Below, in pieces: positions 1 through 64,000 of a stretch of 64,000 nucleotides of DNA; positions within the stretch are counted from its first letter, which is position 1; each line of letters begins with the position of its first letter. Origin of the DNA: Saccharopolyspora soli. Its GTDB lineage: Bacteria > Actinomycetota > Actinomycetes > Mycobacteriales > Pseudonocardiaceae. The notes beneath the pieces are model-generated. The model saw only the letters and a list, made by a program, of their open reading frames with translations. It was not told the origin of the DNA and did no database searches. Position numbers and translations under genes: made by a program. The stretch covers positions 1 through 64,000 of the forward strand of contig NZ_JALBWV010000044.1 of NCBI RefSeq assembly GCF_022678645.1, given 5' to 3'.

Positions 1-3
1 ACT

Positions 4-22
4 ACGGTGACCGGGTCACCGT
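4..22. repeat. 9-bp perfect inverted repeat
   Basis: ACGGTGACC (4-12) and GGTCACCGT (14-22) are perfect inverted repeats around one base. It could be a regulator site or part of a hairpin belonging to a gene cut off by the window edge. Nothing in view assigns it. Confidence 0.4.
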
Positions 23-115
23 GCAGTAATCGACAAGGCGATCACATCATCGCCCACAAGATTCCTGACACTCCCGTGATTGCCTAGATCAACTCGTCTA
101 ACTAGGAGCTTCGGG

Positions 116-909
116 GTGTTTTCATACCCGTCGGGGATGTCGGTGTCCAGTCGTGCGGTGAACATGCTGGCTGAGGCGTTGCGGCATCGGCGTCGTGAAC
201 GCGGTACGCGGTGGCGGCGCCTTCAGGCGGGTGAGCAGGCTCTGTTGGTGCTGGCCTATTTGCGTAAAGGCGAGACCTACACCGACCTGGCGATCGGGTT
301 CCGGATCGGGGTGACCACGGTGTTCCGTTATATCCGCGAGGCGTTGGAGGTGTTGGCCGCGATGGCTCCCAGCTTGGACAACGCGATCACCCTCGCCGTA
401 CGGAAAGCGTTCGTCATCCTGGATGGGACGCTGCTGCGGATCGATCGGGTCGGGATGGTCTCGGGGCGGGATCACCCGTATTACTCGGGAAAATACAAGC
501 GGCACGGCGTGAACGTACAGGTCATGGCGGATCCGGCAGGGCGTTTGGTGTGGGTGTCACCGGCGTTTCCCGGGGCGCGGCACGACATGGGCGCGGCCCG
601 CGAACACGGACTTCTCGACGCGCTCCAGACCGCCGGGGTTCGGGTGGTCGCCGACAGTGCTTACCGCGGTGCGGGGCCGAATGTCGAAGTCCCACAACGC
701 CGTCGACCTCGGATCCCGATAACAGCGAGCGTCCTCGGCTGTCGGCGAATCAGAAAGCCGTCAACGCAGCTCACGCCCGCCTCCGCGGCCCCGGCGAACG
801 AGCGAACGCGCGGCTCAAAAGCTGGAAGATCCTCCGCAAGATCCGGTCCAGCCCCAGCCGAGCGACCCTGCTCATCAACGCCGTCCAAACCCTCATCCAC
901 GCAGGCTGA
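116..909 (+). pseudogene. IS5-type DDE transposase, frameshifted
   Basis: Catalyses IS transposition when intact. A GTG start at 116 is preceded by AGGAG at 104-108. The N-terminal half carries a helix-turn-helix (TYTDLAIGFRIGVTTVFRYI) followed by DDE landmarks: ILDGTLLRID (first Asp), PGARHD, and VVADSAYRG (second Asp). After VPQRRRP, near base 705, the reading frame shifts. The C-terminal part continues in another frame as NAAHARLRGPGERANARLKS, then WKILRKIR, ending at TGA 907-909. The joined length of about 264 codons fits the IS5/IS427-like family. No slippery heptamer is evident at the shift, so this is read as a broken copy rather than programmed frameshifting. Confidence 0.75.
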
Positions 910-1060
910 CACCAAGTGGAAAAGGCTCAGTGAGGGAGGGTTCGCGGTTGTTGCCGCGGATAAGGAAGGTGAAGAGGGCGAGGTCGCGGCGGCGGTCATC
1001 GATCCGTACTTCTTGGCGTGTATACGTTCTCCTGCTGACGGAGCATGAGCCGTTATCTGA

Positions 1061-1717
1061 TCAATGGGCGGCCTGCACCCCTCGAATCACCGCGGTCAGC
1101 AATTCCGTCAACTGTGCTCGGAAGCGCAGTGCCGAATGCGCCCAGCGCGGCACCTCAGCGTAGAGCTGCTGGAGTGTTGGTGAGGGTCGTGAGAGTTGAT
1201 AGAGGTACGCGGCGGAGGTCATGGCGGCGGTGAGGATGGTGCGGGCGCCGTTACAGTCGACGCGGCTGACTGCTTGCTCGATGATGCCGGCCATGGCATC
1301 GTTGGCGGCACTCGCGGCCAGCTTGTACTGCCGTGCCCGTTCGATGCGAACACAGCCTTCGAGGCTGAGCGCGACATGGGTGAGTAGATCACAGAAGATC
1401 GGTAGTTGCCCGAGCGAAGCGGCGATGATGTCGGCGGCCGCACTGGCCTGGATGTCTCGTGCCGTTCCGAAGCCTTCGGTTAGGTGATCTCGCCAGTCCG
1501 CCCAGCCCTGCTCCGCGAGTTCGAGAAGCAACTCCTCGGTGGAGGAGAAGTACCGACGCAGCGCCGAGGGATGCAGGCCCACGCGGTTCGTGACGGCGGT
1601 GAGCGTGACGTTCTTGACCCCATCTTCCACGGCGATGTCGCGCGCGGCGTTCAGCAACGCCGCGACACGCCGCCGCTTCGCTTCCGCGGAGCGGGCACGT
1701 TGGCCGGGCGAGTTCAC
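1061..1717 (-). CDS. TetR/AcrR-family transcriptional regulator
   Basis: A 218-residue one-domain repressor beginning at GTG 1717. The N-terminal HTH spans about residues 14-62 (LLNAARDIAVEDGVKNVTL, then RVGLHPSALRRYF). The remainder is an all-helical ligand domain with no assignable effector. It is divergent from the SDR gene at 1818, and two AACGCA-N7-TGCGTT-type palindromes lie between them, so it probably autoregulates and represses that SDR. It closely resembles the regulator at 37405-38058 in length, HTH sequence, divergent SDR partner and operator type. Confidence 0.85.
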   Translation of the reverse strand: MNSPGQRARSAEAKRRRVAALLNAARDIAVEDGVKNVTLTAVTNRVGLHPSALRRYFSSTEELLLELAEQGWADWRDHLTEGFGTARDIQASAAADIIAASLGQLPIFCDLLTHVALSLEGCVRIERARQYKLAASAANDAMAGIIEQAVSRVDCNGARTILTAAMTSAAYLYQLSRPSPTLQQLYAEVPRWAHSALRFRAQLTELLTAVIRGVQAAH

Positions 1718-1728
1718 TCCCCAATCTT

Positions 1729-1794
1729 AACGCAATGGCTTTGACGCAGCCGTCGGGTTGGTATAGCGTGGCCATAACGCAAAGGCTTTGCGTT
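1729..1794. promoter_or_regulatory. Two TetR operators between tetR and SDR
   Basis: The perfect palindrome AACGCAAAG-G-CTTTGCGTT lies at 1776-1794. A degenerate copy, AACGCAATGGCTTTGACGC, lies at 1729-1747, with centres 47 bp apart. The core AACGCA-N7-TGCGTT is identical to the one at 38070-38088 in front of the paralogous TetR/SDR pair. Confidence 0.75.
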
Positions 1795-1817
1795 GAGCGG
1801 CCCTAGAGGAGAGTGTG

Positions 1818-2702
1818 ATGAGCAAGGTGTACTTCGTGACCGGTGCGTCCCGTGGGCTCGGACGGCACATCGTCGGGCAAGCACTCGCGGCCGGGCATCG
1901 CGTGGTGGCGACCGCTCGGGATTCGCGTGCCCTCGATGAGTTCGTCGCCCGCTATGGCGAGCAGGTTCACGTCGAGCCGCTCGATGTGACCGATCCGGAT
2001 GCAGCCCAAGCTGCGATCAGCGGCGGTGTCGACGCTTTTGGGCGGTTGGACGTGGTGGTCAACAACGCCGGACAGGGAGACCGCGTCGCGCTGGAGGACA
2101 CCACGCTGGAGGTCTTCCGGCGACAGATCGAGACGAACTTCATGGGCGTCGTTCATGTCACCAAAGCCGCCGTGCCCGTGCTGCGGAGGCAGGGTGGTGG
2201 GCGAATCATCCAGGTCTCGTCTCTTGGCGGACGCATCGGCAGCCCAGGGATGACGGCGTATCAATCAGCGAAGTGGGCAGTGGGCGGGTTCAGTGAGGCG
2301 TTGGCGGCGGAGATGGCGCCTCTCGGGATCAAGGTGACAGTGCTCGAGCCGGGTGGGATGCGCACGGACTGGGCCGGAGCATCGATGACGACCCCGCCGA
2401 TCAGCGAGCCGTACCGCGCGACCGTTGGCGAATCCGCTCGCACCATGGCTGGGTTCGAGAGTGTTGCCAATAGCGACCCGGCGAAGGTCGCCGGGATCGT
2501 GCTGCGGCTCGCCGAACTGGACGAGCCGCCGCTTCGACTGCTCGTCGGCAGCGACGCGTACGAATACGGCCGCGAGGCATGGCGCTGGCGGATCGAAACC
2601 GACGCGCGCTGGGAGACCCTCAGTCGCACCGCCGACGCCGACGACGCCGGCCGGGCATGGACCGCGCAACGCGGCTCAAGCCTGCCGGACGTGCACGCAT
2701 AG
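1818..2702 (+). CDS. SDR-family NAD(P)-dependent oxidoreductase
   Basis: A 294-residue short-chain dehydrogenase acting on an unknown carbonyl or alcohol. Visible motifs are TGASRGLG (residues 8-15, dinucleotide binding), NNAG (82-85), and the catalytic Y148-x3-K152 in YQSAK with the Ser near 134. ATG 1818 is chosen because AGAGGA (1805-1810) sits 7 bases upstream; an overlapping GTG at 1815 is less well placed. Transcription is probably controlled by the divergent TetR through the operators at 1729-1794. The protein is intact. Confidence 0.85.
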   Translation: MSKVYFVTGASRGLGRHIVGQALAAGHRVVATARDSRALDEFVARYGEQVHVEPLDVTDPDAAQAAISGGVDAFGRLDVVVNNAGQGDRVALEDTTLEVFRRQIETNFMGVVHVTKAAVPVLRRQGGGRIIQVSSLGGRIGSPGMTAYQSAKWAVGGFSEALAAEMAPLGIKVTVLEPGGMRTDWAGASMTTPPISEPYRATVGESARTMAGFESVANSDPAKVAGIVLRLAELDEPPLRLLVGSDAYEYGREAWRWRIETDARWETLSRTADADDAGRAWTAQRGSSLPDVHA

Positions 2703-2818
2703 ACCCGTGTTCTCACGAGACCCGACGCTTTACCCCCATAGGTTCGCCGTGAAGACCTGGGCGTCCGCGGCCGGAACACGACCCGGCACCCAGTCGAGTG
2801 ATGAGAGGACAGATTCGC

Positions 2819-3847
2819 GTGAGTGCGACCGCTGCCGCCGTGCCAGATGAGCGTGTGCTGTTGGGCACCTGGCCCACGCCTGTCGAGCCGGCCCCGCGAC
2901 TGGCGAGCGCGCTCGGCCTCGATCCGGGCGATCTGTGGGTGAAGCGGGACGACCTCACCGGCCTCGGCGGTGGAGGCAACAAGGTGCGCAAGCTGGAATG
3001 GACGGTCGGCGCGGCACGTGCCAACGGTGCCGACACATTGGTCACCACCGGGGCGCCGCAGAGCAACCATGCCCGGCTCACCGCCGCGGCTGCCGCCCGG
3101 TTGGGACTCGACGCGATCCTGGTGTTTCCTGGTGCTGCCGGCGGCCTACGGTCCGGCAACCTAGCCTTGGACGGTCTGTTCGGTGCACGTGTGGCCTGGG
3201 TCGGGGACGTGGACGCCGCTAGTCTCGACGCGGCAGCGGCCACGATCGCGACCGAGTTGGAGTCTCGGGGCAGACGGCCCGCGCTCATCCCCTTCGGCGG
3301 ATCCAGCAGCGTGGGTGCTCGTGGTTACGTCGAATGCGGACGTGAATTGCTCACGCAGGTTCCGGACCTGCGCACCGTGGTGGTCGCGGTGGGCTCGGGC
3401 GGCACGATGGCGGGGCTGGTCGCTTCGCTGGGTCCCGAGCGCGTACTCGGCGTCGACACCGGCGCGATGGCTGCCCCGGTCCAGGCCGTCGCAACACTCG
3501 CCAACGGCACCGGCCTCGTTGACCTGACCGCGGCGCAGCTCGCCGTTCGTGGCGATCAGGTTGGTGCCGGATACCGCGAACTCCCCGCGCCCGTAGCCGA
3601 CGCCCTCTCGCTGTCTGCCCGGGCCGAAGGGCTGGTGCTCGACCCCGTGTACACCGGCCGGGCACTGGCAGGACTCGCCGCCGCCATCCGCGACGGTGCG
3701 ATCGTCGCGGGCGAGAAGACCGTGTTCCTGCATACCGGCGGCCTGCCGGGGCTGTTCGGCCACGCCGCGGCTATCCGTCACGCAGAACAGGGCCTCGCGA
3801 CCTGGCCGCTCAACGACCGGCCAGACCACGACGCCGCCAGCGCGTAA
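2819..3847 (+). CDS. D-cysteine desulfhydrase / ACC deaminase-family PLP enzyme
   Basis: A 342-residue fold-type II PLP enzyme. The signature GGGGNKVRKLEW (about residues 50-61) contains the Schiff-base Lys (K55), and APQSNHARL follows, as in the D-cysteine desulfhydrase/1-aminocyclopropane-1-carboxylate deaminase family. A C-terminal LDPVYTGRA motif and a Gly-rich phosphate-binding loop (AVGSGGTMAGL) are present. GTG 2819 is preferred because AGAGGA at 2804-2809 is a good ribosome site; upstream GTG/ATG codons at 2798/2801 have none. The true substrate (D-cysteine, ACC or another beta-substituted amino acid) cannot be read from the sequence. It follows the SDR gene after 116 bases and may be co-expressed. 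Confidence 0.8.
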   Translation: MSATAAAVPDERVLLGTWPTPVEPAPRLASALGLDPGDLWVKRDDLTGLGGGGNKVRKLEWTVGAARANGADTLVTTGAPQSNHARLTAAAAARLGLDAILVFPGAAGGLRSGNLALDGLFGARVAWVGDVDAASLDAAAATIATELESRGRRPALIPFGGSSSVGARGYVECGRELLTQVPDLRTVVVAVGSGGTMAGLVASLGPERVLGVDTGAMAAPVQAVATLANGTGLVDLTAAQLAVRGDQVGAGYRELPAPVADALSLSARAEGLVLDPVYTGRALAGLAAAIRDGAIVAGEKTVFLHTGGLPGLFGHAAAIRHAEQGLATWPLNDRPDHDAASA

Positions 3848-3884
3848 CGGCATGAGCCTCGTCAAATGGGTGAGCCCCGGGTAA

Positions 3885-4101
3885 TCAGCGTGGATTTCGG
3901 CCTCGGTTGGCTCGTGTCCGGGGTTGTGGATAGGGGTGTTCGCCGGTGAAGCGGGTGAGGTCGAGGCGGAGGTCGTCGATGCTGTAGCCGTCGGTTCCGA
4001 GGAAGTCTTGTAGCGATGCGTTGACGGTGTCGCCGACGGCGGTCACGGAGGAAGCCAAGGGTCTCGGCAAGTTCGGTGGCGTTCACGGGGTTGAGTTCCA
4101 T
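3885..4101 (-). pseudogene. Small acidic hypothetical protein, frameshifted
   Basis: Two overlapping frames read as one small protein: MELNPVNATELAETLGFL from 4101, then ASSVTAVGDTVNASL and DYSIDDLRLDLTRFTGEHPY-like sequence from the other frame, stopping near 3885. A one-base shift is needed near 4045. I do not recognise a domain. Its N-terminus is in frame with and directly after an IstB-like tail, so it sits inside mobile-element debris. Confidence 0.4.
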
Positions 4102-4134
4102 GGCGGCTAGCCTTTCTCCGCCGCTTTTCTTGCT

Positions 4135-4260
4135 GCGGGTGCGGATCTGGCCGGCGCGAAGCCGGTAGGACCGGGCGCCGGTTTAGAGGATGCGGGCGTT
4201 CGAGGTGATCCGGTCGACGATTGCGGCGACCAGGCACAGGTCGCCGAACACGGATCCGTC
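4135..4260 (-). pseudogene. IS21 IstB-like C-terminal remnant
   Basis: The minus-strand frame reads GSVFGDLCLVAAIVDRITSN, ARIL, stop, then TGARSYRLR. This matches the typical end of the IS21 helper ATPase IstB (AIIDRLxHHAxIxxxxGxSYRLR). A stop codon interrupts it and all upstream ATPase motifs are absent, so only a fossil tail remains. Confidence 0.55.
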
Positions 4261-4327
4261 GAGCGACCCACTGAATGTGACATCCGAAGTGGCCGTCCGT
4301 GGCGAATTCCAAGTGGCCGCTGACAGA

Positions 4328-5862
4328 TCACGTCGTGCAGGCCGGTGGAAGCCTCAGGCGGTTCGGGTGATCCGTCGTCGGTGTCGACGGCGCGGCGGGT
4401 TGGAGCAGTTGAACTTCGAGGTCTGCCCGGGCGTTGGATCGGGCGGCAGCGAGCTTGTCGGTAAGGGTTTGGTTGTCGTCGGTGAGCTGTCGGATGCGGT
4501 GCTTGAGGGTGGTGTTCTCGGTGATCAGCCGGTGGAGGCCGTCGTGGCACCAGGTTTGTTCCAGGTCGCGGACCTGTCCCATTAGCCCGGCGATTCGTTG
4601 GCGCTGCGCAACGATCTCGCGGTGGGTGGCGGCGAGGGCGTCCTCGGCGTTGAGGGCTCGTTCGCGCCAGGCCGCGTCAAGTTCGTCGCGGTGCTGGCGA
4701 GTTTGCCGGTCGATGCTGTGTTGCGCGGTCGAAGCGGTGATCGCTTCGGCGACCAGTTGCCGGCCTTGGGGGTTCTGGTAGACGAAGGTGCGCGAGACGC
4801 CGGCCTGGCGGCGTAGGTTCAGAGCGAGTGCGTCGTCGAGTAGACCGAGAGCGGCGAGGGCCTTTTCCAGGCCGTCAATGGCTTTCGCGGTGGGGGCGAA
4901 CACTGCGTGTAGGTAGTCGGCGGTGGTGTCGTCGGGGGCACGTTCGGCGATGGAGGACCATTGTTTGCGGCGCCAGTAGAGCAGGTCGGCGCCGGAGATG
5001 ACGAACTTGTCGCAGTTGTGGCAGTTCAGGTTGAAGGGGCAGGCGCCGCCGGCGACGACGGGTTAGAAGGTGCAGAATCCGCCCTCGGCCGGAGTGCTGC
5101 GGCGGGACAGGTCCAGCGCGTGGGCCTGTTGCCTGTTCATCGGCGTGAGGTTGGTGGACAGGACCTCGCCGGGATTGACGGCGCCGGGGCAGGCGACCCA
5201 GACGTGCTGCAGCACGTCCTCGATTTCCGACAGCGCGATCTTGGCGTAGACCTGGGTCATGGTCTCGGAGACGTGACCGAGGTAGCGGCGGATGTGGTGC
5301 AGGCCGGTACCGCGGCGCAGCAGGTTTGTGGCCAGCGTGTTGCCGGGCCTGATGGCTGGCGTAGCGGCCGCCGAGGTCAAGCTCGTCGACCCAGTCACGG
5401 AAGTCGCGGTTGAAAGTGGACAGGCTGATGGCCATGGTGCCGTCGCGGTTGCGCCATCGCGTGCCGAACAGCGCCAGCCCCAGGCGTTCGGTGGCGGTGG
5501 GTGGTCGGCCGCGCGACTGGATGAACCGCTGGATGGTCTTGCGGCGCCGTGCCTGCAGCAGTTGGTGGACCGACTCGGGGATGCGGATGGCCTCGTCGTA
5601 GTTGTCGACCTTGGTCTGGTCGTGCCAGAGCAGCGGCAGCACGTTGTAGCGGTCGGTGCAGTCCAGCCGCAGGTTGACCACCTCGCCCAACCTTCGCGTC
5701 TCCCAGATGTCGCGCAGTCCAACGTCCTTGCTGTCGTACTTCTCGGCCAGCCGGGCGAGATTCGACTCCTCGGCCAGGACCTTGCCGACGTGGTCGGTGA
5801 ACGGGCGGCGGGTGCGGCCCTTCGGATAGGCACGTTCGGGGTAACGACGATGAAATCAGACA
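4328..5862 (-). pseudogene. Tn554-like recombinase TnpB fused to TnpC (DUF6262-like), broken
   Basis: Remnant of a tyrosine-recombinase transposition module. From 5862 one frame reads RAYPKGRTRRPFTDHVGKVL and runs through GTRWRNRDGTMAIS and GRYASHQARQH. After a shift near 5340 another frame gives RPGNTLATNLLRRGTGLHHI and YLGHVSETMTQVYAK, the C-terminal catalytic His/Tyr region of a phage-type integrase. An in-frame TAA interrupts near 5064, after which the frame carries a Cys-rich NLNCHNCDKF segment. At LALNLRR the sequence passes without a stop into QAGVSRTFVYQNPQGRQLV and a long coiled coil, typical of the TnpC helper. The junction looks like a deletion joining tnpB to tnpC. The element has lost its 5' recombinase gene. 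Confidence 0.65.
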
Positions 5863-5990
5863 GTCCCTCCTCTTGGGCCGTCCAGTGGCGGATGCGAGCG
5901 CTGCGCCGCCGCGGCCAAGGTCTGCGTTGGCCCCTCGAGCAGCAGGACAACGACAACTACGGAGAGGCAGCGACATGAGTCAACAGTCGC

Positions 5991-6386
5991 GTGGTGGCCA
6001 GCGAGGACCTGGCCGTCGGCGACCAGCGCTTCGACGTCGTGGTCGACCCGGTCGGAGGCCGGCTCCGCACGGACACTCTGCGGGTGATGGCTCCGATGGG
6101 CCGGATGCTGCTGGTGGGCAATGCCAGTGGCGACTGGGAGCACACCGTGCAGACCAACGCTCTGTGGGGCGGCAACCTCGCGATGCTCGGCTTCGCGGTC
6201 GGCATGTGCCTCCCCGCCCACCCCGAGCAGGCCCGCCCCGCCGCCGAGGCCGCGCTCAAGGCCGTCGGCCAGGGCCTCGCCGACATGCGCACCGAGACGA
6301 TGCGGCTGGCAGAGGCCGGACAAGCGCACCGCCGCCTCGAGCGCGGCACGGTGAACGGCCAGATTCTCCTGACCCCCTTACCGTGA
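5991..6386 (+). pseudogene. Medium-chain zinc-type/quinone dehydrogenase, C-terminal fragment
   Basis: About 131 residues corresponding only to the C-terminal third of an MDR-family NADPH dehydrogenase: FDVVVDPVGGRL, MGRMLLVGNASGDW, and the tail VNGQILLTPLP. The catalytic domain and nucleotide-binding Gly motif are missing. The truncation lies about 130 bp from the end of the Tn554-like remnant, so mobile-element activity probably removed the 5' part. Its stop (6384-6386) overlaps a GTG of the downstream aldehyde dehydrogenase, suggesting they were once one operon. Confidence 0.65.
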
Positions 6387-6397
6387 GGACGATCATT

Positions 6398-7810
6398 GTG
6401 CAGACCCTCAACCGGCAGCTCGTCAATGGCCGGGTCCAGCAAGCCCACGGCCAGGACCGGCAGGCTGTCACCAGCGCGATCACCGGCGAACAGATCGCCG
6501 AGGGCGTGCTGGGCGACGCCACCGACGCGAACCTGGCTGTCGAGGCCGCCCGGCAGGCGCTGCCCGCCTGGTCGGCCACGACCCTCGACCAGCGCCGGGA
6601 GTACTTGCAGAAACTGGCCGACTCCTTCGCCGCCCGCCGCGAGGAGATGATCGACGCCCTCGTCGAGGAGTTCGGCACCACCACCGCCACCGCGGCCTAC
6701 ATCGTCGACCAGTCCCGCGACTGGTTCGTCTACGCGCAGAAGCTCCTCATCGAGGACACCTTCACCGAGCAGGTCGGCCGCGCCACCGTCCACAAAGTAC
6801 CGGTCGGGGTAGCCGTCCTGATCACCCCGTGGAACGGAGCCAGCTGGTTCATCGCAATGAAGGCCAGCGTGGCACTCGCCGCAGGCTGCACCATTGTGAT
6901 CAAGCCCAGCGAACGCGGGATCTGGCAGGCCCAGCCCGTCCTCGACGCGTTCGCCGACGCCGGCCTGCCCGACGGCGTCGTCAACGTCGTCTTCGGCAAG
7001 GGCGATCCGGTCGGCAACATTCTCACCGCCCACCCGGACGTCGCCAAGGTGTCGATCACCGGTTCCACTGCCACTGGCAAGATCATCGCCCACAACGGGG
7101 TGGACACCATGAAGCGCGTCACCCTCGAGCTGGGCGGCAAGTCCCCGACGATCATCCTCGACGACGCCGACCTGTCCCACGCGGTGCCCTTCGCCGTGCA
7201 GGCGGGCCTGTTCAACAACGGGCAGGCGTGCATCGCAGGCACCCGGATCCTCATCCCGCACAGCCGCGAGCAGGAGATCAAGCAGGCCCTCGCCGACGCC
7301 GTCGCCGCCATGAAAGTCGGCGACCCCCGCGACCCCGACACCATCGTCGGCCCCGTCCTGGACCGCGACCAGTACGACCGCGTCCAGCACTACATCCAGG
7401 CCGGCGTCGACGAAGGCGGCCAGATTCTGGTCGGCGGACTCGGACACCCCGAAGGACTGGCGGACGGCAACTACGTCAAGCCCACCCTGCTGACCGCGAC
7501 CAACGACCAGACCATCGCCCGTGAGGAAATCTTCGGCCCGGTCCTGGCCGTGATCACTTACCGCGACGAGGACGACGCCATCGCGATCGCCAACAACACC
7601 CCCTACGGCCTGCACGCCTACGTCGCCACCGGCGACGTCCAGCGAGGACAGCGCGTGGCCCGTCGCATCCAGGCCGGCCGCTTGATGATCAACGAGATCG
7701 TCGACGCACCCGACGCCCCCTTCGGTGGCTTCAAGCAGTCCGGCCTCGGCCGCGAGTTCGGCCATCACGGACTGGCCGCGTACCTCGAGACTCAGGCCGT
7801 CTTCAGCTGA
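6398..7810 (+). CDS. NAD(P)-dependent aldehyde dehydrogenase
   Basis: A 470-residue cytosolic ALDH oxidising an aldehyde to the acid. Catalytic landmarks are all present: PWNG (N145), the VTLELGGKSP Glu (E244), NNGQAC Cys (C278), the EEIFGPV motif and FGGFKQSGLGRE near the C-terminus. GTG 6398 is chosen because GAGGA at 6384-6388 lies about 9 bases upstream; GTG 6383, overlapping the previous stop, is the alternative. It is followed 43 bp later by an isochorismatase-type hydrolase and both end at a strong hairpin, so they likely form one transcript. Substrate unknown. Confidence 0.85.
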   Translation: MQTLNRQLVNGRVQQAHGQDRQAVTSAITGEQIAEGVLGDATDANLAVEAARQALPAWSATTLDQRREYLQKLADSFAARREEMIDALVEEFGTTTATAAYIVDQSRDWFVYAQKLLIEDTFTEQVGRATVHKVPVGVAVLITPWNGASWFIAMKASVALAAGCTIVIKPSERGIWQAQPVLDAFADAGLPDGVVNVVFGKGDPVGNILTAHPDVAKVSITGSTATGKIIAHNGVDTMKRVTLELGGKSPTIILDDADLSHAVPFAVQAGLFNNGQACIAGTRILIPHSREQEIKQALADAVAAMKVGDPRDPDTIVGPVLDRDQYDRVQHYIQAGVDEGGQILVGGLGHPEGLADGNYVKPTLLTATNDQTIAREEIFGPVLAVITYRDEDDAIAIANNTPYGLHAYVATGDVQRGQRVARRIQAGRLMINEIVDAPDAPFGGFKQSGLGREFGHHGLAAYLETQAVFS

Positions 7811-7853
7811 CCAGGCAAGAAAACGGAAACAACAACGAAATGGAGACAGGAAA

Positions 7854-8501
7854 ATGACCGACCCCACCGAGCTCACGATCGAGAACTCGGCTCTCGTGCT
7901 CATCGACCACCAGCCTTGGCTGACCTTCACCCTGGAGACCGACAGCACGCACCTGGTCAACAACGTCACCGCCGCGGCCCGCGCGGCGAAGGCGGTCGGC
8001 GTACCCACCGTGCTGACCACGGTGGCCGCCCGAGGCAGCCTCCTCGCCGACCCGATCTTCAAGGAGATCCAGGACATCTTCCCCGATGTCACGCCGATCG
8101 ACCGCACGACGACGGCCGCGTGGTCCGATCCGAACTTCCGCGACGCGGTGCTGGCCACTGGTCGCAAGAAGCTGGTCATGGCCGGCCTGTCGACCGAGGT
8201 GTGCCTCGCCCAGGCGGTGCTCGCGGCGCTCAAGGACGGGTTCGAGGTCTACATCCTGACCGACTGCTCGGCCGGCCTCACCAAGGACGCGCACGAGGAC
8301 GCGAAGACCCGCATGATCCAGGCCGGCGCCAAGCCGCTCAACGTTGCGGCCCTGCTGTGCGAGTGGACCCCCGAGATCAACTCCCCGGAACGGAACCTCG
8401 TCACGGAGGCGTTGCTGCAGCACGGTGGCACGTCGCTTGCGGTGCAGTACGTCATGGCCCAGGTCTCCGCCGGCATCGTGTCGGCACCTGACGCCGCCTA
8501 G
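7854..8501 (+). CDS. Isochorismatase-family cysteine hydrolase
   Basis: A 215-residue hydrolase with the family triad: Asp in LVLIDHQPW (D18), Lys in GRKKLVMAG (about K106) and the nucleophile Cys in LSTEVC (C117). Relatives hydrolyse isochorismate, nicotinamide, biuret or related amides, and the sequence does not discriminate between these. ATG 7854 follows GGAGACAGG. It lies 43 bp downstream of the ALDH and upstream of a 16-bp hairpin. A distant paralogue sits at 19230-19916. Confidence 0.8.
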   Translation: MTDPTELTIENSALVLIDHQPWLTFTLETDSTHLVNNVTAAARAAKAVGVPTVLTTVAARGSLLADPIFKEIQDIFPDVTPIDRTTTAAWSDPNFRDAVLATGRKKLVMAGLSTEVCLAQAVLAALKDGFEVYILTDCSAGLTKDAHEDAKTRMIQAGAKPLNVAALLCEWTPEINSPERNLVTEALLQHGGTSLAVQYVMAQVSAGIVSAPDAA

Positions 8502-8513
8502 CCACGGCGAACT

Positions 8514-8558
8514 CCGGCCGATCCCCTGCCGACACTCGATCAGCAGGGGGTCGGCCGG
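8514..8558 (+). terminator. GC-rich hairpin terminator
   Basis: CCGGCCGATCCCCTGC (8514-8529) pairs with GCAGGGGGTCGGCCGG (8543-8558) with a single mismatch. It starts 12 bp after the hydrolase stop. There is no U-run, as is common for actinobacterial hairpins. Confidence 0.7.
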
Positions 8559-8851
8559 TTCCACGTCACTCGCCGAGCCCTGCCGCGGGCTCGTCCAGGC
8601 AGATGATCGACGGGGCGGAGGCCGCGCCGCGGGTGATCGCCGCGCGCGGAACCGGCAACCTGTTGCCATGCAACGCGTTCGTGAAGCGGAGCACGTCCGG
8701 ACCAACGAGAAACCGGCCGGAACCCGTGCTGCGCACGTAGTTGTAGCAGTTCCATCCCGGTACCGCGTCCACCATCGGGCGAGGATGAATACCCGTCGTT
8801 GCGGTAGCCGAACCGGCCCCGGTAGGCCGTCCTATTCCCCCGGCCGGTCTC

Positions 8852-9310
8852 GGCGAAGTCCAGCGCGTCGACCCAACTCGTCCTGGCCCCGATCAGCCCG
8901 CGGTACTTCATGATCACAGACCGGCCGTTGACCGCGAACGCGCCGACCAGTCGGTCTCCATCGCGGTAAAGGGCGACACAGCGACGACCGGACTCCGGGC
9001 CACCGTCGACCAGCACCACCTCCTCCGCGTCTGGTACGCCGACGAACTGGAGGCGGCTGTCGTACCAGTCCGACCAGAAGTACGGCACGGTCTCGTACGG
9101 CGTGGCCGACGCTGGATCGAGCGCGTTGCCCACCGCCGCGGCTCCCTGCTCGGCGGCGCTCGTCCAGTGCTCCAACCGCATCGGCCGGCCGAACAGCTGG
9201 TTGTGCCAGCGGGCGGCGTCCCCGGCGGCGTACACCCCGGCGACGCCGGTCCACAACTGCGCCGCGAATGCGACCAGATCACCGACGAACTGGCCGTCCG
9301 GCCCGGCCTG
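8852..9310 (-). pseudogene. FAD-dependent ferredoxin reductase, C-terminal fragment
   Basis: The minus frame contains GVYAAGDAARWHNQLFGRPM (second FAD-binding motif), RLEHWTSAAEQGAAA and YFWSDWYDSRLQFVG, then a reductase C-terminal domain ending at ALDFA. This is the rhodocoxin/putidaredoxin-reductase family tail. The first FAD motif and the NADH domain are absent, and what follows ALDFA does not continue the family. The 5' end is overrun by a plus-strand mobile-element fragment at 9391. Confidence 0.6.
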
Positions 9311-9390
9311 CCACCCTTGCTCGTCCACCGGCTGCGCTCCCGCCACGAGCAGATCACCCAGTTCCTCGACCGCCACGCCCCGGAGACCGC

Positions 9391-9784
9391 GTGACCCGCC
9401 GCACGGCCCTGCCCAGCGTCGAAGACGTCCAGTTGGCTATCAAGGAACTGACCGGGGCCACTGGCAAACCGCCGACCATCTTGGCGCTGGCCAGGCGATT
9501 CGGGTTGGCCAACACCACGTTCCGGCGCCACTTCCCCGAAATCGCCGTTGACCTCGAGCACCAACGGGCCACCGATCCCACCTCGACCGAGGCCGCGATC
9601 AGCCGATTCGACCAGCTCACTCGACAACGACAAGCTACGGCGGGACAACCACGAACTCCGCGAACACCTCGACCTGGCCGCCGCGAACATCCAGCGGCTC
9701 ACGCTGGACAACTACCGGCCGCGCCAGCAACTCGAAGCCGCCACGAAAGTCATCAGGATTGATCGGCGGTCCACTCCCCGTTGA
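9391..9784 (+). pseudogene. Recombinase helper (TnpC/DUF6262-like), frameshifted
   Basis: A small basic HTH plus coiled-coil protein. The first frame reads VTRRTALPSVEDVQLAIKEL and PPTILALARRFGLANTTFRR. After a shift near 9620 the second frame gives LRRDNHELREHLDLAAANIQ and RLTLDNYRPRQQLEAA, ending at 9784. This architecture (HTH then heptad-rich coil) is typical of the third protein of Tn554-like tyrosine-recombinase modules. No intact recombinase precedes it, so it is an orphan remnant. Confidence 0.5.
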
Positions 9785-9929
9785 ACGCCGTCGATCTGGT
9801 CCAACGGCGTTCTGAGCGGCAGTGGGCGTCGAAGAACGGGCGTCGGTTCGTCACAAGCGGATACCTTCATACCTTCCGAGGTTGGTCAGGGCCGGTCACG
9901 GCGCCGGTCCTCGGTGGTTGTTGGTTGTT

Positions 9930-10643
9930 TCAGCAGGCCAGTTGGGTCGCGAGGTCGGATGCGGACGTGGCGGCGATGTCACAAATGGTGTCGGCCGCGC
10001 GGTCCGCTTCGCGGTAGGGGCCTTTCTCCGCAGGGCGTTGCAGGAACGCGGTGCACAGCCCGGCGGCACGGGCGCCATCGATGTCCCAGCTGTGCGCAGC
10101 GACCATCAGCACTTCGCGGCGGGCGACATCCAGCAGTTGCGCAGCGGTCAGGTACGCAGCCGGGGCCGGTTTGTAGGTGCGCGCGAGTTCCGCGGATGCG
10201 ATCGCGTCAAAGGACGAGCCGGCGGCCTTGACCAGATTGACCAGCAGACCGAAACCACCGTTCGACAGCGCCACCACGGTGTAGCGATGGCGTAGCCGGG
10301 TCAGCAGCTCGTCGCTGTCCGGCCAGGCCGGCAGGCGATGCCAAGCCCGCACCAACCGTGTGCGGTCGGACTCGCTCACCGTGCTGCCCACGCCGTGCTC
10401 GGTAAGCAAGGCGTTCAGCGATTCGCGGTGCAGCGTGTCCAGGTAGGCCCACTCCCGTTCGGCGTTGTTGACCCGCGCCATCGCGGGCAGGTAGCGGTCA
10501 CGCCACGAGTCGGCGAACGCTGCCGGATCGAGATCGATCCGGCGGTGTGCGAACACCTCGCCGACCTGCTCGGTGATCCCGGTGTGCCAGTCCACCGTGG
10601 TGCCGAAGATGTCGAACGCCACCACGCGCACGTCGTCGAGCAT
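9930..10643 (-). CDS. HAD-superfamily haloacid dehalogenase type II-like
   Basis: A 237-residue HAD hydrolase. The nucleophile Asp11 is in VVAFDIFGTTVDW, motif II Ser127 in LSNGG, motif III Lys158 in TYKPAP, and the acidic motif IV in AAHSWDIDGARAAG (about D187), in the order and spacing of the L-2-haloacid dehalogenase group. ATG 10643 has a strong GGAGGAGG upstream. The gene appears intact although the flavoprotein gene just upstream is broken. The physiological substrate could be a haloacid or a phosphate ester. Confidence 0.8.
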   Translation of the reverse strand: MLDDVRVVAFDIFGTTVDWHTGITEQVGEVFAHRRIDLDPAAFADSWRDRYLPAMARVNNAEREWAYLDTLHRESLNALLTEHGVGSTVSESDRTRLVRAWHRLPAWPDSDELLTRLRHRYTVVALSNGGFGLLVNLVKAAGSSFDAIASAELARTYKPAPAAYLTAAQLLDVARREVLMVAAHSWDIDGARAAGLCTAFLQRPAEKGPYREADRAADTICDIAATSASDLATQLAC

Positions 10644-11285
10644 GCCCTTGCCTCCTCCGTCCGGGTTCGTGGTGCCCGCTGCCTGCCACGGCCACGCGCT
10701 TGCCCGCGTACCGCGCCCGCACGCCCGCATCGGCCAGGTCCGGAACCTGGTAGGTGATGCGCTCGCGCGCTGCGCGCTCCCCGACCGCTGGCAAGCCATC
10801 GCCACCGAGCGGGTTCGGGCTGGCCCCAGGTCCCGGAAGCGTCGATCACCGCCCGCGCGATGATCCGCTCCTCACCGTCGACGGTCTCGACGTGCACGCT
10901 CAGCGACTCGGAATCCCGGCCCGCGTCGACCACGCGATCCCGCCCGCGGCGAGCCACCCCGACCACTCGCGCGCCGAAGCGGACCCGCTGGCCCAGCGAC
11001 GCAGCCAACGGCCGCAGGTATTGCTCGCCCCAGTCCGCGCCAGCCGGATATGCCGTCGGCTCCGGGCGCTGCCACCCGTGCCGTTCCAGCGACCGGGCTC
11101 CGGCCGGATCGATCAGTTCCGACCACGGCGAGAACAGCCGCACGTGGCCCCCACTCCCGCACCGAGGTGCCCGCCTCCGGGCCTGCCTCGAGCACCACCG
11201 GCTCCAGACCGCGCTCCAGTACGTACGCCGCAGCGGCGCGCCCGATCGGGCCCGCGCCCACCACCACAACTGGCAACTCGTCCAC
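10644..11285 (-). pseudogene. FAD/NAD(P)-binding flavoprotein monooxygenase, frameshifted and 3'-truncated
   Basis: Starts at GTG 11285 behind GGGGAGAG. The first frame has the Rossmann motif VVVVGAGPIGRAAAAYVLE and VVLEAGPEAGTSVREWG. A second frame continues with HVRLFSPWSELIDPAGARSL and VIDASGTWGQPEP. A third gives ITYQVPDLADAGVRARYAGK and RVAVAGSGH, the second dinucleotide-binding fold. At least two frameshifts are needed, and the gene ends abruptly where the HAD gene begins. It is divergent from the ArsR fusion, and ATCGA/TCGAT half-sites lie near 11298-11315, so it may once have belonged to the arsenic regulon. Confidence 0.6.
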
Positions 11286-11372
11286 AACTCTCCCCTTCCA
11301 TCGATCCTCTTCGATAAAGACGAGAGCAATGTATCGACCCGGACCGATGAAACAACCATCGACCGCGATCGA

Positions 11373-11400
11373 TTGACAAATATCGACGTGTGTCGATACT
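11373..11400 (+). promoter_or_regulatory. Promoter and ArsR operator of the ArsR-GNAT gene
   Basis: A -35 TTGACA (11373-11378) and -10 GATACT (11395-11400) are 16 bp apart. The palindrome TATCGAC-GTGT-GTCGATA (11381-11398) fills the spacer and overlaps the -10. The ATG at 11407 is only 6 bp beyond the -10, implying a leaderless or nearly leaderless transcript that is self-repressed. Confidence 0.7.
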
Positions 11401-11406
11401 GGGGTC

Positions 11407-12246
11407 ATGACGACGACGGTGCCCGAGACCGGGTTGCTTGCGGCCGAGGACGCGGCCACCTACGCGGAGTGGTTCGCGTGCCTGGCCGAACCCACCCGCG
11501 TCCGGCTGCTGCACGCCGTCGCGGTGGCCGGGACCATCAGCGTGGGCGCGTTGACCGAGCAGCTGGGCATCAGCCAGTCCACCTGCTCGCACCACGTGAG
11601 CAAGCTCGCCGAGGTCGGCTTCGTCTTGCTGCACAAGGAAGGCACCGTCACCCAGGTCTCGGTCAACACCGCCTGCTGCACCGGACTCCCGCACGCCGCC
11701 GACGCCGTCATGGGCGTCGTCGCCCGACCGTGCTGCCCGGAGGACGTCCCCGACGACGTCACCGTTCGCCCGCTGGAGACCGGAGACTGGGCGGCGGTGC
11801 GGCGCGTCTACGCCGAAGGTATCGCCACCGGCAACGCGACCTTCGAAACCGAGGTCCCACCGCGGAAGTCCCTGGAAGCCAGGTGGATTCCCGGGCACCG
11901 GTGGGTCGCCGAGATCGACGGCCAGGTCGTCGGGTGGGCCGCCGCCAGCCCGGTGTCCAACCGCGCCTGCTACTCCGGCGTCGCCGAAACCTCCGTCTAC
12001 GTCGGCGAAGACTTCCGCTCACGCGGCGTTGGAAAAGCCTTGCTACACAAGCAAGTCACCGCCGCCGACGCCGACGGCCTGTGGACGCTGCAAACCTCGA
12101 TCTTCCCGGACAACCGGGCCAGCATCGCCCTGCACTACTCCGCGGGATTCCGCACCGTCGGCGTCCGGGAACGCATCGCCCAACACCACGGCATCTGGCG
12201 CGACACCGTCCTGCTGGAACGCCGCCGCACCTGCGACGACGCTTAA
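11407..12246 (+). CDS. ArsR repressor fused to GNAT acetyltransferase (ArsN-like)
   Basis: A 279-residue two-domain protein. Residues 1-105 are an ArsR/SmtB winged helix (LAEPTRVRLLHAVAVAG, then ISQSTCSHHVSKLAEVGFVL) with thiols C25, C60, C90-C91 and C109-C110, which could bind As(III). Residues 118-272 are a GNAT domain with the acetyl-CoA loop RSRGVGKALL (204-213) and FETEVPP and SIFPDNRASI motifs shared by phosphinothricin/ArsN-type N-acetyltransferases. ArsN enzymes are known to acetylate arsinothricin or phosphinothricin; applying that here is inference. The fusion would couple arsenic sensing directly to a detoxification enzyme. It precedes an ArsO-like flavoprotein by 62 bp. Confidence 0.8.
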   Translation: MTTTVPETGLLAAEDAATYAEWFACLAEPTRVRLLHAVAVAGTISVGALTEQLGISQSTCSHHVSKLAEVGFVLLHKEGTVTQVSVNTACCTGLPHAADAVMGVVARPCCPEDVPDDVTVRPLETGDWAAVRRVYAEGIATGNATFETEVPPRKSLEARWIPGHRWVAEIDGQVVGWAAASPVSNRACYSGVAETSVYVGEDFRSRGVGKALLHKQVTAADADGLWTLQTSIFPDNRASIALHYSAGFRTVGVRERIAQHHGIWRDTVLLERRRTCDDA

Positions 12247-12308
12247 CCACTCATCCATCCCACATCACCCGTCGCTCGCCCCCGGGCGACGGTCGATGAA
12301 AGGTGCCT

Positions 12309-13393
12309 ATGAACGACCACGACGCTCTCGTCATCGGCGGCGGCCAAGCCGGACTCGCCGCCGCCCACGCCCTCCGAACCCGCGGAATCCGGCCGGTGGT
12401 ACTGGAAGCCGGGGCCGAGCCGGTCGGGTCCTGGCCGCGCTACTACGACAGCCTCACCCTGTTCTCACCCGCCCGATTCAGCGCCTTCCCCGGTGCTCCC
12501 TTCCCCGGCGATCCCGACCGCTACCCGCACCGCGACGAAGTCGTCAACTACCTCCGGCGCTACGCCACCAGCCTCGACGCCGACATCCGCACCCATCACC
12601 GCGTCACCGCCGTCACCGCAGACGACGGCACCTACACCGTCCACACCGGACACGACGAGACACTCACAGCACCACTGCTCATCGCGGCCACCGGCGGCTT
12701 CAGCCGCCCTTACCAGCCGGACCTACCCGGGCTCGACCAGTTCACCGGCCGGGCTGTCCATGCCGCCGACTACCGCAATCCCAAGCCTTTCGCCGGACAG
12801 CGCGTCATCGTCGTCGGTGGCGGCAACTCCGCCGTCCAGATCGCCGTCGAACTCGCCGAACACGCCCACGTCACCATCACCAGCCGCACACCCCTGCGCT
12901 ACGCCAACCCCACGCTCCTGGGCAAAGACCTGCACTTCTGGACCGCCACCACCAGGCTGGGCATCCTGCCCCTCGGACCGTGGCTGCGCACTATCCCCAC
13001 CACCCCGATCTCCGACAAGGGCGCCTACCGCGCCGCGATCGACGCCGGAAAACCCGACCACCGGCCGATGTTCACCCACCTCGACACCGACACGATCACC
13101 TGGTCCGACGGGAGCCGCGAACCAGTCGACGCGATCATCGTCGCCACCGGCTACCGCCCCGACGTCAGCTACCTACGACCCCTCGGCGCCCTCGACCCTC
13201 CGGTGCCCCGAGACACCTGCGCGGCCTCTCCCGAACAGGCCCCGGACTCGGCTACGTCGGCCTGGAATGGCAACGCAGCTTCTCCTCCGCCACCCTCCGC
13301 GGCGTCCACCGCGACGCCCACTACGTCGCCGCACGCCTCACCGCATCGAAACCCGCTCGCCGCCAACGCTGCTGCGTGCCTGCCCTGCGTTGA
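12309..13393 (+). pseudogene. ArsO-like FAD/NAD(P) flavoprotein monooxygenase, one frameshift
   Basis: Starts at ATG 12309 with AAAGG upstream. FAD motif GGGQAG is at residues 10-15, VVGGGNSAVQIAVELAE is the NADPH fold, and IIVATGYRPDVSYL is the ATG-type motif, as in flavin monooxygenases of arsenic operons. After LGALD (near 13195) the frame changes. The natural tail GLGYVGLEWQRSFSSATLRG and VHRDAHYVAARL lies one frame over and stops at 13391-13393. Only one indel separates this from a complete 360-residue gene, so a sequencing error is possible. Its stop abuts the arsM stop on the other strand with no spacer. Confidence 0.75.
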
Positions 13394-14134
13394 TCAGGAC
13401 GATCCGAGCGCGGGTTTGGTCGCGCGAATGATCGCCGAGTGCACGCCCGCACCAACGTGCTGGGTGAAGGTGACCTCGGCGTTGGTGAAGCCGATCGTGG
13501 TCAGCACGTCCAGGTATGCGTTGCACGTCAGCGTGCCGATGGGGCATCCGACCCGTTCCTCGGCACTGCGGCGTTCCGGCCCGGAAACGCTGCCGTCCGC
13601 GACGATGTCGCTGATGCCAAGTCGACCACCCGGCTTCAGCACGCGGAACGCTTCGGCGAGCGCACGGGGCTTGTCGGTGGACAGCGTGATCACACAGTTG
13701 GAGATGACCACATCCACACTCCTATCGGGAAGCGGGACGTCTTCGAGATACCCCTGCAGGAACTCGACGTTGCTCGCACCCTCACGGGCGGCATTGGCGC
13801 GAGCGAGACGCAGCATGTCCTCGCTGGCGTCGAGCCCATACGCCCAGCCCGTCCCGCCGACCCGGCGCGCCGAGAGCAACACGTCCAAGCCACCACCCGA
13901 CCCCAGATCCAGCACCGTCTCGCCCTCGTGAAGGTCCACCACCGCAAGGGGATTGCCGCACCCGAGGCTCACCCGGGCCGCGTCGTCCGGGACATCGGTG
14001 TGGTCGGCATAACCGGCCGCGCCGAAACAGCCCTCCGTAAACACCTCACGGTCGCAGTCGGCGATCTGCTCACCGGCCAGCGCCGATCGCGCCAGCCCCG
14101 AGTACCGCTCGACGATCTCCTCCCGCTCGTCCAC
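13394..14134 (-). CDS. arsM: Arsenite S-adenosylmethionine methyltransferase
   Basis: A 246-residue class I SAM methyltransferase converting As(III) to methylated arsenicals. The SAM motif is VLDLGSGGGLDVLLSA (about residues 74-89). Cysteines in SLGCGNP (C59), ISNCVIT (C147) and RVGCPIG (C197) occupy the positions of the three conserved As-binding cysteines of the family, with further thiols C27, C36 and C204. Family landmarks ERYSGLA-like and SDIVADG are present. It starts 21 bp after the arsR stop, so arsR-arsM form an operon transcribed toward the ArsO-like gene. Confidence 0.9.
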   Translation of the reverse strand: MDEREEIVERYSGLARSALAGEQIADCDREVFTEGCFGAAGYADHTDVPDDAARVSLGCGNPLAVVDLHEGETVLDLGSGGGLDVLLSARRVGGTGWAYGLDASEDMLRLARANAAREGASNVEFLQGYLEDVPLPDRSVDVVISNCVITLSTDKPRALAEAFRVLKPGGRLGISDIVADGSVSGPERRSAEERVGCPIGTLTCNAYLDVLTTIGFTNAEVTFTQHVGAGVHSAIIRATKPALGSS

Positions 14135-14155
14135 CGTCGCTGCTCCCTCCGCTCA

Positions 14156-14476
14156 TCACGGCGTCACCGGCACCGGGCGCCCCATGACCACGTCGGCGGC
14201 CGTCGGGAAGCACTCCACGCACTCCTGGTTGATCCGATACCAGCTCGCAGTGCCACGACGCTCCACGAGCACGAACCCGACCTCCGCCAAGACTTTCAGG
14301 TGAGTGGACACGGTGGACTGCCCGACCTCCACCGCGTCGACGACCTCCCCCACCGTCATGGGCCGCTGCGCACGAGCCAACAGCGTCACGATCTGCACCC
14401 GCGTGGCATCGGCCAACGCCTTGAACCACGAGGCGTACTCGACGGCAGCACCACGATCCAACGGCACATCATTCAT
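14156..14476 (-). CDS. arsR: ArsR-family arsenic-responsive repressor
   Basis: A 106-residue winged-helix repressor. The HTH is TVGEVVDAVEVGQSTVSTHL (residues 41-60), and a C-terminal pair C86-x2-C89 (NQECVECF) could bind As(III). The ATG at 14476 lacks a Shine-Dalgarno sequence. A promoter placed on this strand (-35 TTGCCC at 14514-14509, 17-bp spacer, -10 TATCGT at 14491-14486) predicts a leaderless mRNA. Its operator overlaps both the -10 and the start codon. Longer upstream starts would have to read through the operator and are less likely. Confidence 0.85.
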   Translation of the reverse strand: MNDVPLDRGAAVEYASWFKALADATRVQIVTLLARAQRPMTVGEVVDAVEVGQSTVSTHLKVLAEVGFVLVERRGTASWYRINQECVECFPTAADVVMGRPVPVTP

Positions 14477-14500
14477 CGTTAATCGACGATAAACGATGAA
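14472..14500. promoter_or_regulatory. ArsR operator overlapping start codon
   Basis: TTCATCGTT (14472-14480) and AACGATGAA (14492-14500) form a perfect 9-bp inverted repeat enclosing a second small palindrome ATCG-A-CGAT (14482-14490). The arsR ATG lies in the left arm. ATCG/CGAT cores are shared with the operator at 11381-11398. Confidence 0.75.
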
Positions 14501-14909
14501 AAGGAGGTGGGCAAGCATCCACACCCCCTCATCAGGCGGCAGTCGTTCGTAGTTCGGTTAAGGACGAGCGACGGAGTGCTGCGCCACCCGTCGTTTCGTC
14601 GACTTGTTGCTCCGGACTGACAGGCCCTGTCATACGATCTGACGCCGGTTTTCTCCCGCTGCCACGAACGCCGCCTCGCGGGCGCGTCCGCGTGACTACT
14701 CCTGTCCACTATGGACCTGGCTACAGCCTGGTGCGTCTTTAATCTCTACCAGGCAGCACATGTGGTTTCATGCCCTACGGCGCTCCCAGAGAGCAGCACC
14801 GTGCTGTCTGCGACCGGAACGGGGTGGCCGCTGCTGTCGGTCACCCCGTGCCTGCGGTGCAACGGTCGCGTCGGTCGTTTCGCCCTAGGGCGCCGGGACG
14901 CGGGGACGG
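14501..14909. other. Gene-free stretch
   Basis: About 400 bp between arsR and the DUF397 remnant. Apart from the arsR -35 region I see no convincing gene, RNA or repeat. Confidence 0.4.
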
Positions 14910-15273
14910 CTATCGGCACAGGGCCATGTTTGGTGTGGTGTTCCGGTCGAAGTCTCCTTGGGCGATGCCGTCCAGGAAGGCGAGGACTTCGGCTTCGGTG
15001 AACTCCAGTTCCGCGGTCGTTCCGCAGGGTTGGGGCACGGTGCTGCGGAAGGCATACGTTCCGTTGTCGCGGCGGGTGATGTCCAGGCAGGGGCCGTGGG
15101 TGTGCCCGGCGCGGACGTGGGCGAAGAAATGGTCGAACTGTGCTTCGGTGAACACGAGGCGGTGGTCGTCGGGCGCTGCGAAGGTTTGTCGTCGCGGAGT
15201 TCGACCCAGCCGTCCCGGCGGGCCACACGTACGCATTCCTGGTTCGCGTGACTGGCTTTGGCCTTGCGGAAGG
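14910..15273 (-). pseudogene. Tandem DUF397 protein, frameshifted
   Basis: DUF397 domains are short proteins common beside XRE/MmyB regulators in actinomycetes. The minus strand starts with FRKAKASHANQECVRVARRD and GWVELRDDK, then shifts frame into DDHRLVFTEAQFDHFFAHVR (end of repeat 1). It continues through AELEFTEAEVLAFLDGIAQG (end of repeat 2). At least one indel near 15180 breaks it, and the upstream start is replaced by IS982 sequence. Confidence 0.55.
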
Positions 15274-15384
15274 CTCGGCGTCGGTCAACAGCGGCCGGCG
15301 CCCGATGCGCCGTGGGCCGATGAGGTGATCGTCGAGGAAGCAGTACAGTGCGGCCAGAAGGGTGTCAAGATCGTCGTCACACAA
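15274..15384 (-). pseudogene. IS982-family transposase N-terminal remnant
   Basis: The first 37 residues from 15384, MCDDDLDTLLAALYCFLDDH then LIGPRRIGRRPLLTDAE, match the start of IS982 transposases (DLxTLLxALYxxxDDHL...GRPPxLTDAE). The sequence then switches abruptly to the DUF397 remnant, so this is the scar of an IS end. Confidence 0.6.
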
Positions 15385-15454
15385 TGATCATGGACACCCT
15401 TCGTCCCTGTCGGGCACCCACTCGGCCACCAGCCACGACTTCGGAATCCCTGAT

Positions 15455-16165
15455 CTAGGCAGCGCTTTCATCTGACGCTTGCGTGGCACGCGCCTGCGCG
15501 ATCTGTCGGCCCCGGTCGGAGTCGGGGAACCGCTCGAGCATCGTGCGCAAGTCGTGCGCGTCGACATTGGCGCCGAACGTCTCGGCGCCCGGCTCGAGTT
15601 GGACGCCGTCCGCGAGGGAACCGGCGATGACGGGGTCGAAGCCGAGGTCGTTGACGACCCGGGCGACGGTCGTAAGATCATCCGGGTTGTCGCTGGCGAT
15701 GGCGATCGCCTTGCGATCCGGTTCTCCCGCTGGCCGGGCCTCGTCTTCGAGGTCGTGATAGCCCATGTGGTTGAAGGCCTTGACGACGCGGGCGTCGCGG
15801 AGGAACGCCTGCACGGTCTGGCTGCTGGATGTGGTCGGGTCGTTGAGGTCGTCGCGGACGCCGTCGACCTCCCACCAGTAGTTCATGGCGTCGATCACGA
15901 GCTTGCCGCGAAGCGCGTCCGCCGGGATGGTGCGGTACTTGCCGAGGGGTAGAGCGAGGATCACGATATCGGAGCCGAGCGCTGCGGCTGAGGCGGTGGT
16001 GGCGATCGCTCCGGGGGCGAGTACGTCGACGGTGAGTGCGATCTTCGCCGGGTCGCCGGAGCCTGCGAGCAGGACGCGGTAACCGGCCGCGATGGCGAGG
16101 CGGGCGAGCACGGTACCGACTTTGCCGGCGCCGAGGATTCCGAGTGTCGTGCCGGTGCCGCTCAT
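15455..16165 (-). CDS. fno: F420-dependent NADP oxidoreductase (NADPH:F420 reductase)
   Basis: A 236-residue enzyme moving hydride between NADPH and coenzyme F420. It has the N-terminal Rossmann [16 protein letters not shown] (GxGxxG at 12-17), [19 protein letters not shown], and [10 protein letters not shown] in the position of the family MNP/NPY segment. The tail is [18 protein letters not shown] 16165 overlaps the stop of the upstream LLM gene (ATGA), indicating translational coupling. It would supply reduced F420 to the two LLM oxidoreductases of the operon. Confidence 0.8.
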
Positions 16166-17229
16166 GACCGCGCCTCGGTGTTCGCGGCGACGGCGGGCTG
16201 CTCGGCGAGGAGTTCTCGGACCATCGGAATCACGCGGGTGCCGTAGAGCTCGACCGCACGCAGTCGGGCACTCGTCGGGATGGTTCCCGTCGTGTAGATC
16301 AGGTCGAAGCGTCCGACACCGAGGGTCTGGATGGCTTGTGCCATCTTGCGGGCGACGGTCTCGGGCGAGCCGATGTACATCGATCCGTGGTCGATTTCGG
16401 CGTCGTAGTGCTCGTGGCGGATGGGCGGCCAGCCGCGCAGGGCGCCGATCCGGTCGCGGATCACCTGGTATCGGGGCCACACGAGCTCTCGGGCCTCCTC
16501 GTCGGTGTTGGCGATGAAGCCGGGTGAGTGCATGCCGACGGGGTGGGCGGTGGTGCCGAGCTGCTCCGTGGCGCGCCGGTACAGGTCGATGTAGTGGGCG
16601 AACCGCGCAGGGGCTCCGCCGACGATCGCGAGCATGAGGGGGAATCCGTAGTACGCGGTGCGCACGACGGACTGCGGCGAGCCGCCGACGCCCACCCATG
16701 TGCTCAGGTGCCCGGACTCGGTCTTGGGGAAGACGTCCGCGTCCACGAGCGGGGCGCGCTTGGTGCCCGACCATGTGACGGGTTTTTCTTTGAGGAGCTC
16801 GGCGAACAGCTGGATCTTCTCCTCGAACAGGACGTCGTAGTCGGCCAGGTCGTAGCCGAACAGGGGGAACGACTCGGTGAACGAGCCGCGGCCGAGGATC
16901 ACCTCGGCCCGTCCGTTCGACAGGGCGTCAACGGTGGCGAAGCGCTGGAAGACACGTACGGGGTCGTCCGAGCTGAGCACGGTCACGCCGGAGCCGAGCC
17001 GGATGCGGGAGGTGCGTGTGGCGATGCCCGCGAGCACGGTTTCGGGGCTGGAGATAGCGTACTCCGGCCGGTGGTGCTCGCCGACCAGGAACACGTCCAC
17101 TCCCAGCTCATCGGCCAGCACCGCCTCGTCCATGGTCTGCCGGATCGCGGCCGCGTACGTGGTGAGCGCGCCTGTGTCGTCCTCCGGCACGTCACCGAAG
17201 GTGTCGAGTCCGAATTCGATCTCGGTCAT
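16162..17229 (-). CDS. LLM-class F420/flavin-dependent oxidoreductase (first)
   Basis: A 355-residue TIM-barrel luciferase-like oxidoreductase. Family landmarks are [65 protein letters not shown] and [13 protein letters not shown]. It is the middle gene of an operon: 24 bp after the second LLM gene and overlapping fno by four bases. Linkage to fno favours F420H2 as cofactor over FMNH2. It is strongly similar in layout to its neighbour at 17254 and probably arose by tandem duplication. Confidence 0.85.
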
Positions 17230-17253
17230 GATTCTCTTTCTCTCGGATGCGGG

Positions 17254-18303
17254 TCAGGCGGCGACGGGCTGCTTGGCGAGGAGTTCGCGGACGCGTGGGG
17301 CGACCTCGCGGCCGAGCAGTTCGATCGTGCGGGCGCGGGCCTCCTGCGGGAGGTGCATGATGTCGTACTTCAGGTCGAAGCGATTCAGCCGCAGCTCGCG
17401 CGCCATCCGGGCGATCTTCTGTGCGACGGTTTCCGGGGATCCAACGAACAGGGCCCCGTCGACGACTTCACGCTCGTAGCGCGCTCGGGTCGGGGCGTAG
17501 AACCCGCGCTCGTTCGCGAGGTCGGTCACGACCGACTCCCAGTTCCGCCACCAGGTCTCCACCGCCTCCTCGTCGGTGTCCGCCACCAGGCCGAGAGAGT
17601 GCATACCCACCGGCTGAGCGGGCTGTCCGAACTGCTCCAGCGCGCGATGGAAGAGGTCGACGTGGCCGGCGAAGCGTTGCGGACGGCCGTCGATGATCGC
17701 CAGCATGAGCGGCAGCCCGTACCGGGCGGCGCGGATCACCGAGTTCGGGCTGCCGCCCACGCCGATCCAGGTGGGGATGCCGCCGGGCCGCATCCGCGGA
17801 TGCAGCACCTGGTCGACCAGCGGGGCACGGATCGTGCCTGACCAGGTCACGGCATCCTCCCGCTGCAATCGCATGAACAGGTCGAGCTTCTCCTCGAAGA
17901 GCTGCTCGTAGTCGGCCAGGTTGTAGCCGAACAGCGGGAACGACTCAGTCGCCGAGGCTCGGCCAAGCACCAGTCGCGCGCGACCGTTGGAGACCGCGTC
18001 GACGGTCGAGAACTCGTTGTAGAGGCGAACCGGGTCGTTGGTGCTCAGCACAGTCACGCTCGTGCCGAGTGCGATCCGTTCGGTCGCGGCCGCCGTGGCG
18101 GCAAGCAGCACCGGGGGCGCGGAGTCGTTGTGGCCTGGACGGTAGTGCTCGCCGACGCTGAACACGTCGAGGCCCACCTCCTCTGCGAGCCGCGCCTCCT
18201 GGACGAGTAGCCGCACCGTGTCCGCATCGCTGAGATCACGGCCGCCCGTCGAGGCGACCTCGCCGAATGAATTGAGTCCCAGCTCGAAACGTGTCTCGAA
18301 CAT
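17254..18303 (-). CDS. LLM-class F420/flavin-dependent oxidoreductase (second)
   Basis: A 349-residue luciferase-like protein and first gene of the F420 operon. Motifs parallel its neighbour: FELGLNSFGEV, AEEVGLDVFSVGEHYRPGHN, TSVTVLSTNDPVRLYNEFST and WIGVGGSPNSVI. ATG 18303 has GAGGGAGAG just upstream. The promoter region holds two identical 14-bp palindromes shared with the divergent MarR gene, so operon expression is probably released when MarR binds its ligand. The substrate is unknown; relatives reduce or oxygenate hydrophobic carbonyl and aromatic compounds. Confidence 0.85.
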   Translation of the reverse strand: MFETRFELGLNSFGEVASTGGRDLSDADTVRLLVQEARLAEEVGLDVFSVGEHYRPGHNDSAPPVLLAATAAATERIALGTSVTVLSTNDPVRLYNEFSTVDAVSNGRARLVLGRASATESFPLFGYNLADYEQLFEEKLDLFMRLQREDAVTWSGTIRAPLVDQVLHPRMRPGGIPTWIGVGGSPNSVIRAARYGLPLMLAIIDGRPQRFAGHVDLFHRALEQFGQPAQPVGMHSLGLVADTDEEAVETWWRNWESVVTDLANERGFYAPTRARYEREVVDGALFVGSPETVAQKIARMARELRLNRFDLKYDIMHLPQEARARTIELLGREVAPRVRELLAKQPVAA

Positions 18304-18356
18304 CAACTCTCCCTCGCCGGCTCGTCAGTCGCTGCGCGACCTGCCAGAGCCGTGTA

Positions 18357-18412
18357 ATTGACGTGTCAATAGTTCGCGATCCAGTGTGGGCCGATATCAT
18401 TGACGTGTCAAT
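18357..18412. promoter_or_regulatory. Twin MarR operators
   Basis: ATTGACGTGTCAAT occurs twice, identically, at 18357-18370 and 18399-18412. Each is a 6-bp inverted repeat ATTGAC/GTCAAT around GT. The copies are 42 bp apart start to start (four helical turns), between the F420 operon and marR. Binding on the same DNA face is expected. Confidence 0.85.
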
Positions 18413-18427
18413 CAAGGAGGGGCAGCG

Positions 18428-18898
18428 ATGACACAGCGACCCGCACGCCGAGTGCTTACCGCGGACGAACTGCGCATCTGGCGTGACTTCATCGAGACGA
18501 CGGAAGCCCTGCGGACCGAGCTTGTGCGGCGGCTGCAGAGCGACACCAACCTGTCTCCCGGCGACTACGCCGTGCTGCTCGCTCTCAGTGAGGCGCCGCA
18601 CCGTCGGCTGCGATCCTCCGAGCTGGCCGCGGAGATCGGCTGGACGCGCAGCCGCCTCTCCCACCACCTGGCCCGCATGGAGCGGCGCGGACTCATTCAC
18701 CGCGAAGACTGCGCGACCGACAACCGCGGAGCCGAAGCGGTCCTCGCCGACGCGGGCGCGGCCGCCTTCCGGCGTGCGTCAGCGCCTCACCTGCGCGCCA
18801 TCCGTGAGTTGTTCGTCGATGCGCTCACCCCGGATCAGGTCGTCTCCGCCGGGCAGATCGCGCGCGCCCTTCGAGCGCGCCTCGACGAAAGCGGGTGA
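18428..18898 (+). CDS. MarR-family transcriptional regulator
   Basis: A 156-residue winged-helix regulator. The wing/HTH is RLRSSELAAEIGWTRSRLSH, then HLARMERRGLIHREDC and a DNRGAEAVL beta-wing, typical of MarR. ATG 18428 follows a near-perfect AAGGAGG at 18414-18420. It is divergent from the F420/LLM operon across twin palindromes, the second of which ends just before its ribosome site. Autorepression plus repression of the operon is the simplest reading. Confidence 0.9.
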   Translation: MTQRPARRVLTADELRIWRDFIETTEALRTELVRRLQSDTNLSPGDYAVLLALSEAPHRRLRSSELAAEIGWTRSRLSHHLARMERRGLIHREDCATDNRGAEAVLADAGAAAFRRASAPHLRAIRELFVDALTPDQVVSAGQIARALRARLDESG

Positions 18899-19229
18899 TG
18901 GCAACATCCGTGGTCGGGGGCCGGGGCGGATTGCACGAGCACACCACAGCCGAGTGCACCGACTGCGAGACCAGCCGTCGGCGCGATGCCGTTGATCAAC
19001 TCAACTTGCCGTCAATTCGGCAACGTGCGTCTCCAACTCTGCCGAACGCGCAAGCAATCGCTCCAACGACATGCCACCCAACGGTCAGGCAACGCTGCCC
19101 GATTTGTCCAGCCGCCAGGCCGCGACTGTCCAGTCGGACTGTCTACCAGCGGATGCCAACGCGTTTCCACGCAACGAAACTCCTCGGTGGGCTCGGGGTC
19201 GAACAGACACAACCATGAGAGGCAAGGAC
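18899..19229. other. Intergenic stretch without a recognised gene
   Basis: About 330 bp. A weak open frame covers it on the plus strand, but composition and content resemble no family, and no RNA or repeat stands out. Confidence 0.4.
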
Positions 19230-19916
19230 ATGAATCCACAGTCGCGTGGCATCTGGGATGCAGCGGAGTGCGCGCTCCTGCTGATCGACTATCAAGACAA
19301 CGTGCTGGCGGCGGTGTTCGAACAGGATCGAAGAGTCATCGAGCTCAACGTATCCACGATCGCGAGGATGGCGCAGCGCTTCGACATCCCCGTCGTGCTG
19401 AGCACGGTGGGCGTCGAAATGGGGGCCAGCGATCCGGTACTCCCGTCGCTCTCGGCCGCGCTCCCTGGCGTCGAAGTCATCGACCGCTCGCATATGAATG
19501 CCTGGGAGGATCCGGTGTTCGTGGACGCGGTGAAGGCGACCGGCCGCAAGAAGCTGGTGATCGGCGGTATCGTCACCTCGGTATGCGTGACCTTCCCGGC
19601 GATCAGCGCCCGGGCCGATGGTTATGAGGTCGCTGTCCTCGCGGATGCCATAGGCGACGGCACAAAGGAAGAACATGACATCGCGGTGATGAGGCTCGTG
19701 CAAGCGGGTGCGGTTCCCATGACGACACTCGCGATGATGGCTGAGTGGTTCCGCGATTGGAAGTCGCCGATCGCTGACCATGCCAGGGAAGTCTGGGTTC
19801 CGTATCGCGAGAAGTGGGCGGCTCTGAAGCGGGGGCCTGAGCAGTACGAGCCGACCGGCCTGATCGCGGCCGGCGGCCTGCGGCCCGGCACGCGCGTACG
19901 AGCTGACGCCGGCTGA
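19230..19916 (+). CDS. Isochorismatase-family cysteine hydrolase
   Basis: A 228-residue hydrolase. The triad positions are Asp in LLLIDYQDNVL, Lys in GRKKLVIGG and Cys in IVTSVC. It has a C-terminal extension (WVPYREKWAALKRGPEQYEP) not seen in the paralogue at 7854. ATG 19230 is preferred over ATG 19215 because AGAGG/AAGGA lies in between. It probably hydrolyses an amide or enol ether of unknown identity. It converges on the LAL regulator across a strong hairpin. Confidence 0.8.
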   Translation: MNPQSRGIWDAAECALLLIDYQDNVLAAVFEQDRRVIELNVSTIARMAQRFDIPVVLSTVGVEMGASDPVLPSLSAALPGVEVIDRSHMNAWEDPVFVDAVKATGRKKLVIGGIVTSVCVTFPAISARADGYEVAVLADAIGDGTKEEHDIAVMRLVQAGAVPMTTLAMMAEWFRDWKSPIADHAREVWVPYREKWAALKRGPEQYEPTGLIAAGGLRPGTRVRADAG

Positions 19917-19977
19917 TCGGTGCTATTCCGCGAAGGATGACTATGGAACCGGGGATCTTCGTGGTCATCGCCGCGTT

Positions 19978-20020
19978 CCGCCTGGACGGCTCCGCGCTAG
20001 CCGCAGAGCCGTCCAGGCGG
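19978..20020. terminator. Bidirectional hairpin terminator
   Basis: CCGCCTGGACGGCTC (19978-19992) and GAGCCGTCCAGGCGG (20006-20020) form a perfect 15-bp stem with a 13-nt loop. It lies between two convergent genes ending at 19916 and 20081. Confidence 0.85.
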
Positions 20021-20080
20021 TTCCCGAATCGGCGGCTGCGGAACCCGACCGAAGACGTCCAACGAGACAGACCAACGTCG

Positions 20081-22867
20081 CTATTGCGGTCCGGCGTCGT
20101 TCGGGTCGCCGGGCAGGACGTGGTTGAGCTCACGTCGTGAGCTGATTTTGAGCTTGGCGAAGACCTTCCGCAGGTGGTATTTGACCGTCAGCGGACTGAC
20201 GAACAGCCTGGCGCCGATCTCTGGATTGGAGAGTCCGTCGCGGGCGAGCCGCGCGATCTGCGCTTCTTGGGCGGTGAGTTCGTCCTGCGCCTCCGGCGTG
20301 CGCTTGCGAATCGTGCCGCCGACGGCCAAAAGCTCGCGTCTGGCCCGCGCAGCGAACGCCTCGACGTTCATCGCCGCGAGCATCTCGTACGCGATGCGCA
20401 GTTGCTCACGCGCGTCCGCGCGGCGGCGATCACGTCGTAGCCATTCTCCGTAGAGCAGGTGCCCGCGGGCGACCTGTACACGCAGTGGGGTGCGGCTGAG
20501 GTGTGCGATCGACTCCCGATAACAGAGGTCGGCGGTCTCGCCCTGGCTCATAAGCGCGCGGACGCGTGCCTCAACTCCTAATGCCCAGTCGGTGGGCGTA
20601 ACACTTGTGCGTTCGGACAGCCACTTGAGCGCGGCCTCGACCATCTCCACGTTACCGGTCCTGGATGCCGCCTCGGCCAGCTCGGGTACCACAAACGGTC
20701 CGATGCCCACGCTGTCGCGCTGAAACGCCTCCCACGCCGCGTCGCGCGCAGCCTGGTGGCGACTGAGGCCGTTGTAGAGCACTGAGCTCGTATAGGCCGC
20801 GGAATCGAGCAACCTGCCCAGACCGTTTGCCCTCGCCTCCCGCAACGCGGACTCGATCAGCTCAGCGGCCTCACGTTCCCGGCCTTGCCAGGCCGCGAGG
20901 TTCATCTCGGTATACGAAACCGGCGGGTTCCCGGTAGCCTCGGCAATCCGGCGATCTTCCTCGACCATTAGCGCGGCCGTGGTCAACTCGCCGCCGAGGA
21001 GGTAGGTCGGGACGAGGAAGTTGAGCGCGAACTGCAGATGGACGAGCGCACCCGTCTGGCGAGCGAATTCAGCCTGGCGAGCGGCCAGGAAGTACCAGGA
21101 TTCGGCATCCCAGAGCTCGAGTGCGACGAGGATGCTGGCTCGCCCGCCGCCCAGCCAGAGCCAGCAGGGGTCATCGTCGTCGGCACCGACCGCGAGAACC
21201 TTCTCGAGTGCCTGGGTAAGCGCCGAAACGGCTGCGGCATACCCTTCCGTCAATCGGATGGCGAGTGCGTCGAGCAGGACGTCCACGGCACGCGGTGGTT
21301 CGACGGCCGACGGCGTCGCGCGCGAGGCCTCGGCCGCCTCGCGCACGTCACCTGCGGCGGCGAGGTCACCGGCCCAGATTGCAGCCCCCAGCGCTTCCAG
21401 GTAAGTCTCGCGGGCCAAACTGTCGAGCGGCTCCAGCCGCCTTGCTGCGCTGAGGAGCAGCTGAGCGGCGTCACTACCGCGTCGCTGCTCTAATGCGATC
21501 TGCCCGCGCAAGCGGTCCACTTCTGCCGTCAGCAGGGTGTCAGCCGGACCGGCTACGATCGCGGCCAGCAGTCCGAGCGCCGCGTCGAGCTCACCCGCAT
21601 CGCGCTTTACTCTAGCGGCAGCAAGCAGGCGTTGTGCGCGGGAACCGGCTTCTGGGGTCAGAATCGCCGCGCGCTCGAGAAACGCGGCTGCGGCGGCGAG
21701 CCCTCCCCGCGCAAGCGCGCGGTCGGCCGAGCGTCCGAGCTCTTCGGCTACCCGTTCGTCGGGTACGGCTGTCGCCTGGGCCCGGTGCCAGGCGCGGCGA
21801 TCGGGATCAGCCTCCGGATCGGTGGCCTCCGCCAATGCGCCGTGTACGGACTGCCTTTCCTGAAACGACGCGGACCGGTAGGCGGCCGAGCGAACCAGCG
21901 GATGACGCAGCCGCACGCGGGCGCCGAACTCGACCAAACCCGCCTCGGTGGCCGGGTCCGCGGCCGCGGGATCGATCCCGAGCCGCGCAGCCGCTTGCCA
22001 GAGCAGCAGAGGTTCCCCGGTGGGATCGGCCGCAACGAGCACCAAAAAGCGCCGGGTCTCGGCCGGGAGGGCGTCGAGCTGGAAAGCCTCCTCGATCCTG
22101 TTGGAGAGTGGTACGTCGCCGGGGATCGCGTACCCTCCCGCCAGCTGCGCTGGCGTCGACTTGCGTGCCAGTTCCAGCAGTGCCAGAGGATTGCCACGCG
22201 TCTCGGCCACGATCTGCTCCCGGACGCGCGCGTCCAGGGGAGCGGTGAGCGCCGAGTCCAGGAGCGCTCGCGCATCGGTCTCGCGCAGGCCCTCGACGGC
22301 CAGCTCTGGCAGCGCCTCGAGTTCGTCGCTCGTTCCCCGCGCCGCGAAGACGATGCCGATCGGTTCCGCCGCCAACCGTCGTGCAACGAATGCGAGGATT
22401 TGCGCCGAGGCGCGATCGAGCCAATGCTCGTCATCCACAACGCAGAGCAGCGGGCGCTCCTTGGCTTCCTCGGCGAGCAGGCTGAGGACGGCCAGCGCGA
22501 CGAGAAGGCGGTCTGGCGTCGCTCCGGGACCGAGGCCGAATGCAGTGCGCAGGGCATCACCTTGCGGGGCGGGGATGTCGTCCAGACGATCCAGCATCGG
22601 CGTCAACAGCTGATGCAACCCGGCGAAAGGGAGCTCCATCTCCGACTGAATACCCGCCGCACGGGCCACGCCGCAGCCGGAGACTTTCCCGGCCACATAC
22701 TCCAGAAGCGCCGTCTTGCCGATGCCCGGCTCGCCTCGTATTACCAGGACCCGGCTCTTGCCGCCGCGAACGGCTTCGATCAGCCGGTCGAGCACCGCCA
22801 ACTCGCTGCGCCGGCCTCTCAACTCGGCCGCACCTCCTCGGCCGGGAGAAGGTGTCCTCATCCGCAT
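20081..22867 (-). CDS. LAL-type LuxR regulator with AAA ATPase domain
   Basis: A 928-residue STAND-type activator of the MalT/LAL family. Walker A is GEPGIGKT (residues 45-52), Walker B LLCVVDDEHWLD (about 140-151), followed by a long helical-repeat region. The C-terminal LuxR HTH includes LTAQEAQIARLARDGLSNPE and VSPLTVKYHLRKVFAKL. ATG 22867 and ATG 22861 are both possible starts. Such proteins hydrolyse ATP and activate catabolic or antibiotic clusters on ligand binding. No obvious target is adjacent and the gene converges on the hydrolase at 19230. It is intact and long, arguing against general sequencing error here. Confidence 0.85.
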   Translation of the reverse strand: MRMRTPSPGRGGAAELRGRRSELAVLDRLIEAVRGGKSRVLVIRGEPGIGKTALLEYVAGKVSGCGVARAAGIQSEMELPFAGLHQLLTPMLDRLDDIPAPQGDALRTAFGLGPGATPDRLLVALAVLSLLAEEAKERPLLCVVDDEHWLDRASAQILAFVARRLAAEPIGIVFAARGTSDELEALPELAVEGLRETDARALLDSALTAPLDARVREQIVAETRGNPLALLELARKSTPAQLAGGYAIPGDVPLSNRIEEAFQLDALPAETRRFLVLVAADPTGEPLLLWQAAARLGIDPAAADPATEAGLVEFGARVRLRHPLVRSAAYRSASFQERQSVHGALAEATDPEADPDRRAWHRAQATAVPDERVAEELGRSADRALARGGLAAAAAFLERAAILTPEAGSRAQRLLAAARVKRDAGELDAALGLLAAIVAGPADTLLTAEVDRLRGQIALEQRRGSDAAQLLLSAARRLEPLDSLARETYLEALGAAIWAGDLAAAGDVREAAEASRATPSAVEPPRAVDVLLDALAIRLTEGYAAAVSALTQALEKVLAVGADDDDPCWLWLGGGRASILVALELWDAESWYFLAARQAEFARQTGALVHLQFALNFLVPTYLLGGELTTAALMVEEDRRIAEATGNPPVSYTEMNLAAWQGREREAAELIESALREARANGLGRLLDSAAYTSSVLYNGLSRHQAARDAAWEAFQRDSVGIGPFVVPELAEAASRTGNVEMVEAALKWLSERTSVTPTDWALGVEARVRALMSQGETADLCYRESIAHLSRTPLRVQVARGHLLYGEWLRRDRRRADAREQLRIAYEMLAAMNVEAFAARARRELLAVGGTIRKRTPEAQDELTAQEAQIARLARDGLSNPEIGARLFVSPLTVKYHLRKVFAKLKISSRRELNHVLPGDPNDAGPQ

Positions 22868-22973
22868 GGCGTTGACGTTACATCCCGTCCAGCACCACGA
22901 TCGGCGCGGCGACACGTTGCCCGCGAGTCTTGTTCGGGCGTCCGCGGAGGCGAGGGAGGCGGCGGTGGCCCGC

Positions 22974-23147
22974 CTCAGGCCTGCGCGTGGCCGCGTTGCC
23001 GTGGATAGCAGCGGCTACCATCACGCCCTCGGCAAGCAGAAAGATCGACTCGGTCCACGACTCCGGATAGCCGTCCTTGACCAGTAGTTCGGACAGATAT
23101 CGTCGGAACGCCAGCTTGTGTTCTCGAACTCGGCAGACCGCATCGTG
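22974..23147 (-). pseudogene. TetR-family C-terminal remnant
   Basis: The minus frame reads HDAVCRVREHKLAFRRYLSE, then LLVKDGYPESWTESIFLLAE and GVMVAAAIHGNAATRRP. This resembles the ligand-domain end of TetR proteins of the type HPVHxAVxxHKxxFxxxL...LxLLxDGALVAAxxxGxPxAAxxA. No HTH remains in any frame upstream. The rest of 22868-23599 holds nothing I can assign. Confidence 0.4.
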
Positions 23148-23599
23148 AACACCCCAGGTGATCCGCCCACCGTCCGACGATGAACGGCTGCACTCGCGCA
23201 CATGGACAACACGTGCCATGACTGCGGGGAGTCCGTACCGGAATGGTGCGTGTCACCTCGACACGGAAAGCAAGGAACGAATTTTGCTCCTCAAGATCCG
23301 CGAGGGCGTGCGCCGCAACGGCCAGTACCAGCAACAGATTTCCCACGTCAGCGGGCATTTCCACCCGTCCCAGCGGGGTATCCCGGGGACCGTATTGCCA
23401 GGACAGGCGGGACACTCAGCGGTCACCAAGTGTTCGCGAGCGTGAGGCGAGGGTCGCGTCTGCTGGGGTGGTGTATGGACGGCTACTCGGTGATCCATGG
23501 TCAGGTTATGCGGTGAGCTCGGTGGGCAGGTCGGAGTTGTTGGTTTGACCCTCGATGGGGAGTGTCAGCGATCTTGTGGGTGATGGTGTGATCACCTGG

Positions 23600-24056
23600 T
23601 CAGTGCTGCGCGTCGAGTCGGCCGCCGTAGTGCATGGCGAGTGTGTTCAACGCTTGTTTCCACCCTACTATTTTCCCTGTTATATTTGAACGGTTCTTGA
23701 GTGGGTTTTGGATCACGAGATAGAGAACTTTGAGCGCGGCCTGTTCGTTAGAGAAATGACCGCGACGTCGGGTGGCTTGCCGAAATCTGGAATTCAGGCT
23801 TTCGATCGCGTTCGTCGTGTACACCAGCCTGCGCAACTCCGGCGGGTATGCCAGGAACGGGGTGAACTGTTCCCAGCTGTTGCGCCATAGTTGGATCATC
23901 GCGGGATATGTATCCTCCCACTCGGCGCAGAAGTCGCTGAATTCTGCTTCCGCTATCTCCGGATTGGGGGCGGTGTAGATGAGCTTAAGTCGTTTCGTGA
24001 TCGCCGACCAGTACTTCTTCGACGCATACCGCAGACTCGCCCGCACAAGGTGTTCT
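23600..24056 (-). pseudogene. IS256-family transposase, 3' half (left flank of element)
   Basis: About 150 C-terminal residues of a mutator-type transposase: REHLVRASLRYASKKYW, FTPFLAYPPELRRLVYTTNA, IESLNSRFRQATRRRGHF (with the catalytic Glu region) and LNTLAMHYGGRL. The first two catalytic Asp residues are missing. It is cut just before the HLVRASLRY motif, exactly where CTGAACTA (24057-24064) begins on the plus strand. The 5' half is not present on the other side of the inserted element. Confidence 0.8.
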
Positions 24057-24070
24057 CTGAACTACGGAGA

Positions 24071-26529
24071 TCACATTTCTGGGTGGGTTGTGGCGCTTGG
24101 TTGGTCGGCGGCGAGGGTGCGTCCGACGAGGTGGGAGAAGTGTGGCATTCCGATGTGGATTGTGTTGGTTCGTTGGGCGAGTTCGTTGAGTTGGGCGAGT
24201 TTTTGGTCGGCTCCGGCGAGGCTGGTTTTGAGTCCTTCGACTTCGCCGAGCCAGCCTTCGCGGTGGGCTTCGTCGATGCGGGCGAGGAGGTTTTCACGGA
24301 CCTCGGTGATGCGGCGGCGTTGTGCGGGATCGGGTCGAAGCAGCGGGCATCGCAAGCAGGAGTGTTCATGGATGCATGGGGTGCTGTAGGCGCGGCCGCA
24401 CGTTCCCATTGCGACTTTGCGGTGTTCGAAATGGCCCAGGAACTCGTCCCATTCAGTGGGTCGGAGTTCGGTATTCTTCGCTGGGGCGTAGTTCACGGCG
24501 GCGTGCGATAAAGGCCCGGTGGCCGTTGATGACTTCTTCGGGATAGACCGTCTTGTAGCCCATGGTGGTGTTGATGTCACGGTGCCCGACCACGAGCTGC
24601 GCAATGTGCGGCGGCATGCCGTTCATGACGGCGTCGGTGATGAAAAGTCTGCGGAAATCGTGAGGCAGGAACCGCAGTGGCTGGCCGTCGGCTCCGGCGA
24701 AACCGGTCTTGGCCAGGGTGTGGTTCAGCAGACGGCGAATGGCCGGTGGGGCGATGGGACGGCGTTCGCCGCCGTAGTGCCGCTGGAACAGCAGCGGCAT
24801 CGGCGGGTTCCAGGTCTTTTCGTGGTAGTCATAGGCTGCGACCAGTAGAACGGCTCCGCCTGGTTCGCGGATGCGGCAGATGATGGCTGAGAGCACGTCG
24901 GCGAGTTCGGGGCTGATGACCAGCAGCCTCTCCGCGTCGGTCTTGGATGGGGCGATGTGCAGCAAGGGAATCAGTTCGCCGGTACTGGGCAAGGTGTATT
25001 GCACGAAGCTGTGATGGGACAGCTCGCAGAGCTCCTCGACCCGTAAACCAGTATGCCGCAGGACTTCCACCGCTGCCCAGGCCCAAAAGGCCTGGTGTTC
25101 TTCGAAGCTGAGGTCGCGGCGGGTAGCCGTTTCCCGGTCTTCGGCCCAGATCTTGGCGGCGCCGTCAGGTCGGACGAGCACGCGGCGTCGTAAGGTCTGG
25201 CCGGCAGCGGTGAACACCTCGCCGGGTGTGGTGGCCTGGGCAGCCTGCAGGAGGTCGGTGGCGGCGCGGCGTTCGGTGTTGACGGAGGTGACCAGGCTGG
25301 GCAGCAAGGGCAGGCGTTCCCGGGTGCGTTGGTCCATGCGCGATTTGCGCCGCTGGTGCGACTTTTTGCGGGACATGTCCTCGTCGCGGATGCGGCATGG
25401 CGCGGCCCAGGGACCCCAGCGGGCAGGGTCTTCCATGGCCCACTGCGCGATGTCGAGGTAGAAGGCCCGGACGGTTGCCAGGGTGGAAAGGCCGGATTCG
25501 CGTGCGAGGATGCGTTGTTTCCAGCTCGAGGAGACCTCGGGTGCCAGCCGCAGCGAGTCGATGCCGGGATGATGTTGTTCCAGTTCGGCCCAGAACAGCT
25601 TGCCGAGTTCTGTTGCCAGTCGCTGCAGAGTCACATAGTCCACTGTGGCTTGTCGTTCGCGAAGGTAGCGGACCAGCAGGTCCCGGACCGGGTGGCAGGC
25701 GATGCCGTAACGGTCGATGAGCTGCTCGATGCTGATCTGGCCGGTGGTGCCAAACGCCCGCACTGCCGGTGGCGCGGTGTCATCGAAGACGCCGGCAGCG
25801 TGCAGCAGTTGGTAGAAGTATCCGCTGGTGGTCTTGCCGCCCCCGATGTCATGCACGGTCTGCAGGAGCTGCAGGCGGTCGCCGACCGTGATGTCGGCGA
25901 TCGTCCCGCCTTTGGCAGCCAAGATGACCGCGATGCGACACAACGCTGTGGTCTTCGTCGCCGCGCCGGCTGGATCGGCCTGGCACTGGGCTTGCAGTGT
26001 TGCCCAGCCCTGCGGGTCTCGGGTGCGGGCAAGTGTTGCAGCCAGTTTTTCGGTGTCCGCGGTGTCATCAGCCAAACCGGATCAGGCCGGATAACCTCAC
26101 CGCAGATCAACGCCATCACCCCCGCAGAAGCGAGGGTGCATCCGCGTTTTGTCGATATCGCGTGCCCGGCAGTTGATACCAGCCATTGACCGACGTCGTA
26201 TTTCCAGTCGGTGTTGTTGCTTCGGCCGGCGGTGCCCGCGATCCAGCGGTCCTGCCAGTTCTCGCCGGGATACTGTTCCAGCCAGTCCAGCACCGTTTTC
26301 ACTCCGTGATACTGCACCTGCTGCGCATGTGCGTCCTCGCGGCGAACGGCGGGGCCGACAACCGTTGCAGCACCGCGCCTTTGGGTTCCCGGGCGTGTGG
26401 GAAGCCCGCAGCGGCAGGACGCGGCGGAAACGCTGAAGCAACTCACCAGCGGCCTGCAGACTTTGACGGCTTGTAACCACAGTCCCGCCCGGCCGCAGGT
26501 GCTGCAGACCGTGTCCGCACGCTGGTCAT
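24071..26529 (-). pseudogene. TnpB-like tyrosine recombinase, frameshifted
   Basis: The second recombinase of the element. Its ATG (26529-26527) overlaps the TGA of the first gene. Successive frames give CSTCGRAGLW (zinc-ribbon-like), WLEQYPGENWQDRWIAGTAG and LICGEVIRPDPVWL. From 26075 a long clean frame carries the integrase catalytic core HTGLRVEELCELSHHSF (Arg), LPHDFRRLFITDAV (HxxR-type) and VVGHRDINTTMGYKTVYP (His/Tyr). That frame stops at TGA 24453 right after YRTPTH. One base further the family-typical tail resumes: EWDEFLGHFEHRKVAMGTCG and IHEHSCLRCPLLRPDPAQRR, ending at 24071. At least three frame changes are required. Confidence 0.7.
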
Positions 26530-27799
26530 CGCCGCTCCGTTCCGAACAGCACATCCGGTGCCGCCGGGCGATAACAGTGCTGCAGCACAGGATCGGGCGT
26601 AGTCGGCTTGTCCGGCGCGTCTGGCGGGCATGGTGAGCCAGCACTGAGGCGATCACGTCCTCGGGCAGCGGATTGAGATACAGCTGTGTCGTCGTCAACG
26701 ATGCGTGTCCGAGGACCCATTGCACGTCCGTCAGCGGCATTTCCGGGTCACGGGCCATCCGGTAAGCCGCCGTATGCCGCAGATCATGAAGCGTCCAATT
26801 CGCACCCAAAGTGGCGTTGACCCGCTCGAACATGCGTTGAGCAGCGTGATAGGTCAGCCGCCGAAACGGCCGCCGCAGAGTCCACCACAACGGCTGATCA
26901 CCTCCCACCGGCACCAGGCCATGCACCTGCGCCTGGTAAAGCCGCAACCACACGAACGCGTCCGGACTGGCAGGCAGCGGCTGCATCGCCCTGGAACCTT
27001 TGCGCACAACCGTGATCAGCTGCTGTCCCGGATCCGTATCGCCCTGAGTGACGCCGAGTAGTTCGCAAGCCCTGGCACCGGTCGAGACCCACAACGCCAC
27101 CAACGCCCGGTCCCGATGCGAGGACAGCCGGGCAAACAGTTCGTTGAACCAGTCATCCGGGATACTGCGCGGCTTCCGCTGCACCAGCCTCGGCCGGTAC
27201 TGCCCCGAACGCTCATGCCGATGCGGCTCCATCGGATTGTGATGGGCATGAGCACGCCGCCCCCTCCGGACGAGAGGAAAGGGGTTGACCATCGGCCCGC
27301 TACCGGCATCCCGATGGAAATCGCAAAAGCCCCGCAGCACGCTTTCGCTGTGTGCTTTCGTCGCCGAGGCATACTTCCGTCCCGGAGACGTCTTGCCAGT
27401 CACCGAATTAGACTTTCCTTGCGTCGCCCCGGATTCCGCCACGGCAGCATCAGCCGCCTGACCGCGGTGCCGTCCGCTCGGCCCCATCGACTTATCGGTG
27501 AACTGGATCCAGCAACTGAAGTCACGGGCCTCGACACGGGTCGCTTGATCCCAAGGGACCTCCACGGCCCACAAGAACCGGAACCACCGCAGTAATGTCA
27601 TCGCATACGACCGCTGCGTGCTCACGGACCGGCCACACGCCCGCAGATCCTTCAGGAACTCCGCGACCGGCACCACGACCATCCCACGCGGATCAAGCAG
27701 CTGCCACGGATCCCACGGATCGCCGGTTTCCTTCAGCGAGCCTTCCAACGGCACGACCAACCCGGCCAGGTCCCTCGGCTGCCCCTCGGACACGATCAT
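26526..27799 (-). pseudogene. TnpA-like tyrosine recombinase, late frameshift
   Basis: The first recombinase of the element, from ATG 27799. It has an N-terminal SAM-like core-binding domain (SVSTQRSYAMTLLRWFRFLW). The catalytic domain shows Arg in STGARACELLG, HDLRHTAAYRMARD and the His/Tyr box VLGHASLTTTQLYLNP. After SVLAHHAR, near 26630, the natural end APDVLFGTERR lies in a neighbouring frame and stops at 26528-26526. In the original frame the ORF reads on into tnpB sequence. Catalytic residues are intact, so the core enzyme might still fold. Confidence 0.7.
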
Positions 27800-27856
27800 G
27801 GCGAAGCACCGTATCGGCACACCCACTGAACTGCAAAAACACCCCAACTAGTTCAG

Positions 27857-28183
27857 TCAACAGGTGATCCGGAACGCGATGCGCTTCGTCTCCTACGGCG
27901 ACCGCAAGAAGGTCGTCGCCGGAATGCGCGCTATCTGCACTGCACCGACCCTGGAGGCCGCCGAGATCGCGTTCAAGGATTTCGACAAGCAATTCGGGTC
28001 CCACTATCCGGCCGCAGTCGAAGTATGGAAGCACACCTGGAACGACTTCACCCCGTTCCTCGACTATCCGGCCGAGCTGTGCCGGGCCGTGTACACCACA
28101 AACCTGATCGAGACCATCAACTTCCAGCTGAGGGGCAGCGATCTGCGCCGGTTTGTCCTGCGGCCTCTGGGTTTTCGCAGGTG
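27857..28183 (+). pseudogene. IS256-family transposase internal fragment (right flank)
   Basis: Begins directly after TAGTTCAG and reads QVIRNAMRFVSYGDRKKVVA, WNDFTPFLDYPAELCRAVYT and TNLIETINFQLRG, then loses homology near 28140. It is a different IS256 member from the one at 23600, yet is cut at the equivalent codons (HxIRNxxR) and points the other way. Both ends of the gene are missing. Confidence 0.75.
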
Positions 28184-28189
28184 ATCATG

Positions 28190-28777
28190 CGCGTGGGGCC
28201 GGTCGAGGACGTTTCCGGCTGACCGGGGCGTTCCCGCGACGCACCGCACGAGGTAGCCGACGCCGAGGGGTTCGAGTTTACCGCTGGCCATCCTGCCGTG
28301 TGGTTGACCGCCTGGTCCAGGTGCTCAACCACCGCCTTGGCCTCGTGCGGGAACGACTCGCCCGCTGCGCGCCGACGCGGCGCGGAATGCGCGGCGCATC
28401 GTGGAGGCCGCGCACCGGGTGCTCCGGGAAGTCCGAGCGCACACCCCGCGGGCTTAACCTGGACCCGCCGGTGGTCCGGGCAAGGGATCCTGGTCGCCAG
28501 TCTCAACCGGACCAGTGGGTTTCGACTGATCGTTTCGTACCACCATCGGCTGCCCTCCAGTTCGGCGAGGAAGAACCGGGATCACATCAGGTCACGAACG
28601 CCGCATCAAATGCAATTCCGCCTATTTCCTTGTCGAGGTGCTTTCCCGTGGTCACCAACCTCACCCGACAACGCGCGCTGCGCTGGGCCGTACCCGGCCG
28701 CCGCCCCGTTCCGCGCGCGGCCAACGCCGTTTAGCACGAGCCGAGATGGCGACACCTGCCCGCTGTTGGTCGGTTCG
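28190..28777. other. Gene-free or decayed stretch
   Basis: About 590 bp after the IS256 fragment. Open frames exist on both strands, but none shows a recognisable family, ribosome site or consistent composition. Probably degraded mobile DNA. Confidence 0.35.
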
Positions 28778-29731
28778 TCAGTACCGCGCGCCGACCACCT
28801 GTGCGGCGAGCGGGTCGAGCACGGCGAGCTCGTCATCGCTTAGGGTGATGTTGGTGGAGCCAACGTTCTGCGTCAGCCACTGCGCCTGCTTGGTGCCCGG
28901 GATCGGGACGATCGGCACGCCGAGTCGGTCGGATTGGGCGTAGATCCAGGCAAGGGCGATCTGTGCCGGTGTCACGCCTCGCGCTTCGGCGACTGAACGG
29001 ACGGTGTCGGCGATGGGCTGGTTGGCTTGGGCGGCACCCCCGGTGAAGCGTGCGTTGTAGTTGCGGTAGTCGCCCGCTCCGAGGTTCGCGATGTCCACCG
29101 TGCCGGTGAGGAATCCACGGCCCAGCGGGGAGTAGGGCACCAGTCCGATGCCGAGTTCACGCATGGCGGGCGCGACGCGGGTTTCCGGATCGCGGGTCCA
29201 CAGCGAGTACTCGCTTTGCACCGCGGTGATGGGGTGGACGGCGTGTGCGCGGCGCAGCTGGGCCTCGTCGACTTCGGACACGCCGATGTAGCGGACCTTG
29301 CCCTCGGCGACGAGTTCGGCCATCGCGCCGATGGTCTCTTCGATGTCGTTGGTCTGCGGGGGCCGGTGCAGGTAGTACAGGTCGATCACGTCCACGCCCA
29401 GCCGCAGCAGTGAGGTTTCGCAGGCGCGCTTGGTGTAGGCGGGTTCGCCGCGGAAGACGAAGGTGTTGTTGCCGTTGCTGCGGTCCATGCCGAACTTGGT
29501 GGCCAGCTGTACCTGGTCACGCTGGCCCGCGATCGCGCGCCCGACGAGGACCTCGTTGTGCCCGGCGCCGTAGACGTCGGCGGTGTCGATGAACGTCACT
29601 CCGAGATCGATCGCACGGCGGATGGTGGCCACCGACGAATCCCAGTCCGAGGATCCGTAGGCCTCGCTCATCCCCATGCAGCCCAAGCCCTGCGCTGACA
29701 CGGTGAGTTCGCCGAGGTCGGTGTGGTGCAT
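28778..29731 (-). CDS. Aldo/keto reductase
   Basis: A 317-residue NADPH-dependent AKR (TIM barrel) reducing aldehydes or ketones. The catalytic tetrad is visible: D49 and Y54 in FIDTADVYG, K79 in LATKFG and H122 in YYLHRPP. C-terminal NADPH-binding IPGTKQAQWLTQNVGS is present. It is the last gene of a tetR-SDR-AKR series on the minus strand (gap of 174 bp from the SDR). Its close relative at 59317 has the same tetrad. Confidence 0.85.
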   Translation of the reverse strand: MHHTDLGELTVSAQGLGCMGMSEAYGSSDWDSSVATIRRAIDLGVTFIDTADVYGAGHNEVLVGRAIAGQRDQVQLATKFGMDRSNGNNTFVFRGEPAYTKRACETSLLRLGVDVIDLYYLHRPPQTNDIEETIGAMAELVAEGKVRYIGVSEVDEAQLRRAHAVHPITAVQSEYSLWTRDPETRVAPAMRELGIGLVPYSPLGRGFLTGTVDIANLGAGDYRNYNARFTGGAAQANQPIADTVRSVAEARGVTPAQIALAWIYAQSDRLGVPIVPIPGTKQAQWLTQNVGSTNITLSDDELAVLDPLAAQVVGARY

Positions 29732-29905
29732 TGTGGACTCCTGTCCGCGTGCTTAGGAGGATGGCGGCGGGGATCTTGCGAGGGTCGCCAGGCGCGTTCC
29801 CGGTGACACCTTCGGGGCCTCGATGTATTGGCGTGTCTGCCCGACAGGCGTATCGGCGTAGGCGTCAAGGGCGCGGCGCCGCCACGGGCGCGGCGGCTGT
29901 CGCGG

Positions 29906-30865
29906 TCAGCGCTGAAGAAGCCGAATCGTCTTGTCCCAGAGGCGGTCCGCGTTTTTCGCATCCAGGGCGTAGGGGGCGACTCCGCTCATGCCGTTGCCCG
30001 GCTCGGTGACGACGATGGCCTCGTTGGAGTCCTCGAAGTAGCGTCCAGTCACCCCTTGGACGTGGGGGGAGGCGGCCAGCAGGACGGAGGTGGCCGCGCC
30101 CTGCTGCGGGGTCTTCCACCCTGGGGGCACGTCCAGGGGGTGGCCTTGGTCGTCCATCGCGCCCACGAAGCGCAGTTGCGTTTCGTCGAGGTGGCGCTGG
30201 AGGTTGGTCATGATGCCGCCGGGGTGCAGCGCGTTGGCGGTGATGTCGTCGGCGGCCCATTTCTTGGCCATGGCGACGGTGAACAGGATGGTCGCCGTCT
30301 TCGACTGGCCGTAGGCGGACCAGGCTTCATAGGCGCGGGAGTCGAAGTGGATGTCGTCGAAGTCCACCGGGGACATCAGATGGGCGGAGGAGCTGACGAC
30401 GACGACCCGGGCGCCCGGCGCGGCGGCGAGCGCGTCGTGCAGGCCTAGGGTCAGGGCGGCGTGGCCAAGGTGGTTGGTCGCGAACTGCGCCTCCCAGCCC
30501 TCCGGGGTCCTGGTGAGTTCGGGCAGGGCCATGATCCCGGCGTTGTTCACGAGGACGTCCAGCGGACCGCTCCACCCGGCCGCGAATGCGTCGATGGTCG
30601 ACCGGTCCGCCAGATCGACGTGAGCGACTTGGACGTCGTCGCGCCCGGTGTTCGCCTTGATCTCGGCGGCGGCGCGCTCGCCGGAATCGGTGTTGCGGAC
30701 GGCCAGGATCACCTGGGCGCCGGCGGCGGCCAGGGCGCGGGCGGTCTCCAGACCGATCCCGGACGAGCCACCGGTGACGACGGCGCGCTTGCCGGTCAGG
30801 TCGACGTCGGCGATCACCTCGGCGGCGGTCGACTGCGCGTTGAAGGGGGTCGTGATTCGGGACAC
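29906..30865 (-). CDS. SDR-family oxidoreductase (retinol-dehydrogenase-like)
   Basis: A 319-residue SDR starting at GTG 30865. It has TGGSSGIG (residues 31-38), VNNAGIMALPE, VVVSSSAHLMSP and the catalytic Y-x3-K in AYGQSKTA, followed by HPGGIMTNLQRHL. The long C-terminal part after the Tyr/Lys places it with light-dependent protochlorophyllide reductase/retinol dehydrogenase-like SDRs. It lies downstream of the deleted TetR gene and upstream of the AKR, likely one operon originally under that TetR. Confidence 0.85.
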   Translation of the reverse strand: MSRITTPFNAQSTAAEVIADVDLTGKRAVVTGGSSGIGLETARALAAAGAQVILAVRNTDSGERAAAEIKANTGRDDVQVAHVDLADRSTIDAFAAGWSGPLDVLVNNAGIMALPELTRTPEGWEAQFATNHLGHAALTLGLHDALAAAPGARVVVVSSSAHLMSPVDFDDIHFDSRAYEAWSAYGQSKTATILFTVAMAKKWAADDITANALHPGGIMTNLQRHLDETQLRFVGAMDDQGHPLDVPPGWKTPQQGAATSVLLAASPHVQGVTGRYFEDSNEAIVVTEPGNGMSGVAPYALDAKNADRLWDKTIRLLQR

Positions 30866-30924
30866 CGTTGTACTCCTCGAATTGGCACGTGGATGAAAGC
30901 AGAGCCGCAGCGCGGGAAGAGCCA

Positions 30925-31229
30925 GTCCGCGGTGCGACAGATCAGTCGGACGGCCTGCCTGATCCTGGCGCGGAACTCGGCGCGGGTGGCCGATCCGCTT
31001 GCCGGGGCATGGCGGCAGCGAAGAGGACGTCCATGACGCCCTGCATCGTGTCGCGGTACAGCTGCTCCTTGTTCGGGAACTGCGGGTACAGGCCCGGCCT
31101 GGAGATGCCCGCCGCCTTGGCGACCGCCTCCATCGACATCTTCTGGAACCCGTACCACCCGAACACCTCGACGGCAGCCGCGAGGACAGCGCTGCGCTTG
31201 GGATCGTCCTCCCTCGCTGAACTGCTCAC
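30925..31229 (-). pseudogene. TetR-family regulator with large internal deletion
   Basis: From GTG 31229 the protein reads VSSSAREDDPKR and the full HTH FGWYGFQKMSMEAVAKAAGI then SRPGLYPQFPNKEQLYRDTM. It matches the intact regulator at 35275-35859 almost position by position up to MQGV. It then jumps to DVLFAAAM, which in the intact protein lies about 100 residues later. A frameshift follows before the tail RAEFRARIRQAVRLICRTAD. The DNA-binding domain is complete but most of the ligand domain is gone, so the product, if stable, could bind DNA without an inducer pocket. Confidence 0.7.
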
Positions 31230-31239
31230 GCTTGACACT

Positions 31240-31266
31240 TTAGACAATAATACACACATTGTCTAA
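31240..31266. promoter_or_regulatory. TetR operator, perfect palindrome
   Basis: TTAGACAAT (31240-31248) and ATTGTCTAA (31258-31266), with a 9-bp spacer, lie 10 bp before the start of the deleted tetR. The same TAGACA...TGTCTA geometry occurs at 35239-35263 before the intact paralogue. Confidence 0.8.
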
Positions 31267-31392
31267 CATGTCATACTGGCTGGTCTCGCCAGCGAACGGC
31301 CCGGCCCGCCGTCACGGCGAATGCCGGATCTACTGCGGCAGTTCTCGCGCTCCGATCGCGGCCGCCTTGGAGAATCGACGACATCGAAGTTA

Positions 31393-31421
31393 TTGACTGA
31401 CCGGTACAGAACATCTTTAAT
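31393..31421 (+). promoter_or_regulatory. Strong sigma-70-type promoter, leaderless start
   Basis: TTGACT (31393-31398), a 17-bp spacer and TTTAAT (31416-31421) sit 7 bp before ATG 31429. The spacing implies that transcription begins at or next to the start codon. An ACCGGT palindrome lies in the spacer. Confidence 0.65.
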
Positions 31422-31428
31422 GGACTGC

Positions 31429-32196
31429 ATGGTCAATAACAGTTCAGTGCCGGATCTGACCGGCAAGCGCGCTCTCGTCACCGGTGGCAGCCGCGGCATC
31501 GGCGCGGACGTCGTCCGGCGCTTGCTGGACGCCGGGGCGTCAGTGCTCACCACGTCCCGCACGCCAGTCGACGATCTCCCCGACGGCGCCCACTACCTTC
31601 GCGCCGACGTCGCTACGGCCGAGGGGACCGAGCAGTTGGCCCGCGAAACACTGGCCCATTTCGGCGGACTCGATATTCTCGTCAACAACGCTGGCGCGGC
31701 GAGGGCCTTCCCGGAAGGCATCGGGGCGATCCCGGACAAGGACTGGCAGGGCGCGCTCGACTCCAACTACCTCCCCGCGGTCCGGCTGACCTCGGCCCTC
31801 CTGCCGTCACTGATCGAGGCCCCCGACGCCGCGATCGTCAACATCTCCTCCGGCGTCACCCTCGGCGTTTCTCCGCCGCTGGCGCACTACGCGGCCGCCA
31901 AGGCCGCGCTGGAGGCCTACAGCAAGGCCTTGGCCGCCGAGCTCGCCCCGAAGGACGTGCGGGTCAACGTGGTCATCCCCGGCAACGTCACCACGCCCGG
32001 CGCAGACCTCATCCGCCAGACCATGGCCGACGCCTACGGCTTCCCGGTCGAAACCATCGCCCAGTCCATCCCGCTGGGACGCAACGGAGTTCCCTCCGAC
32101 ATCGCCGAAGCCGTGCTCTTCCTCGTGTCACCACGAGCCTCCTGGATCACGGGGAGTCAACTCGTCGTCGACGGCGGCCAGCAGATCGCCACCTGA
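31429..32196 (+). CDS. SDR-family oxidoreductase
   Basis: A 255-residue classical SDR: TGGSRGIG (residues 18-25), VNNAGAARAF, VNISSGVTLG with the catalytic Ser, YAAAK (Tyr/Lys), and the C-terminal ITGSQLVVDGGQQ. ATG 31429 is preferred over upstream in-frame starts because the -10 TTTAAT overlaps those, giving a leaderless message. It is divergent from the deleted tetR with the TTAGACAAT operator between them. Substrate unknown; 3-oxoacyl-ACP reductase-like. Confidence 0.85.
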   Translation: MVNNSSVPDLTGKRALVTGGSRGIGADVVRRLLDAGASVLTTSRTPVDDLPDGAHYLRADVATAEGTEQLARETLAHFGGLDILVNNAGAARAFPEGIGAIPDKDWQGALDSNYLPAVRLTSALLPSLIEAPDAAIVNISSGVTLGVSPPLAHYAAAKAALEAYSKALAAELAPKDVRVNVVIPGNVTTPGADLIRQTMADAYGFPVETIAQSIPLGRNGVPSDIAEAVLFLVSPRASWITGSQLVVDGGQQIAT

Positions 32197-32363
32197 ACCC
32201 GCCGCTTTCGGGGCTGGACACCGGGGACGTCCCGTCCGGTCGTTGCCTGATCGCACGGGCGCGGCCCGCGGTCGGCGGCCACCTGCGTTCGGGCACGTCC
32301 TGCGGCGGGTTCCGGGATGTCGGTGGGGATGGGCGAGGTTCGCCAATTTTGCTGACCAGGATC

Positions 32364-32963
32364 TCAGCGGTCAGTCGGGTCGGGCAGGAGTTGGTCGGCG
32401 AGCGTTCGTGCGGTGGCCGCCAGCGTGTCGATGTCCATGCCTGTTCGGCCCATGAACACCAATCCTTGTTGCGCGGCCAGCAGCGCCCGCGCCCGCGCGG
32501 TCGGGTCCGCATCGGTCGGCATGTCGCCTTCGCGCTGGGCGCGTGCCACGCAGTCGGCAACCAGTGCGGTGGTCGTCTCGTAGGTGCGGCGGGCCTGTGC
32601 GAGCACCTCCGGATCGGCGCTGGCGAGCTCGTAGGTGGTGTTGGCCATCAGGCAACCGCGTCGCGCGGCCGAGCCGCTGGGGTCGGAGGCCGGTGCGATG
32701 ACGAATTCGCGTAGCGCATCCAAGGCCCGGGGAGCGGCGGCGAGCGCCTCCCGCAGGTACCCATGGCTGTCGTCGGTGTAGCTGCACAGCGCCCTGAGGA
32801 AGAGTTGATGCTTGTCGCCGAACGCGGCGTAGAGGCTGCCCTTGCCCAGCCCGCTGACCCGCATCAGGTCTTCCAGGGACGTCGCGGCATAGCCGGCATT
32901 CCAGAACTGGTCACGGACCGCGTGCACCACACGCTGCTCATCGAACGATCGTGGACGGGCCAT
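32364..32963 (-). CDS. TetR-family transcriptional regulator
   Basis: A 199-residue repressor. The HTH includes DQFWNAGYAATSLEDLMRVS and GLGKGSLYAAFGDKHQLFLR. The C-terminal domain has the RGCLMANTTYELA motif common in one TetR subgroup (TetR_C, AcrR/YcdC-like). ATG 32963 is the chosen start. It is divergent from the SDR at 33150, with two GACC-N4-GGTC palindromes between them, so it probably controls itself and that SDR. Confidence 0.88.
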   Translation of the reverse strand: MARPRSFDEQRVVHAVRDQFWNAGYAATSLEDLMRVSGLGKGSLYAAFGDKHQLFLRALCSYTDDSHGYLREALAAAPRALDALREFVIAPASDPSGSAARRGCLMANTTYELASADPEVLAQARRTYETTTALVADCVARAQREGDMPTDADPTARARALLAAQQGLVFMGRTGMDIDTLAATARTLADQLLPDPTDR

Positions 32964-32984
32964 GCGTTCAGAATATCGATTCTT

Positions 32985-33024
32985 GACCATATGGTCCATA
33001 ACCTCTATGGTGGACCGTGCGGTC
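32985..33024. promoter_or_regulatory. Twin TetR operators
   Basis: GACCATATGGTC (32985-32996) is a perfect 12-bp palindrome. GACCGTGCGGTC (33013-33024) is a near copy, with centres 28 bp apart. Both lie between the divergent tetR and the SDR gene. Confidence 0.75.
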
Positions 33025-33149
33025 AAGAACTACTCGGAACCGCCCTCTCGGCTTCGCCCTTCGGGGTGTGGAACCGCTGGAGCCGTTAGCGGTCCTCCGT
33101 GACGCTCGCTGAAGCATCAGAACTAGTCACCTCAAGGAATGGGAAGCAA

Positions 33150-33896
33150 ATGGGAAAGCTGGGCAACAAAGTGGCCATCGTGACCGGCGGATCGCGTGGG
33201 ATCGGAGCGGCGACGGCGCTTGCCCTGGCCGACGAGGGAGCCGATGTCGCGATCGGCTACTCGTCTTCGGCCGACCAGGCCAAGACCGTGGTCGCCGAAC
33301 TGGAGGGCAAAGGCGTGCGTGCGGCGGCGTTCCAGGCCGACCAGGCGGACGCCGCGCAGGCCGTGGGCCTCATCCACGCCGTGGTGGAGCACTTCGGCAA
33401 GCTGGACATCCTGGTCAACAACGCGGCAGTCACCGTCGCCGCACCGATCGACAGCGACCAAGCCGACACTGCCGCCTTCGACCGCCAGCTCGCCATCAAC
33501 TACACCAGCGTCGTGGCCGCGATCAGGGCGGCGTACCCGCTGCTTCCCGAAGGCGGTCGCATCGTCAGCATCAGCTCCGGCGTGGGGACCCGCGTGGGCT
33601 TCCCCGGAATGACTGACTACGCCGGCACCAAGTCGGCGCTGGAGGGCTACAGCCGGGGCGCCGCACGCGATCTCGCGCATCGGGGCATCACGGTCAACAT
33701 CATCCAGTCCGGGTTCGTGGACACCGACATGAATCCCGCCGATGGCCCCTTGGCGTCGGTGTTCCTCCCGACCACCGCGATGGGGCGCTACGGCAGGCCC
33801 GAGGAGATCGCCGCGGGTGTCGTGTTCCTCGCCAGTCCGCAGGCCTCGTACGTGACCGGCGCGGTGCTGAGGGTCGACGGCGGATACGGCGCATAG
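33150..33896 (+). CDS. SDR-family oxidoreductase (FabG-like)
   Basis: A 248-residue classical SDR: TGGSRGIG (12-19), DILVNNAAVTV, ISISSGVGT with the catalytic Ser, YAGTK (Tyr/Lys) and the terminal VTGAVLRVDGGYGA. ATG 33150 follows AAGGA at 33134-33138. Regulation by the divergent TetR at 32364 is expected from the operators at 32985-33024. Downstream 33897-34137 holds no clear gene. Confidence 0.88.
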   Translation: MGKLGNKVAIVTGGSRGIGAATALALADEGADVAIGYSSSADQAKTVVAELEGKGVRAAAFQADQADAAQAVGLIHAVVEHFGKLDILVNNAAVTVAAPIDSDQADTAAFDRQLAINYTSVVAAIRAAYPLLPEGGRIVSISSGVGTRVGFPGMTDYAGTKSALEGYSRGAARDLAHRGITVNIIQSGFVDTDMNPADGPLASVFLPTTAMGRYGRPEEIAAGVVFLASPQASYVTGAVLRVDGGYGA

Positions 33897-34137
33897 CCCG
33901 AATCCGCGGAGCTCGTCGACGAGCAGCACGCGGTCGCCGTGGCGGCGCACTCGTACACGGATACGGATCATGCGGCCTCGCCTCGCCGCACGTGGAGCGG
34001 CTCCGCCTCGGCCAGCTCGACGAGCTGGGCCTGCGACGCACCACGGATCCCCTCGACCGCGTCGCCGCCCGACGGCGAGGCACGGGGGCGGGGCGGTTGC
34101 AGGTGGAAGTGCCAGCAAACAGGAAAGCGGGACGACA

Positions 34138-35070
34138 ATGAAGGCAGCACAGTTCGGGGAGTACGGAACTCCGGAGGTCCTGGAGATCGCGGACATCGCC
34201 GAGCCACACCCGGGGCCGGGGCAGGTTCGGATCAAAGTGCGCGCCGTCGGCGTCAACCCGGTCGACTGGAAAATCCGCAGTGGAATGCTCGCCGAGATCT
34301 TGCCCGCCACCCTGCCACTGATTACCGGCACCGACGCCGCCGGTGTGGTCGACGAGATCGGGCTCGGCGCGAATGGCGTTGCCATCGGCGATGAGGTCTT
34401 CGGGGTGACCTCCACCGAGGCGATCCACGGCGGTGCGGCGGCCGAGTACGCCGTGCTCGACATCTTCACCGCCAAGCCACCGACCATCGGCTTCGCCGAA
34501 GCCGCCGGGCTGCCCACCGCCGTGGAGACCGCGACACGCGCCCTCGACGACATGCACCTGGCAGAAGGCCAGACCCTGCTGATCGACGGCGCCGCTGGCG
34601 GCGTGGGCAGCGCGGCAGTGCAACTGGCCGCGCGCCGCGGGATACGAGTGATCGGAACCGCCAGCGAGGCCAACCACGATCACCTCCACGCGCTCGGCGC
34701 GATACCCACCCGTTATGGCGCAGGTCTGCTCGACCGAGTCACCGCACTCGCGCCGGACGGCGTGCACGCCGCGCTCGACATCGCTGGCCAGGGAGGGCTG
34801 CTCGACCTGATCGCACTCACCGGCGACCCGCAGCGCGTGCTCAGCATCGCCGACCCCGAAGCACTCAACCTGGGCGTTCACTTGTCGGCGCGAGTGGGTC
34901 CGGCCGCGCCAGCTGCTTGGCACGCGTTGGACCAGACAGCCGATCTCGTCCGCCAAGGCCTATTCGTCCTGCCCGTGGGAGCCACATTCGACCTCCATGA
35001 CGCCGCCCGCGCGCACCAACACAGCCAGAGCGGGCACATCCGGGGCAAAATCGCACTCACCGTCGCCTGA
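34138..35070 (+). CDS. NADPH-dependent quinone oxidoreductase-like MDR enzyme
   Basis: A 310-residue zinc-free medium-chain dehydrogenase. The N-terminal GroES-like domain has GVNPVDWKIRSGM and GTDAAGVVDEIG. The NADPH-binding motif is GAAGGVGSAAVQLA, and the C-terminus is HIRGKIALTVA. It lacks the Cys/His zinc ligands, as in quinone oxidoreductase/zeta-crystallin relatives. ATG 34138 has AGGAAAGCGGG upstream. It lies 204 bp before a TetR gene on the same strand, which may control it. It is intact, unlike the MDR fragment at 5991. Confidence 0.85.
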   Translation: MKAAQFGEYGTPEVLEIADIAEPHPGPGQVRIKVRAVGVNPVDWKIRSGMLAEILPATLPLITGTDAAGVVDEIGLGANGVAIGDEVFGVTSTEAIHGGAAAEYAVLDIFTAKPPTIGFAEAAGLPTAVETATRALDDMHLAEGQTLLIDGAAGGVGSAAVQLAARRGIRVIGTASEANHDHLHALGAIPTRYGAGLLDRVTALAPDGVHAALDIAGQGGLLDLIALTGDPQRVLSIADPEALNLGVHLSARVGPAAPAAWHALDQTADLVRQGLFVLPVGATFDLHDAARAHQHSQSGHIRGKIALTVA

Positions 35071-35238
35071 CCAGTGCCGGTGGTCGTCGATACCAGCACC
35101 GACATCCCGGGCCCGTCCGCGCGTCGGGCCCGGCGAAGAGGCCATGCGCGCCAGGGCGTGGACCTTGCCATCGACCAATTCCGCTCGGCCGTCTGGGCGG
35201 CGCGGTTATGCCTGCCCGAGCAGCGGAATCGAACATTG

Positions 35239-35263
35239 TAGACAAATTTCGTCACTATGTCTA
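35239..35263. promoter_or_regulatory. TetR operator
   Basis: TAGACAA (35239-35245) and ATGTCTA (35257-35263) form an inverted repeat ending 11 bp before GTG 35275. The arms are 18 bp apart start to start, exactly as in the operator at 31240-31266. Confidence 0.65.
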
Positions 35264-35274
35264 TGATGTGTGCT

Positions 35275-35859
35275 GTGAGCAGTCCGGCAGTGCGACATGA
35301 CGACCCCAAGCTGGGTGCCGTGATGACGGCGGCTCTCGGCGTGTTCGGACGGTATGGGTTCAAGAAGACGTCGATGGACGCGGTCGCGAAGGCGGCGAAT
35401 ATCTCCCGCCCTGGCTTGTATCTGCTGTTCTCCAGCAAGGACGAGCTGTATCGGGCCACGATGCAAGGTGTTCTGCAGAGGGCCCAAGACGCGGCGGAGA
35501 CGCATCTTGCCGACGAGACGCTGAGCTTCGAGCGGCGGATCGTCGAGGCGCTGGACGAGCTGATCGGGCAGTACGTCGAGACCCAGGTGGCCCGGGACAT
35601 CGACCAGCTCTTGGAGAGCAGCGAAGCGCAGTTGGGCTCGATGCTCCACGACTACCGGGAGAAGGGGCAGGCCGCCCTCGGTGCGGCGATCACCTCGCTG
35701 GCTCCACCCGGAGTGCTCACCGAAGACCTCACGGCAGACCAGGTAACGGACATCCTCTTCGCCGCCAGTCTGTCCTGGAAACACCAGGCCGCGACGCGCA
35801 CCGACTTCCGCGACCGGGTCGGACGGCTCGTGCGCCTGATCTGCCGGGCCGCCGACTGA
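35275..35859 (+). CDS. TetR-family transcriptional regulator
   Basis: A 194-residue repressor beginning at GTG 35275 (VSSPAVRHDDPK). This start aligns with that of the deleted paralogue at 31229; in-frame ATGs at 35257-35266 would lie inside the operator. The HTH is FGRYGFKKTSMDAVAKAANI and SRPGLYLLFSSKDELYRATM. The full ligand domain is present and ends at RLICRAAD. Likely targets are itself and, by shared operator, the SDR genes at 29906 and 31429. Confidence 0.85.
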   Translation: MSSPAVRHDDPKLGAVMTAALGVFGRYGFKKTSMDAVAKAANISRPGLYLLFSSKDELYRATMQGVLQRAQDAAETHLADETLSFERRIVEALDELIGQYVETQVARDIDQLLESSEAQLGSMLHDYREKGQAALGAAITSLAPPGVLTEDLTADQVTDILFAASLSWKHQAATRTDFRDRVGRLVRLICRAAD

Positions 35860-35929
35860 CACAAGCCTTTTCAGGGATCCGTATTTCAACCCTCGGGCCG
35901 CTCAGCCCGTCGACCCTACCCGCAGAGAA

Positions 35930-36074
35930 CTACGGGGCCGCGTTGATGCCTGACGGCGTGACCCCGCTAGACCCGTCGCGCAACGTCCAGCCGAAAACCC
36001 AGCGACTCGTAGAAATGCTTTGATCGATCGACGTCGGGGACGGGGAGGATCAGTACCTCGAGCTTCAGATCCAC
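35930..36074 (-). pseudogene. VOC-family (glyoxalase-fold) protein remnant
   Basis: From GTG 36074 the frame reads VDLKLEVLILPVPDVDRSKH and FYESLGFRLD, the first beta-alpha unit of VOC proteins. It then hits TAG at 35969. A neighbouring frame adds GVTPSGINAAP and stops at 35930. Most of the roughly 130-residue domain is missing through deletion. Confidence 0.55.
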
Positions 36075-36167
36075 GATGCGTCCCTTTTGCAGTAGTCCAT
36101 TGAAGTTCGGGCGACATCCCGCGAAGGCAGGCGCCGCCATTTGAGCACGGCCGACGAATCCGGCGCA

Positions 36168-36974
36168 TCAGAGCGTCTGCGCGGATTCCAGGAGCGTGAC
36201 CAGGCACGTTGCGGCGTGCCGCGCATGCGCGCGAAGTTCGTCGGGTGCCGGAACCGTGCCCGTCAGGAGCGCGGTCTCCAGCAGGTCCGCATGCAGCAGG
36301 GCGAAATAGGTCCTCGACAGGCTCAGCGGGTCGTTCACCTTCGCGCGCGCGTCCGCCGGCCAGTGCTTCAGATGGCGTACGAAAACGCCGGTTCGCTCCC
36401 CCATCACCTGCTCGCGGTAGCGCGTGCCTAACTGGGGGAAGCGGGGGGCATCGCGTGCCACGACCCGGTACAGCGCAATCTGGTCCGGTGACAGCACGAA
36501 CGCGAGGTGTTCCGCCCCGGCCTCGGTGAGCGCGTCGACCAGAGGTAGGTCAAGCCAGGCCGGGTGCTCGTCGCCCGCCGCAGCCGCGCACGCGGCCTGG
36601 ATCACCGCCACGAACAGATCGTCCTTGTTCTCGAAGTGCCGGTAGAGCGTCTTGATGGAGACTCCGGGGCCGTCTGCCCAGCCGCCGCTGATCTCGTTGA
36701 CGGCAAGCTGCCCAGTCGGCAGCAACAGCCGGATGCCCTGTTGGACCTCGTGGTCTCGTAGCCCGTCGGGCGGCTGCCCGTCCCACACCTCCAGCCGGAG
36801 GCTCGGCGACACCAGTTGTTCGCCTACTCTGAGCAGCACACCCGTGGTTCCCACGCCGAGCCAGTCATCACCCGGCGTGGGGGTGGTTTCGCCGACGGAC
36901 CCACAGTCGGCTATTCCGAACATGTGGTAGTCGGGACGCACTGGCGTGTCGACTGCCGTGGTCAACTCGCTCAT
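36168..36974 (-). CDS. Chimeric TetR: unknown N-terminal domain joined to TetR C-terminal part
   Basis: An open 268-residue frame from ATG 36974. Residues 1 to about 105 (VRPDYHMFGIADCGS, WLGVGTTGVLLRVG, LRLEVWDGQPP) resemble a small actinobacterial beta-rich protein of unknown function. The frame then runs without interruption into VSIKTLYRHFENKDDLFVAV and a complete TetR ligand domain to the end. Only the recognition helix of the TetR HTH remains; helices 1 and 2 are missing. It could be a deletion fusion of two genes rather than a working regulator. Expression and function are unknown. Confidence 0.6.
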   Translation of the reverse strand: MSELTTAVDTPVRPDYHMFGIADCGSVGETTPTPGDDWLGVGTTGVLLRVGEQLVSPSLRLEVWDGQPPDGLRDHEVQQGIRLLLPTGQLAVNEISGGWADGPGVSIKTLYRHFENKDDLFVAVIQAACAAAAGDEHPAWLDLPLVDALTEAGAEHLAFVLSPDQIALYRVVARDAPRFPQLGTRYREQVMGERTGVFVRHLKHWPADARAKVNDPLSLSRTYFALLHADLLETALLTGTVPAPDELRAHARHAATCLVTLLESAQTL

Positions 36975-37136
36975 ACGCAGACAATACTCATCGCGTGTTC
37001 TGGCCAACGTCAGCAGCGTTCAGCCGTTTGCGGCCGGCAGTGCCGCCGAACTCGGCGCCAATGTCAAGCTTGGCCGCTCCGGCTGTGCGGGTCGAAACCC
37101 ATTGCCGCGTAAGGGTAACCGGTCGCGCATGATCCA

Positions 37137-37373
37137 CTAGTGCCCCCGGCTCGCGATGAAGGCCCACTCGACTACCTCGCCCACGTGCTCCGTGTCGGTC
37201 ACGTCCAGCCGGGCCGTCCACAACGTCTGCGGGAAACGGGTCTGCAAGTCCTCGATCGCCGCGGGGCGGCGCAGGGTTGCCGCGACCCGGTCGCCGCGCT
37301 CGAGGAGTAGTTCGGTCATTCGCCGGCCAAAGCCAGCGGAGGTGTCGGTGATGAACCAGGTCTTGCCTGCCAT
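37137..37373 (-). pseudogene. SDR, N-terminal 78 residues only
   Basis: MAGKTWFITDTSAGFGRRMT is an SDR Rossmann start (TGxxxGxG degraded to TDTSAGFG), followed by RLDVTDTEHVGEVVEWAF. It stops after ASRGH, before NNAG and the Tyr/Lys motif. No continuation is found in other frames, so the 3' part has been lost. Confidence 0.6.
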
Positions 37374-37404
37374 GGGTGTGCCCTTGCGAAATAGTGAACA
37401 CGCC

Positions 37405-38058
37405 TCAGCGAGTGAGGCCGGTGACGGTGGCCGTAAGCAGCCGCGCGAGGGTTTGCTCGAAGTCACCCGCGGCGAGGTAACTCAAACTGCGATCCGCGTT
37501 CAGTGCGGCCGCCAACGCAGCACCCGGATGGGTGGCCTGCCACAACGTCGCCGCCATGGCGTTGCTCGCCGTGATCACGTCAAGCGCGGCGGGCTCGTCC
37601 AGACCCGGAACTCCGGCCACAATCGCCTCCCGCATCCGGGCGATCGCGGCACGGCTGTATCGCTTGAACTCGACCACACGATCTACATCCACATCGTGCT
37701 CGAGGTGTAGCGGCACATTCGCCAACAGGTCACACAACAGCGGGTCGCTGGCGAGCGTTGCGGTCAGGATCCCGGCGAGCTCGGCGGGTGAGACCTGCCG
37801 ATCGCGAAGCTCGCCCACCACCGCGTCGGACCACCGGTTCCAGCCCTCCGCGGCCAGATGGAGAAGCACGTCGCGATGGGAATCAAAGTAGCGGCGAACC
37901 GCGGAATGGTGCACACCGGCGCGCTGCGCCACCGCGGTCAACGTCACCGACTTGACACCCTGCTGGAGCGCGAGTTCGCGCGCGGCATCGATCAGGTCCT
38001 GAGCACGCTGCTGCTTGTGCTCCGCCGACCGCGCGCGCTGAAACGCTGAGCCTCCCAC
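37405..38058 (-). CDS. TetR-family regulator (paralogue of the one at 1061)
   Basis: A 217-residue repressor from GTG 38058. The HTH is AARELALQQGVKSVTLTAVA and RAGVHHSAVRRYFDSHRDVL, very like the 1061-1717 protein (SVTLTAVxxRxGxHxSAxRRYF). It is divergent from the SDR at 38157 with two AACGCA-N7-type palindromes between. It likely represses itself and the SDR. Confidence 0.85.
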   Translation of the reverse strand: MGGSAFQRARSAEHKQQRAQDLIDAARELALQQGVKSVTLTAVAQRAGVHHSAVRRYFDSHRDVLLHLAAEGWNRWSDAVVGELRDRQVSPAELAGILTATLASDPLLCDLLANVPLHLEHDVDVDRVVEFKRYSRAAIARMREAIVAGVPGLDEPAALDVITASNAMAATLWQATHPGAALAAALNADRSLSYLAAGDFEQTLARLLTATVTGLTR

Positions 38059-38069
38059 CCCTTCACTAT

Positions 38070-38138
38070 AACGCACACCATGTGCGTTGACAGGTTTCCC
38101 GGGTGCGCCTACAGTCAATAACGCACATGTTGTGCGCT
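38070..38138. promoter_or_regulatory. Two TetR operators
   Basis: AACGCACA-CCA-TGTGCGTT (38070-38088) is a perfect 8-bp inverted repeat. AACGCACA-TGT-TGTGCGCT (38120-38138) matches at 7 of 8. Centres are 50 bp apart. The core AACGCA-N7-TGCGTT equals the site at 1776-1794. Confidence 0.8.
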
Positions 38139-38156
38139 AAATGAGAGGGTTTCACC

Positions 38157-39020
38157 GTGAGCCACAAGGACAAGAAGGTGCTGATCGTGACGGGCACCAC
38201 ATCCGGTATGGGGCGCGTCATCGCCCTCGATGCCGCGGCCGCCGGGTACGCCGTCGTCGCAACGGGCCGTGACCCGGAGCGGATGGCCCAGTTGAGGAAG
38301 GACGCCGCCGATCACGGCGTCGAACTCGACGTGCGGTTCCTGGAGATCACCGACCACCCGGCCGTCTACACACTGGTCGCCGATGTGGCCAAGACCTACG
38401 GACACATCGACGCGGTCGTCTCCCAGGCCGGCGGAATCTACGCACTCGGCACCGCCGAACAGATCACCATGGACGGCTACCGGTACGTCATGGAGCGCAA
38501 CTTCTTCGGCAACCTGGCCGTCATCAAGGCCGTGCTGCCGCACCTTCGAGCCAGCAAGGGCAGGCTGATCGTGACCACCAGCGCGAATGGTCTGGTCGGC
38601 GCCCCGTACAACGACGCCTACGCCTCCTCGAAGTTCGCGCTCGAAGGCGCCGTGGAGTCCCTTGCCGCCGCGGTCGCCCGCTACGGCGTGAAGACCACGA
38701 TCATCGAGCCCGGCCCCGTCGCCACCGATGTGATGGCACCGCGGCGGTTCGAGCGGCTCCTACCCAACGAACACATCGAGAACAGCCCCTACCCCGAACC
38801 CTGGGACCTGCTCTCACGGATCATCGCCAATACCGGCGCGGTGCAGCCCTCTGAAGAGGTCGGTCAGCAAGTCCTTCACTTGCTGACCCAGGACAACCCG
38901 CCCCTTCGATTCCAGACCGCACCGTGGGCCTCCGACTTCGTCGCCCCAAAGATGTCCGCCGACCTCGACGGACGAAAAGTCCTCGCCGCCAACGAGGCCT
39001 ACATCGCCCTCGGCGACTAA
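38157..39020 (+). CDS. SDR-family oxidoreductase with atypical SQAG motif
   Basis: A 287-residue SDR from GTG 38157 (GAGAGG 8 bases upstream). It has TGTTSGMG (12-19) and the catalytic Tyr/Lys in YASSKFALEGA, followed by EPGPVATDVM. The usual structural NNAG motif is replaced by SQAG in VVSQAGGIYAL, which may alter stability or activity. It is divergent from the TetR at 37405, paralleling the TetR-SDR pair at 1061-2702. It is followed by a hairpin (39032-39040 with 39062-39070) and a broken DUF2255 gene. Confidence 0.85.
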   Translation: MSHKDKKVLIVTGTTSGMGRVIALDAAAAGYAVVATGRDPERMAQLRKDAADHGVELDVRFLEITDHPAVYTLVADVAKTYGHIDAVVSQAGGIYALGTAEQITMDGYRYVMERNFFGNLAVIKAVLPHLRASKGRLIVTTSANGLVGAPYNDAYASSKFALEGAVESLAAAVARYGVKTTIIEPGPVATDVMAPRRFERLLPNEHIENSPYPEPWDLLSRIIANTGAVQPSEEVGQQVLHLLTQDNPPLRFQTAPWASDFVAPKMSADLDGRKVLAANEAYIALGD

Positions 39021-39104
39021 CCTCACCGACCCCGTGCGGCTGCCATCAACCCTTTCCGGCGGCCGCACGGCCCGTCGGCAGTTCGGACCGGAAGGAGCAT
39101 CAGA

Positions 39105-39460
39105 ATGACCGGCCAGGATTACTTCGCCCGCACACAGACAATCAATCACAATCGTCACCACAACCAACGACGGCCGTGAGATCACCAGGCCCATCTGGGG
39201 CGTTCTCATCGACGGCGTCCCCACATCCGTAACGGCTACGGCGAGAACTCAGCCTGGTACCGCCGCATCCGCCGCACGGGAACCGCCACATTCCTCGACC
39301 ACAGCGCCCGCTACCAGGCCCGCATCGAACCGGTCATCGACGAGCCGACCAAGAAGCGCGTCGACGACGCTTACAAGACGAAACACCGATCGCCCTGCGC
39401 CAGGCGGTGTCCCAGCGGGTCCGCGACTACACCTTGCGGGTGGTCCTGGACAATGACTAA
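39105..39460 (+). pseudogene. DUF2255-family protein, several frameshifts
   Basis: ATG 39105 follows GAAGGAG. Fragments in successive frames give MTGQDYFARTQTI, TNDGREITRPIWGVLIDGVP, IRNGYGENSAWYRRIRRTGT, VIDEPTKKRVDDAYKTKHR and ALRQAVSQRVRDYTLRVVLD, ending at TAA 39458-39460. The order and content fit the DUF2255/nitroreductase-like split-barrel family (RxxGxxxRxP..VxxxRGxxSxWYR..VDxAYRxKYxR). Three indels are required, so it is a pseudogene or poorly sequenced. Confidence 0.55.
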
Positions 39461-39967
39461 AGGCAGTCCCGTAGTCACGGGTCTGGGCGGTAGTGGATCA
39501 TGTACGGGTGCAGGTGATCGGGGTTGACCTTTAGTGCCCGCGTCCCGACGAGGGGTGGGACACCTACCAGCGCCTCGTCCCAAGCCGAGGCGCAAGGGCC
39601 GATTTCGCAGTTCACATAGCAAATCCGCATGTCCCACCGAGGTGTCCCGGACGAGACCTCAGCGGGACAGCAAAAAGCCTTCGACCTCACCCGACGTCGG
39701 GAACCAGAAGCCGTGTGGTTAGCGAGCAACTCCCTCCTCGGACACAGGCGTTTCCCCAGGTCAAGGGGTTTGACCTGGGGTTTCTTCATTCCTGCGCGGA
39801 TGATTGCTTACACTTCAGCCTTCCGACCTGCATCTTTTCCGGTGGGGGTGCAAATCCCATCCGGATACGCGCCTACCACCGGTCCAAGTCTCTTCCGCCA
39901 TCGCTTGAGCTGCGGCGATGCTGGTAATTGGACGTGTGGGTTGGCAGGGCAAGCATGGTCTGTTTGA
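39461..39967. other. Gene-free stretch with terminator
   Basis: About 500 bp without a recognisable gene on either strand. It contains the hairpin at 39754-39786 and otherwise nothing I can name. Confidence 0.4.
39754..39786 (+). terminator. Rho-independent-type hairpin
   Basis: CCCCAGGTCAA (39754-39764) pairs perfectly with TTGACCTGGGG (39770-39780), followed by TTTCTT. It has an 11-bp stem and short loop, one of the few T-tailed terminators in the window. The gene it served is not evident. Confidence 0.75.
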
Positions 39968-40423
39968 TCACGAGCGTGCCGCATGGGCGTGAGTCCGCAC
40001 GCGCGGGCTCTCCGGCGCTACTCGCCCGCGGTAGCGCTCGCGCCACTCGTCGTGAAGGTCGCTCAAGTTCCGCAGGGCTCGGCAGTACAACTTCGCAACC
40101 TCCCAGAAGTCCGGAACCTGGCGACCGCGGGCGTCCCGGTCGGCGTCGGGATGACCGAGTGCGAGGGCCAGGCTCTCCAGGGACTGGTGCGGCCAGGTGT
40201 GCAGCTCGGCGCCCCTTTCCGCCTGGGGCGGGATCGGCGGCCGGGTCACGGGCACCCACACGCCGGTCGATGTCTTGATAACGCGTCGGGCCTCGGGATC
40301 GCGGGGCTCGTCAGCCGGGTGCACACGCACGGTACCGACCCGGTCATCGTCCGGGTCGCCTTGCGACGGCCACCCAGCCACGTCTCGGTTGCCAGCTCGC
40401 CCGTCACCATCCGCGCCGCTCAT
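39968..40423 (-). CDS. Hypothetical protein
   Basis: A 151-residue frame from ATG 40423 with GGAGGGG upstream. It is hydrophilic, with DPDDDRVGTVRVHPADEP, KTSTGVWVPVTRPPIPP and a helical DFWEVAKLYCRALRNLSDLH segment. I recognise no domain. It lies beside a serine-recombinase remnant, so it may have come with an integrated element. Confidence 0.45.
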   Translation of the reverse strand: MSGADGDGRAGNRDVAGWPSQGDPDDDRVGTVRVHPADEPRDPEARRVIKTSTGVWVPVTRPPIPPQAERGAELHTWPHQSLESLALALGHPDADRDARGRQVPDFWEVAKLYCRALRNLSDLHDEWRERYRGRVAPESPRVRTHAHAARS

Positions 40424-40589
40424 CCCCGGCCCCTCCCCGCACCGCATGGGCGTGCACCACCACACCAAGGACCAGGATGATCGTTTACGGCCACCGGCTG
40501 AACCGCTGATCGCGTGGCATGGCCGGAAACAGGCGCCGCAGATCACCGGTGCGGCCTGCCCCCTAACACGCCTCAAACCTGTTCAGAGC

Positions 40590-40835
40590 TCATCCGACGT
40601 CACCCAACGGATCGATCATGGCGTAGATCTCAGCGTCGGTCGGCGCGTTGGGTGCCGGTCCGTTGGCGAGCCCGGCTTGAGCCTCCTGGCGCCCGGCTTG
40701 AGCGTCGTTGATGGATGCGACCAACGCAGCCGGGTCCCCCGGGCCTTGATCGCATCCTGGAAGTGCCGCAACCGACGCTCCGCCTCGGCGAGGCGCGGCG
40801 TTCGACGTTCTCTCGTTCGGTCGACGACGAGCCTC
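40590..40835 (-). pseudogene. Large serine recombinase, C-terminal remnant
   Basis: The minus strand gives LAEAERRLRHFQDAIKA, then after one frameshift GDPAALVASINDAQAGRQEA and PTDAEIYAMIDPLGDVG with a stop at 40592-40590. This matches the coiled-coil end of large serine integrases (LxxAExxLxxxxxAIxAGxDPAxxxxxIxxAQ...YxMIDxLGDV). The catalytic domain is absent. Confidence 0.55.
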
Positions 40836-40949
40836 TCCGCTGGGATTAACAGCGCGGAGATGGAGAGCAGGCCTTGACTGTCGGTGACGTTGGCGTAGTA
40901 AGACTGTTGGCGGATCGACAAAGCCAAGAAATGTAGGAGCATCGGCTCC

Positions 40950-41939
40950 GTGACCAGAAAAACGATCTTATGGGTAGCGGCGGCGTTAGCTAGCACGGGC
41001 TTGACCGCCCTCGTTGTCAACGGGCTGACGATTGTTCCTCAATCACTCTACCCATCATTGTCCGAAATGGACATACAACGAATCAACGATCCGAGTACCC
41101 GCATCCAACTACAACAGTCGCAGGCGCAGTTGCAGAACAATTTCCGCTCTGTCGTGCTGCAAGCAGTAGGCGGCATGCTCGTCATCATCGGTGCTGCAGC
41201 GACCTGGCGACAGGTTCACGTCAGCCGTGAAGGGCAAATCACAGAGCGGTTCACTCGGGCTGTCGACCAAATCGGTAGCGAAAACGTCAACATTCGTATC
41301 GGTGGTATCTTCGCGCTTGAACGTATTGCGCGCGACTCCTCCGCAGACCGCAGTACCATTCAGTTCGTTCTCGCCGCGTTCATCCGCAACCACGCTCCCT
41401 GGCACGCCGGGATGTCCGATGGTCCGCACCATCCATCCTCAACAGTGGAGGAGCGCCCGTGGCTACAGATCCGTGCACCAGACGTCCAGGCCGCAATGAT
41501 CACCTTGGGTAAGCGGCACACCCTCAGGACCGCCGAACAGCTCTACTTGTCACGTGCGGACCTTCGCGGTCTCCAGCTCTCCGACGGACGATTGACCAAC
41601 ACCCAGCTTCGATACTCCAACCTTGCCCGTTCCTGGTTGCCAGGAACGCGCTTCGACGGAAGCGACATGAAGTCGGCCGATCTCCGACGGTCGTACCTCA
41701 AGAACGCAAGTTTCATGAACGTCAACCTCACAAACGCGCATCTGACCGGAGCAGACTTACGAGGAGCAAATCTCACGGGAGCCAAGCTGCACGGAGCGCA
41801 TTTGCACGATGCCATCCTCGACAGCGCAATACTCGCTGGTGCGCAATGCGATGCCACAACAGTCTGGCCGAAGTGCTTCGATACCGACCGACTCCGCCAC
41901 CGCAGAGTAAGCATCCAAGACGACCACTACTCAGAATGA
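40950..41939 (+). CDS. Membrane-anchored pentapeptide-repeat protein
   Basis: A 329-residue protein from GTG 40950. One hydrophobic segment is near residues 6-27 (ILWVAAALASTGLTALVV) and a second near 70-86 (LQAVGGMLVIIGAAATW). An RFTRAVDQIGSENVNIRIGG/ALERIARDS block follows, typical of actinobacterial pentapeptide proteins. A right-handed beta-helix of A(D/N)Lxx repeats covers about residues 200-290 (LTGADLRGANLTGAKLHGAH). Its role is unknown; neighbours include a NACHT-like fragment, and such proteins often occur in accessory islands. Confidence 0.75.
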   Translation: MTRKTILWVAAALASTGLTALVVNGLTIVPQSLYPSLSEMDIQRINDPSTRIQLQQSQAQLQNNFRSVVLQAVGGMLVIIGAAATWRQVHVSREGQITERFTRAVDQIGSENVNIRIGGIFALERIARDSSADRSTIQFVLAAFIRNHAPWHAGMSDGPHHPSSTVEERPWLQIRAPDVQAAMITLGKRHTLRTAEQLYLSRADLRGLQLSDGRLTNTQLRYSNLARSWLPGTRFDGSDMKSADLRRSYLKNASFMNVNLTNAHLTGADLRGANLTGAKLHGAHLHDAILDSAILAGAQCDATTVWPKCFDTDRLRHRRVSIQDDHYSE

Positions 41940-42060
41940 CGCCTACCCCCAATGTTGACCAGAATGTTGACCAGCAGACACATTTCCTCATGCAATTACT
42001 AACTCCGAGCCGCCTACCACTGTCCTCCTGCCCCGCCCTCAGCAGCAAAAGTCGAATATG

Positions 42061-42190
42061 AGCGTTGAGCACTCCCTGGCGCACATGAAGTCCTGGAACA
42101 TCCTGCGCAACTCCCCGACGCAAACGCGACGGTATCTGGCACGCCGCCAGGGGCGTGGCCCTCATGCGCAACCTCACCATGACCCGCTGA
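42061..42190 (+). pseudogene. IS5-family transposase C-terminal remnant
   Basis: SVEHSLAHMKSWNILRN, then in another frame RRKRDGIWHAARGVALMRNL and TMTR, stop at 42188-42190. This is the conserved VEHxIxxxKxWxILRxxR...ALxNL end of IS5/IS1647-type transposases, with one indel. No upstream part survives. Confidence 0.6.
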
Positions 42191-42265
42191 ACACCCGCCG
42201 CCACGCCGCAAGCCACGCTTTCCCATGCACGCCACCAATATTCGATCAATACGGGACAGGCTTTA

Positions 42266-42727
42266 GTGGCCGCGCTGGGGTCCTCATTCACTGTCGGGTT
42301 CGGGCAGCCGAACGTCGGCAATACCAGCTCAACCGATCCCTACGAAACCTGGCGGCAGGACGCGACCGTCGGACTTGTATTCGGGCTAACTCTCGGCCTC
42401 GTGACTGGGCTCTTGTCCGGGCTGATGATCTCGATGACAGACCCCTTCATCGAGCGGTCGTTCGAGACTGGGCTCACGTCCGGCCTCGTGTTCGGCTTCA
42501 TTTGTGTCTTCGCGATCTCACCAGCATCACACACGCTCGCATCTGCGGCCTTCCTGAGCATGCGGCAGCACACACCATGGCGGCTGATGCGGTTCCTCGA
42601 GGACGCAAGATCACGACACGTCCTACGCGCCGTTGGACCGGTCTACCAATTCCGACACGCCAAACTCCAAGACCGCCTCACCCGCCACGACCGCAGCCAA
42701 CGCCCCAGCGAACACGCCATCCGATAG
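42266..42727 (+). pseudogene. C-terminal fragment of a membrane NACHT-like NTPase
   Basis: About 150 residues with two hydrophobic stretches (VGLVFGLTLGLVTGLLSGL and GLVFGFICVFAISPA). The ending TPWRLMRFLEDARSRHVLRA and VGPVYQFRHAKLQDRLTRHD is characteristic of the C-terminus of large Streptomyces-type NACHT membrane proteins (LRHRxPWRLMxFLxDAxxRGVLRQVGxxYQFRHxxLQ). The NTPase and Walker motifs are missing, and IS5 debris lies directly upstream. It is probably the tail of a broken STAND-type, possibly defence-related, gene. Confidence 0.6.
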
Positions 42728-43002
42728 GAACGCGGGAAGGATCACGGCACGGCTCCGGCAAAGTCGCGGATGAGGTGCGCACCTGCGGTGACGGTCGCAC
42801 CACACCGGGAAAATTCAACCTACAGCCACGAGAATCGGCCGCTCATCGATCCCGCGGTACGACAACGACTGCTCGGCAGCCGTCGAGCGTGACCGGGAAT
42901 TGCGGACGTCGAATAGTGAAGGTCACAGCCCATGCGGATCGCCGGCCGTGACGTCGAAAACCGTGCGACGCGTGCAGAAGCCGCTCGGTACCTTGTGTAG
43001 CC

Positions 43003-44727
43003 ATGGCCAGTGTGGAAGCAGTATTGAACCAACGCCTTGCAGCGGCGTTCACGACGATGGCTGGTGAACAGTTGGATCCTGCCGTGCGCCGATCGCAGCA
43101 TGCTGACTTCCAGGCCGACGCTGCGCTGGCCCTCGCCCGCAAGTTGGGCCGCAACCCCCGAGAGATCGCTGGCCAGGTTGTCGAGCGAGCCATGCTCGAT
43201 GATGTGTGTTCGGCGACGGAGATCGCTGGACCGGGCTTCATCAATCTGACCGTTCGCAACGAGGTCCTCGCCGACCTGGTCACACAGACCGCGGCAGATG
43301 AACGGCTTGGTGTTCTGCCAGCCGAGAACCCAGACACCGTGTTGATCGACTATTCAGCGCCTAATGCCTCCAAGGAAGCGCATGTCGGTCATCTGCGGTC
43401 GACGATCATCGGTGATGCGACGGTGCGGCTGCTCGAGTGGCTTGGTCACACCGTGATCCGGCAGAACCACATCGGTGAGTGGGGCACGCCCTTCGGGATG
43501 CTCATCGAGCACCTGCTGGACATCGGCGAGGCCGAGGCCGCGCACGAGCTGTCTGTTGGGGAGCTCGGTAGCTTCTACGAGGCGGCACGCAAGAAGTTCG
43601 ACAGCGACGAGACGTTCAAGGACAGGTCCCGGCGCAGGCTGGTGTTGCTGCAGGGCGGGGACGAGCTGTCGTTGCGGTTGTGGAAAGTCTTGGTCGACGA
43701 GTCCAAAGAGTACTTCCTGGCGGTCTATGACCTCCTGGACGTCCGCCTGACCCGCGATGACTTCGTCGGCGAGAGCTTCTACAACGACCAGCTCGCGTCG
43801 GTGGTCGAGGAACTGGACGCATTGGGTTTGCTTCAGTCCAGCGAGGGTACGCGGTGCGTGTTCCCCGCTGGGTTCACGAACCGTGATGGCGAGCCGCTGC
43901 CCCTGATCGTCATGAAAACCGACGGTGGCTACGGATACGACGTCACCGACTTGGCCGCCATCCGATACCGGACAAGGGAGCTCAACGGCACCCGGTTGCT
44001 CTATGTGGTGGGTCTGCCCCAGAAAACCCACTTCCAGATGGTGTTCCAGGCAGCCCGTGACGCGGGTTGGGTGACCCCGCCTATGGAGGTCGAGCACGTC
44101 GGACACGGCTCGATCCTCGCTGCGGACGGCAAGATCCTGCGTAGCCGGGCGGGCGAGTCGGTGAAACTGATCGACCTGTTGAAGGAAGCAGTCACACGCG
44201 CCGAAGAACAGGTGAAGATCAAGAACCCTGAGTTGGACGAGGACACCGCTGCCGCGGTCGCCCAAGCTGTGGGTATCGGGGCGGTCAAGTACGCCGACCT
44301 GTCGACCGACAGGACCAGGGACTACGTGTTCGACTACGACCGCATGCTGTCGTTCGACGGGAACACAGCCCCGTACCTGCAATACGCGCACGCCCGTATC
44401 CAGTCGATCTTCAGCCGGGCCGAGTCCTCACCGGAGGACGCGGTAGGCCCGATTGCCGTGAACGAACCAGCCGAGCGTGAACTCGTGATCACGTTGCTGG
44501 GATTCGAGGATCTCGTACACGAACTCAGCGACTCCCTGGAATTCCACCGCTTGTGCGCCTACCTGTATGGGCTTGCGACCGCGTTCATGACCTTCTACGA
44601 GCGCTGCCCCGTGCTCCGCGCAGAGAATGAGTTCCGCGCGAGCCGTCTCGCACTGTGCGCTGCGACCGCGCGAGTGCTCGCCGTAGGACTGGGCTTCCTC
44701 GGTATCAGCACACCCAACCAGATGTAG
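43003..44727 (+). CDS. argS: Arginyl-tRNA synthetase
   Basis: A complete 574-residue class I synthetase charging tRNA-Arg. It has an N-terminal Add-1 domain (about 1-105) and SAPNASKEAHVGHLRSTI containing the HIGH box (HVGH, 127-130). VRLLEWLGHTVIRQNHIGEWGT follows in two parts. LRSRAGESVKLIDLLKEA replaces a canonical KMSKS as is usual in ArgRS, and a C-terminal DALR anticodon domain ends at LGFLGISTPNQM. There are no frameshifts. It stands alone between mobile DNA and an MDMPI-like gene, not in the hom/thrC context common in actinobacteria, so it may be a second copy. A weak TACCTT -10 lies 8 bp before the ATG. Confidence 0.95.
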   Translation: MASVEAVLNQRLAAAFTTMAGEQLDPAVRRSQHADFQADAALALARKLGRNPREIAGQVVERAMLDDVCSATEIAGPGFINLTVRNEVLADLVTQTAADERLGVLPAENPDTVLIDYSAPNASKEAHVGHLRSTIIGDATVRLLEWLGHTVIRQNHIGEWGTPFGMLIEHLLDIGEAEAAHELSVGELGSFYEAARKKFDSDETFKDRSRRRLVLLQGGDELSLRLWKVLVDESKEYFLAVYDLLDVRLTRDDFVGESFYNDQLASVVEELDALGLLQSSEGTRCVFPAGFTNRDGEPLPLIVMKTDGGYGYDVTDLAAIRYRTRELNGTRLLYVVGLPQKTHFQMVFQAARDAGWVTPPMEVEHVGHGSILAADGKILRSRAGESVKLIDLLKEAVTRAEEQVKIKNPELDEDTAAAVAQAVGIGAVKYADLSTDRTRDYVFDYDRMLSFDGNTAPYLQYAHARIQSIFSRAESSPEDAVGPIAVNEPAERELVITLLGFEDLVHELSDSLEFHRLCAYLYGLATAFMTFYERCPVLRAENEFRASRLALCAATARVLAVGLGFLGISTPNQM

Positions 44728-44967
44728 CTGATTGTCGCTGGCCTGTCGCAGGTGATGTTCCGATCACGACGATGGTCGCCAGAAGATGAGGTCCTCGGTG
44801 TTACTCCTGCGGCCCAGCGGCGGAATTCCTCGTTGCCCATGACGTGGCCATCCTGGACCGGCACGAGGCCCAGCCCGACGTGGGCATGGCCATGACGCGG
44901 CCGCAAGGATGCGAGCCCGAGCATCGTCCTCTCCCCGCTGGGTGCCCCGCCGGGTAGAGTCAGCGGA

Positions 44968-45642
44968 GTGGGTCTTGATCATCTGGCGCTTCTGCGTCGC
45001 GAGCTCGCCACGTTCGAAGACTGCCTGAGCGGGGATCTGTCCGCGCGGGTCGAGCACTGCGGCGACTGGACACTGCGAGATCTCGCCGAACACCTCGGCC
45101 AGGAAAACCTGTGGGCAGCCACCGCGGTCACCGAGCGCCACGGCGACCACCAGCGATCGCCGGCGCCCGCCGACATCGTTGCCTGGTTCGCGGACACCGC
45201 CCGTATCCTGACCGACGCGCTTGCCGCCGATCCCGCTACCGAGGCCTGGACCTTCTTCCCGCCACACACGGTTGGGTTCTGGCGTCGGCGCCGCTGCCTG
45301 GAGACATTGGTGCACCGCTGGGACGCCGAACACGCACTCGGCCTGCCCAGCCAGCTTGACCCGTTGCTGTGCGGCGACGGGATCGCGGAGGTCATCGAGG
45401 TGCTCGCGCCTCGCCAGGTGCAGCGCGGCCGGGCCATCCGGCCTTCGGTGGCGGTCCGCCTCACTGCCACCGACCTCAACAGTTCCTGGCTATTTGGGCC
45501 TGGGGAAGCGGTCGCCACGCTGAGCGGTACCGCTGCCGAGTTGCTGCTGGCGCTGTGGGGCCGCGTCCCCTTGCCGTGGAACGAGGTGACCGGCGACCAC
45601 TTGGCCGCCCGCCGGGTGCTGCGCGGCCCGCTTGTGCCTTGA
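44968..45642 (+). CDS. Maleylpyruvate isomerase-family (mycothiol-type DinB-fold) protein
   Basis: A 224-residue protein from GTG 44968. The N-terminal DinB-like helical bundle has WTLRDLAEHLGQENLWAATA and CLETLVHRWDAEHALG, the conserved His/Asp metal region of the MDMPI family. A C-terminal SCP2-like part includes LSGTAAELLLALWGRVPL. Family members use mycothiol or bind metal for isomerisation or conjugation; the exact reaction is not readable here. It lies 11 bp upstream of the frameshifted LLM gene, so the two were likely co-transcribed. Confidence 0.8.
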   Translation: MGLDHLALLRRELATFEDCLSGDLSARVEHCGDWTLRDLAEHLGQENLWAATAVTERHGDHQRSPAPADIVAWFADTARILTDALAADPATEAWTFFPPHTVGFWRRRRCLETLVHRWDAEHALGLPSQLDPLLCGDGIAEVIEVLAPRQVQRGRAIRPSVAVRLTATDLNSSWLFGPGEAVATLSGTAAELLLALWGRVPLPWNEVTGDHLAARRVLRGPLVP

Positions 45643-45653
45643 TTGGACTGCCG

Positions 45654-46512
45654 ATGAAATTCGCCATCAGCTACGCCCCGCCGTACCACGGGGTCGACCC
45701 AGACATCATCGCGGCGTACGCCCAGCACGCTGAGGCTTGTGGGTTCGAAGGGTTCTACCTGCCCGAACACATCGTGCTGTACCCCGGCGCGGCGGTCGGC
45801 GGACTCGAGCTACCCGCCATCACTGTCCTATCTGGACCCGCTCGACTGCTTGAGCTTCGTCGCCGCGGCGACTGAGCGGATCCTGCTCGGCACCGGGGTG
45901 CTCCTTCTGCCGTATCACCACCCGGTCACCCTCGCTAAGCGTCTGGCCACCGTCGACGTGCTGTCCAAAGGGCGGATGCGGCTGCTGGCCATCGGAGTCG
46001 GCGCCCTACCAGGCGAGGCCAGCGCGGTGGGCGTCGACTTCGACAGCCGCGGCCGCCGCGCCGACGAGGCCATCGACGTCATGCGCCTGCTCTGGGGCGG
46101 CGACGAAGAAGGCGTCAGCTTCCAGGGCGAGTTCTTCACTTCGACAAGCTGAGCAGCTTCCCCAAGCCATACCGGACCACGCACCTGCCCATCCACGTCG
46201 GCGGGTCCAGCCGAGCGGCCCGCCCGCCGCGCCGGACGCCGCGGCGACGGGTACTTCCCCGGCGGCATCGTCCACCCCGACGAGCGCGCCATCCAACTGC
46301 GGCTGGCCCAGCAGGCCGCCACCGACGCGGGCCGCGACCCGCACGCGCTGGACTACACCCGGATGGGCTCCATCGAGCTGACCACCGAGCGAGCCGAGCA
46401 ACTAGCCGAGGAAGGCGTGACCCGCATCGTCGTCAGCAGCACGGCCACCGACCCGACCGAACAGCGCGACGAGATGTCCGAATTCGCGGAACGATTCAAC
46501 CTCCGCGGCTAG
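45654..46512 (+). pseudogene. LLM-class F420-dependent oxidoreductase, several frameshifts
   Basis: It starts MKFAISYAPPYHGVDPDIIA and GFEGFYLPEHIVLYPGA. After shifts near 45825, 46138 and 46205 it continues as YLDPLDCLSFVAAATERILL, LSKGRMRLLAIGVGALPGEA, FPKPYRTTHLPIHVGGSSRA and GGIVHPDERAIQLRLAQQAA, ending EFAERFNLRG at TAG 46510-46512. All blocks of an F420-type LLM enzyme are present in order, so few indels separate it from function. Confidence 0.7.
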
Positions 46513-46600
46513 CGCCAAATCGCACAACCTACCTACTACACGAGGTTGATCATCAGGGTTATGGAACGCGGCGCCTGATGCCCTCTACTGACCGTGCCCT

Positions 46601-47445
46601 TGCCGAAAACCGCATCCGTGCAGGTCATGCTGCGCGTTGGTACTCGTGAAGGATGCCACCCAGCCGGTCGTGTCGACGTATGGTGAGGGGGTCGAGCTGC
46701 TCCGGATTGGCGACCGGTGCGGGCAAGGGACGTAGCGGGCGGGCGTTCGCGATGCCTTGGTGAGGGCGGTGGGAGTTGTAGAACTGTTCGAACTCGCACA
46801 GGGCATGGAGCAGGTGTCGCTGGTTCCAGATCAGTGTGCGGTCGAGGAGTTCGCGTCGGCAGGTCTGCACCCACCTTTCCATGATTGAGTTCATTCTCGG
46901 CATCTGGACGCCGCTGAGCACGACCTCGATCCTCGTATCCGTCAGGACGGCATCGAACTAGGGCGGGGAACTTCCCGTCTCGGTCCCGGATCAGGAATCG
47001 CGCGCGGCAGTCGGTGTCCTCGAGGTCCATGACGAGATTCTTTGCGGCTTGGGCGACCCACGCGGCGGTCGGGTGCGAGGCGGCGCCCAGGATCCGGATT
47101 CGCCGGGTGGTGTGTTCGATGACGGCGAACACGTACATCCGCGTCCCGGAGCGGGTGACGGTTTCGAAGAAGTCGCAAGCCAGCAAGGCGTCGGCCTGGG
47201 AGCGCAAGAAGTCGGCCCATGCGCTGGAGTTGCGTTCGGGTGCCGGGTCGATCCCGGCCCCTTGCAAGATTTCCCAGACGGTGGACGCGGCTACTTTCAC
47301 TCCCAGGGTGAGCAATTCGCCGTGGAGTCGGCGGTATCCCCAGCTGGGGTTCTCCTTTGCCAGGCGCAGCACCAAAGCGCGGACGGAGCGGACGGTGCGT
47401 GGTCGGCCAGGGCGCTTCGGTGTGGAAAGGGCAGCATGGCGGCGT
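46601..47445 (-). pseudogene. Integrase-core (IS3/IS481-like) transposase, truncated and frameshifted
   Basis: The minus frame reads STPKRPGRPRTVRSVRALVL, LAKENPSWGYRRLHGELLTL, then the DDE core ACDFFETVTRSGTRMYVFAV (first Asp) and TAAWVAQAAKNLVMDLEDTD. Near 46930 it shifts into MPRMNSIMERWVQTCRRELL (Glu), SHRPHQGIANARPLRPLP and RRHDRLGGILHEYQRAA. The N-terminal ~100 residues are cut exactly at the boundary of the neighbouring IS at 47446. TGCCGAAAACC at 46601-46611 marks its outer end and matches that neighbour's terminal repeat. Confidence 0.7.
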
Positions 47446-48649
47446 TGTGGGTGCCGAAAACCTCATCCATGTGCTGTGACGTGCAGTTTCTCGGGTCCTG
47501 CTGAGGACGGCAGGGCAAGCACGCCAGGATCACCCATCGTGCTGCTACGACTCCCCTACCTCGCTGTCACCGGCATGTTCGCGTTCCTACGGTTACTACC
47601 GATGACCAGCACCGACAAAGACATCGAGATCCTGGCGCTGCGCCACCAACTCGCAATCCTTCAACGTCAGGTCGGCAGGGCTCGTTTCGCCCGGCCCGAC
47701 CGGGCATTTCTCGCCGCCCTACTACACCGCATACCCTGGCCGACGCTGCGACAGATCCACCTGATCGTCTCCCCCGACACCATCCTGCGCTGGCACCGCG
47801 ACCTCTTACGCCGCCACCACAGCAAAGCCTCCCGCCCGAAGAAGCCGGGCCGACCGCCTACCGTGCGCAGCATCCGTGCCCTCGTCCTGCGTCTGGCCCG
47901 CGAAAACCCGAGCTGGGGCTATCGGAGAATCCACGGCGAACTGGCCGCTCTGGGGGTCGCGGCTTCCACGGTTTGGGAGATCCTCAAGGTCAACGGCATC
48001 GAACCTGCACCTCACCGCGACCACCTGACCTGGGCGACATTTCTGCGCCACCAAGCGCAGGCGATCCTGGCCGCCGACTTCTTCGAGACCAGAACCCTGA
48101 CCGGAGCGCGGCTCTACGTCCTCGCCGTCATCGAGCACGCCAGTCGCCGCATCCGCGTGCTCGGCGCGACCGCTCACCCCACCGCAGCCTGGACCACCCA
48201 AATGGCGAGGAATCATGGATATCCAGGACACCGCCGCCACCGTGAAGTACCTGATCCGGGACCGTGACAGCAGGTACACAGCCGCCTTCGATGCCGTCCT
48301 CGCCGACAGCGGCATCGCAATCACCAAAACCGGAATTCGCGTGCCGCGCATGAACGCGACCATGGAACGCTGGATCCGAACATGCCGAACCGAACTCCTC
48401 GACCGAACCCTCATCCTGAACCAGGCACACCTCGTACACGCCCTGCGCGAGTACGAGTCCTTCTACAACGAGCACCGGCCCCACCCGGCACTACACTCCG
48501 CAGCCCCACAACGCCCGCTACCAGCACCCATCACCGAGCCGGATCGGGTCAGCCACCTCAACATCCGACGACGTGATCGACTCGGCGGCATACTCCACGA
48601 ATACCAGCACCCCGCGTGACCTGACCGGATAGGGTTTTCGGCACCCACA
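47446..48649 (+). mobile_element. IS element with 17-bp perfect terminal inverted repeats
   Basis: TGTGGGTGCCGAAAACC at 47446-47462 is repeated inverted at 48633-48649, giving a 1204-bp IS. It carries one transposase gene. No clear target duplication is seen. Its left end abuts a truncated relative of the same IS in opposite orientation. Confidence 0.85.
47539..48619 (+). pseudogene. Integrase-core transposase of the 47446 IS, one frameshift
   Basis: Starts at GTG 47539 (VLLRLPYLAVTGMFAFLRLL). It contains DIEILALRHQLAILQRQVGR, the helix-turn-helix region, LARENPSWGYRRIHGELAAL and AADFFETRTLTGARLYVLAV (first Asp). Near 48215 the frame changes after TTQMARN. The second frame supplies YLIRDRDSRYTAAFDAVLAD (second Asp), RMNATMERWIRTCRTELLDR (Glu) and the terminal GGILHEYQHPA. 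The terminal repeats are intact, so it could still be mobilised by an active relative. Confidence 0.75.
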
Positions 48650-49088
48650 GGGCTGACTGCGCGGCGTGGGTGTCGTTGTGAAAGTGCCATTCCAGTCGGT
48701 ACCGGGCATGTAGTGGTGGGTCCTCTGTGGACCAAGCGAAGATCCTGCGATCACCGTCGTGCTGGGTTTCGATCGCGGTCTGAAACGGCATGGAACAGGC
48801 AGCAGGATCGAGCGCGGTCGGAAAGTTGGATGACCGAGATCCGCAACGGCTCGGGAAGCACGCGAGCCGAACACTGTTCGAACGTTTGGATCTCGCAGCC
48901 ATCCCAGCGCGCAAACACTGTGTGTGAGTAACGGTACTCATATACACCGATAGTGTTTGATTGATCACGTTGTGTTAACTGCTGAGTGGCCAAGGACGAC
49001 AAATCTGGTGGAGGGTGCCGCGCACAACATGGCACAACCAACGGCGGTCGTTCGCGGCACACGGTGCACCGGCAGTCTGGAGGTTGGC
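48650..49088. other. Decayed gene or intergenic stretch
   Basis: The minus strand has protein-like pieces in two frames, RRIFAWSTEDPPLHARYRLE then WHFHNDTHAAQ, and YRYSHTVFARWDGCEIQTF. These could be a hypothetical gene broken by the adjacent IS. I cannot assign a family or a start. Confidence 0.3.
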
Positions 49089-49673
49089 ATGGTCGTGGCG
49101 CTGAAAGCGCACGCAGCATGGTTGGTAAACGCACTGGGCGTGAATCGGAACCCGTTGCGCAGGCCGATCGATCGAATGGCGGCAGGCATCTCGCTGCTGC
49201 TGTTGATGGTGGCGCTGATCGCGATCCCGGCATCGGGCTTGTTCGGCGCGTCACTGCACGCCGATCTGACGCAGCGAGCAGCGGTATCGGCGGCGACCAC
49301 CCGACCGGTGACCGCGGTGCTGATCACCAGTCCCGAGTTGAGCGTGCCGGTCTCCGAGTCCCACACCCCACGCGGCGTCAGCTCGACCGCGGTTGTCGAG
49401 TGGCGCGACGGGCTCGGCCAGCAGCCGCACACCGCGACCATCCAGGTGCCGGAAGACAGCTCCGCGGGCGACAGCCTGACGGTGTGGGTCGACCAGGCAG
49501 GCAACCGCGCCCCGCCGCCGCCCAGCGAGAGCTCGGTCACCGCATCGGCGATCTTCGCCGCGGTGCTCGTGCTGCTGGTGATCGAACTGGCCTGCATCGC
49601 CCTGATCGCCGGAACCCAACACCTCGCCCGCCGCGTGTGCATGCGCGCCTGGGAACGCGAATGGTCGTTCTGA
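49089..49673 (+). CDS. Rv1733c-family membrane protein, 3' end defined by IS insertion
   Basis: A 194-residue protein from ATG 49089 behind GGAGG (49079-49083). RNPLRRPIDRMAAGISLLLL leads the first transmembrane segment (about 31-53). An extracytoplasmic domain with AVVEWRDGLGQQPHTATIQV follows, then a second transmembrane segment (SAIFAAVLVLLVIELACIAL). This two-TM layout is the Rv1733c family of actinobacterial membrane proteins of unknown function. The stop TGA (49671-49673) is part of the IS5 end, so the last few native residues after AWEREWSF are probably lost. Confidence 0.75.
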   Translation: MVVALKAHAAWLVNALGVNRNPLRRPIDRMAAGISLLLLMVALIAIPASGLFGASLHADLTQRAAVSAATTRPVTAVLITSPELSVPVSESHTPRGVSSTAVVEWRDGLGQQPHTATIQVPEDSSAGDSLTVWVDQAGNRAPPPPSESSVTASAIFAAVLVLLVIELACIALIAGTQHLARRVCMRAWEREWSF

Positions 49674-50680
49674 GAGCCTGTTCTTGAACTTGATCTTGGC
49701 TGCCGGGGTGGTGCGGGCATGAGAAGGGACTCCTGGTAGATCGGTTGATGCCTAGTCATCCGCTCTACCGAGGAATCCCAGGGTGTCATCGTGCCCGAGT
49801 ACGTCGCTGGTTCACGCACGGGGTGGGCGGTGCTGCCTGCTGGCCACCTCACATCGGCGTTCGCACAGGTCACGTCGTTACCCGTCGGACACCAGCGACG
49901 CGCAGTGGGCGATCATCGAACCCTTGTTGCCGACGCCGGGCCGGTTGGCCGGACGCGGCGGACGGCGGGCGGTGCATTGCCGCCGCGAGATCGTGGACGC
50001 GATCTTGTATGTGGTCGACAACGGCATCAAATGGCCGGCTCTACCAGCGGATTTCCCGCCGTGGTCCACTGTGTACAATTACTTCGCCGCGTGGGAATCC
50101 GCAGGCGCGACGCAGAGCTTACTCGACGGGCTACGCGACCGGGCACGCCTGGCCGAGGGCCGCCGCGCCGCCCCCAGCGCGGGCAGTATCGACTCCGCCT
50201 CCGTCAAGGCAGCCGAGACCGTCAGTGCTGATAGTCGCGGTTTCGATGCGGGCAAGAAGATCAACGGCCGCAAGCGTCACATCGCCGTGGACACCCTCGG
50301 CCTGCTGATCTGCGTGCTCGTCACCGGCGCCGGAGTGCAGGACCGTGTCGCCGCCCGCACCCTGCTGGCCCGCTTGAAATATCTCTGCCCGAGCATCCGG
50401 CTGATCTGGGCCGACGGCGGCTACACCGGCACCCTGCTCAACTGGGCCCAGGCGTTGTTCGGGTTCACCATCGAGATCGTCACCAAACTCGCAGGTCAAA
50501 CAGGGTTCGTCGTTCTCCCGCGCCGGTGGGTCGTGGAACGCACCCTGGCCTGGATCAACCAACACCGCCGCTGCGTCCGCGACTACGAACGCCTCCCGCA
50601 ACACCACGAAGCCATCGTCCGCTGGGCCATGATCCACACCACCAGCAAACGCCCCACCCGAGACTAGGAACAGGCTCTCA
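49671..50680 (+). mobile_element. IS5-family insertion sequence
   Basis: TGAGAGCCTGTTC (49671-49683) and its inverse GAACAGGCTCTCA (50668-50680) bound a 1.0-kb IS with one intact transposase. No longer target duplication is obvious; the outermost bases may belong to the target. Confidence 0.8.
49783..50667 (+). CDS. IS5-family (IS427-group) transposase
   Basis: A complete 294-residue DDE transposase from GTG 49783. RYPSDTSDAQWAIIEPLLP is the group's N-terminal signature. GSIDSASVKAAETV contains the first Asp. KKINGRKRHIAVDTLGLLI and IWADGGYTGTLLNW carry the second Asp. RRWVVERTLAWINQHRRCVR holds the catalytic Glu. It is the only transposase in the window without a frameshift or truncation, so it is probably the most recent arrival and may be active. 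Confidence 0.88.
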   Translation: MSSCPSTSLVHARGGRCCLLATSHRRSHRSRRYPSDTSDAQWAIIEPLLPTPGRLAGRGGRRAVHCRREIVDAILYVVDNGIKWPALPADFPPWSTVYNYFAAWESAGATQSLLDGLRDRARLAEGRRAAPSAGSIDSASVKAAETVSADSRGFDAGKKINGRKRHIAVDTLGLLICVLVTGAGVQDRVAARTLLARLKYLCPSIRLIWADGGYTGTLLNWAQALFGFTIEIVTKLAGQTGFVVLPRRWVVERTLAWINQHRRCVRDYERLPQHHEAIVRWAMIHTTSKRPTRD

Positions 50681-51010
50681 CGGGGTCCAGCCGCCGTCAG
50701 CGGCGAGTACAGCGCCCGTGCAGAATGTCGCGTCCTCGGACAGGAACACAGCGGCGCGCGCGATCTCCTCGACCGTGCCGAACCGTCCGAGCGGGGTCGC
50801 GTCAGCGATCCTGCGGCGCGAGGCATCCGGGACGGCCGAGGCCATGTCGGTATCGACGAAACCCGGCGCGAGCACGTTGACCCGCACTCCGTTCGGCGCG
50901 AGCTCCTTCGCCAGCGACCGGGCGAACCCCACGGCGGCCGCCTTCACGCTCGCGTATGCCGTGTCACCTGGGAGGCCGACGGAGCCGACCGCGGATCCCA
51001 CGATCACGAC
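50678..51010 (-). pseudogene. SDR (FabG-like), C-terminal half
   Basis: [20 protein letters not shown] contains the catalytic Ser and the Tyr of the YASVK motif. VNVLAPGFVDTDMASAVPDA and TGAVLAADGGWTP complete the C-terminus. The Rossmann half is missing; the sequence upstream belongs to a different SDR. Its stop abuts the IS5 end at 50680. Confidence 0.65.
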
Positions 51011-51216
51011 ACGTCGTCCACGAAGGACGGTTCGAGTGCGGTGAGTCCCTCGACACTGGTCGTGGGGCGGATCGTCTCATCGACGAGCCGCAGCGCCATC
51101 CGGATCGCCCCGCCCATGCGGATGACCTCCCCGTTCAGGTGGTCGTGCTCGACGATGCCCACCACGAGCCGCGCGTACTCGTCCGGACGCCCGAAGCGTT
51201 TCGCCAGATCGAGCGC
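51004..51216 (-). pseudogene. HSD10-type SDR, C-terminal fragment
   Basis: A frame hidden inside 51004-51216 reads [40 protein letters not shown] and a tail ending EPSFVDDVS. RxGRPDEYAxLVxxIVxxxxLNGEVIRxxGAIRM is the signature end of 17-beta-hydroxysteroid dehydrogenase type 10 SDRs. It fuses directly into the other SDR fragment at 51007, so two truncated SDR genes lie head to tail. Confidence 0.6.
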
Positions 51217-51336
51217 GAAAGAATGTGTGTACCGATCGATCCAATCACTTTCTCAACGATCGCAGCTTGGCGCATGAAGTTTCGGCACACTGATAGACCG
51301 CTCAGTCCAGGAAAGTAACGGTTGGGTCCAGCGGGC

Positions 51337-51915
51337 TCACGCCCGGATCCCCTCGATCAACGCGTCGAGGAACATGTCCGCCACCTCGTCTGGCGTCAGC
51401 CCGCCAGCAGGCTCGAACCACAGGTAGGTGTAGTTGAGCATGCCGAGGATGCCCTTCACCAGGAGCCGGGGCGTCGGACGCAGCACACCGGCGCGCCTCC
51501 CGCTGTCCAGCGCCCGCCTCCAGTAGCTCTCGTAACGCTCCCGGGCCGCGACGACGTGATCGCGCCCCTCTCCGGTCAGCGCGGTGTACTCGCGGAAGAA
51601 CACCGCCCACTCCGCACGGTGCTCGGCGATGTTGCGCAGCAGCCCGCGCGCCATCTGGCGGAGCAGTTCCTCGGCGTCCAGCTCTTGATCGAGCAACTCC
51701 TCGGCGTAGCTGTTCATCTTGTCGACCTGCTCCTTGCTGATCGCGTAGAGCACGGCCTCCTTGCTGCCGATGTAGTGGTAGAGCGCTCCCCGCCCGAGAC
51801 CGGCCGCCTGGCCGAGTTCGGCCATGCCGGTGCCGTGATAGCCGTTCTGGGCGAAGAGATCAGCAGCGATCCCGATCACACGCGCGCGGTTCGCCTCGAA
51901 GTTCGTTGCCGTCAT
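51337..51915 (-). CDS. TetR-family regulator (KstR2/FadR-like)
   Basis: A 192-residue repressor from ATG 51915. The HTH is AADLFAQNGYHGTGMAELGQ and AAGLGRGALYHYIGSKEAVL. The C-terminal domain resembles the KstR2-type ligand fold (LNYTYLWFEPAGGLTPDEVA), which in relatives senses CoA thioesters of sterol or fatty-acid catabolism. Truncated SDR genes downstream, one HSD10-like, would fit a lost lipid or steroid catabolic operon. That link is inference. Confidence 0.8.
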   Translation of the reverse strand: MTATNFEANRARVIGIAADLFAQNGYHGTGMAELGQAAGLGRGALYHYIGSKEAVLYAISKEQVDKMNSYAEELLDQELDAEELLRQMARGLLRNIAEHRAEWAVFFREYTALTGEGRDHVVAARERYESYWRRALDSGRRAGVLRPTPRLLVKGILGMLNYTYLWFEPAGGLTPDEVADMFLDALIEGIRA

Positions 51916-52109
51916 CGCCGACGCCCCCACCTCATGCCGTGGACCGAACGGCCCATGGGCTATCCGCTCGGCGCACGCGCCTCAGCACCCCATCCCGCCA
52001 CCACATGCCACTGCTCACGCCAGTCATCGGGTAAGGGCACGATCACGGGTGTCCGCTGAGGTGCGGCACGTAGGTGTGCGCCAGCGCCGACCGCACGGTG
52101 CGCCGACGC

Positions 52110-52838
52110 TTACTTTTTCAGCCGCCGACTTCCGCCGTGCCAGTCCTCCTGAATGCCGACCTCGCTGGGGCGGACGCCGAAAGACGGTAGCTGCGGTTGC
52201 TCGCGCAGGCTGCGCTTGAGCTCGGCGAAGCCGGGAAAGCGCGCCAAGGCGACCACGTGCTCCCACAGCTCGGCGGCCTGGTCCTCGTCCGGGAGGCGGC
52301 TGATCACTGGCCCGAACAACGCGGTACCGGCGGGCGGCTCGAAATGCAGGATAGGAGTCCCGACGTCCTTACCCGTCAAAGTCAGAGCGACGTCCGTCTC
52401 GGCCTGGATCTCCTCGTCCCAGGACAAGTCCTCCAACGCATCCGCGTAGTCCGGTCGCAATCCAATGCGCGCCAGCGCCTCCGACGCCAGATTTCGGACG
52501 CCTCGATGCACCGCGGCGGCGCTGCCTCCGGGCACGCTCTCCCGCTCGAACGTTTCCTCCCCCAGCGCCTCGTAGAACGCCCCGACGGGTTCCCGTCCGT
52601 GCTGCCGCCGGATACGCGCCGCCACCCGCAGCAGCCTCAAACCCGCGGTGTGGGATGCCTCGTACTCCGACGGGAACTGCGCGCCATAGTCGACATCGGC
52701 GTTGACGAGCCGGAGCGAGATGAATCGCCAATCCACGTCGTAGTTCCGCTGCCGCTGAACAAGGCGCACCCACTTGCTCGCCATCCAGGCGAACGGGCAG
52801 ACCGGGTCGAAGTAGAAGTGCAGATCAGCATCGGTCAT
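52110..52838 (-). CDS. DsbA-family/mycothiol-dependent nitroreductase-like protein
   Basis: A 242-residue thioredoxin-fold protein with an inserted helical domain. LHFYFDPVCPFAWMASKWVR places a single Cys (C14) in a CPFA motif instead of CxxC. LRLLRVAARIRRQHGREPVG, VALTLTGKDVGTPILHFEPP (cis-Pro region) and FGPVISRLP are typical of the Rv2466c/DsbA-like group. A monothiol site suggests mycothiol-linked chemistry rather than disulfide formation. ATG 52838 is the likely start. Confidence 0.75.
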   Translation of the reverse strand: MTDADLHFYFDPVCPFAWMASKWVRLVQRQRNYDVDWRFISLRLVNADVDYGAQFPSEYEASHTAGLRLLRVAARIRRQHGREPVGAFYEALGEETFERESVPGGSAAAVHRGVRNLASEALARIGLRPDYADALEDLSWDEEIQAETDVALTLTGKDVGTPILHFEPPAGTALFGPVISRLPDEDQAAELWEHVVALARFPGFAELKRSLREQPQLPSFGVRPSEVGIQEDWHGGSRRLKK

Positions 52839-53049
52839 ATCCCCAGAGTACCCGCGTGTACACCCTGTACTAGTCAGTCCAACATGATGAGACGGCTTGA
52901 CCAAAACACCGGGATTTTCGGAACATACGCCGCGCATCTTTCGTGTATTAATCGGTACACCAGAGCCCGGAGCAGCGCCCGGCCACATCCTGCTCAGCGC
53001 CATTGCCGACGGAGGTGCGCCCGCTGGGCCGTTTTCTTCGCTCTTGCGA

Positions 53050-54090
53050 TCACGTCGGCACCTCGATGAGCCGCCGGAAGCCGGATTGGTGGAACACCAG
53101 CGGCCGGGTTTCCGGCCCAGTGCGAAGACCGGCGATCCGCAACAGCACGATGTGATGATCCCCTGCGGGGATCTCGTCCTGGATCATGCAGTCCAGCCAC
53201 GCAGTGGCCCCTTCGATGAGGACGGCGCCGCCCACTGTGGTGTGGAGGGTGAGCCCGGCGAAGCGATCACCGGTCCTCGCCGCCAGCGAGCGGCACACCG
53301 CCTCGTGCGCCTCGCTGAGCACGCTCACCCCGATCCGGCCCGCGGCGCGCAGGCGTCGCCAGGTTGTCGATTCGTTGTCGACGCAGACCGACACCAAGGG
53401 CGGGTCGAGGGAGACCGACGTGAACGAGCTGACCGCCATGCCAGTGGGCTCACCGTCGACCAAGGAACACACAGCGGCGACACCACTCGGGAAACAGCCG
53501 AACGCATCCCGCAGCAAGCGGGCGTCTGCGGCGTCGACCGCCGTGAACGGGGGCGAAATCGTCTCTGCAGCCCCATATCCACGCGCCGTGGCCCGTGTAG
53601 TGGCGACGAGCTTGGTGACCACCGGTTCCCAGCGTCGCGTGTACTCCGCGAGCTCGGTGGAGTCGTTGTACTTCTCCTCAAGCAAGTAGAGACCGGGCAG
53701 CACGCACGTGGCGCCCAGCTCCGCCAGCACGGGCCGCAGCAGCAGATCTGGGGCCATCGCGTGCGTGGGTCCCGCGCCGAGCATGAGCGGGACGGCGACG
53801 ACTCCCTGCATCCCGCTGCGCCCGGCGAACCGGTCGAGAAAAAGCTTCAGCAGGCCGGTGTAAGTACCTTTGAACGTCGGGCTCGCGATGACGACGACGT
53901 CGGACTGCACGACGGTTCGCACAGCGGCACCAACAGCTTCGTCGTCGCGGGCGAGAAGGCCGGATTCGAGGTCGACGAGGTCGAGCACATGGTCAGCGGG
54001 TCGGCCCGTGAGCGCCTCGGCGAGCAGCGTCGCGGACGTGAGCGTTCGGGAGTTCGGCTTAGGATTTCCAACGACAACTGTGGTGATCAC
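53050..54090 (-). CDS. NADPH:FMN reductase fused to flavin reductase (split barrel)
   Basis: A 346-residue two-domain protein from GTG 54090 (GGGAG upstream). Residues 1 to about 170 are an SsuE/flavodoxin-like FMN reductase (VVVGNPKPNSRT, DVVVIASPTFKGTYTGLLKL, GAGPTHAMAPDLLLRPVLAE). Residues from about 185 on are a HpaC/DszD-type flavin reductase (FGCFPSGVAAVCSLVDGEPT, SSFTSVSLDPPLVSVCVDNE). The pair would deliver FMNH2 to a monooxygenase, and a matching LLM gene lies upstream at 55863. Two reductase folds in one chain is unusual. A 294-bp spacer with a hairpin separates it from the ALDH gene. Confidence 0.85.
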   Translation of the reverse strand: MITTVVVGNPKPNSRTLTSATLLAEALTGRPADHVLDLVDLESGLLARDDEAVGAAVRTVVQSDVVVIASPTFKGTYTGLLKLFLDRFAGRSGMQGVVAVPLMLGAGPTHAMAPDLLLRPVLAELGATCVLPGLYLLEEKYNDSTELAEYTRRWEPVVTKLVATTRATARGYGAAETISPPFTAVDAADARLLRDAFGCFPSGVAAVCSLVDGEPTGMAVSSFTSVSLDPPLVSVCVDNESTTWRRLRAAGRIGVSVLSEAHEAVCRSLAARTGDRFAGLTLHTTVGGAVLIEGATAWLDCMIQDEIPAGDHHIVLLRIAGLRTGPETRPLVFHQSGFRRLIEVPT

Positions 54091-54384
54091 TTGACGCTCC
54101 CAAGAAAAGATGACCCGCAGGATGGGGCGGCATGGGCATCGGCGTCGCGCACCGACCACAGCGGTTTCAGAATCCGCCTTCGAACGCCTTCTGCGTGGCG
54201 GTATGTGCGGCGCGACGTGCTCCCGCGAGGCCCGCGTATCGCTTCAGGACACGCGGGCCTCGCCGGGGTCACCGCGGCAACTGCCACCACCGGTCGGGTT
54301 CGGCTGGTGGCTGCTGTCGCAGGCGAAGCTCCGCGGGTCGGGACGTGCCGAGCCCGGGTCCCCGGCTCGCGGTTGGTGTTCGGT
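54091..54384. other. Spacer with terminator-like hairpin
   Basis: No gene seen. GAGCC and GGCTC arms with inner GGG/CCC near 54352-54371 form a hairpin just after the ALDH stop and could reduce read-through into the reductase gene. Confidence 0.4.
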
Positions 54385-55863
54385 TCAGAGTTTTATGTTG
54401 ATTGATTTTTCCTGTGTGTAGCTGAGGAGTTCGTCGATGGATTCTTCTCTGCCGAGTCCGGATGCTTTGAAGCCGCCGAAGGGCATGCCGAGGAAGTGTC
54501 GGCTGGAGTCGTTGATCCAGACGTATCCGGTTTCGAGTTGTTTGGCGGTCCGCATGGCTTGTTGGATGTTGTTGGTGTAGATGCTGCCGGTCAGGCCGTA
54601 GCGGACGGAGTTGTGGATTGCGACGGGGTCGTCGTTGTCCGTCCAGCGGATGATGGACAGGACTGGGCCGAAGATCTCTTCGGTCGCGACAGCCGAGGTG
54701 GCGTCGACGTGGTCGAGGACCGTCGGTTCGACGTAGTAGCCGGTGTCGAGACCTTGAGGCCGTCTGCCGCCGGTGACGACGACCGCGCCGTCTTCCTTGG
54801 CGCTGGCGAGGTAGCGCAGGACTTTCTCGTACTGCTCGCGGTTGACCAGTGGGCCCTGATCGTTGTCCGGGTCCAGCGGTGAACCGAGCACGTGCCCTTT
54901 GAGCCGCCGTGTCATCTCCGCGACGACCGCGTCGGCGATCGATTCGTGCACGAGCAGTCGCGACGTGGAACCGCAGGACTGTCCGGACCACGTGAAGTTC
55001 ATTCCCTGGATCGCGCCTTGCGCGACCTTGTCGGGGTCAGCGTCGGGATAGGCGATCAAGGCGTTCTTGCCACCCAGCTCAAGGGTCACCTTCTTCACAC
55101 CGGTCTGCGCGGCGTCCTGCTGGATGCTGCGGCCGGTCGGCTCGCTGCCGGTGAAGCCGATGCGGGTGATCGCTGGGTGGCGCACCAGCGCCCGCGGCAC
55201 GGTGGGACCGTTGCCGACCACGATTTGGAACACGCCCGGAGGGAACAGGTCCTGGATCAAGCGGGCCAGGTGCAAGGCCGACATCGGGGTGGCTTCGGCC
55301 GGTTTGAGGATCACGCAGTTCCCAGCGACCAGCGGTGCGGCGATCTTGCTGATCGCGAACAGGATTGGGTGGTTGAACGGGATGATCTTCGCGACGACGC
55401 CGAAGGGTTGGCGCATGGTGAAGCGCATGTCCTCCGAGGGCAGCGTGAAGCCCTTCATCTCCAGCGCCAAACCCGCGAAGTACCGGCACAGCCCCGCGGC
55501 CATGCGCACGTCCCCCGACATCACCGACACGGGAGCGCCGCCATCGACGGCATCCAGCAGAGCGAGATCGTCGATGTTCGCTTCGGCGATGTCGGCGAGT
55601 GTGCGGACGAGATCGGCGCGTTCGAGGACGTCACGGTCTCGCCAAGCGGGAAACGCGGCCTCGGCGCGGGCGACGGCATCGTTGACCAACTCCTCGTCCG
55701 CGTCGGGCACCGCTGCGATGGTGCTCTCGTCGAGAGGACTGGTCACTTCGAAGGTCCGGCCATCCGGGGCGCCGATGAGCTCGCCACCGACCAGCAGCCG
55801 CCAGTCCGCCGACAGCAACTGCTGGACTCGGGCGAGGTTTTCTGCGGTTGTTCCGAGGGCCAT
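54385..55863 (-). CDS. NAD(P)-dependent aldehyde dehydrogenase
   Basis: A 492-residue ALDH. Catalytic Asn in IPFNHP (N164), Glu in VTLELGGKN (E262) and Cys in SGQSCGST (C297) are present, along with EEIFGPVLSII and FGGFKASGLGREE. Its ATG (55863) overlaps the stop of the LLM monooxygenase (TGATG), so the two are translationally coupled. It probably oxidises the aldehyde released by the monooxygenase. It is only distantly related to the ALDH at 6398. Confidence 0.88.
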   Translation of the reverse strand: MALGTTAENLARVQQLLSADWRLLVGGELIGAPDGRTFEVTSPLDESTIAAVPDADEELVNDAVARAEAAFPAWRDRDVLERADLVRTLADIAEANIDDLALLDAVDGGAPVSVMSGDVRMAAGLCRYFAGLALEMKGFTLPSEDMRFTMRQPFGVVAKIIPFNHPILFAISKIAAPLVAGNCVILKPAEATPMSALHLARLIQDLFPPGVFQIVVGNGPTVPRALVRHPAITRIGFTGSEPTGRSIQQDAAQTGVKKVTLELGGKNALIAYPDADPDKVAQGAIQGMNFTWSGQSCGSTSRLLVHESIADAVVAEMTRRLKGHVLGSPLDPDNDQGPLVNREQYEKVLRYLASAKEDGAVVVTGGRRPQGLDTGYYVEPTVLDHVDATSAVATEEIFGPVLSIIRWTDNDDPVAIHNSVRYGLTGSIYTNNIQQAMRTAKQLETGYVWINDSSRHFLGMPFGGFKASGLGREESIDELLSYTQEKSINIKL

Positions 55864-57005
55864 CAGCGGACTCCTGCCTGTTCGAGAAGCGGATAGGTCT
55901 CTACCTGGAACCGGGCCATGTCCTGGATGTAGCGGGGCCAGGACAGCAACACGCCATCAAGACCGGTATCGGTCAAGGCGATCAGGGTGTCGGCTACCTG
56001 TTCCTTGGTGCCCACGATGGGATAACCGGCCCACCCGGCGATGAAGTGGAACTTCATCTCCTGCAAGGTTTCCTGCGGAAACGACTGGGAATTCATCCCC
56101 ATGCTCCGCACGAGGTTCTCCGCCGCGACCCAGTCGCCCTTCTGATTCACGTAGTAATCGAGGAACTGCCTGGCCTCCTGCTCGGTGTCCTCCTGAACGA
56201 CATAGGCGTTGATCCACACCTTGATCTCGCGCCCGTACTCCTGGCGGGCCAACCGTTTGAACTCGTCGACCTTCTCCTTCAACCCCGCCGGGCTCTGCTG
56301 GCCGATGTCGGTGTTCACGAACACGACATCGCAGTTGCGGGCACCGAAATGCCGCCCCGCGCTGGAGCCGCCCGCGTTCATCAGAACCGGGTGCGGGGTC
56401 TGAAGCGGTCGCGGAGCCAACGCGGCATCGACGATGTGGAAGTACTTCCCGTCGAAGTTGACCGGCTCGTCATCCGTCCACAGTTGGCGGATGATGTCGA
56501 TCCATTCTTGGGCCACCTGGTAACGATCATCGTGTGGCAGCTGCTTGGCGCCGAACATCTCAATCTCCGGTGCATGCCAACCGGTGACGATGTTCAATGC
56601 CAAACGGCCGCCCGAAATGTGATCGATCGTGGTGGCCTGCTTCGCCGCCATCACCGGATGAATCGTCGGGACGTGCGAGGTCACGAACAGTCCGGCCCGC
56701 TCCGTGGCACTGCCCAATCCCGCCGCCCACGTGAAGCACTCGAATCCCGCGCCGTTGAAGTTCGTCTCACCGCCAAAACCCCGCCAACGGCCGACCGGGA
56801 CCAACGCCTCGAACTCCATCTCGTCGCCCATGCGAGCCAGCGACAACGTCTGTTCCCACGACGCTTCCAAAACCCCCTCGATCGTCGATATCGCGCACCC
56901 ACCGGACAAATTCGTGGAAAACGTCCCCAACCGCAGCCTGCGATCGTTGAAAACCGGATGCGCGACCTCACGCAACTGATCAGCCCGCGTCGCCTTCGTG
57001 GTCAC
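55863..57005 (-). CDS. FMNH2-dependent LLM monooxygenase (SsuD/SfnG/RutA-like)
   Basis: A 380-residue TIM-barrel oxygenase from GTG 57005 with GGGGAGGGG upstream. VPVGRWRGFGGETNFNGAGF, TSHVPTIHPVMAAKQATTID, GRLALNIVTGWHAPEIEMFG and LMNAGGSSAGRHFGARNCDV match the group of two-component flavin monooxygenases acting on sulfonates, sulfones, nitrilotriacetate or pyrimidines. It requires reduced FMN, which the fused reductase at 53050 could supply. First gene of a coupled monooxygenase-ALDH operon. Substrate unresolved. Confidence 0.85.
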   Translation of the reverse strand: MTTKATRADQLREVAHPVFNDRRLRLGTFSTNLSGGCAISTIEGVLEASWEQTLSLARMGDEMEFEALVPVGRWRGFGGETNFNGAGFECFTWAAGLGSATERAGLFVTSHVPTIHPVMAAKQATTIDHISGGRLALNIVTGWHAPEIEMFGAKQLPHDDRYQVAQEWIDIIRQLWTDDEPVNFDGKYFHIVDAALAPRPLQTPHPVLMNAGGSSAGRHFGARNCDVVFVNTDIGQQSPAGLKEKVDEFKRLARQEYGREIKVWINAYVVQEDTEQEARQFLDYYVNQKGDWVAAENLVRSMGMNSQSFPQETLQEMKFHFIAGWAGYPIVGTKEQVADTLIALTDTGLDGVLLSWPRYIQDMARFQVETYPLLEQAGVR

Positions 57006-57926
57006 CTCGCACCCCTCCCCGCTGCCGACCGTACCGGTCCCGCAATACGCATAACGATCCCCTTTCACGTGCGAAAAACAGCGGTCCGCAAAACCAACCA
57101 GACAAAACCGTCGAGGTATCAACACCATCGCCGAAGACCTCGGAGCACTCGCGACCGAGTGCGTCGGCGAACAAAGCGGGTGGGACCGCTCGACCTCGGC
57201 CTTCGACCGAAATCAACAAGCGTTGGATGATCAGTTCCATGGTGCCGTTGACCGTCGCGATGCCCAACAGGCACGTCACGCCGAAGACCAAGAGGAACAG
57301 CCACCGGGAAAGCCGGGAGGACTTCGTCCAGTCCGAACGTCTGTGGCGACTCGTGTCGTCCGTAGTCGCTGCCGCGCACGGGCCGGTCCGCCAACCTGTC
57401 GGCCGGAGCCTCTTCCAGCGTCGCCCGTAAGTCACCCAGCTGACGCCGCACCGAATCTTGCTCTACCGAGCTTCTCAACACCGTTGTTCATTCGGCCCCC
57501 GTCCTGGAGGTTGACTACCGCTCCGGCGCTTCGGGCGTGGAGATCTTGACGCACCCAGCCCTCGGGCAACCCCGTCCGTCCTATATTTCAGGACAAGACA
57601 GCTGTATTTCGAGACAGAACACTGCCATGGTCCGGGTGAGGCGTCAAGAGGTTGGCGCCCGGGCCCATGGCGGCAGCGCCGTGAAGTTGGGCTGGATCCG
57701 TCGGCACTGTCCGCGATTCACACCGGTGAGCAGCTACGGCCGTACCGCCAACGGCTGGGCGCGGCGCGCTACGAGGGCGACGAACTCCCTCACGGGCAGC
57801 TTCGTTTCAGGCAAGATCGCGACCGAGCTCCGCCGCCGCGGGCACGTGACGTTCGACCACGACGCCCTGGCCGTGCTTCAGTTGGCTCGGAGCGTCCGCT
57901 CGGACACGGACGGTACGCTGACTCGT
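57006..57926. other. Divergent intergenic region with remnants
   Basis: About 920 bp between the monooxygenase operon and iclR. On the minus strand a short frame has one hydrophobic helix (RWLFLLVFGVTCLLGIATVN), possibly the beginning of a lost transporter. On the plus strand ELRRRGHVTFDHDALAVLQL and the out-of-frame GDELPHGQLRF look like the end of another broken gene. No clear operator palindrome was found. Confidence 0.35.
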
Positions 57927-58721
57927 ATGTCAGGACAGAGCAATGGCAGTGGATACCGCGAACGCAACGCCACGGCCGATCGCACGCTCGACCTCTTGAG
58001 CATGTTCAGCGAGGAGCAGCCGACCGTCAGCGGTGCTCTGGTCGCGACCGAGCTCGGCGTCTCGCGTTCCACGGCGTACCGCTACCTCCAATCGCTCGTG
58101 TCCGCGCAGTTCCTCGAAGAAGCGCCGAGCGGCGGCTTCCGGCTCGGGTTGCGCGTGATGGAGCTCGCCCGGCTGGCGCGAAGAACCTACGGACTTTCAG
58201 AAATCGCCGCGCCCGTCATCGACGATCTCGCGCACGAGCTCGGCGAAGCGGTCCTTCTCACCCGGCGTAACGGCGACCTCGTCGTCTGCTTGGACCGAGC
58301 CGAGTCGTACCGACATCACGTGCGGATCTCCTACGAGCGCGGCACGGTGTTGCCCCTGAACGCTGGCGCCTCGGCCATCGTGCTGTTCGCCTGGGAGGAT
58401 CCGGAGACGGTTCGCGAGCTTCTGTCCGGCACCCAGCTGAGGCGGTTCACCGAGTCGACGCTGACCGACGTCGACGAACTGCTTGCCAGGCTGGAGCGGA
58501 TTCGGTCGGACGGCTACGCGGTGTCCCGTTCAGAGTTCGACCCCGATGTCATGGGAATCGCGGCCCCGATTTGGGGTCACCGTGAGGGCGAGGTGGTGGC
58601 CGCGGTGAGCGTGGTCGGTCTCATCTCGCGGATCCCGGCAAAGGTCGAGCGCAGAATCATCGCCAAGGTTCGGCTGGCCGCGGCGCAGATCAGTGAGCGG
58701 TACACGATCGTCCAGGGCTGA
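57927..58721 (+). CDS. IclR-family transcriptional regulator
   Basis: A 264-residue regulator from ATG 57927. The N-terminal winged HTH is ALVATELGVSRSTAYRYLQS (about residues 40-59). The C-terminal IclR effector domain has GEAVLLTRRNGDLVVCLDRA, LPLNAGASAIVLFAW and GYAVSRSEFDPDVMGIAAPI. It is divergent from the flavin monooxygenase operon and is the natural candidate to control it. A longer upstream in-frame start would add a non-IclR sequence and is rejected. Confidence 0.88.
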   Translation: MSGQSNGSGYRERNATADRTLDLLSMFSEEQPTVSGALVATELGVSRSTAYRYLQSLVSAQFLEEAPSGGFRLGLRVMELARLARRTYGLSEIAAPVIDDLAHELGEAVLLTRRNGDLVVCLDRAESYRHHVRISYERGTVLPLNAGASAIVLFAWEDPETVRELLSGTQLRRFTESTLTDVDELLARLERIRSDGYAVSRSEFDPDVMGIAAPIWGHREGEVVAAVSVVGLISRIPAKVERRIIAKVRLAAAQISERYTIVQG

Positions 58722-58832
58722 TGGACGTCCCACGTGCGCAGCCGTCCGCCGTGGTTCCGTGCGCCTGCGGCGGGGCAGCAGCGAACCGCACCGTCCGGTC
58801 CGAGATGTCGATGTGACGCGAGCGAACCGGCG

Positions 58833-59315
58833 TCAGGCGTCGAACGTCTGCCCGCCGAGCACATCGAGAAATTCGAAGTTCGCGGCGGCGGTCGATCCCG
58901 GTTGTGGCCGGAAGATCACCAGCCGATGGCCGGTGGTGGCGCTGAGGACGAAGTCGCACTGCACGTCGAGCGGCCCCGCCCGTGGATGGATCAGCTGCTT
59001 GCGGGTGGAGCGCAGGGGTTCCACGGCCATGTCACCCCAGTACCGGCTGAACTCCTCGCTCGTTCGGAGGAGGTCGGTGATGAGGCGGTCGGCCGCGGCG
59101 TCCCCGCCGCGGCGCGCGGCGGCTGCACGCAGGTCCGCCGCGTAGCCGCGCCCGATCGCTTCGTGCTCCTCGGAGACGTTGAGAGCGCGCGAATCGGGAT
59201 CGGTGAACCAGCGCCAGGTCACGTTGCCGACACGCTCGTCGCCGAGTTCCCACGAGCCGATCAGCGCATGGCTCAGCCGGTTCTGGGCGAGCACTCGCTG
59301 TGCTTCAACGTACCG
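58833..59315 (-). pseudogene. MmyB-type ligand domain of an XRE regulator, HTH lost
   Basis: It reads RYVEAQRVLAQNRLSHALIG, NVTWRWFTDPDSRALNVSEE, LLRTSEEFSRYWGDMAVEPL and FRPQPGSTAAANFEFLDVLG. This is the C-terminal MmyB-like domain found in XRE proteins such as the intact one at 61712. The N-terminal HTH is missing and the sequence begins directly at the end of the AKR gene, indicating a deletion junction there. Confidence 0.65.
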
Positions 59316-59316
59316 C

Positions 59317-60312
<996 letters not shown>

Positions 60313-60674
60313 GTGGTCCTCATGTCGTGGCCGACCGCTGCCGTTCGGCGGCCGCTCGGCAAGAATGCACCGGCACCGGGCCGCTTCGAGCGTCCAACTC
60401 AGACCCGTCTTCCGAGGACGACGCTGGGTCGCAGCGAACGCCCGGACGGCCGTCGGCGCGCTTGCTGGGTGCGGCGTCGCGAGTTGTCGTTCTTGACCGC
60501 AGCGGTGTGCGGATAGGTGGGCAGCGGCGGCCAACCGGCAGCGACCGCGAAAATGATGACCCGGACTGAACGGCGTTGGCGTCAGGGCGGTCGACTTCCC
60601 GCCTGCGACGGTTCGCTCGATGGATCGGGCCGGAGTAGCAGCAAGTTGCTCAATGGTTTTGGAGATGATCTCGG
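60313..60674. other. Divergent intergenic region
   Basis: About 360 bp between the AKR and amidohydrolase genes. It must hold both promoters, but no palindrome or coding sequence is convincing. Confidence 0.4.
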
Positions 60675-61652
60675 ATGCGCCGCATCACCTTGGAAGAGGC
60701 AATCTGGTTCGACGACCTGAAGACCCACGGCACCCCGAAGGCCCACGAGGCCTCGGTCTACCGACCAGAGGTCCTCGCCCGCTGGACGAGCAGGCTCACC
60801 GACATCACCGCGCACCGGCTACCCGAAATGGACGAACACGGCATCGACATGCAAGTCCTGTCCCTGACGTCGCCGGGCATCCAGGCGCAAGCCGACGCGA
60901 GCGTGGCCGTGGACGACGCCAAGCGCGCCAACGACCACTTCGCCGAGATCGTCAACCGCTGGCCGGATCGTTTCACCGCGCTGGCCGCGCTCCCGTTGCA
61001 GGACCCGCAGGCCGCGGCCGGGGAACTTCGCCGTGCGGTCACGGAACTCGGCCTGCGCGGGGCGCTGGTCAATGACCACACCCTCGGCCACTACCTCGAC
61101 GAACCCCAATACGAGCCCGTATGGGCCGAACTGCAAGGGCTCGACGTCCCCATCTACCTCCACCCCTCCGGCGTCGTACCCGACGAATGGCATGTCCTGG
61201 GCGGCCACCCCGAACTGGTCGGCCCGACCTACAGCTGGACAGCCGCCACCGGCGCCCACGCGCTGCGCCTGATTTACGGCGGGGTCTTCGACCGCTTCGC
61301 CGGCGCCCGCGTGATACTCGGTCACATGGGGGAGTTCCTGCCCTTCCAGCTGGCCCGTTTCGATGCTCGCCACGCCGACCTCCAGCTCGACGACGGTCCC
61401 GTCCACCCGCCTTCGGAGTACCTGACCAAGAACTTCGCGATCACCACCAGCGGAGTCTGCTCGCATGCCGCCCTGCTCGGCGCGGTCATGGCCATCGGGA
61501 TCGACAACGTGCTGTTCGCTGTGGACTATCCCTACGAATCCACCGCGGATGCCGTGGCGTTCCTCGACGCCGCCCCGCTAGCGGAGGCGGACCGACGGCG
61601 TATCGCCCACGGCAACGCCGAACGCCTGCTCAAGCTCGGGCCAGCCGTCTAG
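60675..61652 (+). CDS. Amidohydrolase-family (ACMSD-type) decarboxylase/hydrolase
   Basis: A 325-residue TIM-barrel metalloenzyme of amidohydrolase family 2. ITLEEAIWF has the N-terminal metal-ligand Glu in a TEEAF-like context as in 5-carboxyvanillate decarboxylase rather than the EEH of gamma-resorcylate decarboxylase. IYLHPSG supplies His163, LGHMGE His217 and FAVDYPYES Asp284. Relatives decarboxylate aromatic acids or hydrolyse amides. ATG 60675 has GGAG 10 bases upstream. It converges on the XRE gene with 59 bp between stops. Confidence 0.8.
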   Translation: MRRITLEEAIWFDDLKTHGTPKAHEASVYRPEVLARWTSRLTDITAHRLPEMDEHGIDMQVLSLTSPGIQAQADASVAVDDAKRANDHFAEIVNRWPDRFTALAALPLQDPQAAAGELRRAVTELGLRGALVNDHTLGHYLDEPQYEPVWAELQGLDVPIYLHPSGVVPDEWHVLGGHPELVGPTYSWTAATGAHALRLIYGGVFDRFAGARVILGHMGEFLPFQLARFDARHADLQLDDGPVHPPSEYLTKNFAITTSGVCSHAALLGAVMAIGIDNVLFAVDYPYESTADAVAFLDAAPLAEADRRRIAHGNAERLLKLGPAV

Positions 61653-61711
61653 CCTTCCGGCGCGGCCTTCGGCATGACCCGTGGCAGGTGATGCCGTCGA
61701 CCGCGCAGACT

Positions 61712-62548
61712 TCAGCCGACGCCTGCCAGGGTCTGGAGCTCTTGTATCGCTGATTGCGAGGCGAGATCCGCTGGGATCATCACATGCAGGGTCTGGTCCC
61801 TGTCTCGGGGTGTCGTCACCGCCTCGACATGCAAGCGGATGCGGCCGACGACGGGGTGTTGGAGCACCTTCGATTCCGGGACCACGCTCGTCGCGACGTG
61901 GCAGTCGTTCCACAGCTTGGTGAAATGCTCGCTCGTTTCGCTGAGTTCGTCGATGAGCTCGGCAGTCCGAGGGTCATTCGGATGCCGCCCGGCATCCATG
62001 CGCAGCATGCCGACCAATCCAGCTGCCGCGGCCTCCCAATCGACATGCGATTGGCGCGCCCGCTCGCTGAGCAGGACCCACCGGACGGCATTCCGCTCCT
62101 GAGCCGGCATCGCATTGAAATCAGCGATAAGAAGCCGTGCGGTGGGGCTCGTCGCAAGGACGTCGATCCGTCGACCGACAAGAACCGCGGGCAGGCCACC
62201 GAACGACTCCAGGAGCCGAAGCATCCCGGGCCTTGCCTGCTGCACCGTTGAATCGCAGCTCTGTTTCGGACGGGAGTTGTTCCACGCCAGGTCGCGCATG
62301 TGCTCCCTGGCTGGATCGTCCAGCCGCAGCACATCGGCAAGTGCGTTCAGGACGCCTTCGGAAGGGGCGGCTCGGCGGCCCTGCTCAAGTTTGGTGTAGT
62401 AGTCGACGCTCACACCGACGCGTTGAGCCACCTCTTCACGGCGTAGCCCGGGCACTCGTCGCCTGCTCACCGCCCCGAGGTCGTCGTTGTCCGGCACGAG
62501 CGACGAGCGTCGCACACGCAGGAAAGCACCTAACGTGACCTCCGTCAT
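61712..62548 (-). CDS. XRE-family regulator with MmyB-like ligand domain
   Basis: A 278-residue regulator from ATG 62548 (GAGGGGG upstream). The Cro/C1 HTH is LRREEVAQRVGVSVDYYTKL followed by EQGRRAAPSEGVLNALADVL. The MmyB domain (LAWNNSRP, NAVRWVLLSERARQSHVDWE, HFTKLWNDCHVATS, RIRLHVEAVTTPRDRDQTLH) is complete. Such proteins usually control the oxidoreductase beside them. The divergent GMC oxidoreductase at 62736 is the likely target. Confidence 0.88.
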   Translation of the reverse strand: MTEVTLGAFLRVRRSSLVPDNDDLGAVSRRRVPGLRREEVAQRVGVSVDYYTKLEQGRRAAPSEGVLNALADVLRLDDPAREHMRDLAWNNSRPKQSCDSTVQQARPGMLRLLESFGGLPAVLVGRRIDVLATSPTARLLIADFNAMPAQERNAVRWVLLSERARQSHVDWEAAAAGLVGMLRMDAGRHPNDPRTAELIDELSETSEHFTKLWNDCHVATSVVPESKVLQHPVVGRIRLHVEAVTTPRDRDQTLHVMIPADLASQSAIQELQTLAGVG

Positions 62549-62735
62549 CGGGCCCCCTCGCATCCGTTCCACGCGCGGTCTTCAGGGTAGCCCTGCCAGT
62601 CCTATGCAGGACTGGCCAACCTTGGCATCCCAATGCCCGGCGGGCGTGTGCTTGCCTGGGTGCCGGACGGGGACATCCTCATCCTGCGCCGTTGGTGCGC
62701 CAGGTTGAGCCGGCAGGATGCGAGACCGAGGGAAC

Positions 62736-64000
62736 ATGCGCTCATTCGACTACGTGGTGGTGGGTGCGGGGAGTGCCGGCTGCGTGCTTGCGGCACGACT
62801 GTCGGAAGATCCGCGGACCCGGGTGCTTCTCATCGAGGCGGGTGCGGCCGATGGGCCGGAATCGATGGCCATCCCACCGGCGTGGCCGACACTGATCGGA
62901 AGCTCGGTCGACTGGGGATACGTCACCGTGCCCCAGCCTGGCACGAATGGTCTTGTCCATCCCTATCCTCGGGGGAAGGTTCTTGGCGGGAGCAGCAGCA
63001 TCAACGCCATGGCCTTCCTGCGTGGGCACCGCGCCGGTTATGACGCGTGGGTACGGAATGGTGCTGCTGGCTGGGGATATGACGATCTTCTTCCGTTCTT
63101 CAAACGTGCTGAGCGGGCAGCGGGGCGCGATTCGGACTATCGGGGCACCGAGGGGCCGATGGTCGTGTCGTCGGCCGAGAACGTCCACCCGCTGGCCCAC
63201 GCATGCCTCGACGCTGCCGTCGAGGTCGGACACCCCGTCACGGCCGACCTGAACGGCAAAGAGCAGGAGGGCGTGGCCTGGCTGGACACGAACATCGTGG
63301 ATGGAGCACGGCAGTCCGCCGCCGACGGGTACCTGCACCCAGCTTCGGTCCGGTCGAATCTGACCGTGGCGCCGAATGCGACGGTCCGTCGGCTGACCCT
63401 GTCGGCCGGCCGTTGCACCGGTATCGAGTACTCGGTCGACGGGGAGCTGCGGTGGGTGGAAGCCAGCCGCGAAATCCTGCTCAGTGCCGGCACGATCGGT
63501 TCCGCCCAGCTGCTCATGCTCTCCGGCATCGGCCCCGCCGATCACTTGCGCGAGTTCCACATCGACGTGGTGGCCGATCTGCCAGGTGTGGGCGCCAACC
63601 TGCAGGACCACCCGCTGGCCGGAATCACCTACTCCTCGGCCAAGCCCGTTCCGCCGACGACGAACCAACACAGCGACCTCATCGCGATGGTGCGCAGCCG
63701 CCCGGACCTCCCGGCCCCGGACGTCCAACTGGTGTTCCTCGACATCGCCTACCATCCGCCGACGCTGGCCGGTCCCACGAACGGTTACACGGTCGGGTTC
63801 AGCCTCATGCTGCCGCACAGTCGAGGCAGCGTCCGGCTCGCCAGCAGCGACCCCGACACCGCTCCCCTGATCAACCCGAACTTCCTCGGCGACGAGCGAG
63901 ACCTGGCGGCGATGGTCACGGCGCTGCGGCTGGCGCGCGAGGCCGGCGAAGCCCAGGCACTGGCGCAATGGCGGAGCGGGGAGGTGCTACCAGGCGCGGC
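62736..64000 (+). CDS. GMC-family FAD oxidoreductase (choline dehydrogenase-like), 3' end outside window
   Basis: 421 codons are visible from ATG 62736 with no stop before the window edge. FAD motif VVVGAGSAGCVLAARLSED is at residues 8-26. GMC signature 1 is PRGKVLGGSSSINAMAFLRG and signature 2 SAGTIGSAQLLMLSGIGPAD. VGANLQDHPLAG and INPNFLGDERDLAAM follow. The catalytic His/Asn near the C-terminus lies beyond the edge. Substrates of the family are alcohols such as choline or alkyl and aryl alcohols. It is divergent from the XRE regulator with 187 bp between. Confidence 0.85.
   Translation, partial: MRSFDYVVVGAGSAGCVLAARLSEDPRTRVLLIEAGAADGPESMAIPPAWPTLIGSSVDWGYVTVPQPGTNGLVHPYPRGKVLGGSSSINAMAFLRGHRAGYDAWVRNGAAGWGYDDLLPFFKRAERAAGRDSDYRGTEGPMVVSSAENVHPLAHACLDAAVEVGHPVTADLNGKEQEGVAWLDTNIVDGARQSAADGYLHPASVRSNLTVAPNATVRRLTLSAGRCTGIEYSVDGELRWVEASREILLSAGTIGSAQLLMLSGIGPADHLREFHIDVVADLPGVGANLQDHPLAGITYSSAKPVPPTTNQHSDLIAMVRSRPDLPAPDVQLVFLDIAYHPPTLAGPTNGYTVGFSLMLPHSRGSVRLASSDPDTAPLINPNFLGDERDLAAMVTALRLAREAGEAQALAQWRSGEVLPGA

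Follow-up and report, generated by a model that had tools for sequence, protein, structure and literature searches.

The window, a 64,000-nucleotide stretch of Saccharopolyspora soli DNA, contains an element of 3808 bp (24053-27860) that carries two adjacent tyrosine recombinase genes and lies between the 3' parts of two IS256-type transposase genes, both reading away from it. The features, each with its strand, are as follows:

23600-24046, minus strand: 3' part of IS256-type transposase no. 1, outward-reading; two other genomes have uninterrupted copies at 85% identity
24047-24052, minus strand: native-type 6-bp spacer, reading CACCTT on the strand of the IS256 no. 1 gene, as in the intact IS256 L169
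24053-24064, plus strand: tnpB-side end, TTCTCTGAACTA, recurring in relatives
24113-24454, minus strand: C-terminal part of tnpB in a separate frame, 81% identical to residues 696-809 of L096 TnpB
24459-26051, minus strand: main part of tnpB with the tyrosine recombinase domain (Phage_integrase, E 6.5e-13), 77% identical to residues 162-693 of L096 TnpB
26045-26335, minus strand: N-terminal part of tnpB in a separate frame, 38% identical to residues 67-163 of L096 TnpB
26621-27799, minus strand: tnpA, the shorter tyrosine recombinase (Phage_integrase, E 1.2e-16), 71% identical to residues 1-381 of L096 TnpA
27849-27860, minus strand (sequence as on that strand): tnpA-side end, TTGACTGAACTA, recurring in relatives
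27861-27866, minus strand: probable element-carried spacer, CACCTG read towards the element (CACGTG in IS256 no. 2 relatives); the spacer on this side is inherited in the family
27867-28184, plus strand: 3' part of IS256-type transposase no. 2, outward-reading, matched from the spacer onward at 75-83% identity by seven loci in other genomes

A preliminary description of this DNA had placed inverted termini at 24057 and 27849, where CTGAACTA and TAGTTCAG were indeed found, respectively. Because TTCT and TTGA recur in relatives, the true ends of the element were placed four bases further out on each side, and a 6-bp spacer lies beyond each of them. In 1.14 Mb of loci, the 12-bp ends occurred 75 and 81 times within one mismatch, while the same motifs written backwards occurred 1 and 0 times with one mismatch allowed. 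The AACA and CGG common to the two sides, previously taken for target similarity, were rejected as a target motif: AGAA and TCAA are element ends, and the bases in question consist of element end plus spacer, AACA being half element and half 6-bp spacer.

Both recombinase genes are broken. In the window tnpB is spread over three frames (26335-26045, 26051-24459 and 24454-24113), and of the 413 residues of tnpA the final 32 are unrecognisable; therefore this copy is a relic. In relatives with clean frames the short gene encodes 413-427 aa (L096, L030, L031 and L032) and the long one 810-832 aa (L096, L030 and L032), and the window has the same pair of tyrosine recombinase genes, a short one and an abnormally long one, side by side in one direction. 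Neither the window nor L096 has room for a TnpC gene, the distance from the last tnpB stop to the outer edge of the tnpB-side end being 18 bp and 38 bp, respectively. A further frame of ~130 aa lies between tnpB and the tnpB-side end in L016 and L018. The recombinases number two, not the three of RIT elements, in both the window and the annotated plasmid copy L096, and in both cases the two genes fill the 3.8-kb element, so that the SE core set of intA, tfp, intB and srap is absent. A second, nested recombinase pair is carried by L097. At the protein level, tnpB is 57% identical to the pRHL2 copy (L141) and 53% identical to the pBD2 copy (L146), over 98% of P0001. The element belongs, in decayed form, to the Tn554-like elements of Actinobacteria that have two recombinases and lack TnpC. 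The earlier reading of two recombinases and no TnpC holds, but the arrangement is not new, as the class was described in 2012 (PMC3414803).

A first scan of genomes yielded 33 related loci; with plasmids and further genomes the number rose to 109 tnpB loci. Allowing two mismatches in 12, both ends were recognisable in 72 of the 109 (59 when one was allowed, 28 with none); the remaining loci were truncated at a contig end, degraded or more distantly related. No different termini stood out among the closer relatives; distant ones (~40-48% identical in tnpB) often had no recognisable ends. In trees of 59 elements per gene, the window element is sister to L096/L097 (support 0.92 for tnpA and 0.999 for tnpB), and the nearest relatives, which sit on Rhodococcus plasmids, have inserted simply into IS256, at the codon that is cut in the window. 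The best explanation places the window element, as a decayed copy, in a clade of Tn554-like two-recombinase transposons that targets IS256. A common target also characterizes two tight groups (L013/L014/L025/L136 and L026/L029/L108/L109), with the exception of L135, which is 79% identical to L025 but has another spacer and flanks matching no other element. The source genome holds a second related element (L083), which is only 54% identical.

Targets across the family were identified from one open frame per flank, picked by codon bias: of 158 frames, 144 were scanned and 14 duplicate, short or doubtful-end frames were left out. Among the best 25 of 82 matched NCBIfam families, in a tally that depends on frame choice, has overlapping families and includes the window's two flanks, the counts were IS21 23, Tn3 9, IS1380 7, ISKra4 7, IS256 5, TadA-type ATPase 5, IS481 4, NlpC/P60 4, tyrosine recombinase 4, IS5 3 and IS110 3. 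Twenty flank frames were also scanned singly, which gave ISKra4 on both flanks of L108 and L109, Tn3 for L014, IS5 for L035, IS256 for L096, L134 and L097, and IS21 for L137, L141, L022, L139 and L098; these single scans returned no match for L086, L020, L031, L030 or either of the two flank frames of L083, whose target therefore matched nothing in NCBIfam. The tally and motif reading suggest NlpC/P60 as the target of the L086/G056 lineage, and similarity to L035 suggests that L031 may be inserted in IS5.

Insertion targets are thus not random, yet they are not confined to IS256. The site preference for a conserved IS256 motif proposed earlier held up: L096, L134 and L097 have each inserted simply at the codon cut in the window. 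The 5' parts of L134 and L097 stop at position 218 of the IS256 profile and the 3' part of L096 begins at 217; in L096 and L097 the tnpA end adjoins the 5' half and the tnpB end the 3' half. The termini and the interrupted IS256 genes both recur in relatives, which the preliminary description had named as support, but the targets extend beyond IS256. Since many target motifs lie in transposase genes of mobile elements, the insertions disrupt other transposons. The consensus of target arms beyond the spacer is weak. An open frame crossed the rejoined site in 33 of 44 distinct insertions as compared with 1699 of 4000 mismatched joins, a weak test that the window passes although its halves cannot belong together.

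At the window itself, the left flank covers positions 256-371 of the Transposase_mut profile (E 9e-31) and the right flank positions 257-346 (E 2.3e-17), and against the NCBIfam IS256 profile the two 3' parts begin at 217 and 218; therefore both genes were cut at the same codon. The flanks belong to two different IS256 members, in agreement with the preliminary description. A protein flank test on the 64 elements with both flanks, which detects homologous flanks only, found homologous same-direction flanks in one, that of the window. A second 3'/3' case is L035, whose IS5-type flanks (95% identical to each other over 429 bp) are too short for this test; it lies on a small contig. The preliminary description had proposed to look for the two missing IS256 5' halves; in the source genome neither was found as cut at the junction. 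Contig C177 ends within one IS256 no. 1-like 5' part, 132 bp before the site is reached, and the best match for no. 2 was 71% over 103 bp.

The two spacers behave differently. Among element pairs at least 95% identical, the tnpA-side spacer was the same in 10 of 10 and the tnpB-side spacer in 6 of 10; among those at 85-95% the figures were 10 of 12 and 1 of 12. These are not independent pairs, and several in the first group represent the same insertion and are uninformative. Below 85% identity both spacers drift, the tnpA side less so: mean differences (tnpA vs tnpB side) were 1.0 vs 3.0 at 78-85% identity and 2.7 vs 4.0 at 60-72%. Moreover, uninterrupted sites agreed with the tnpB-side spacer at 6 of 6 positions for L096 (two copies), L137 and L022 (the same two copies) and L141 (one copy), and with the tnpA-side spacer at only 2-4 of 6; for L097 the sole uninterrupted copy agreed at 5 of 6 with either spacer and is not discriminating. 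In genome G437, for example, two identical 3841-bp copies have TGACTG at both tnpA ends and differ in the six bases on the tnpB side, and four identical copies in G056 have CCCCAG in common. By comparison of the uninterrupted sites and the element pairs, the target retains its six bases and the element arrives with six of its own: the tnpA-side spacer is inherited with the element, and the tnpB-side spacer native to the host gene.

The window can be read in the same terms. At its tnpB end the gene strand has CACCTT followed by GTGCGG; the four nearest IS256 no. 1 relatives looked at have CACCTG (three) or CACCTC (one) and the intact IS256 L169 has CACCTT, so this junction fits a standard insertion with a native-type spacer. 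At its tnpA end the window has CACCTG, as against CACGTG in six of seven IS256 no. 2 relatives (the seventh has the same motif offset by one base), so the spacer here belongs to the element and the insertion is flipped. The earlier idea that circle junctions swap flanks holds at most by half: a 6-bp spacer stays with the tnpA end, but the comparisons show no movement past those 6 bp.

Comparison of flanks indicates that relatives insert in either orientation. Flank pairs between elements, matching in protein and in DNA near the junction, were in the same orientation in 65 cases and in opposite orientation in 24, and 0 of 19739 random flank pairs reached the DNA threshold. The two G437 copies, in a single-contig genome, lie in opposite orientation in two ISKra4 genes, both cut at approximately profile position 390/391.

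Comparison of loci establishes the ends, the targets, how the spacers behave and that both orientations occur. A circular form, whose core would read TAGTTCAGAGAA, 6 bp, TTGACTGAACTA, is inferred. On integration, the left target arm would join the carried spacer and the tnpA end, and the tnpB end would join the target's own 6 bp and the right arm, in either orientation. In these terms the tnpB junction of the window is that of a standard insertion into IS256 no. 1, whereas at the tnpA junction the element has entered IS256 no. 2 in the flipped orientation. Because both junctions look like normal insertions, into two different IS256 genes, the best reading, which we consider somewhat probable, is that two opposite-orientation insertions in two IS256 genes later recombined; a recombination or inversion event had already been put forward in the preliminary description. 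The two copies may have recombined, most likely homologously between their ~3.8-kb bodies, by inversion or by inter-replicon exchange. The product would be a single hybrid with two 3' halves, and the reciprocal hybrid with two 5' halves would have been lost or be absent from the assembly. Speaking against this reading, neither 5' half cut at the junction turned up in the source genome, nor did any other close copy of the element in its assembly, where the left 200 bp matched once and the other relative is only 54% identical. A mosaic body would have favoured such recombination between copies, and the identities of tnpA and tnpB to L096 looked discordant; however, both gene trees agree on placing the window element with L096/L097, and the mosaic was rejected as proof. 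The A-half and the B-half are weakly discordant (z -2.9, with one of 78 pairs more extreme), and the middle region of the element is fast-evolving in the reference comparisons made.

An exchange of arms by the recombinases themselves seems unlikely. Here an element in IS256 no. 1 would have recombined its tnpA-end junction with an empty IS256 no. 2 in flipped alignment, swapping the outer arms and keeping the 6-bp spacer with the tnpA end; the same rule accounts for ordinary insertions, and the CACGTG of IS256 no. 2 relatives is palindromic, so both alignments would be equally good. However, the head-to-head 5'-5' junction was not found in the source genome, and it is rare for both flanks to be the same half (1 of the 64 elements in the protein test, plus L035). 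A broader proposal is doubtful, if a little less so: that transposition by these tyrosine recombinases is spacer-conserving, strand-biased and possible in both orientations, and that arm exchange also acts on a second empty site, with the window and L035 as products. If so, the 6-bp overlap would be a property of the element with the target keeping its own 6 bp, and exchange between an inserted copy and an empty site would rearrange the genome at conserved transposase codons.

We regard an assembly error, in which the wrong flanks of two element copies (one per IS256) were joined, as quite unlikely. The source assembly is a 184-contig draft in which some IS256 copies break at contig ends, including the IS256 no. 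1-like 5' part, but one 80-kb contig runs through the element, the 200-bp stretch over the left junction matched there once, and L035 has the same kind of arrangement, albeit on a small contig. That the element simply inserted where two IS256 remnants, cut at this motif, already met head to head is very improbable, as two different genes would have had to be broken beforehand at one and the same codon.

In the available text of PMC3414803, Van Houdt and colleagues (2012) described an actinobacterial Tn554-like class with a short (Famint36) and a long (Famint41) recombinase and TnpC given as 'none', including pRHL2 and pBD2. The window element resembles these in its adjacent short and long tyrosine recombinase genes in the same direction, in its actinobacterial host and in lacking TnpC, and differs in being broken. 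In the open-licence literature searched, including the accessible portions of PMC3414803 and PMC8138268, neither ends and targets nor a spacer rule or orientation were found described for this TnpC-less class. End sequences, targets and a spacer rule can now be given for a class known since 2012 mainly from its proteins. RIT elements are likewise recombinase-only transposons with inverted ends, but have three recombinases instead of two. SE elements share the 6-bp spacer and the favouring of one side in the circle, but have four core genes instead of two, and their circle spacer is described as landing at the opposite end after integration (PMC10214605, as far as its available text goes). Tn554 and Tn552-II of Staphylococcus share with the window family two tyrosine recombinases, target specificity, a short spacer by the ends and a circular form (a putative one here), but have tnpC; according to the accessible part of PMC12486829, Tn552-II has a native 7-bp spacer at the left end and a donor spacer brought in at the right, which is said to fit Tn554. 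Instead of a donor spacer brought to the opposite end, the inserted copies compared here point to an inherited spacer on the tnpA side and a native one on the tnpB side. This inherited spacer is the more interesting point, and the rearrangement in the window secondary. Whether a spacer is inherited or brought in among Tn554-like elements is informative about the strand that is exchanged when such an element excises and when it integrates.

The window's own genome (G000) holds a further element of 4640 bp on contig C142 (L083:4185-8824), which is 54% identical to the window element. Both of its ends are exact, the spacer on the tnpA side reads GGCGTG, and an NCBIfam scan of both flank frames returned no family match.

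Extra DNA was found within elements at two loci: i) in the element at L097:7619-11257, among the closest relatives of the window element, a second and distant recombinase pair (38% in tnpB) is nested between the element's own tnpB and its tnpB-side end; ii) in L035, the locus with two IS5-type 3' flanks, tnpB is interrupted by an insert of ~4.6 kb (L035:5987-10569), located between residues 508 and 510 (window numbering). The elements at L030:4163-8415 and L085:5657 were read as insertions into the tnpB of a related element, in its cysteine/histidine region.

Five loci (L076, L077, L078, L128 and L086) form one lineage, with four identical copies in a single genome. The sequence flanking these elements resembles NlpC/P60 endopeptidase genes interrupted ahead of the FDCSG motif; the name is taken from reading plus the tally of flanking open frames against NCBIfam rather than from a match for each flank.

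In the window's genome, an identical foreign terminal sequence, GGCTCTGGCGCAGTCTCCGTGA, adjoins three IS256 copies near contig ends:

L005, at the start of contig C169
L006, at the end of contig C177
L003, at the start of contig C36

The contact falls within one common gene stretch in all three copies, and GGCTCTGGCGCAGTCTCCGTGA probably belongs to a different insertion sequence sitting in these IS256 genes.
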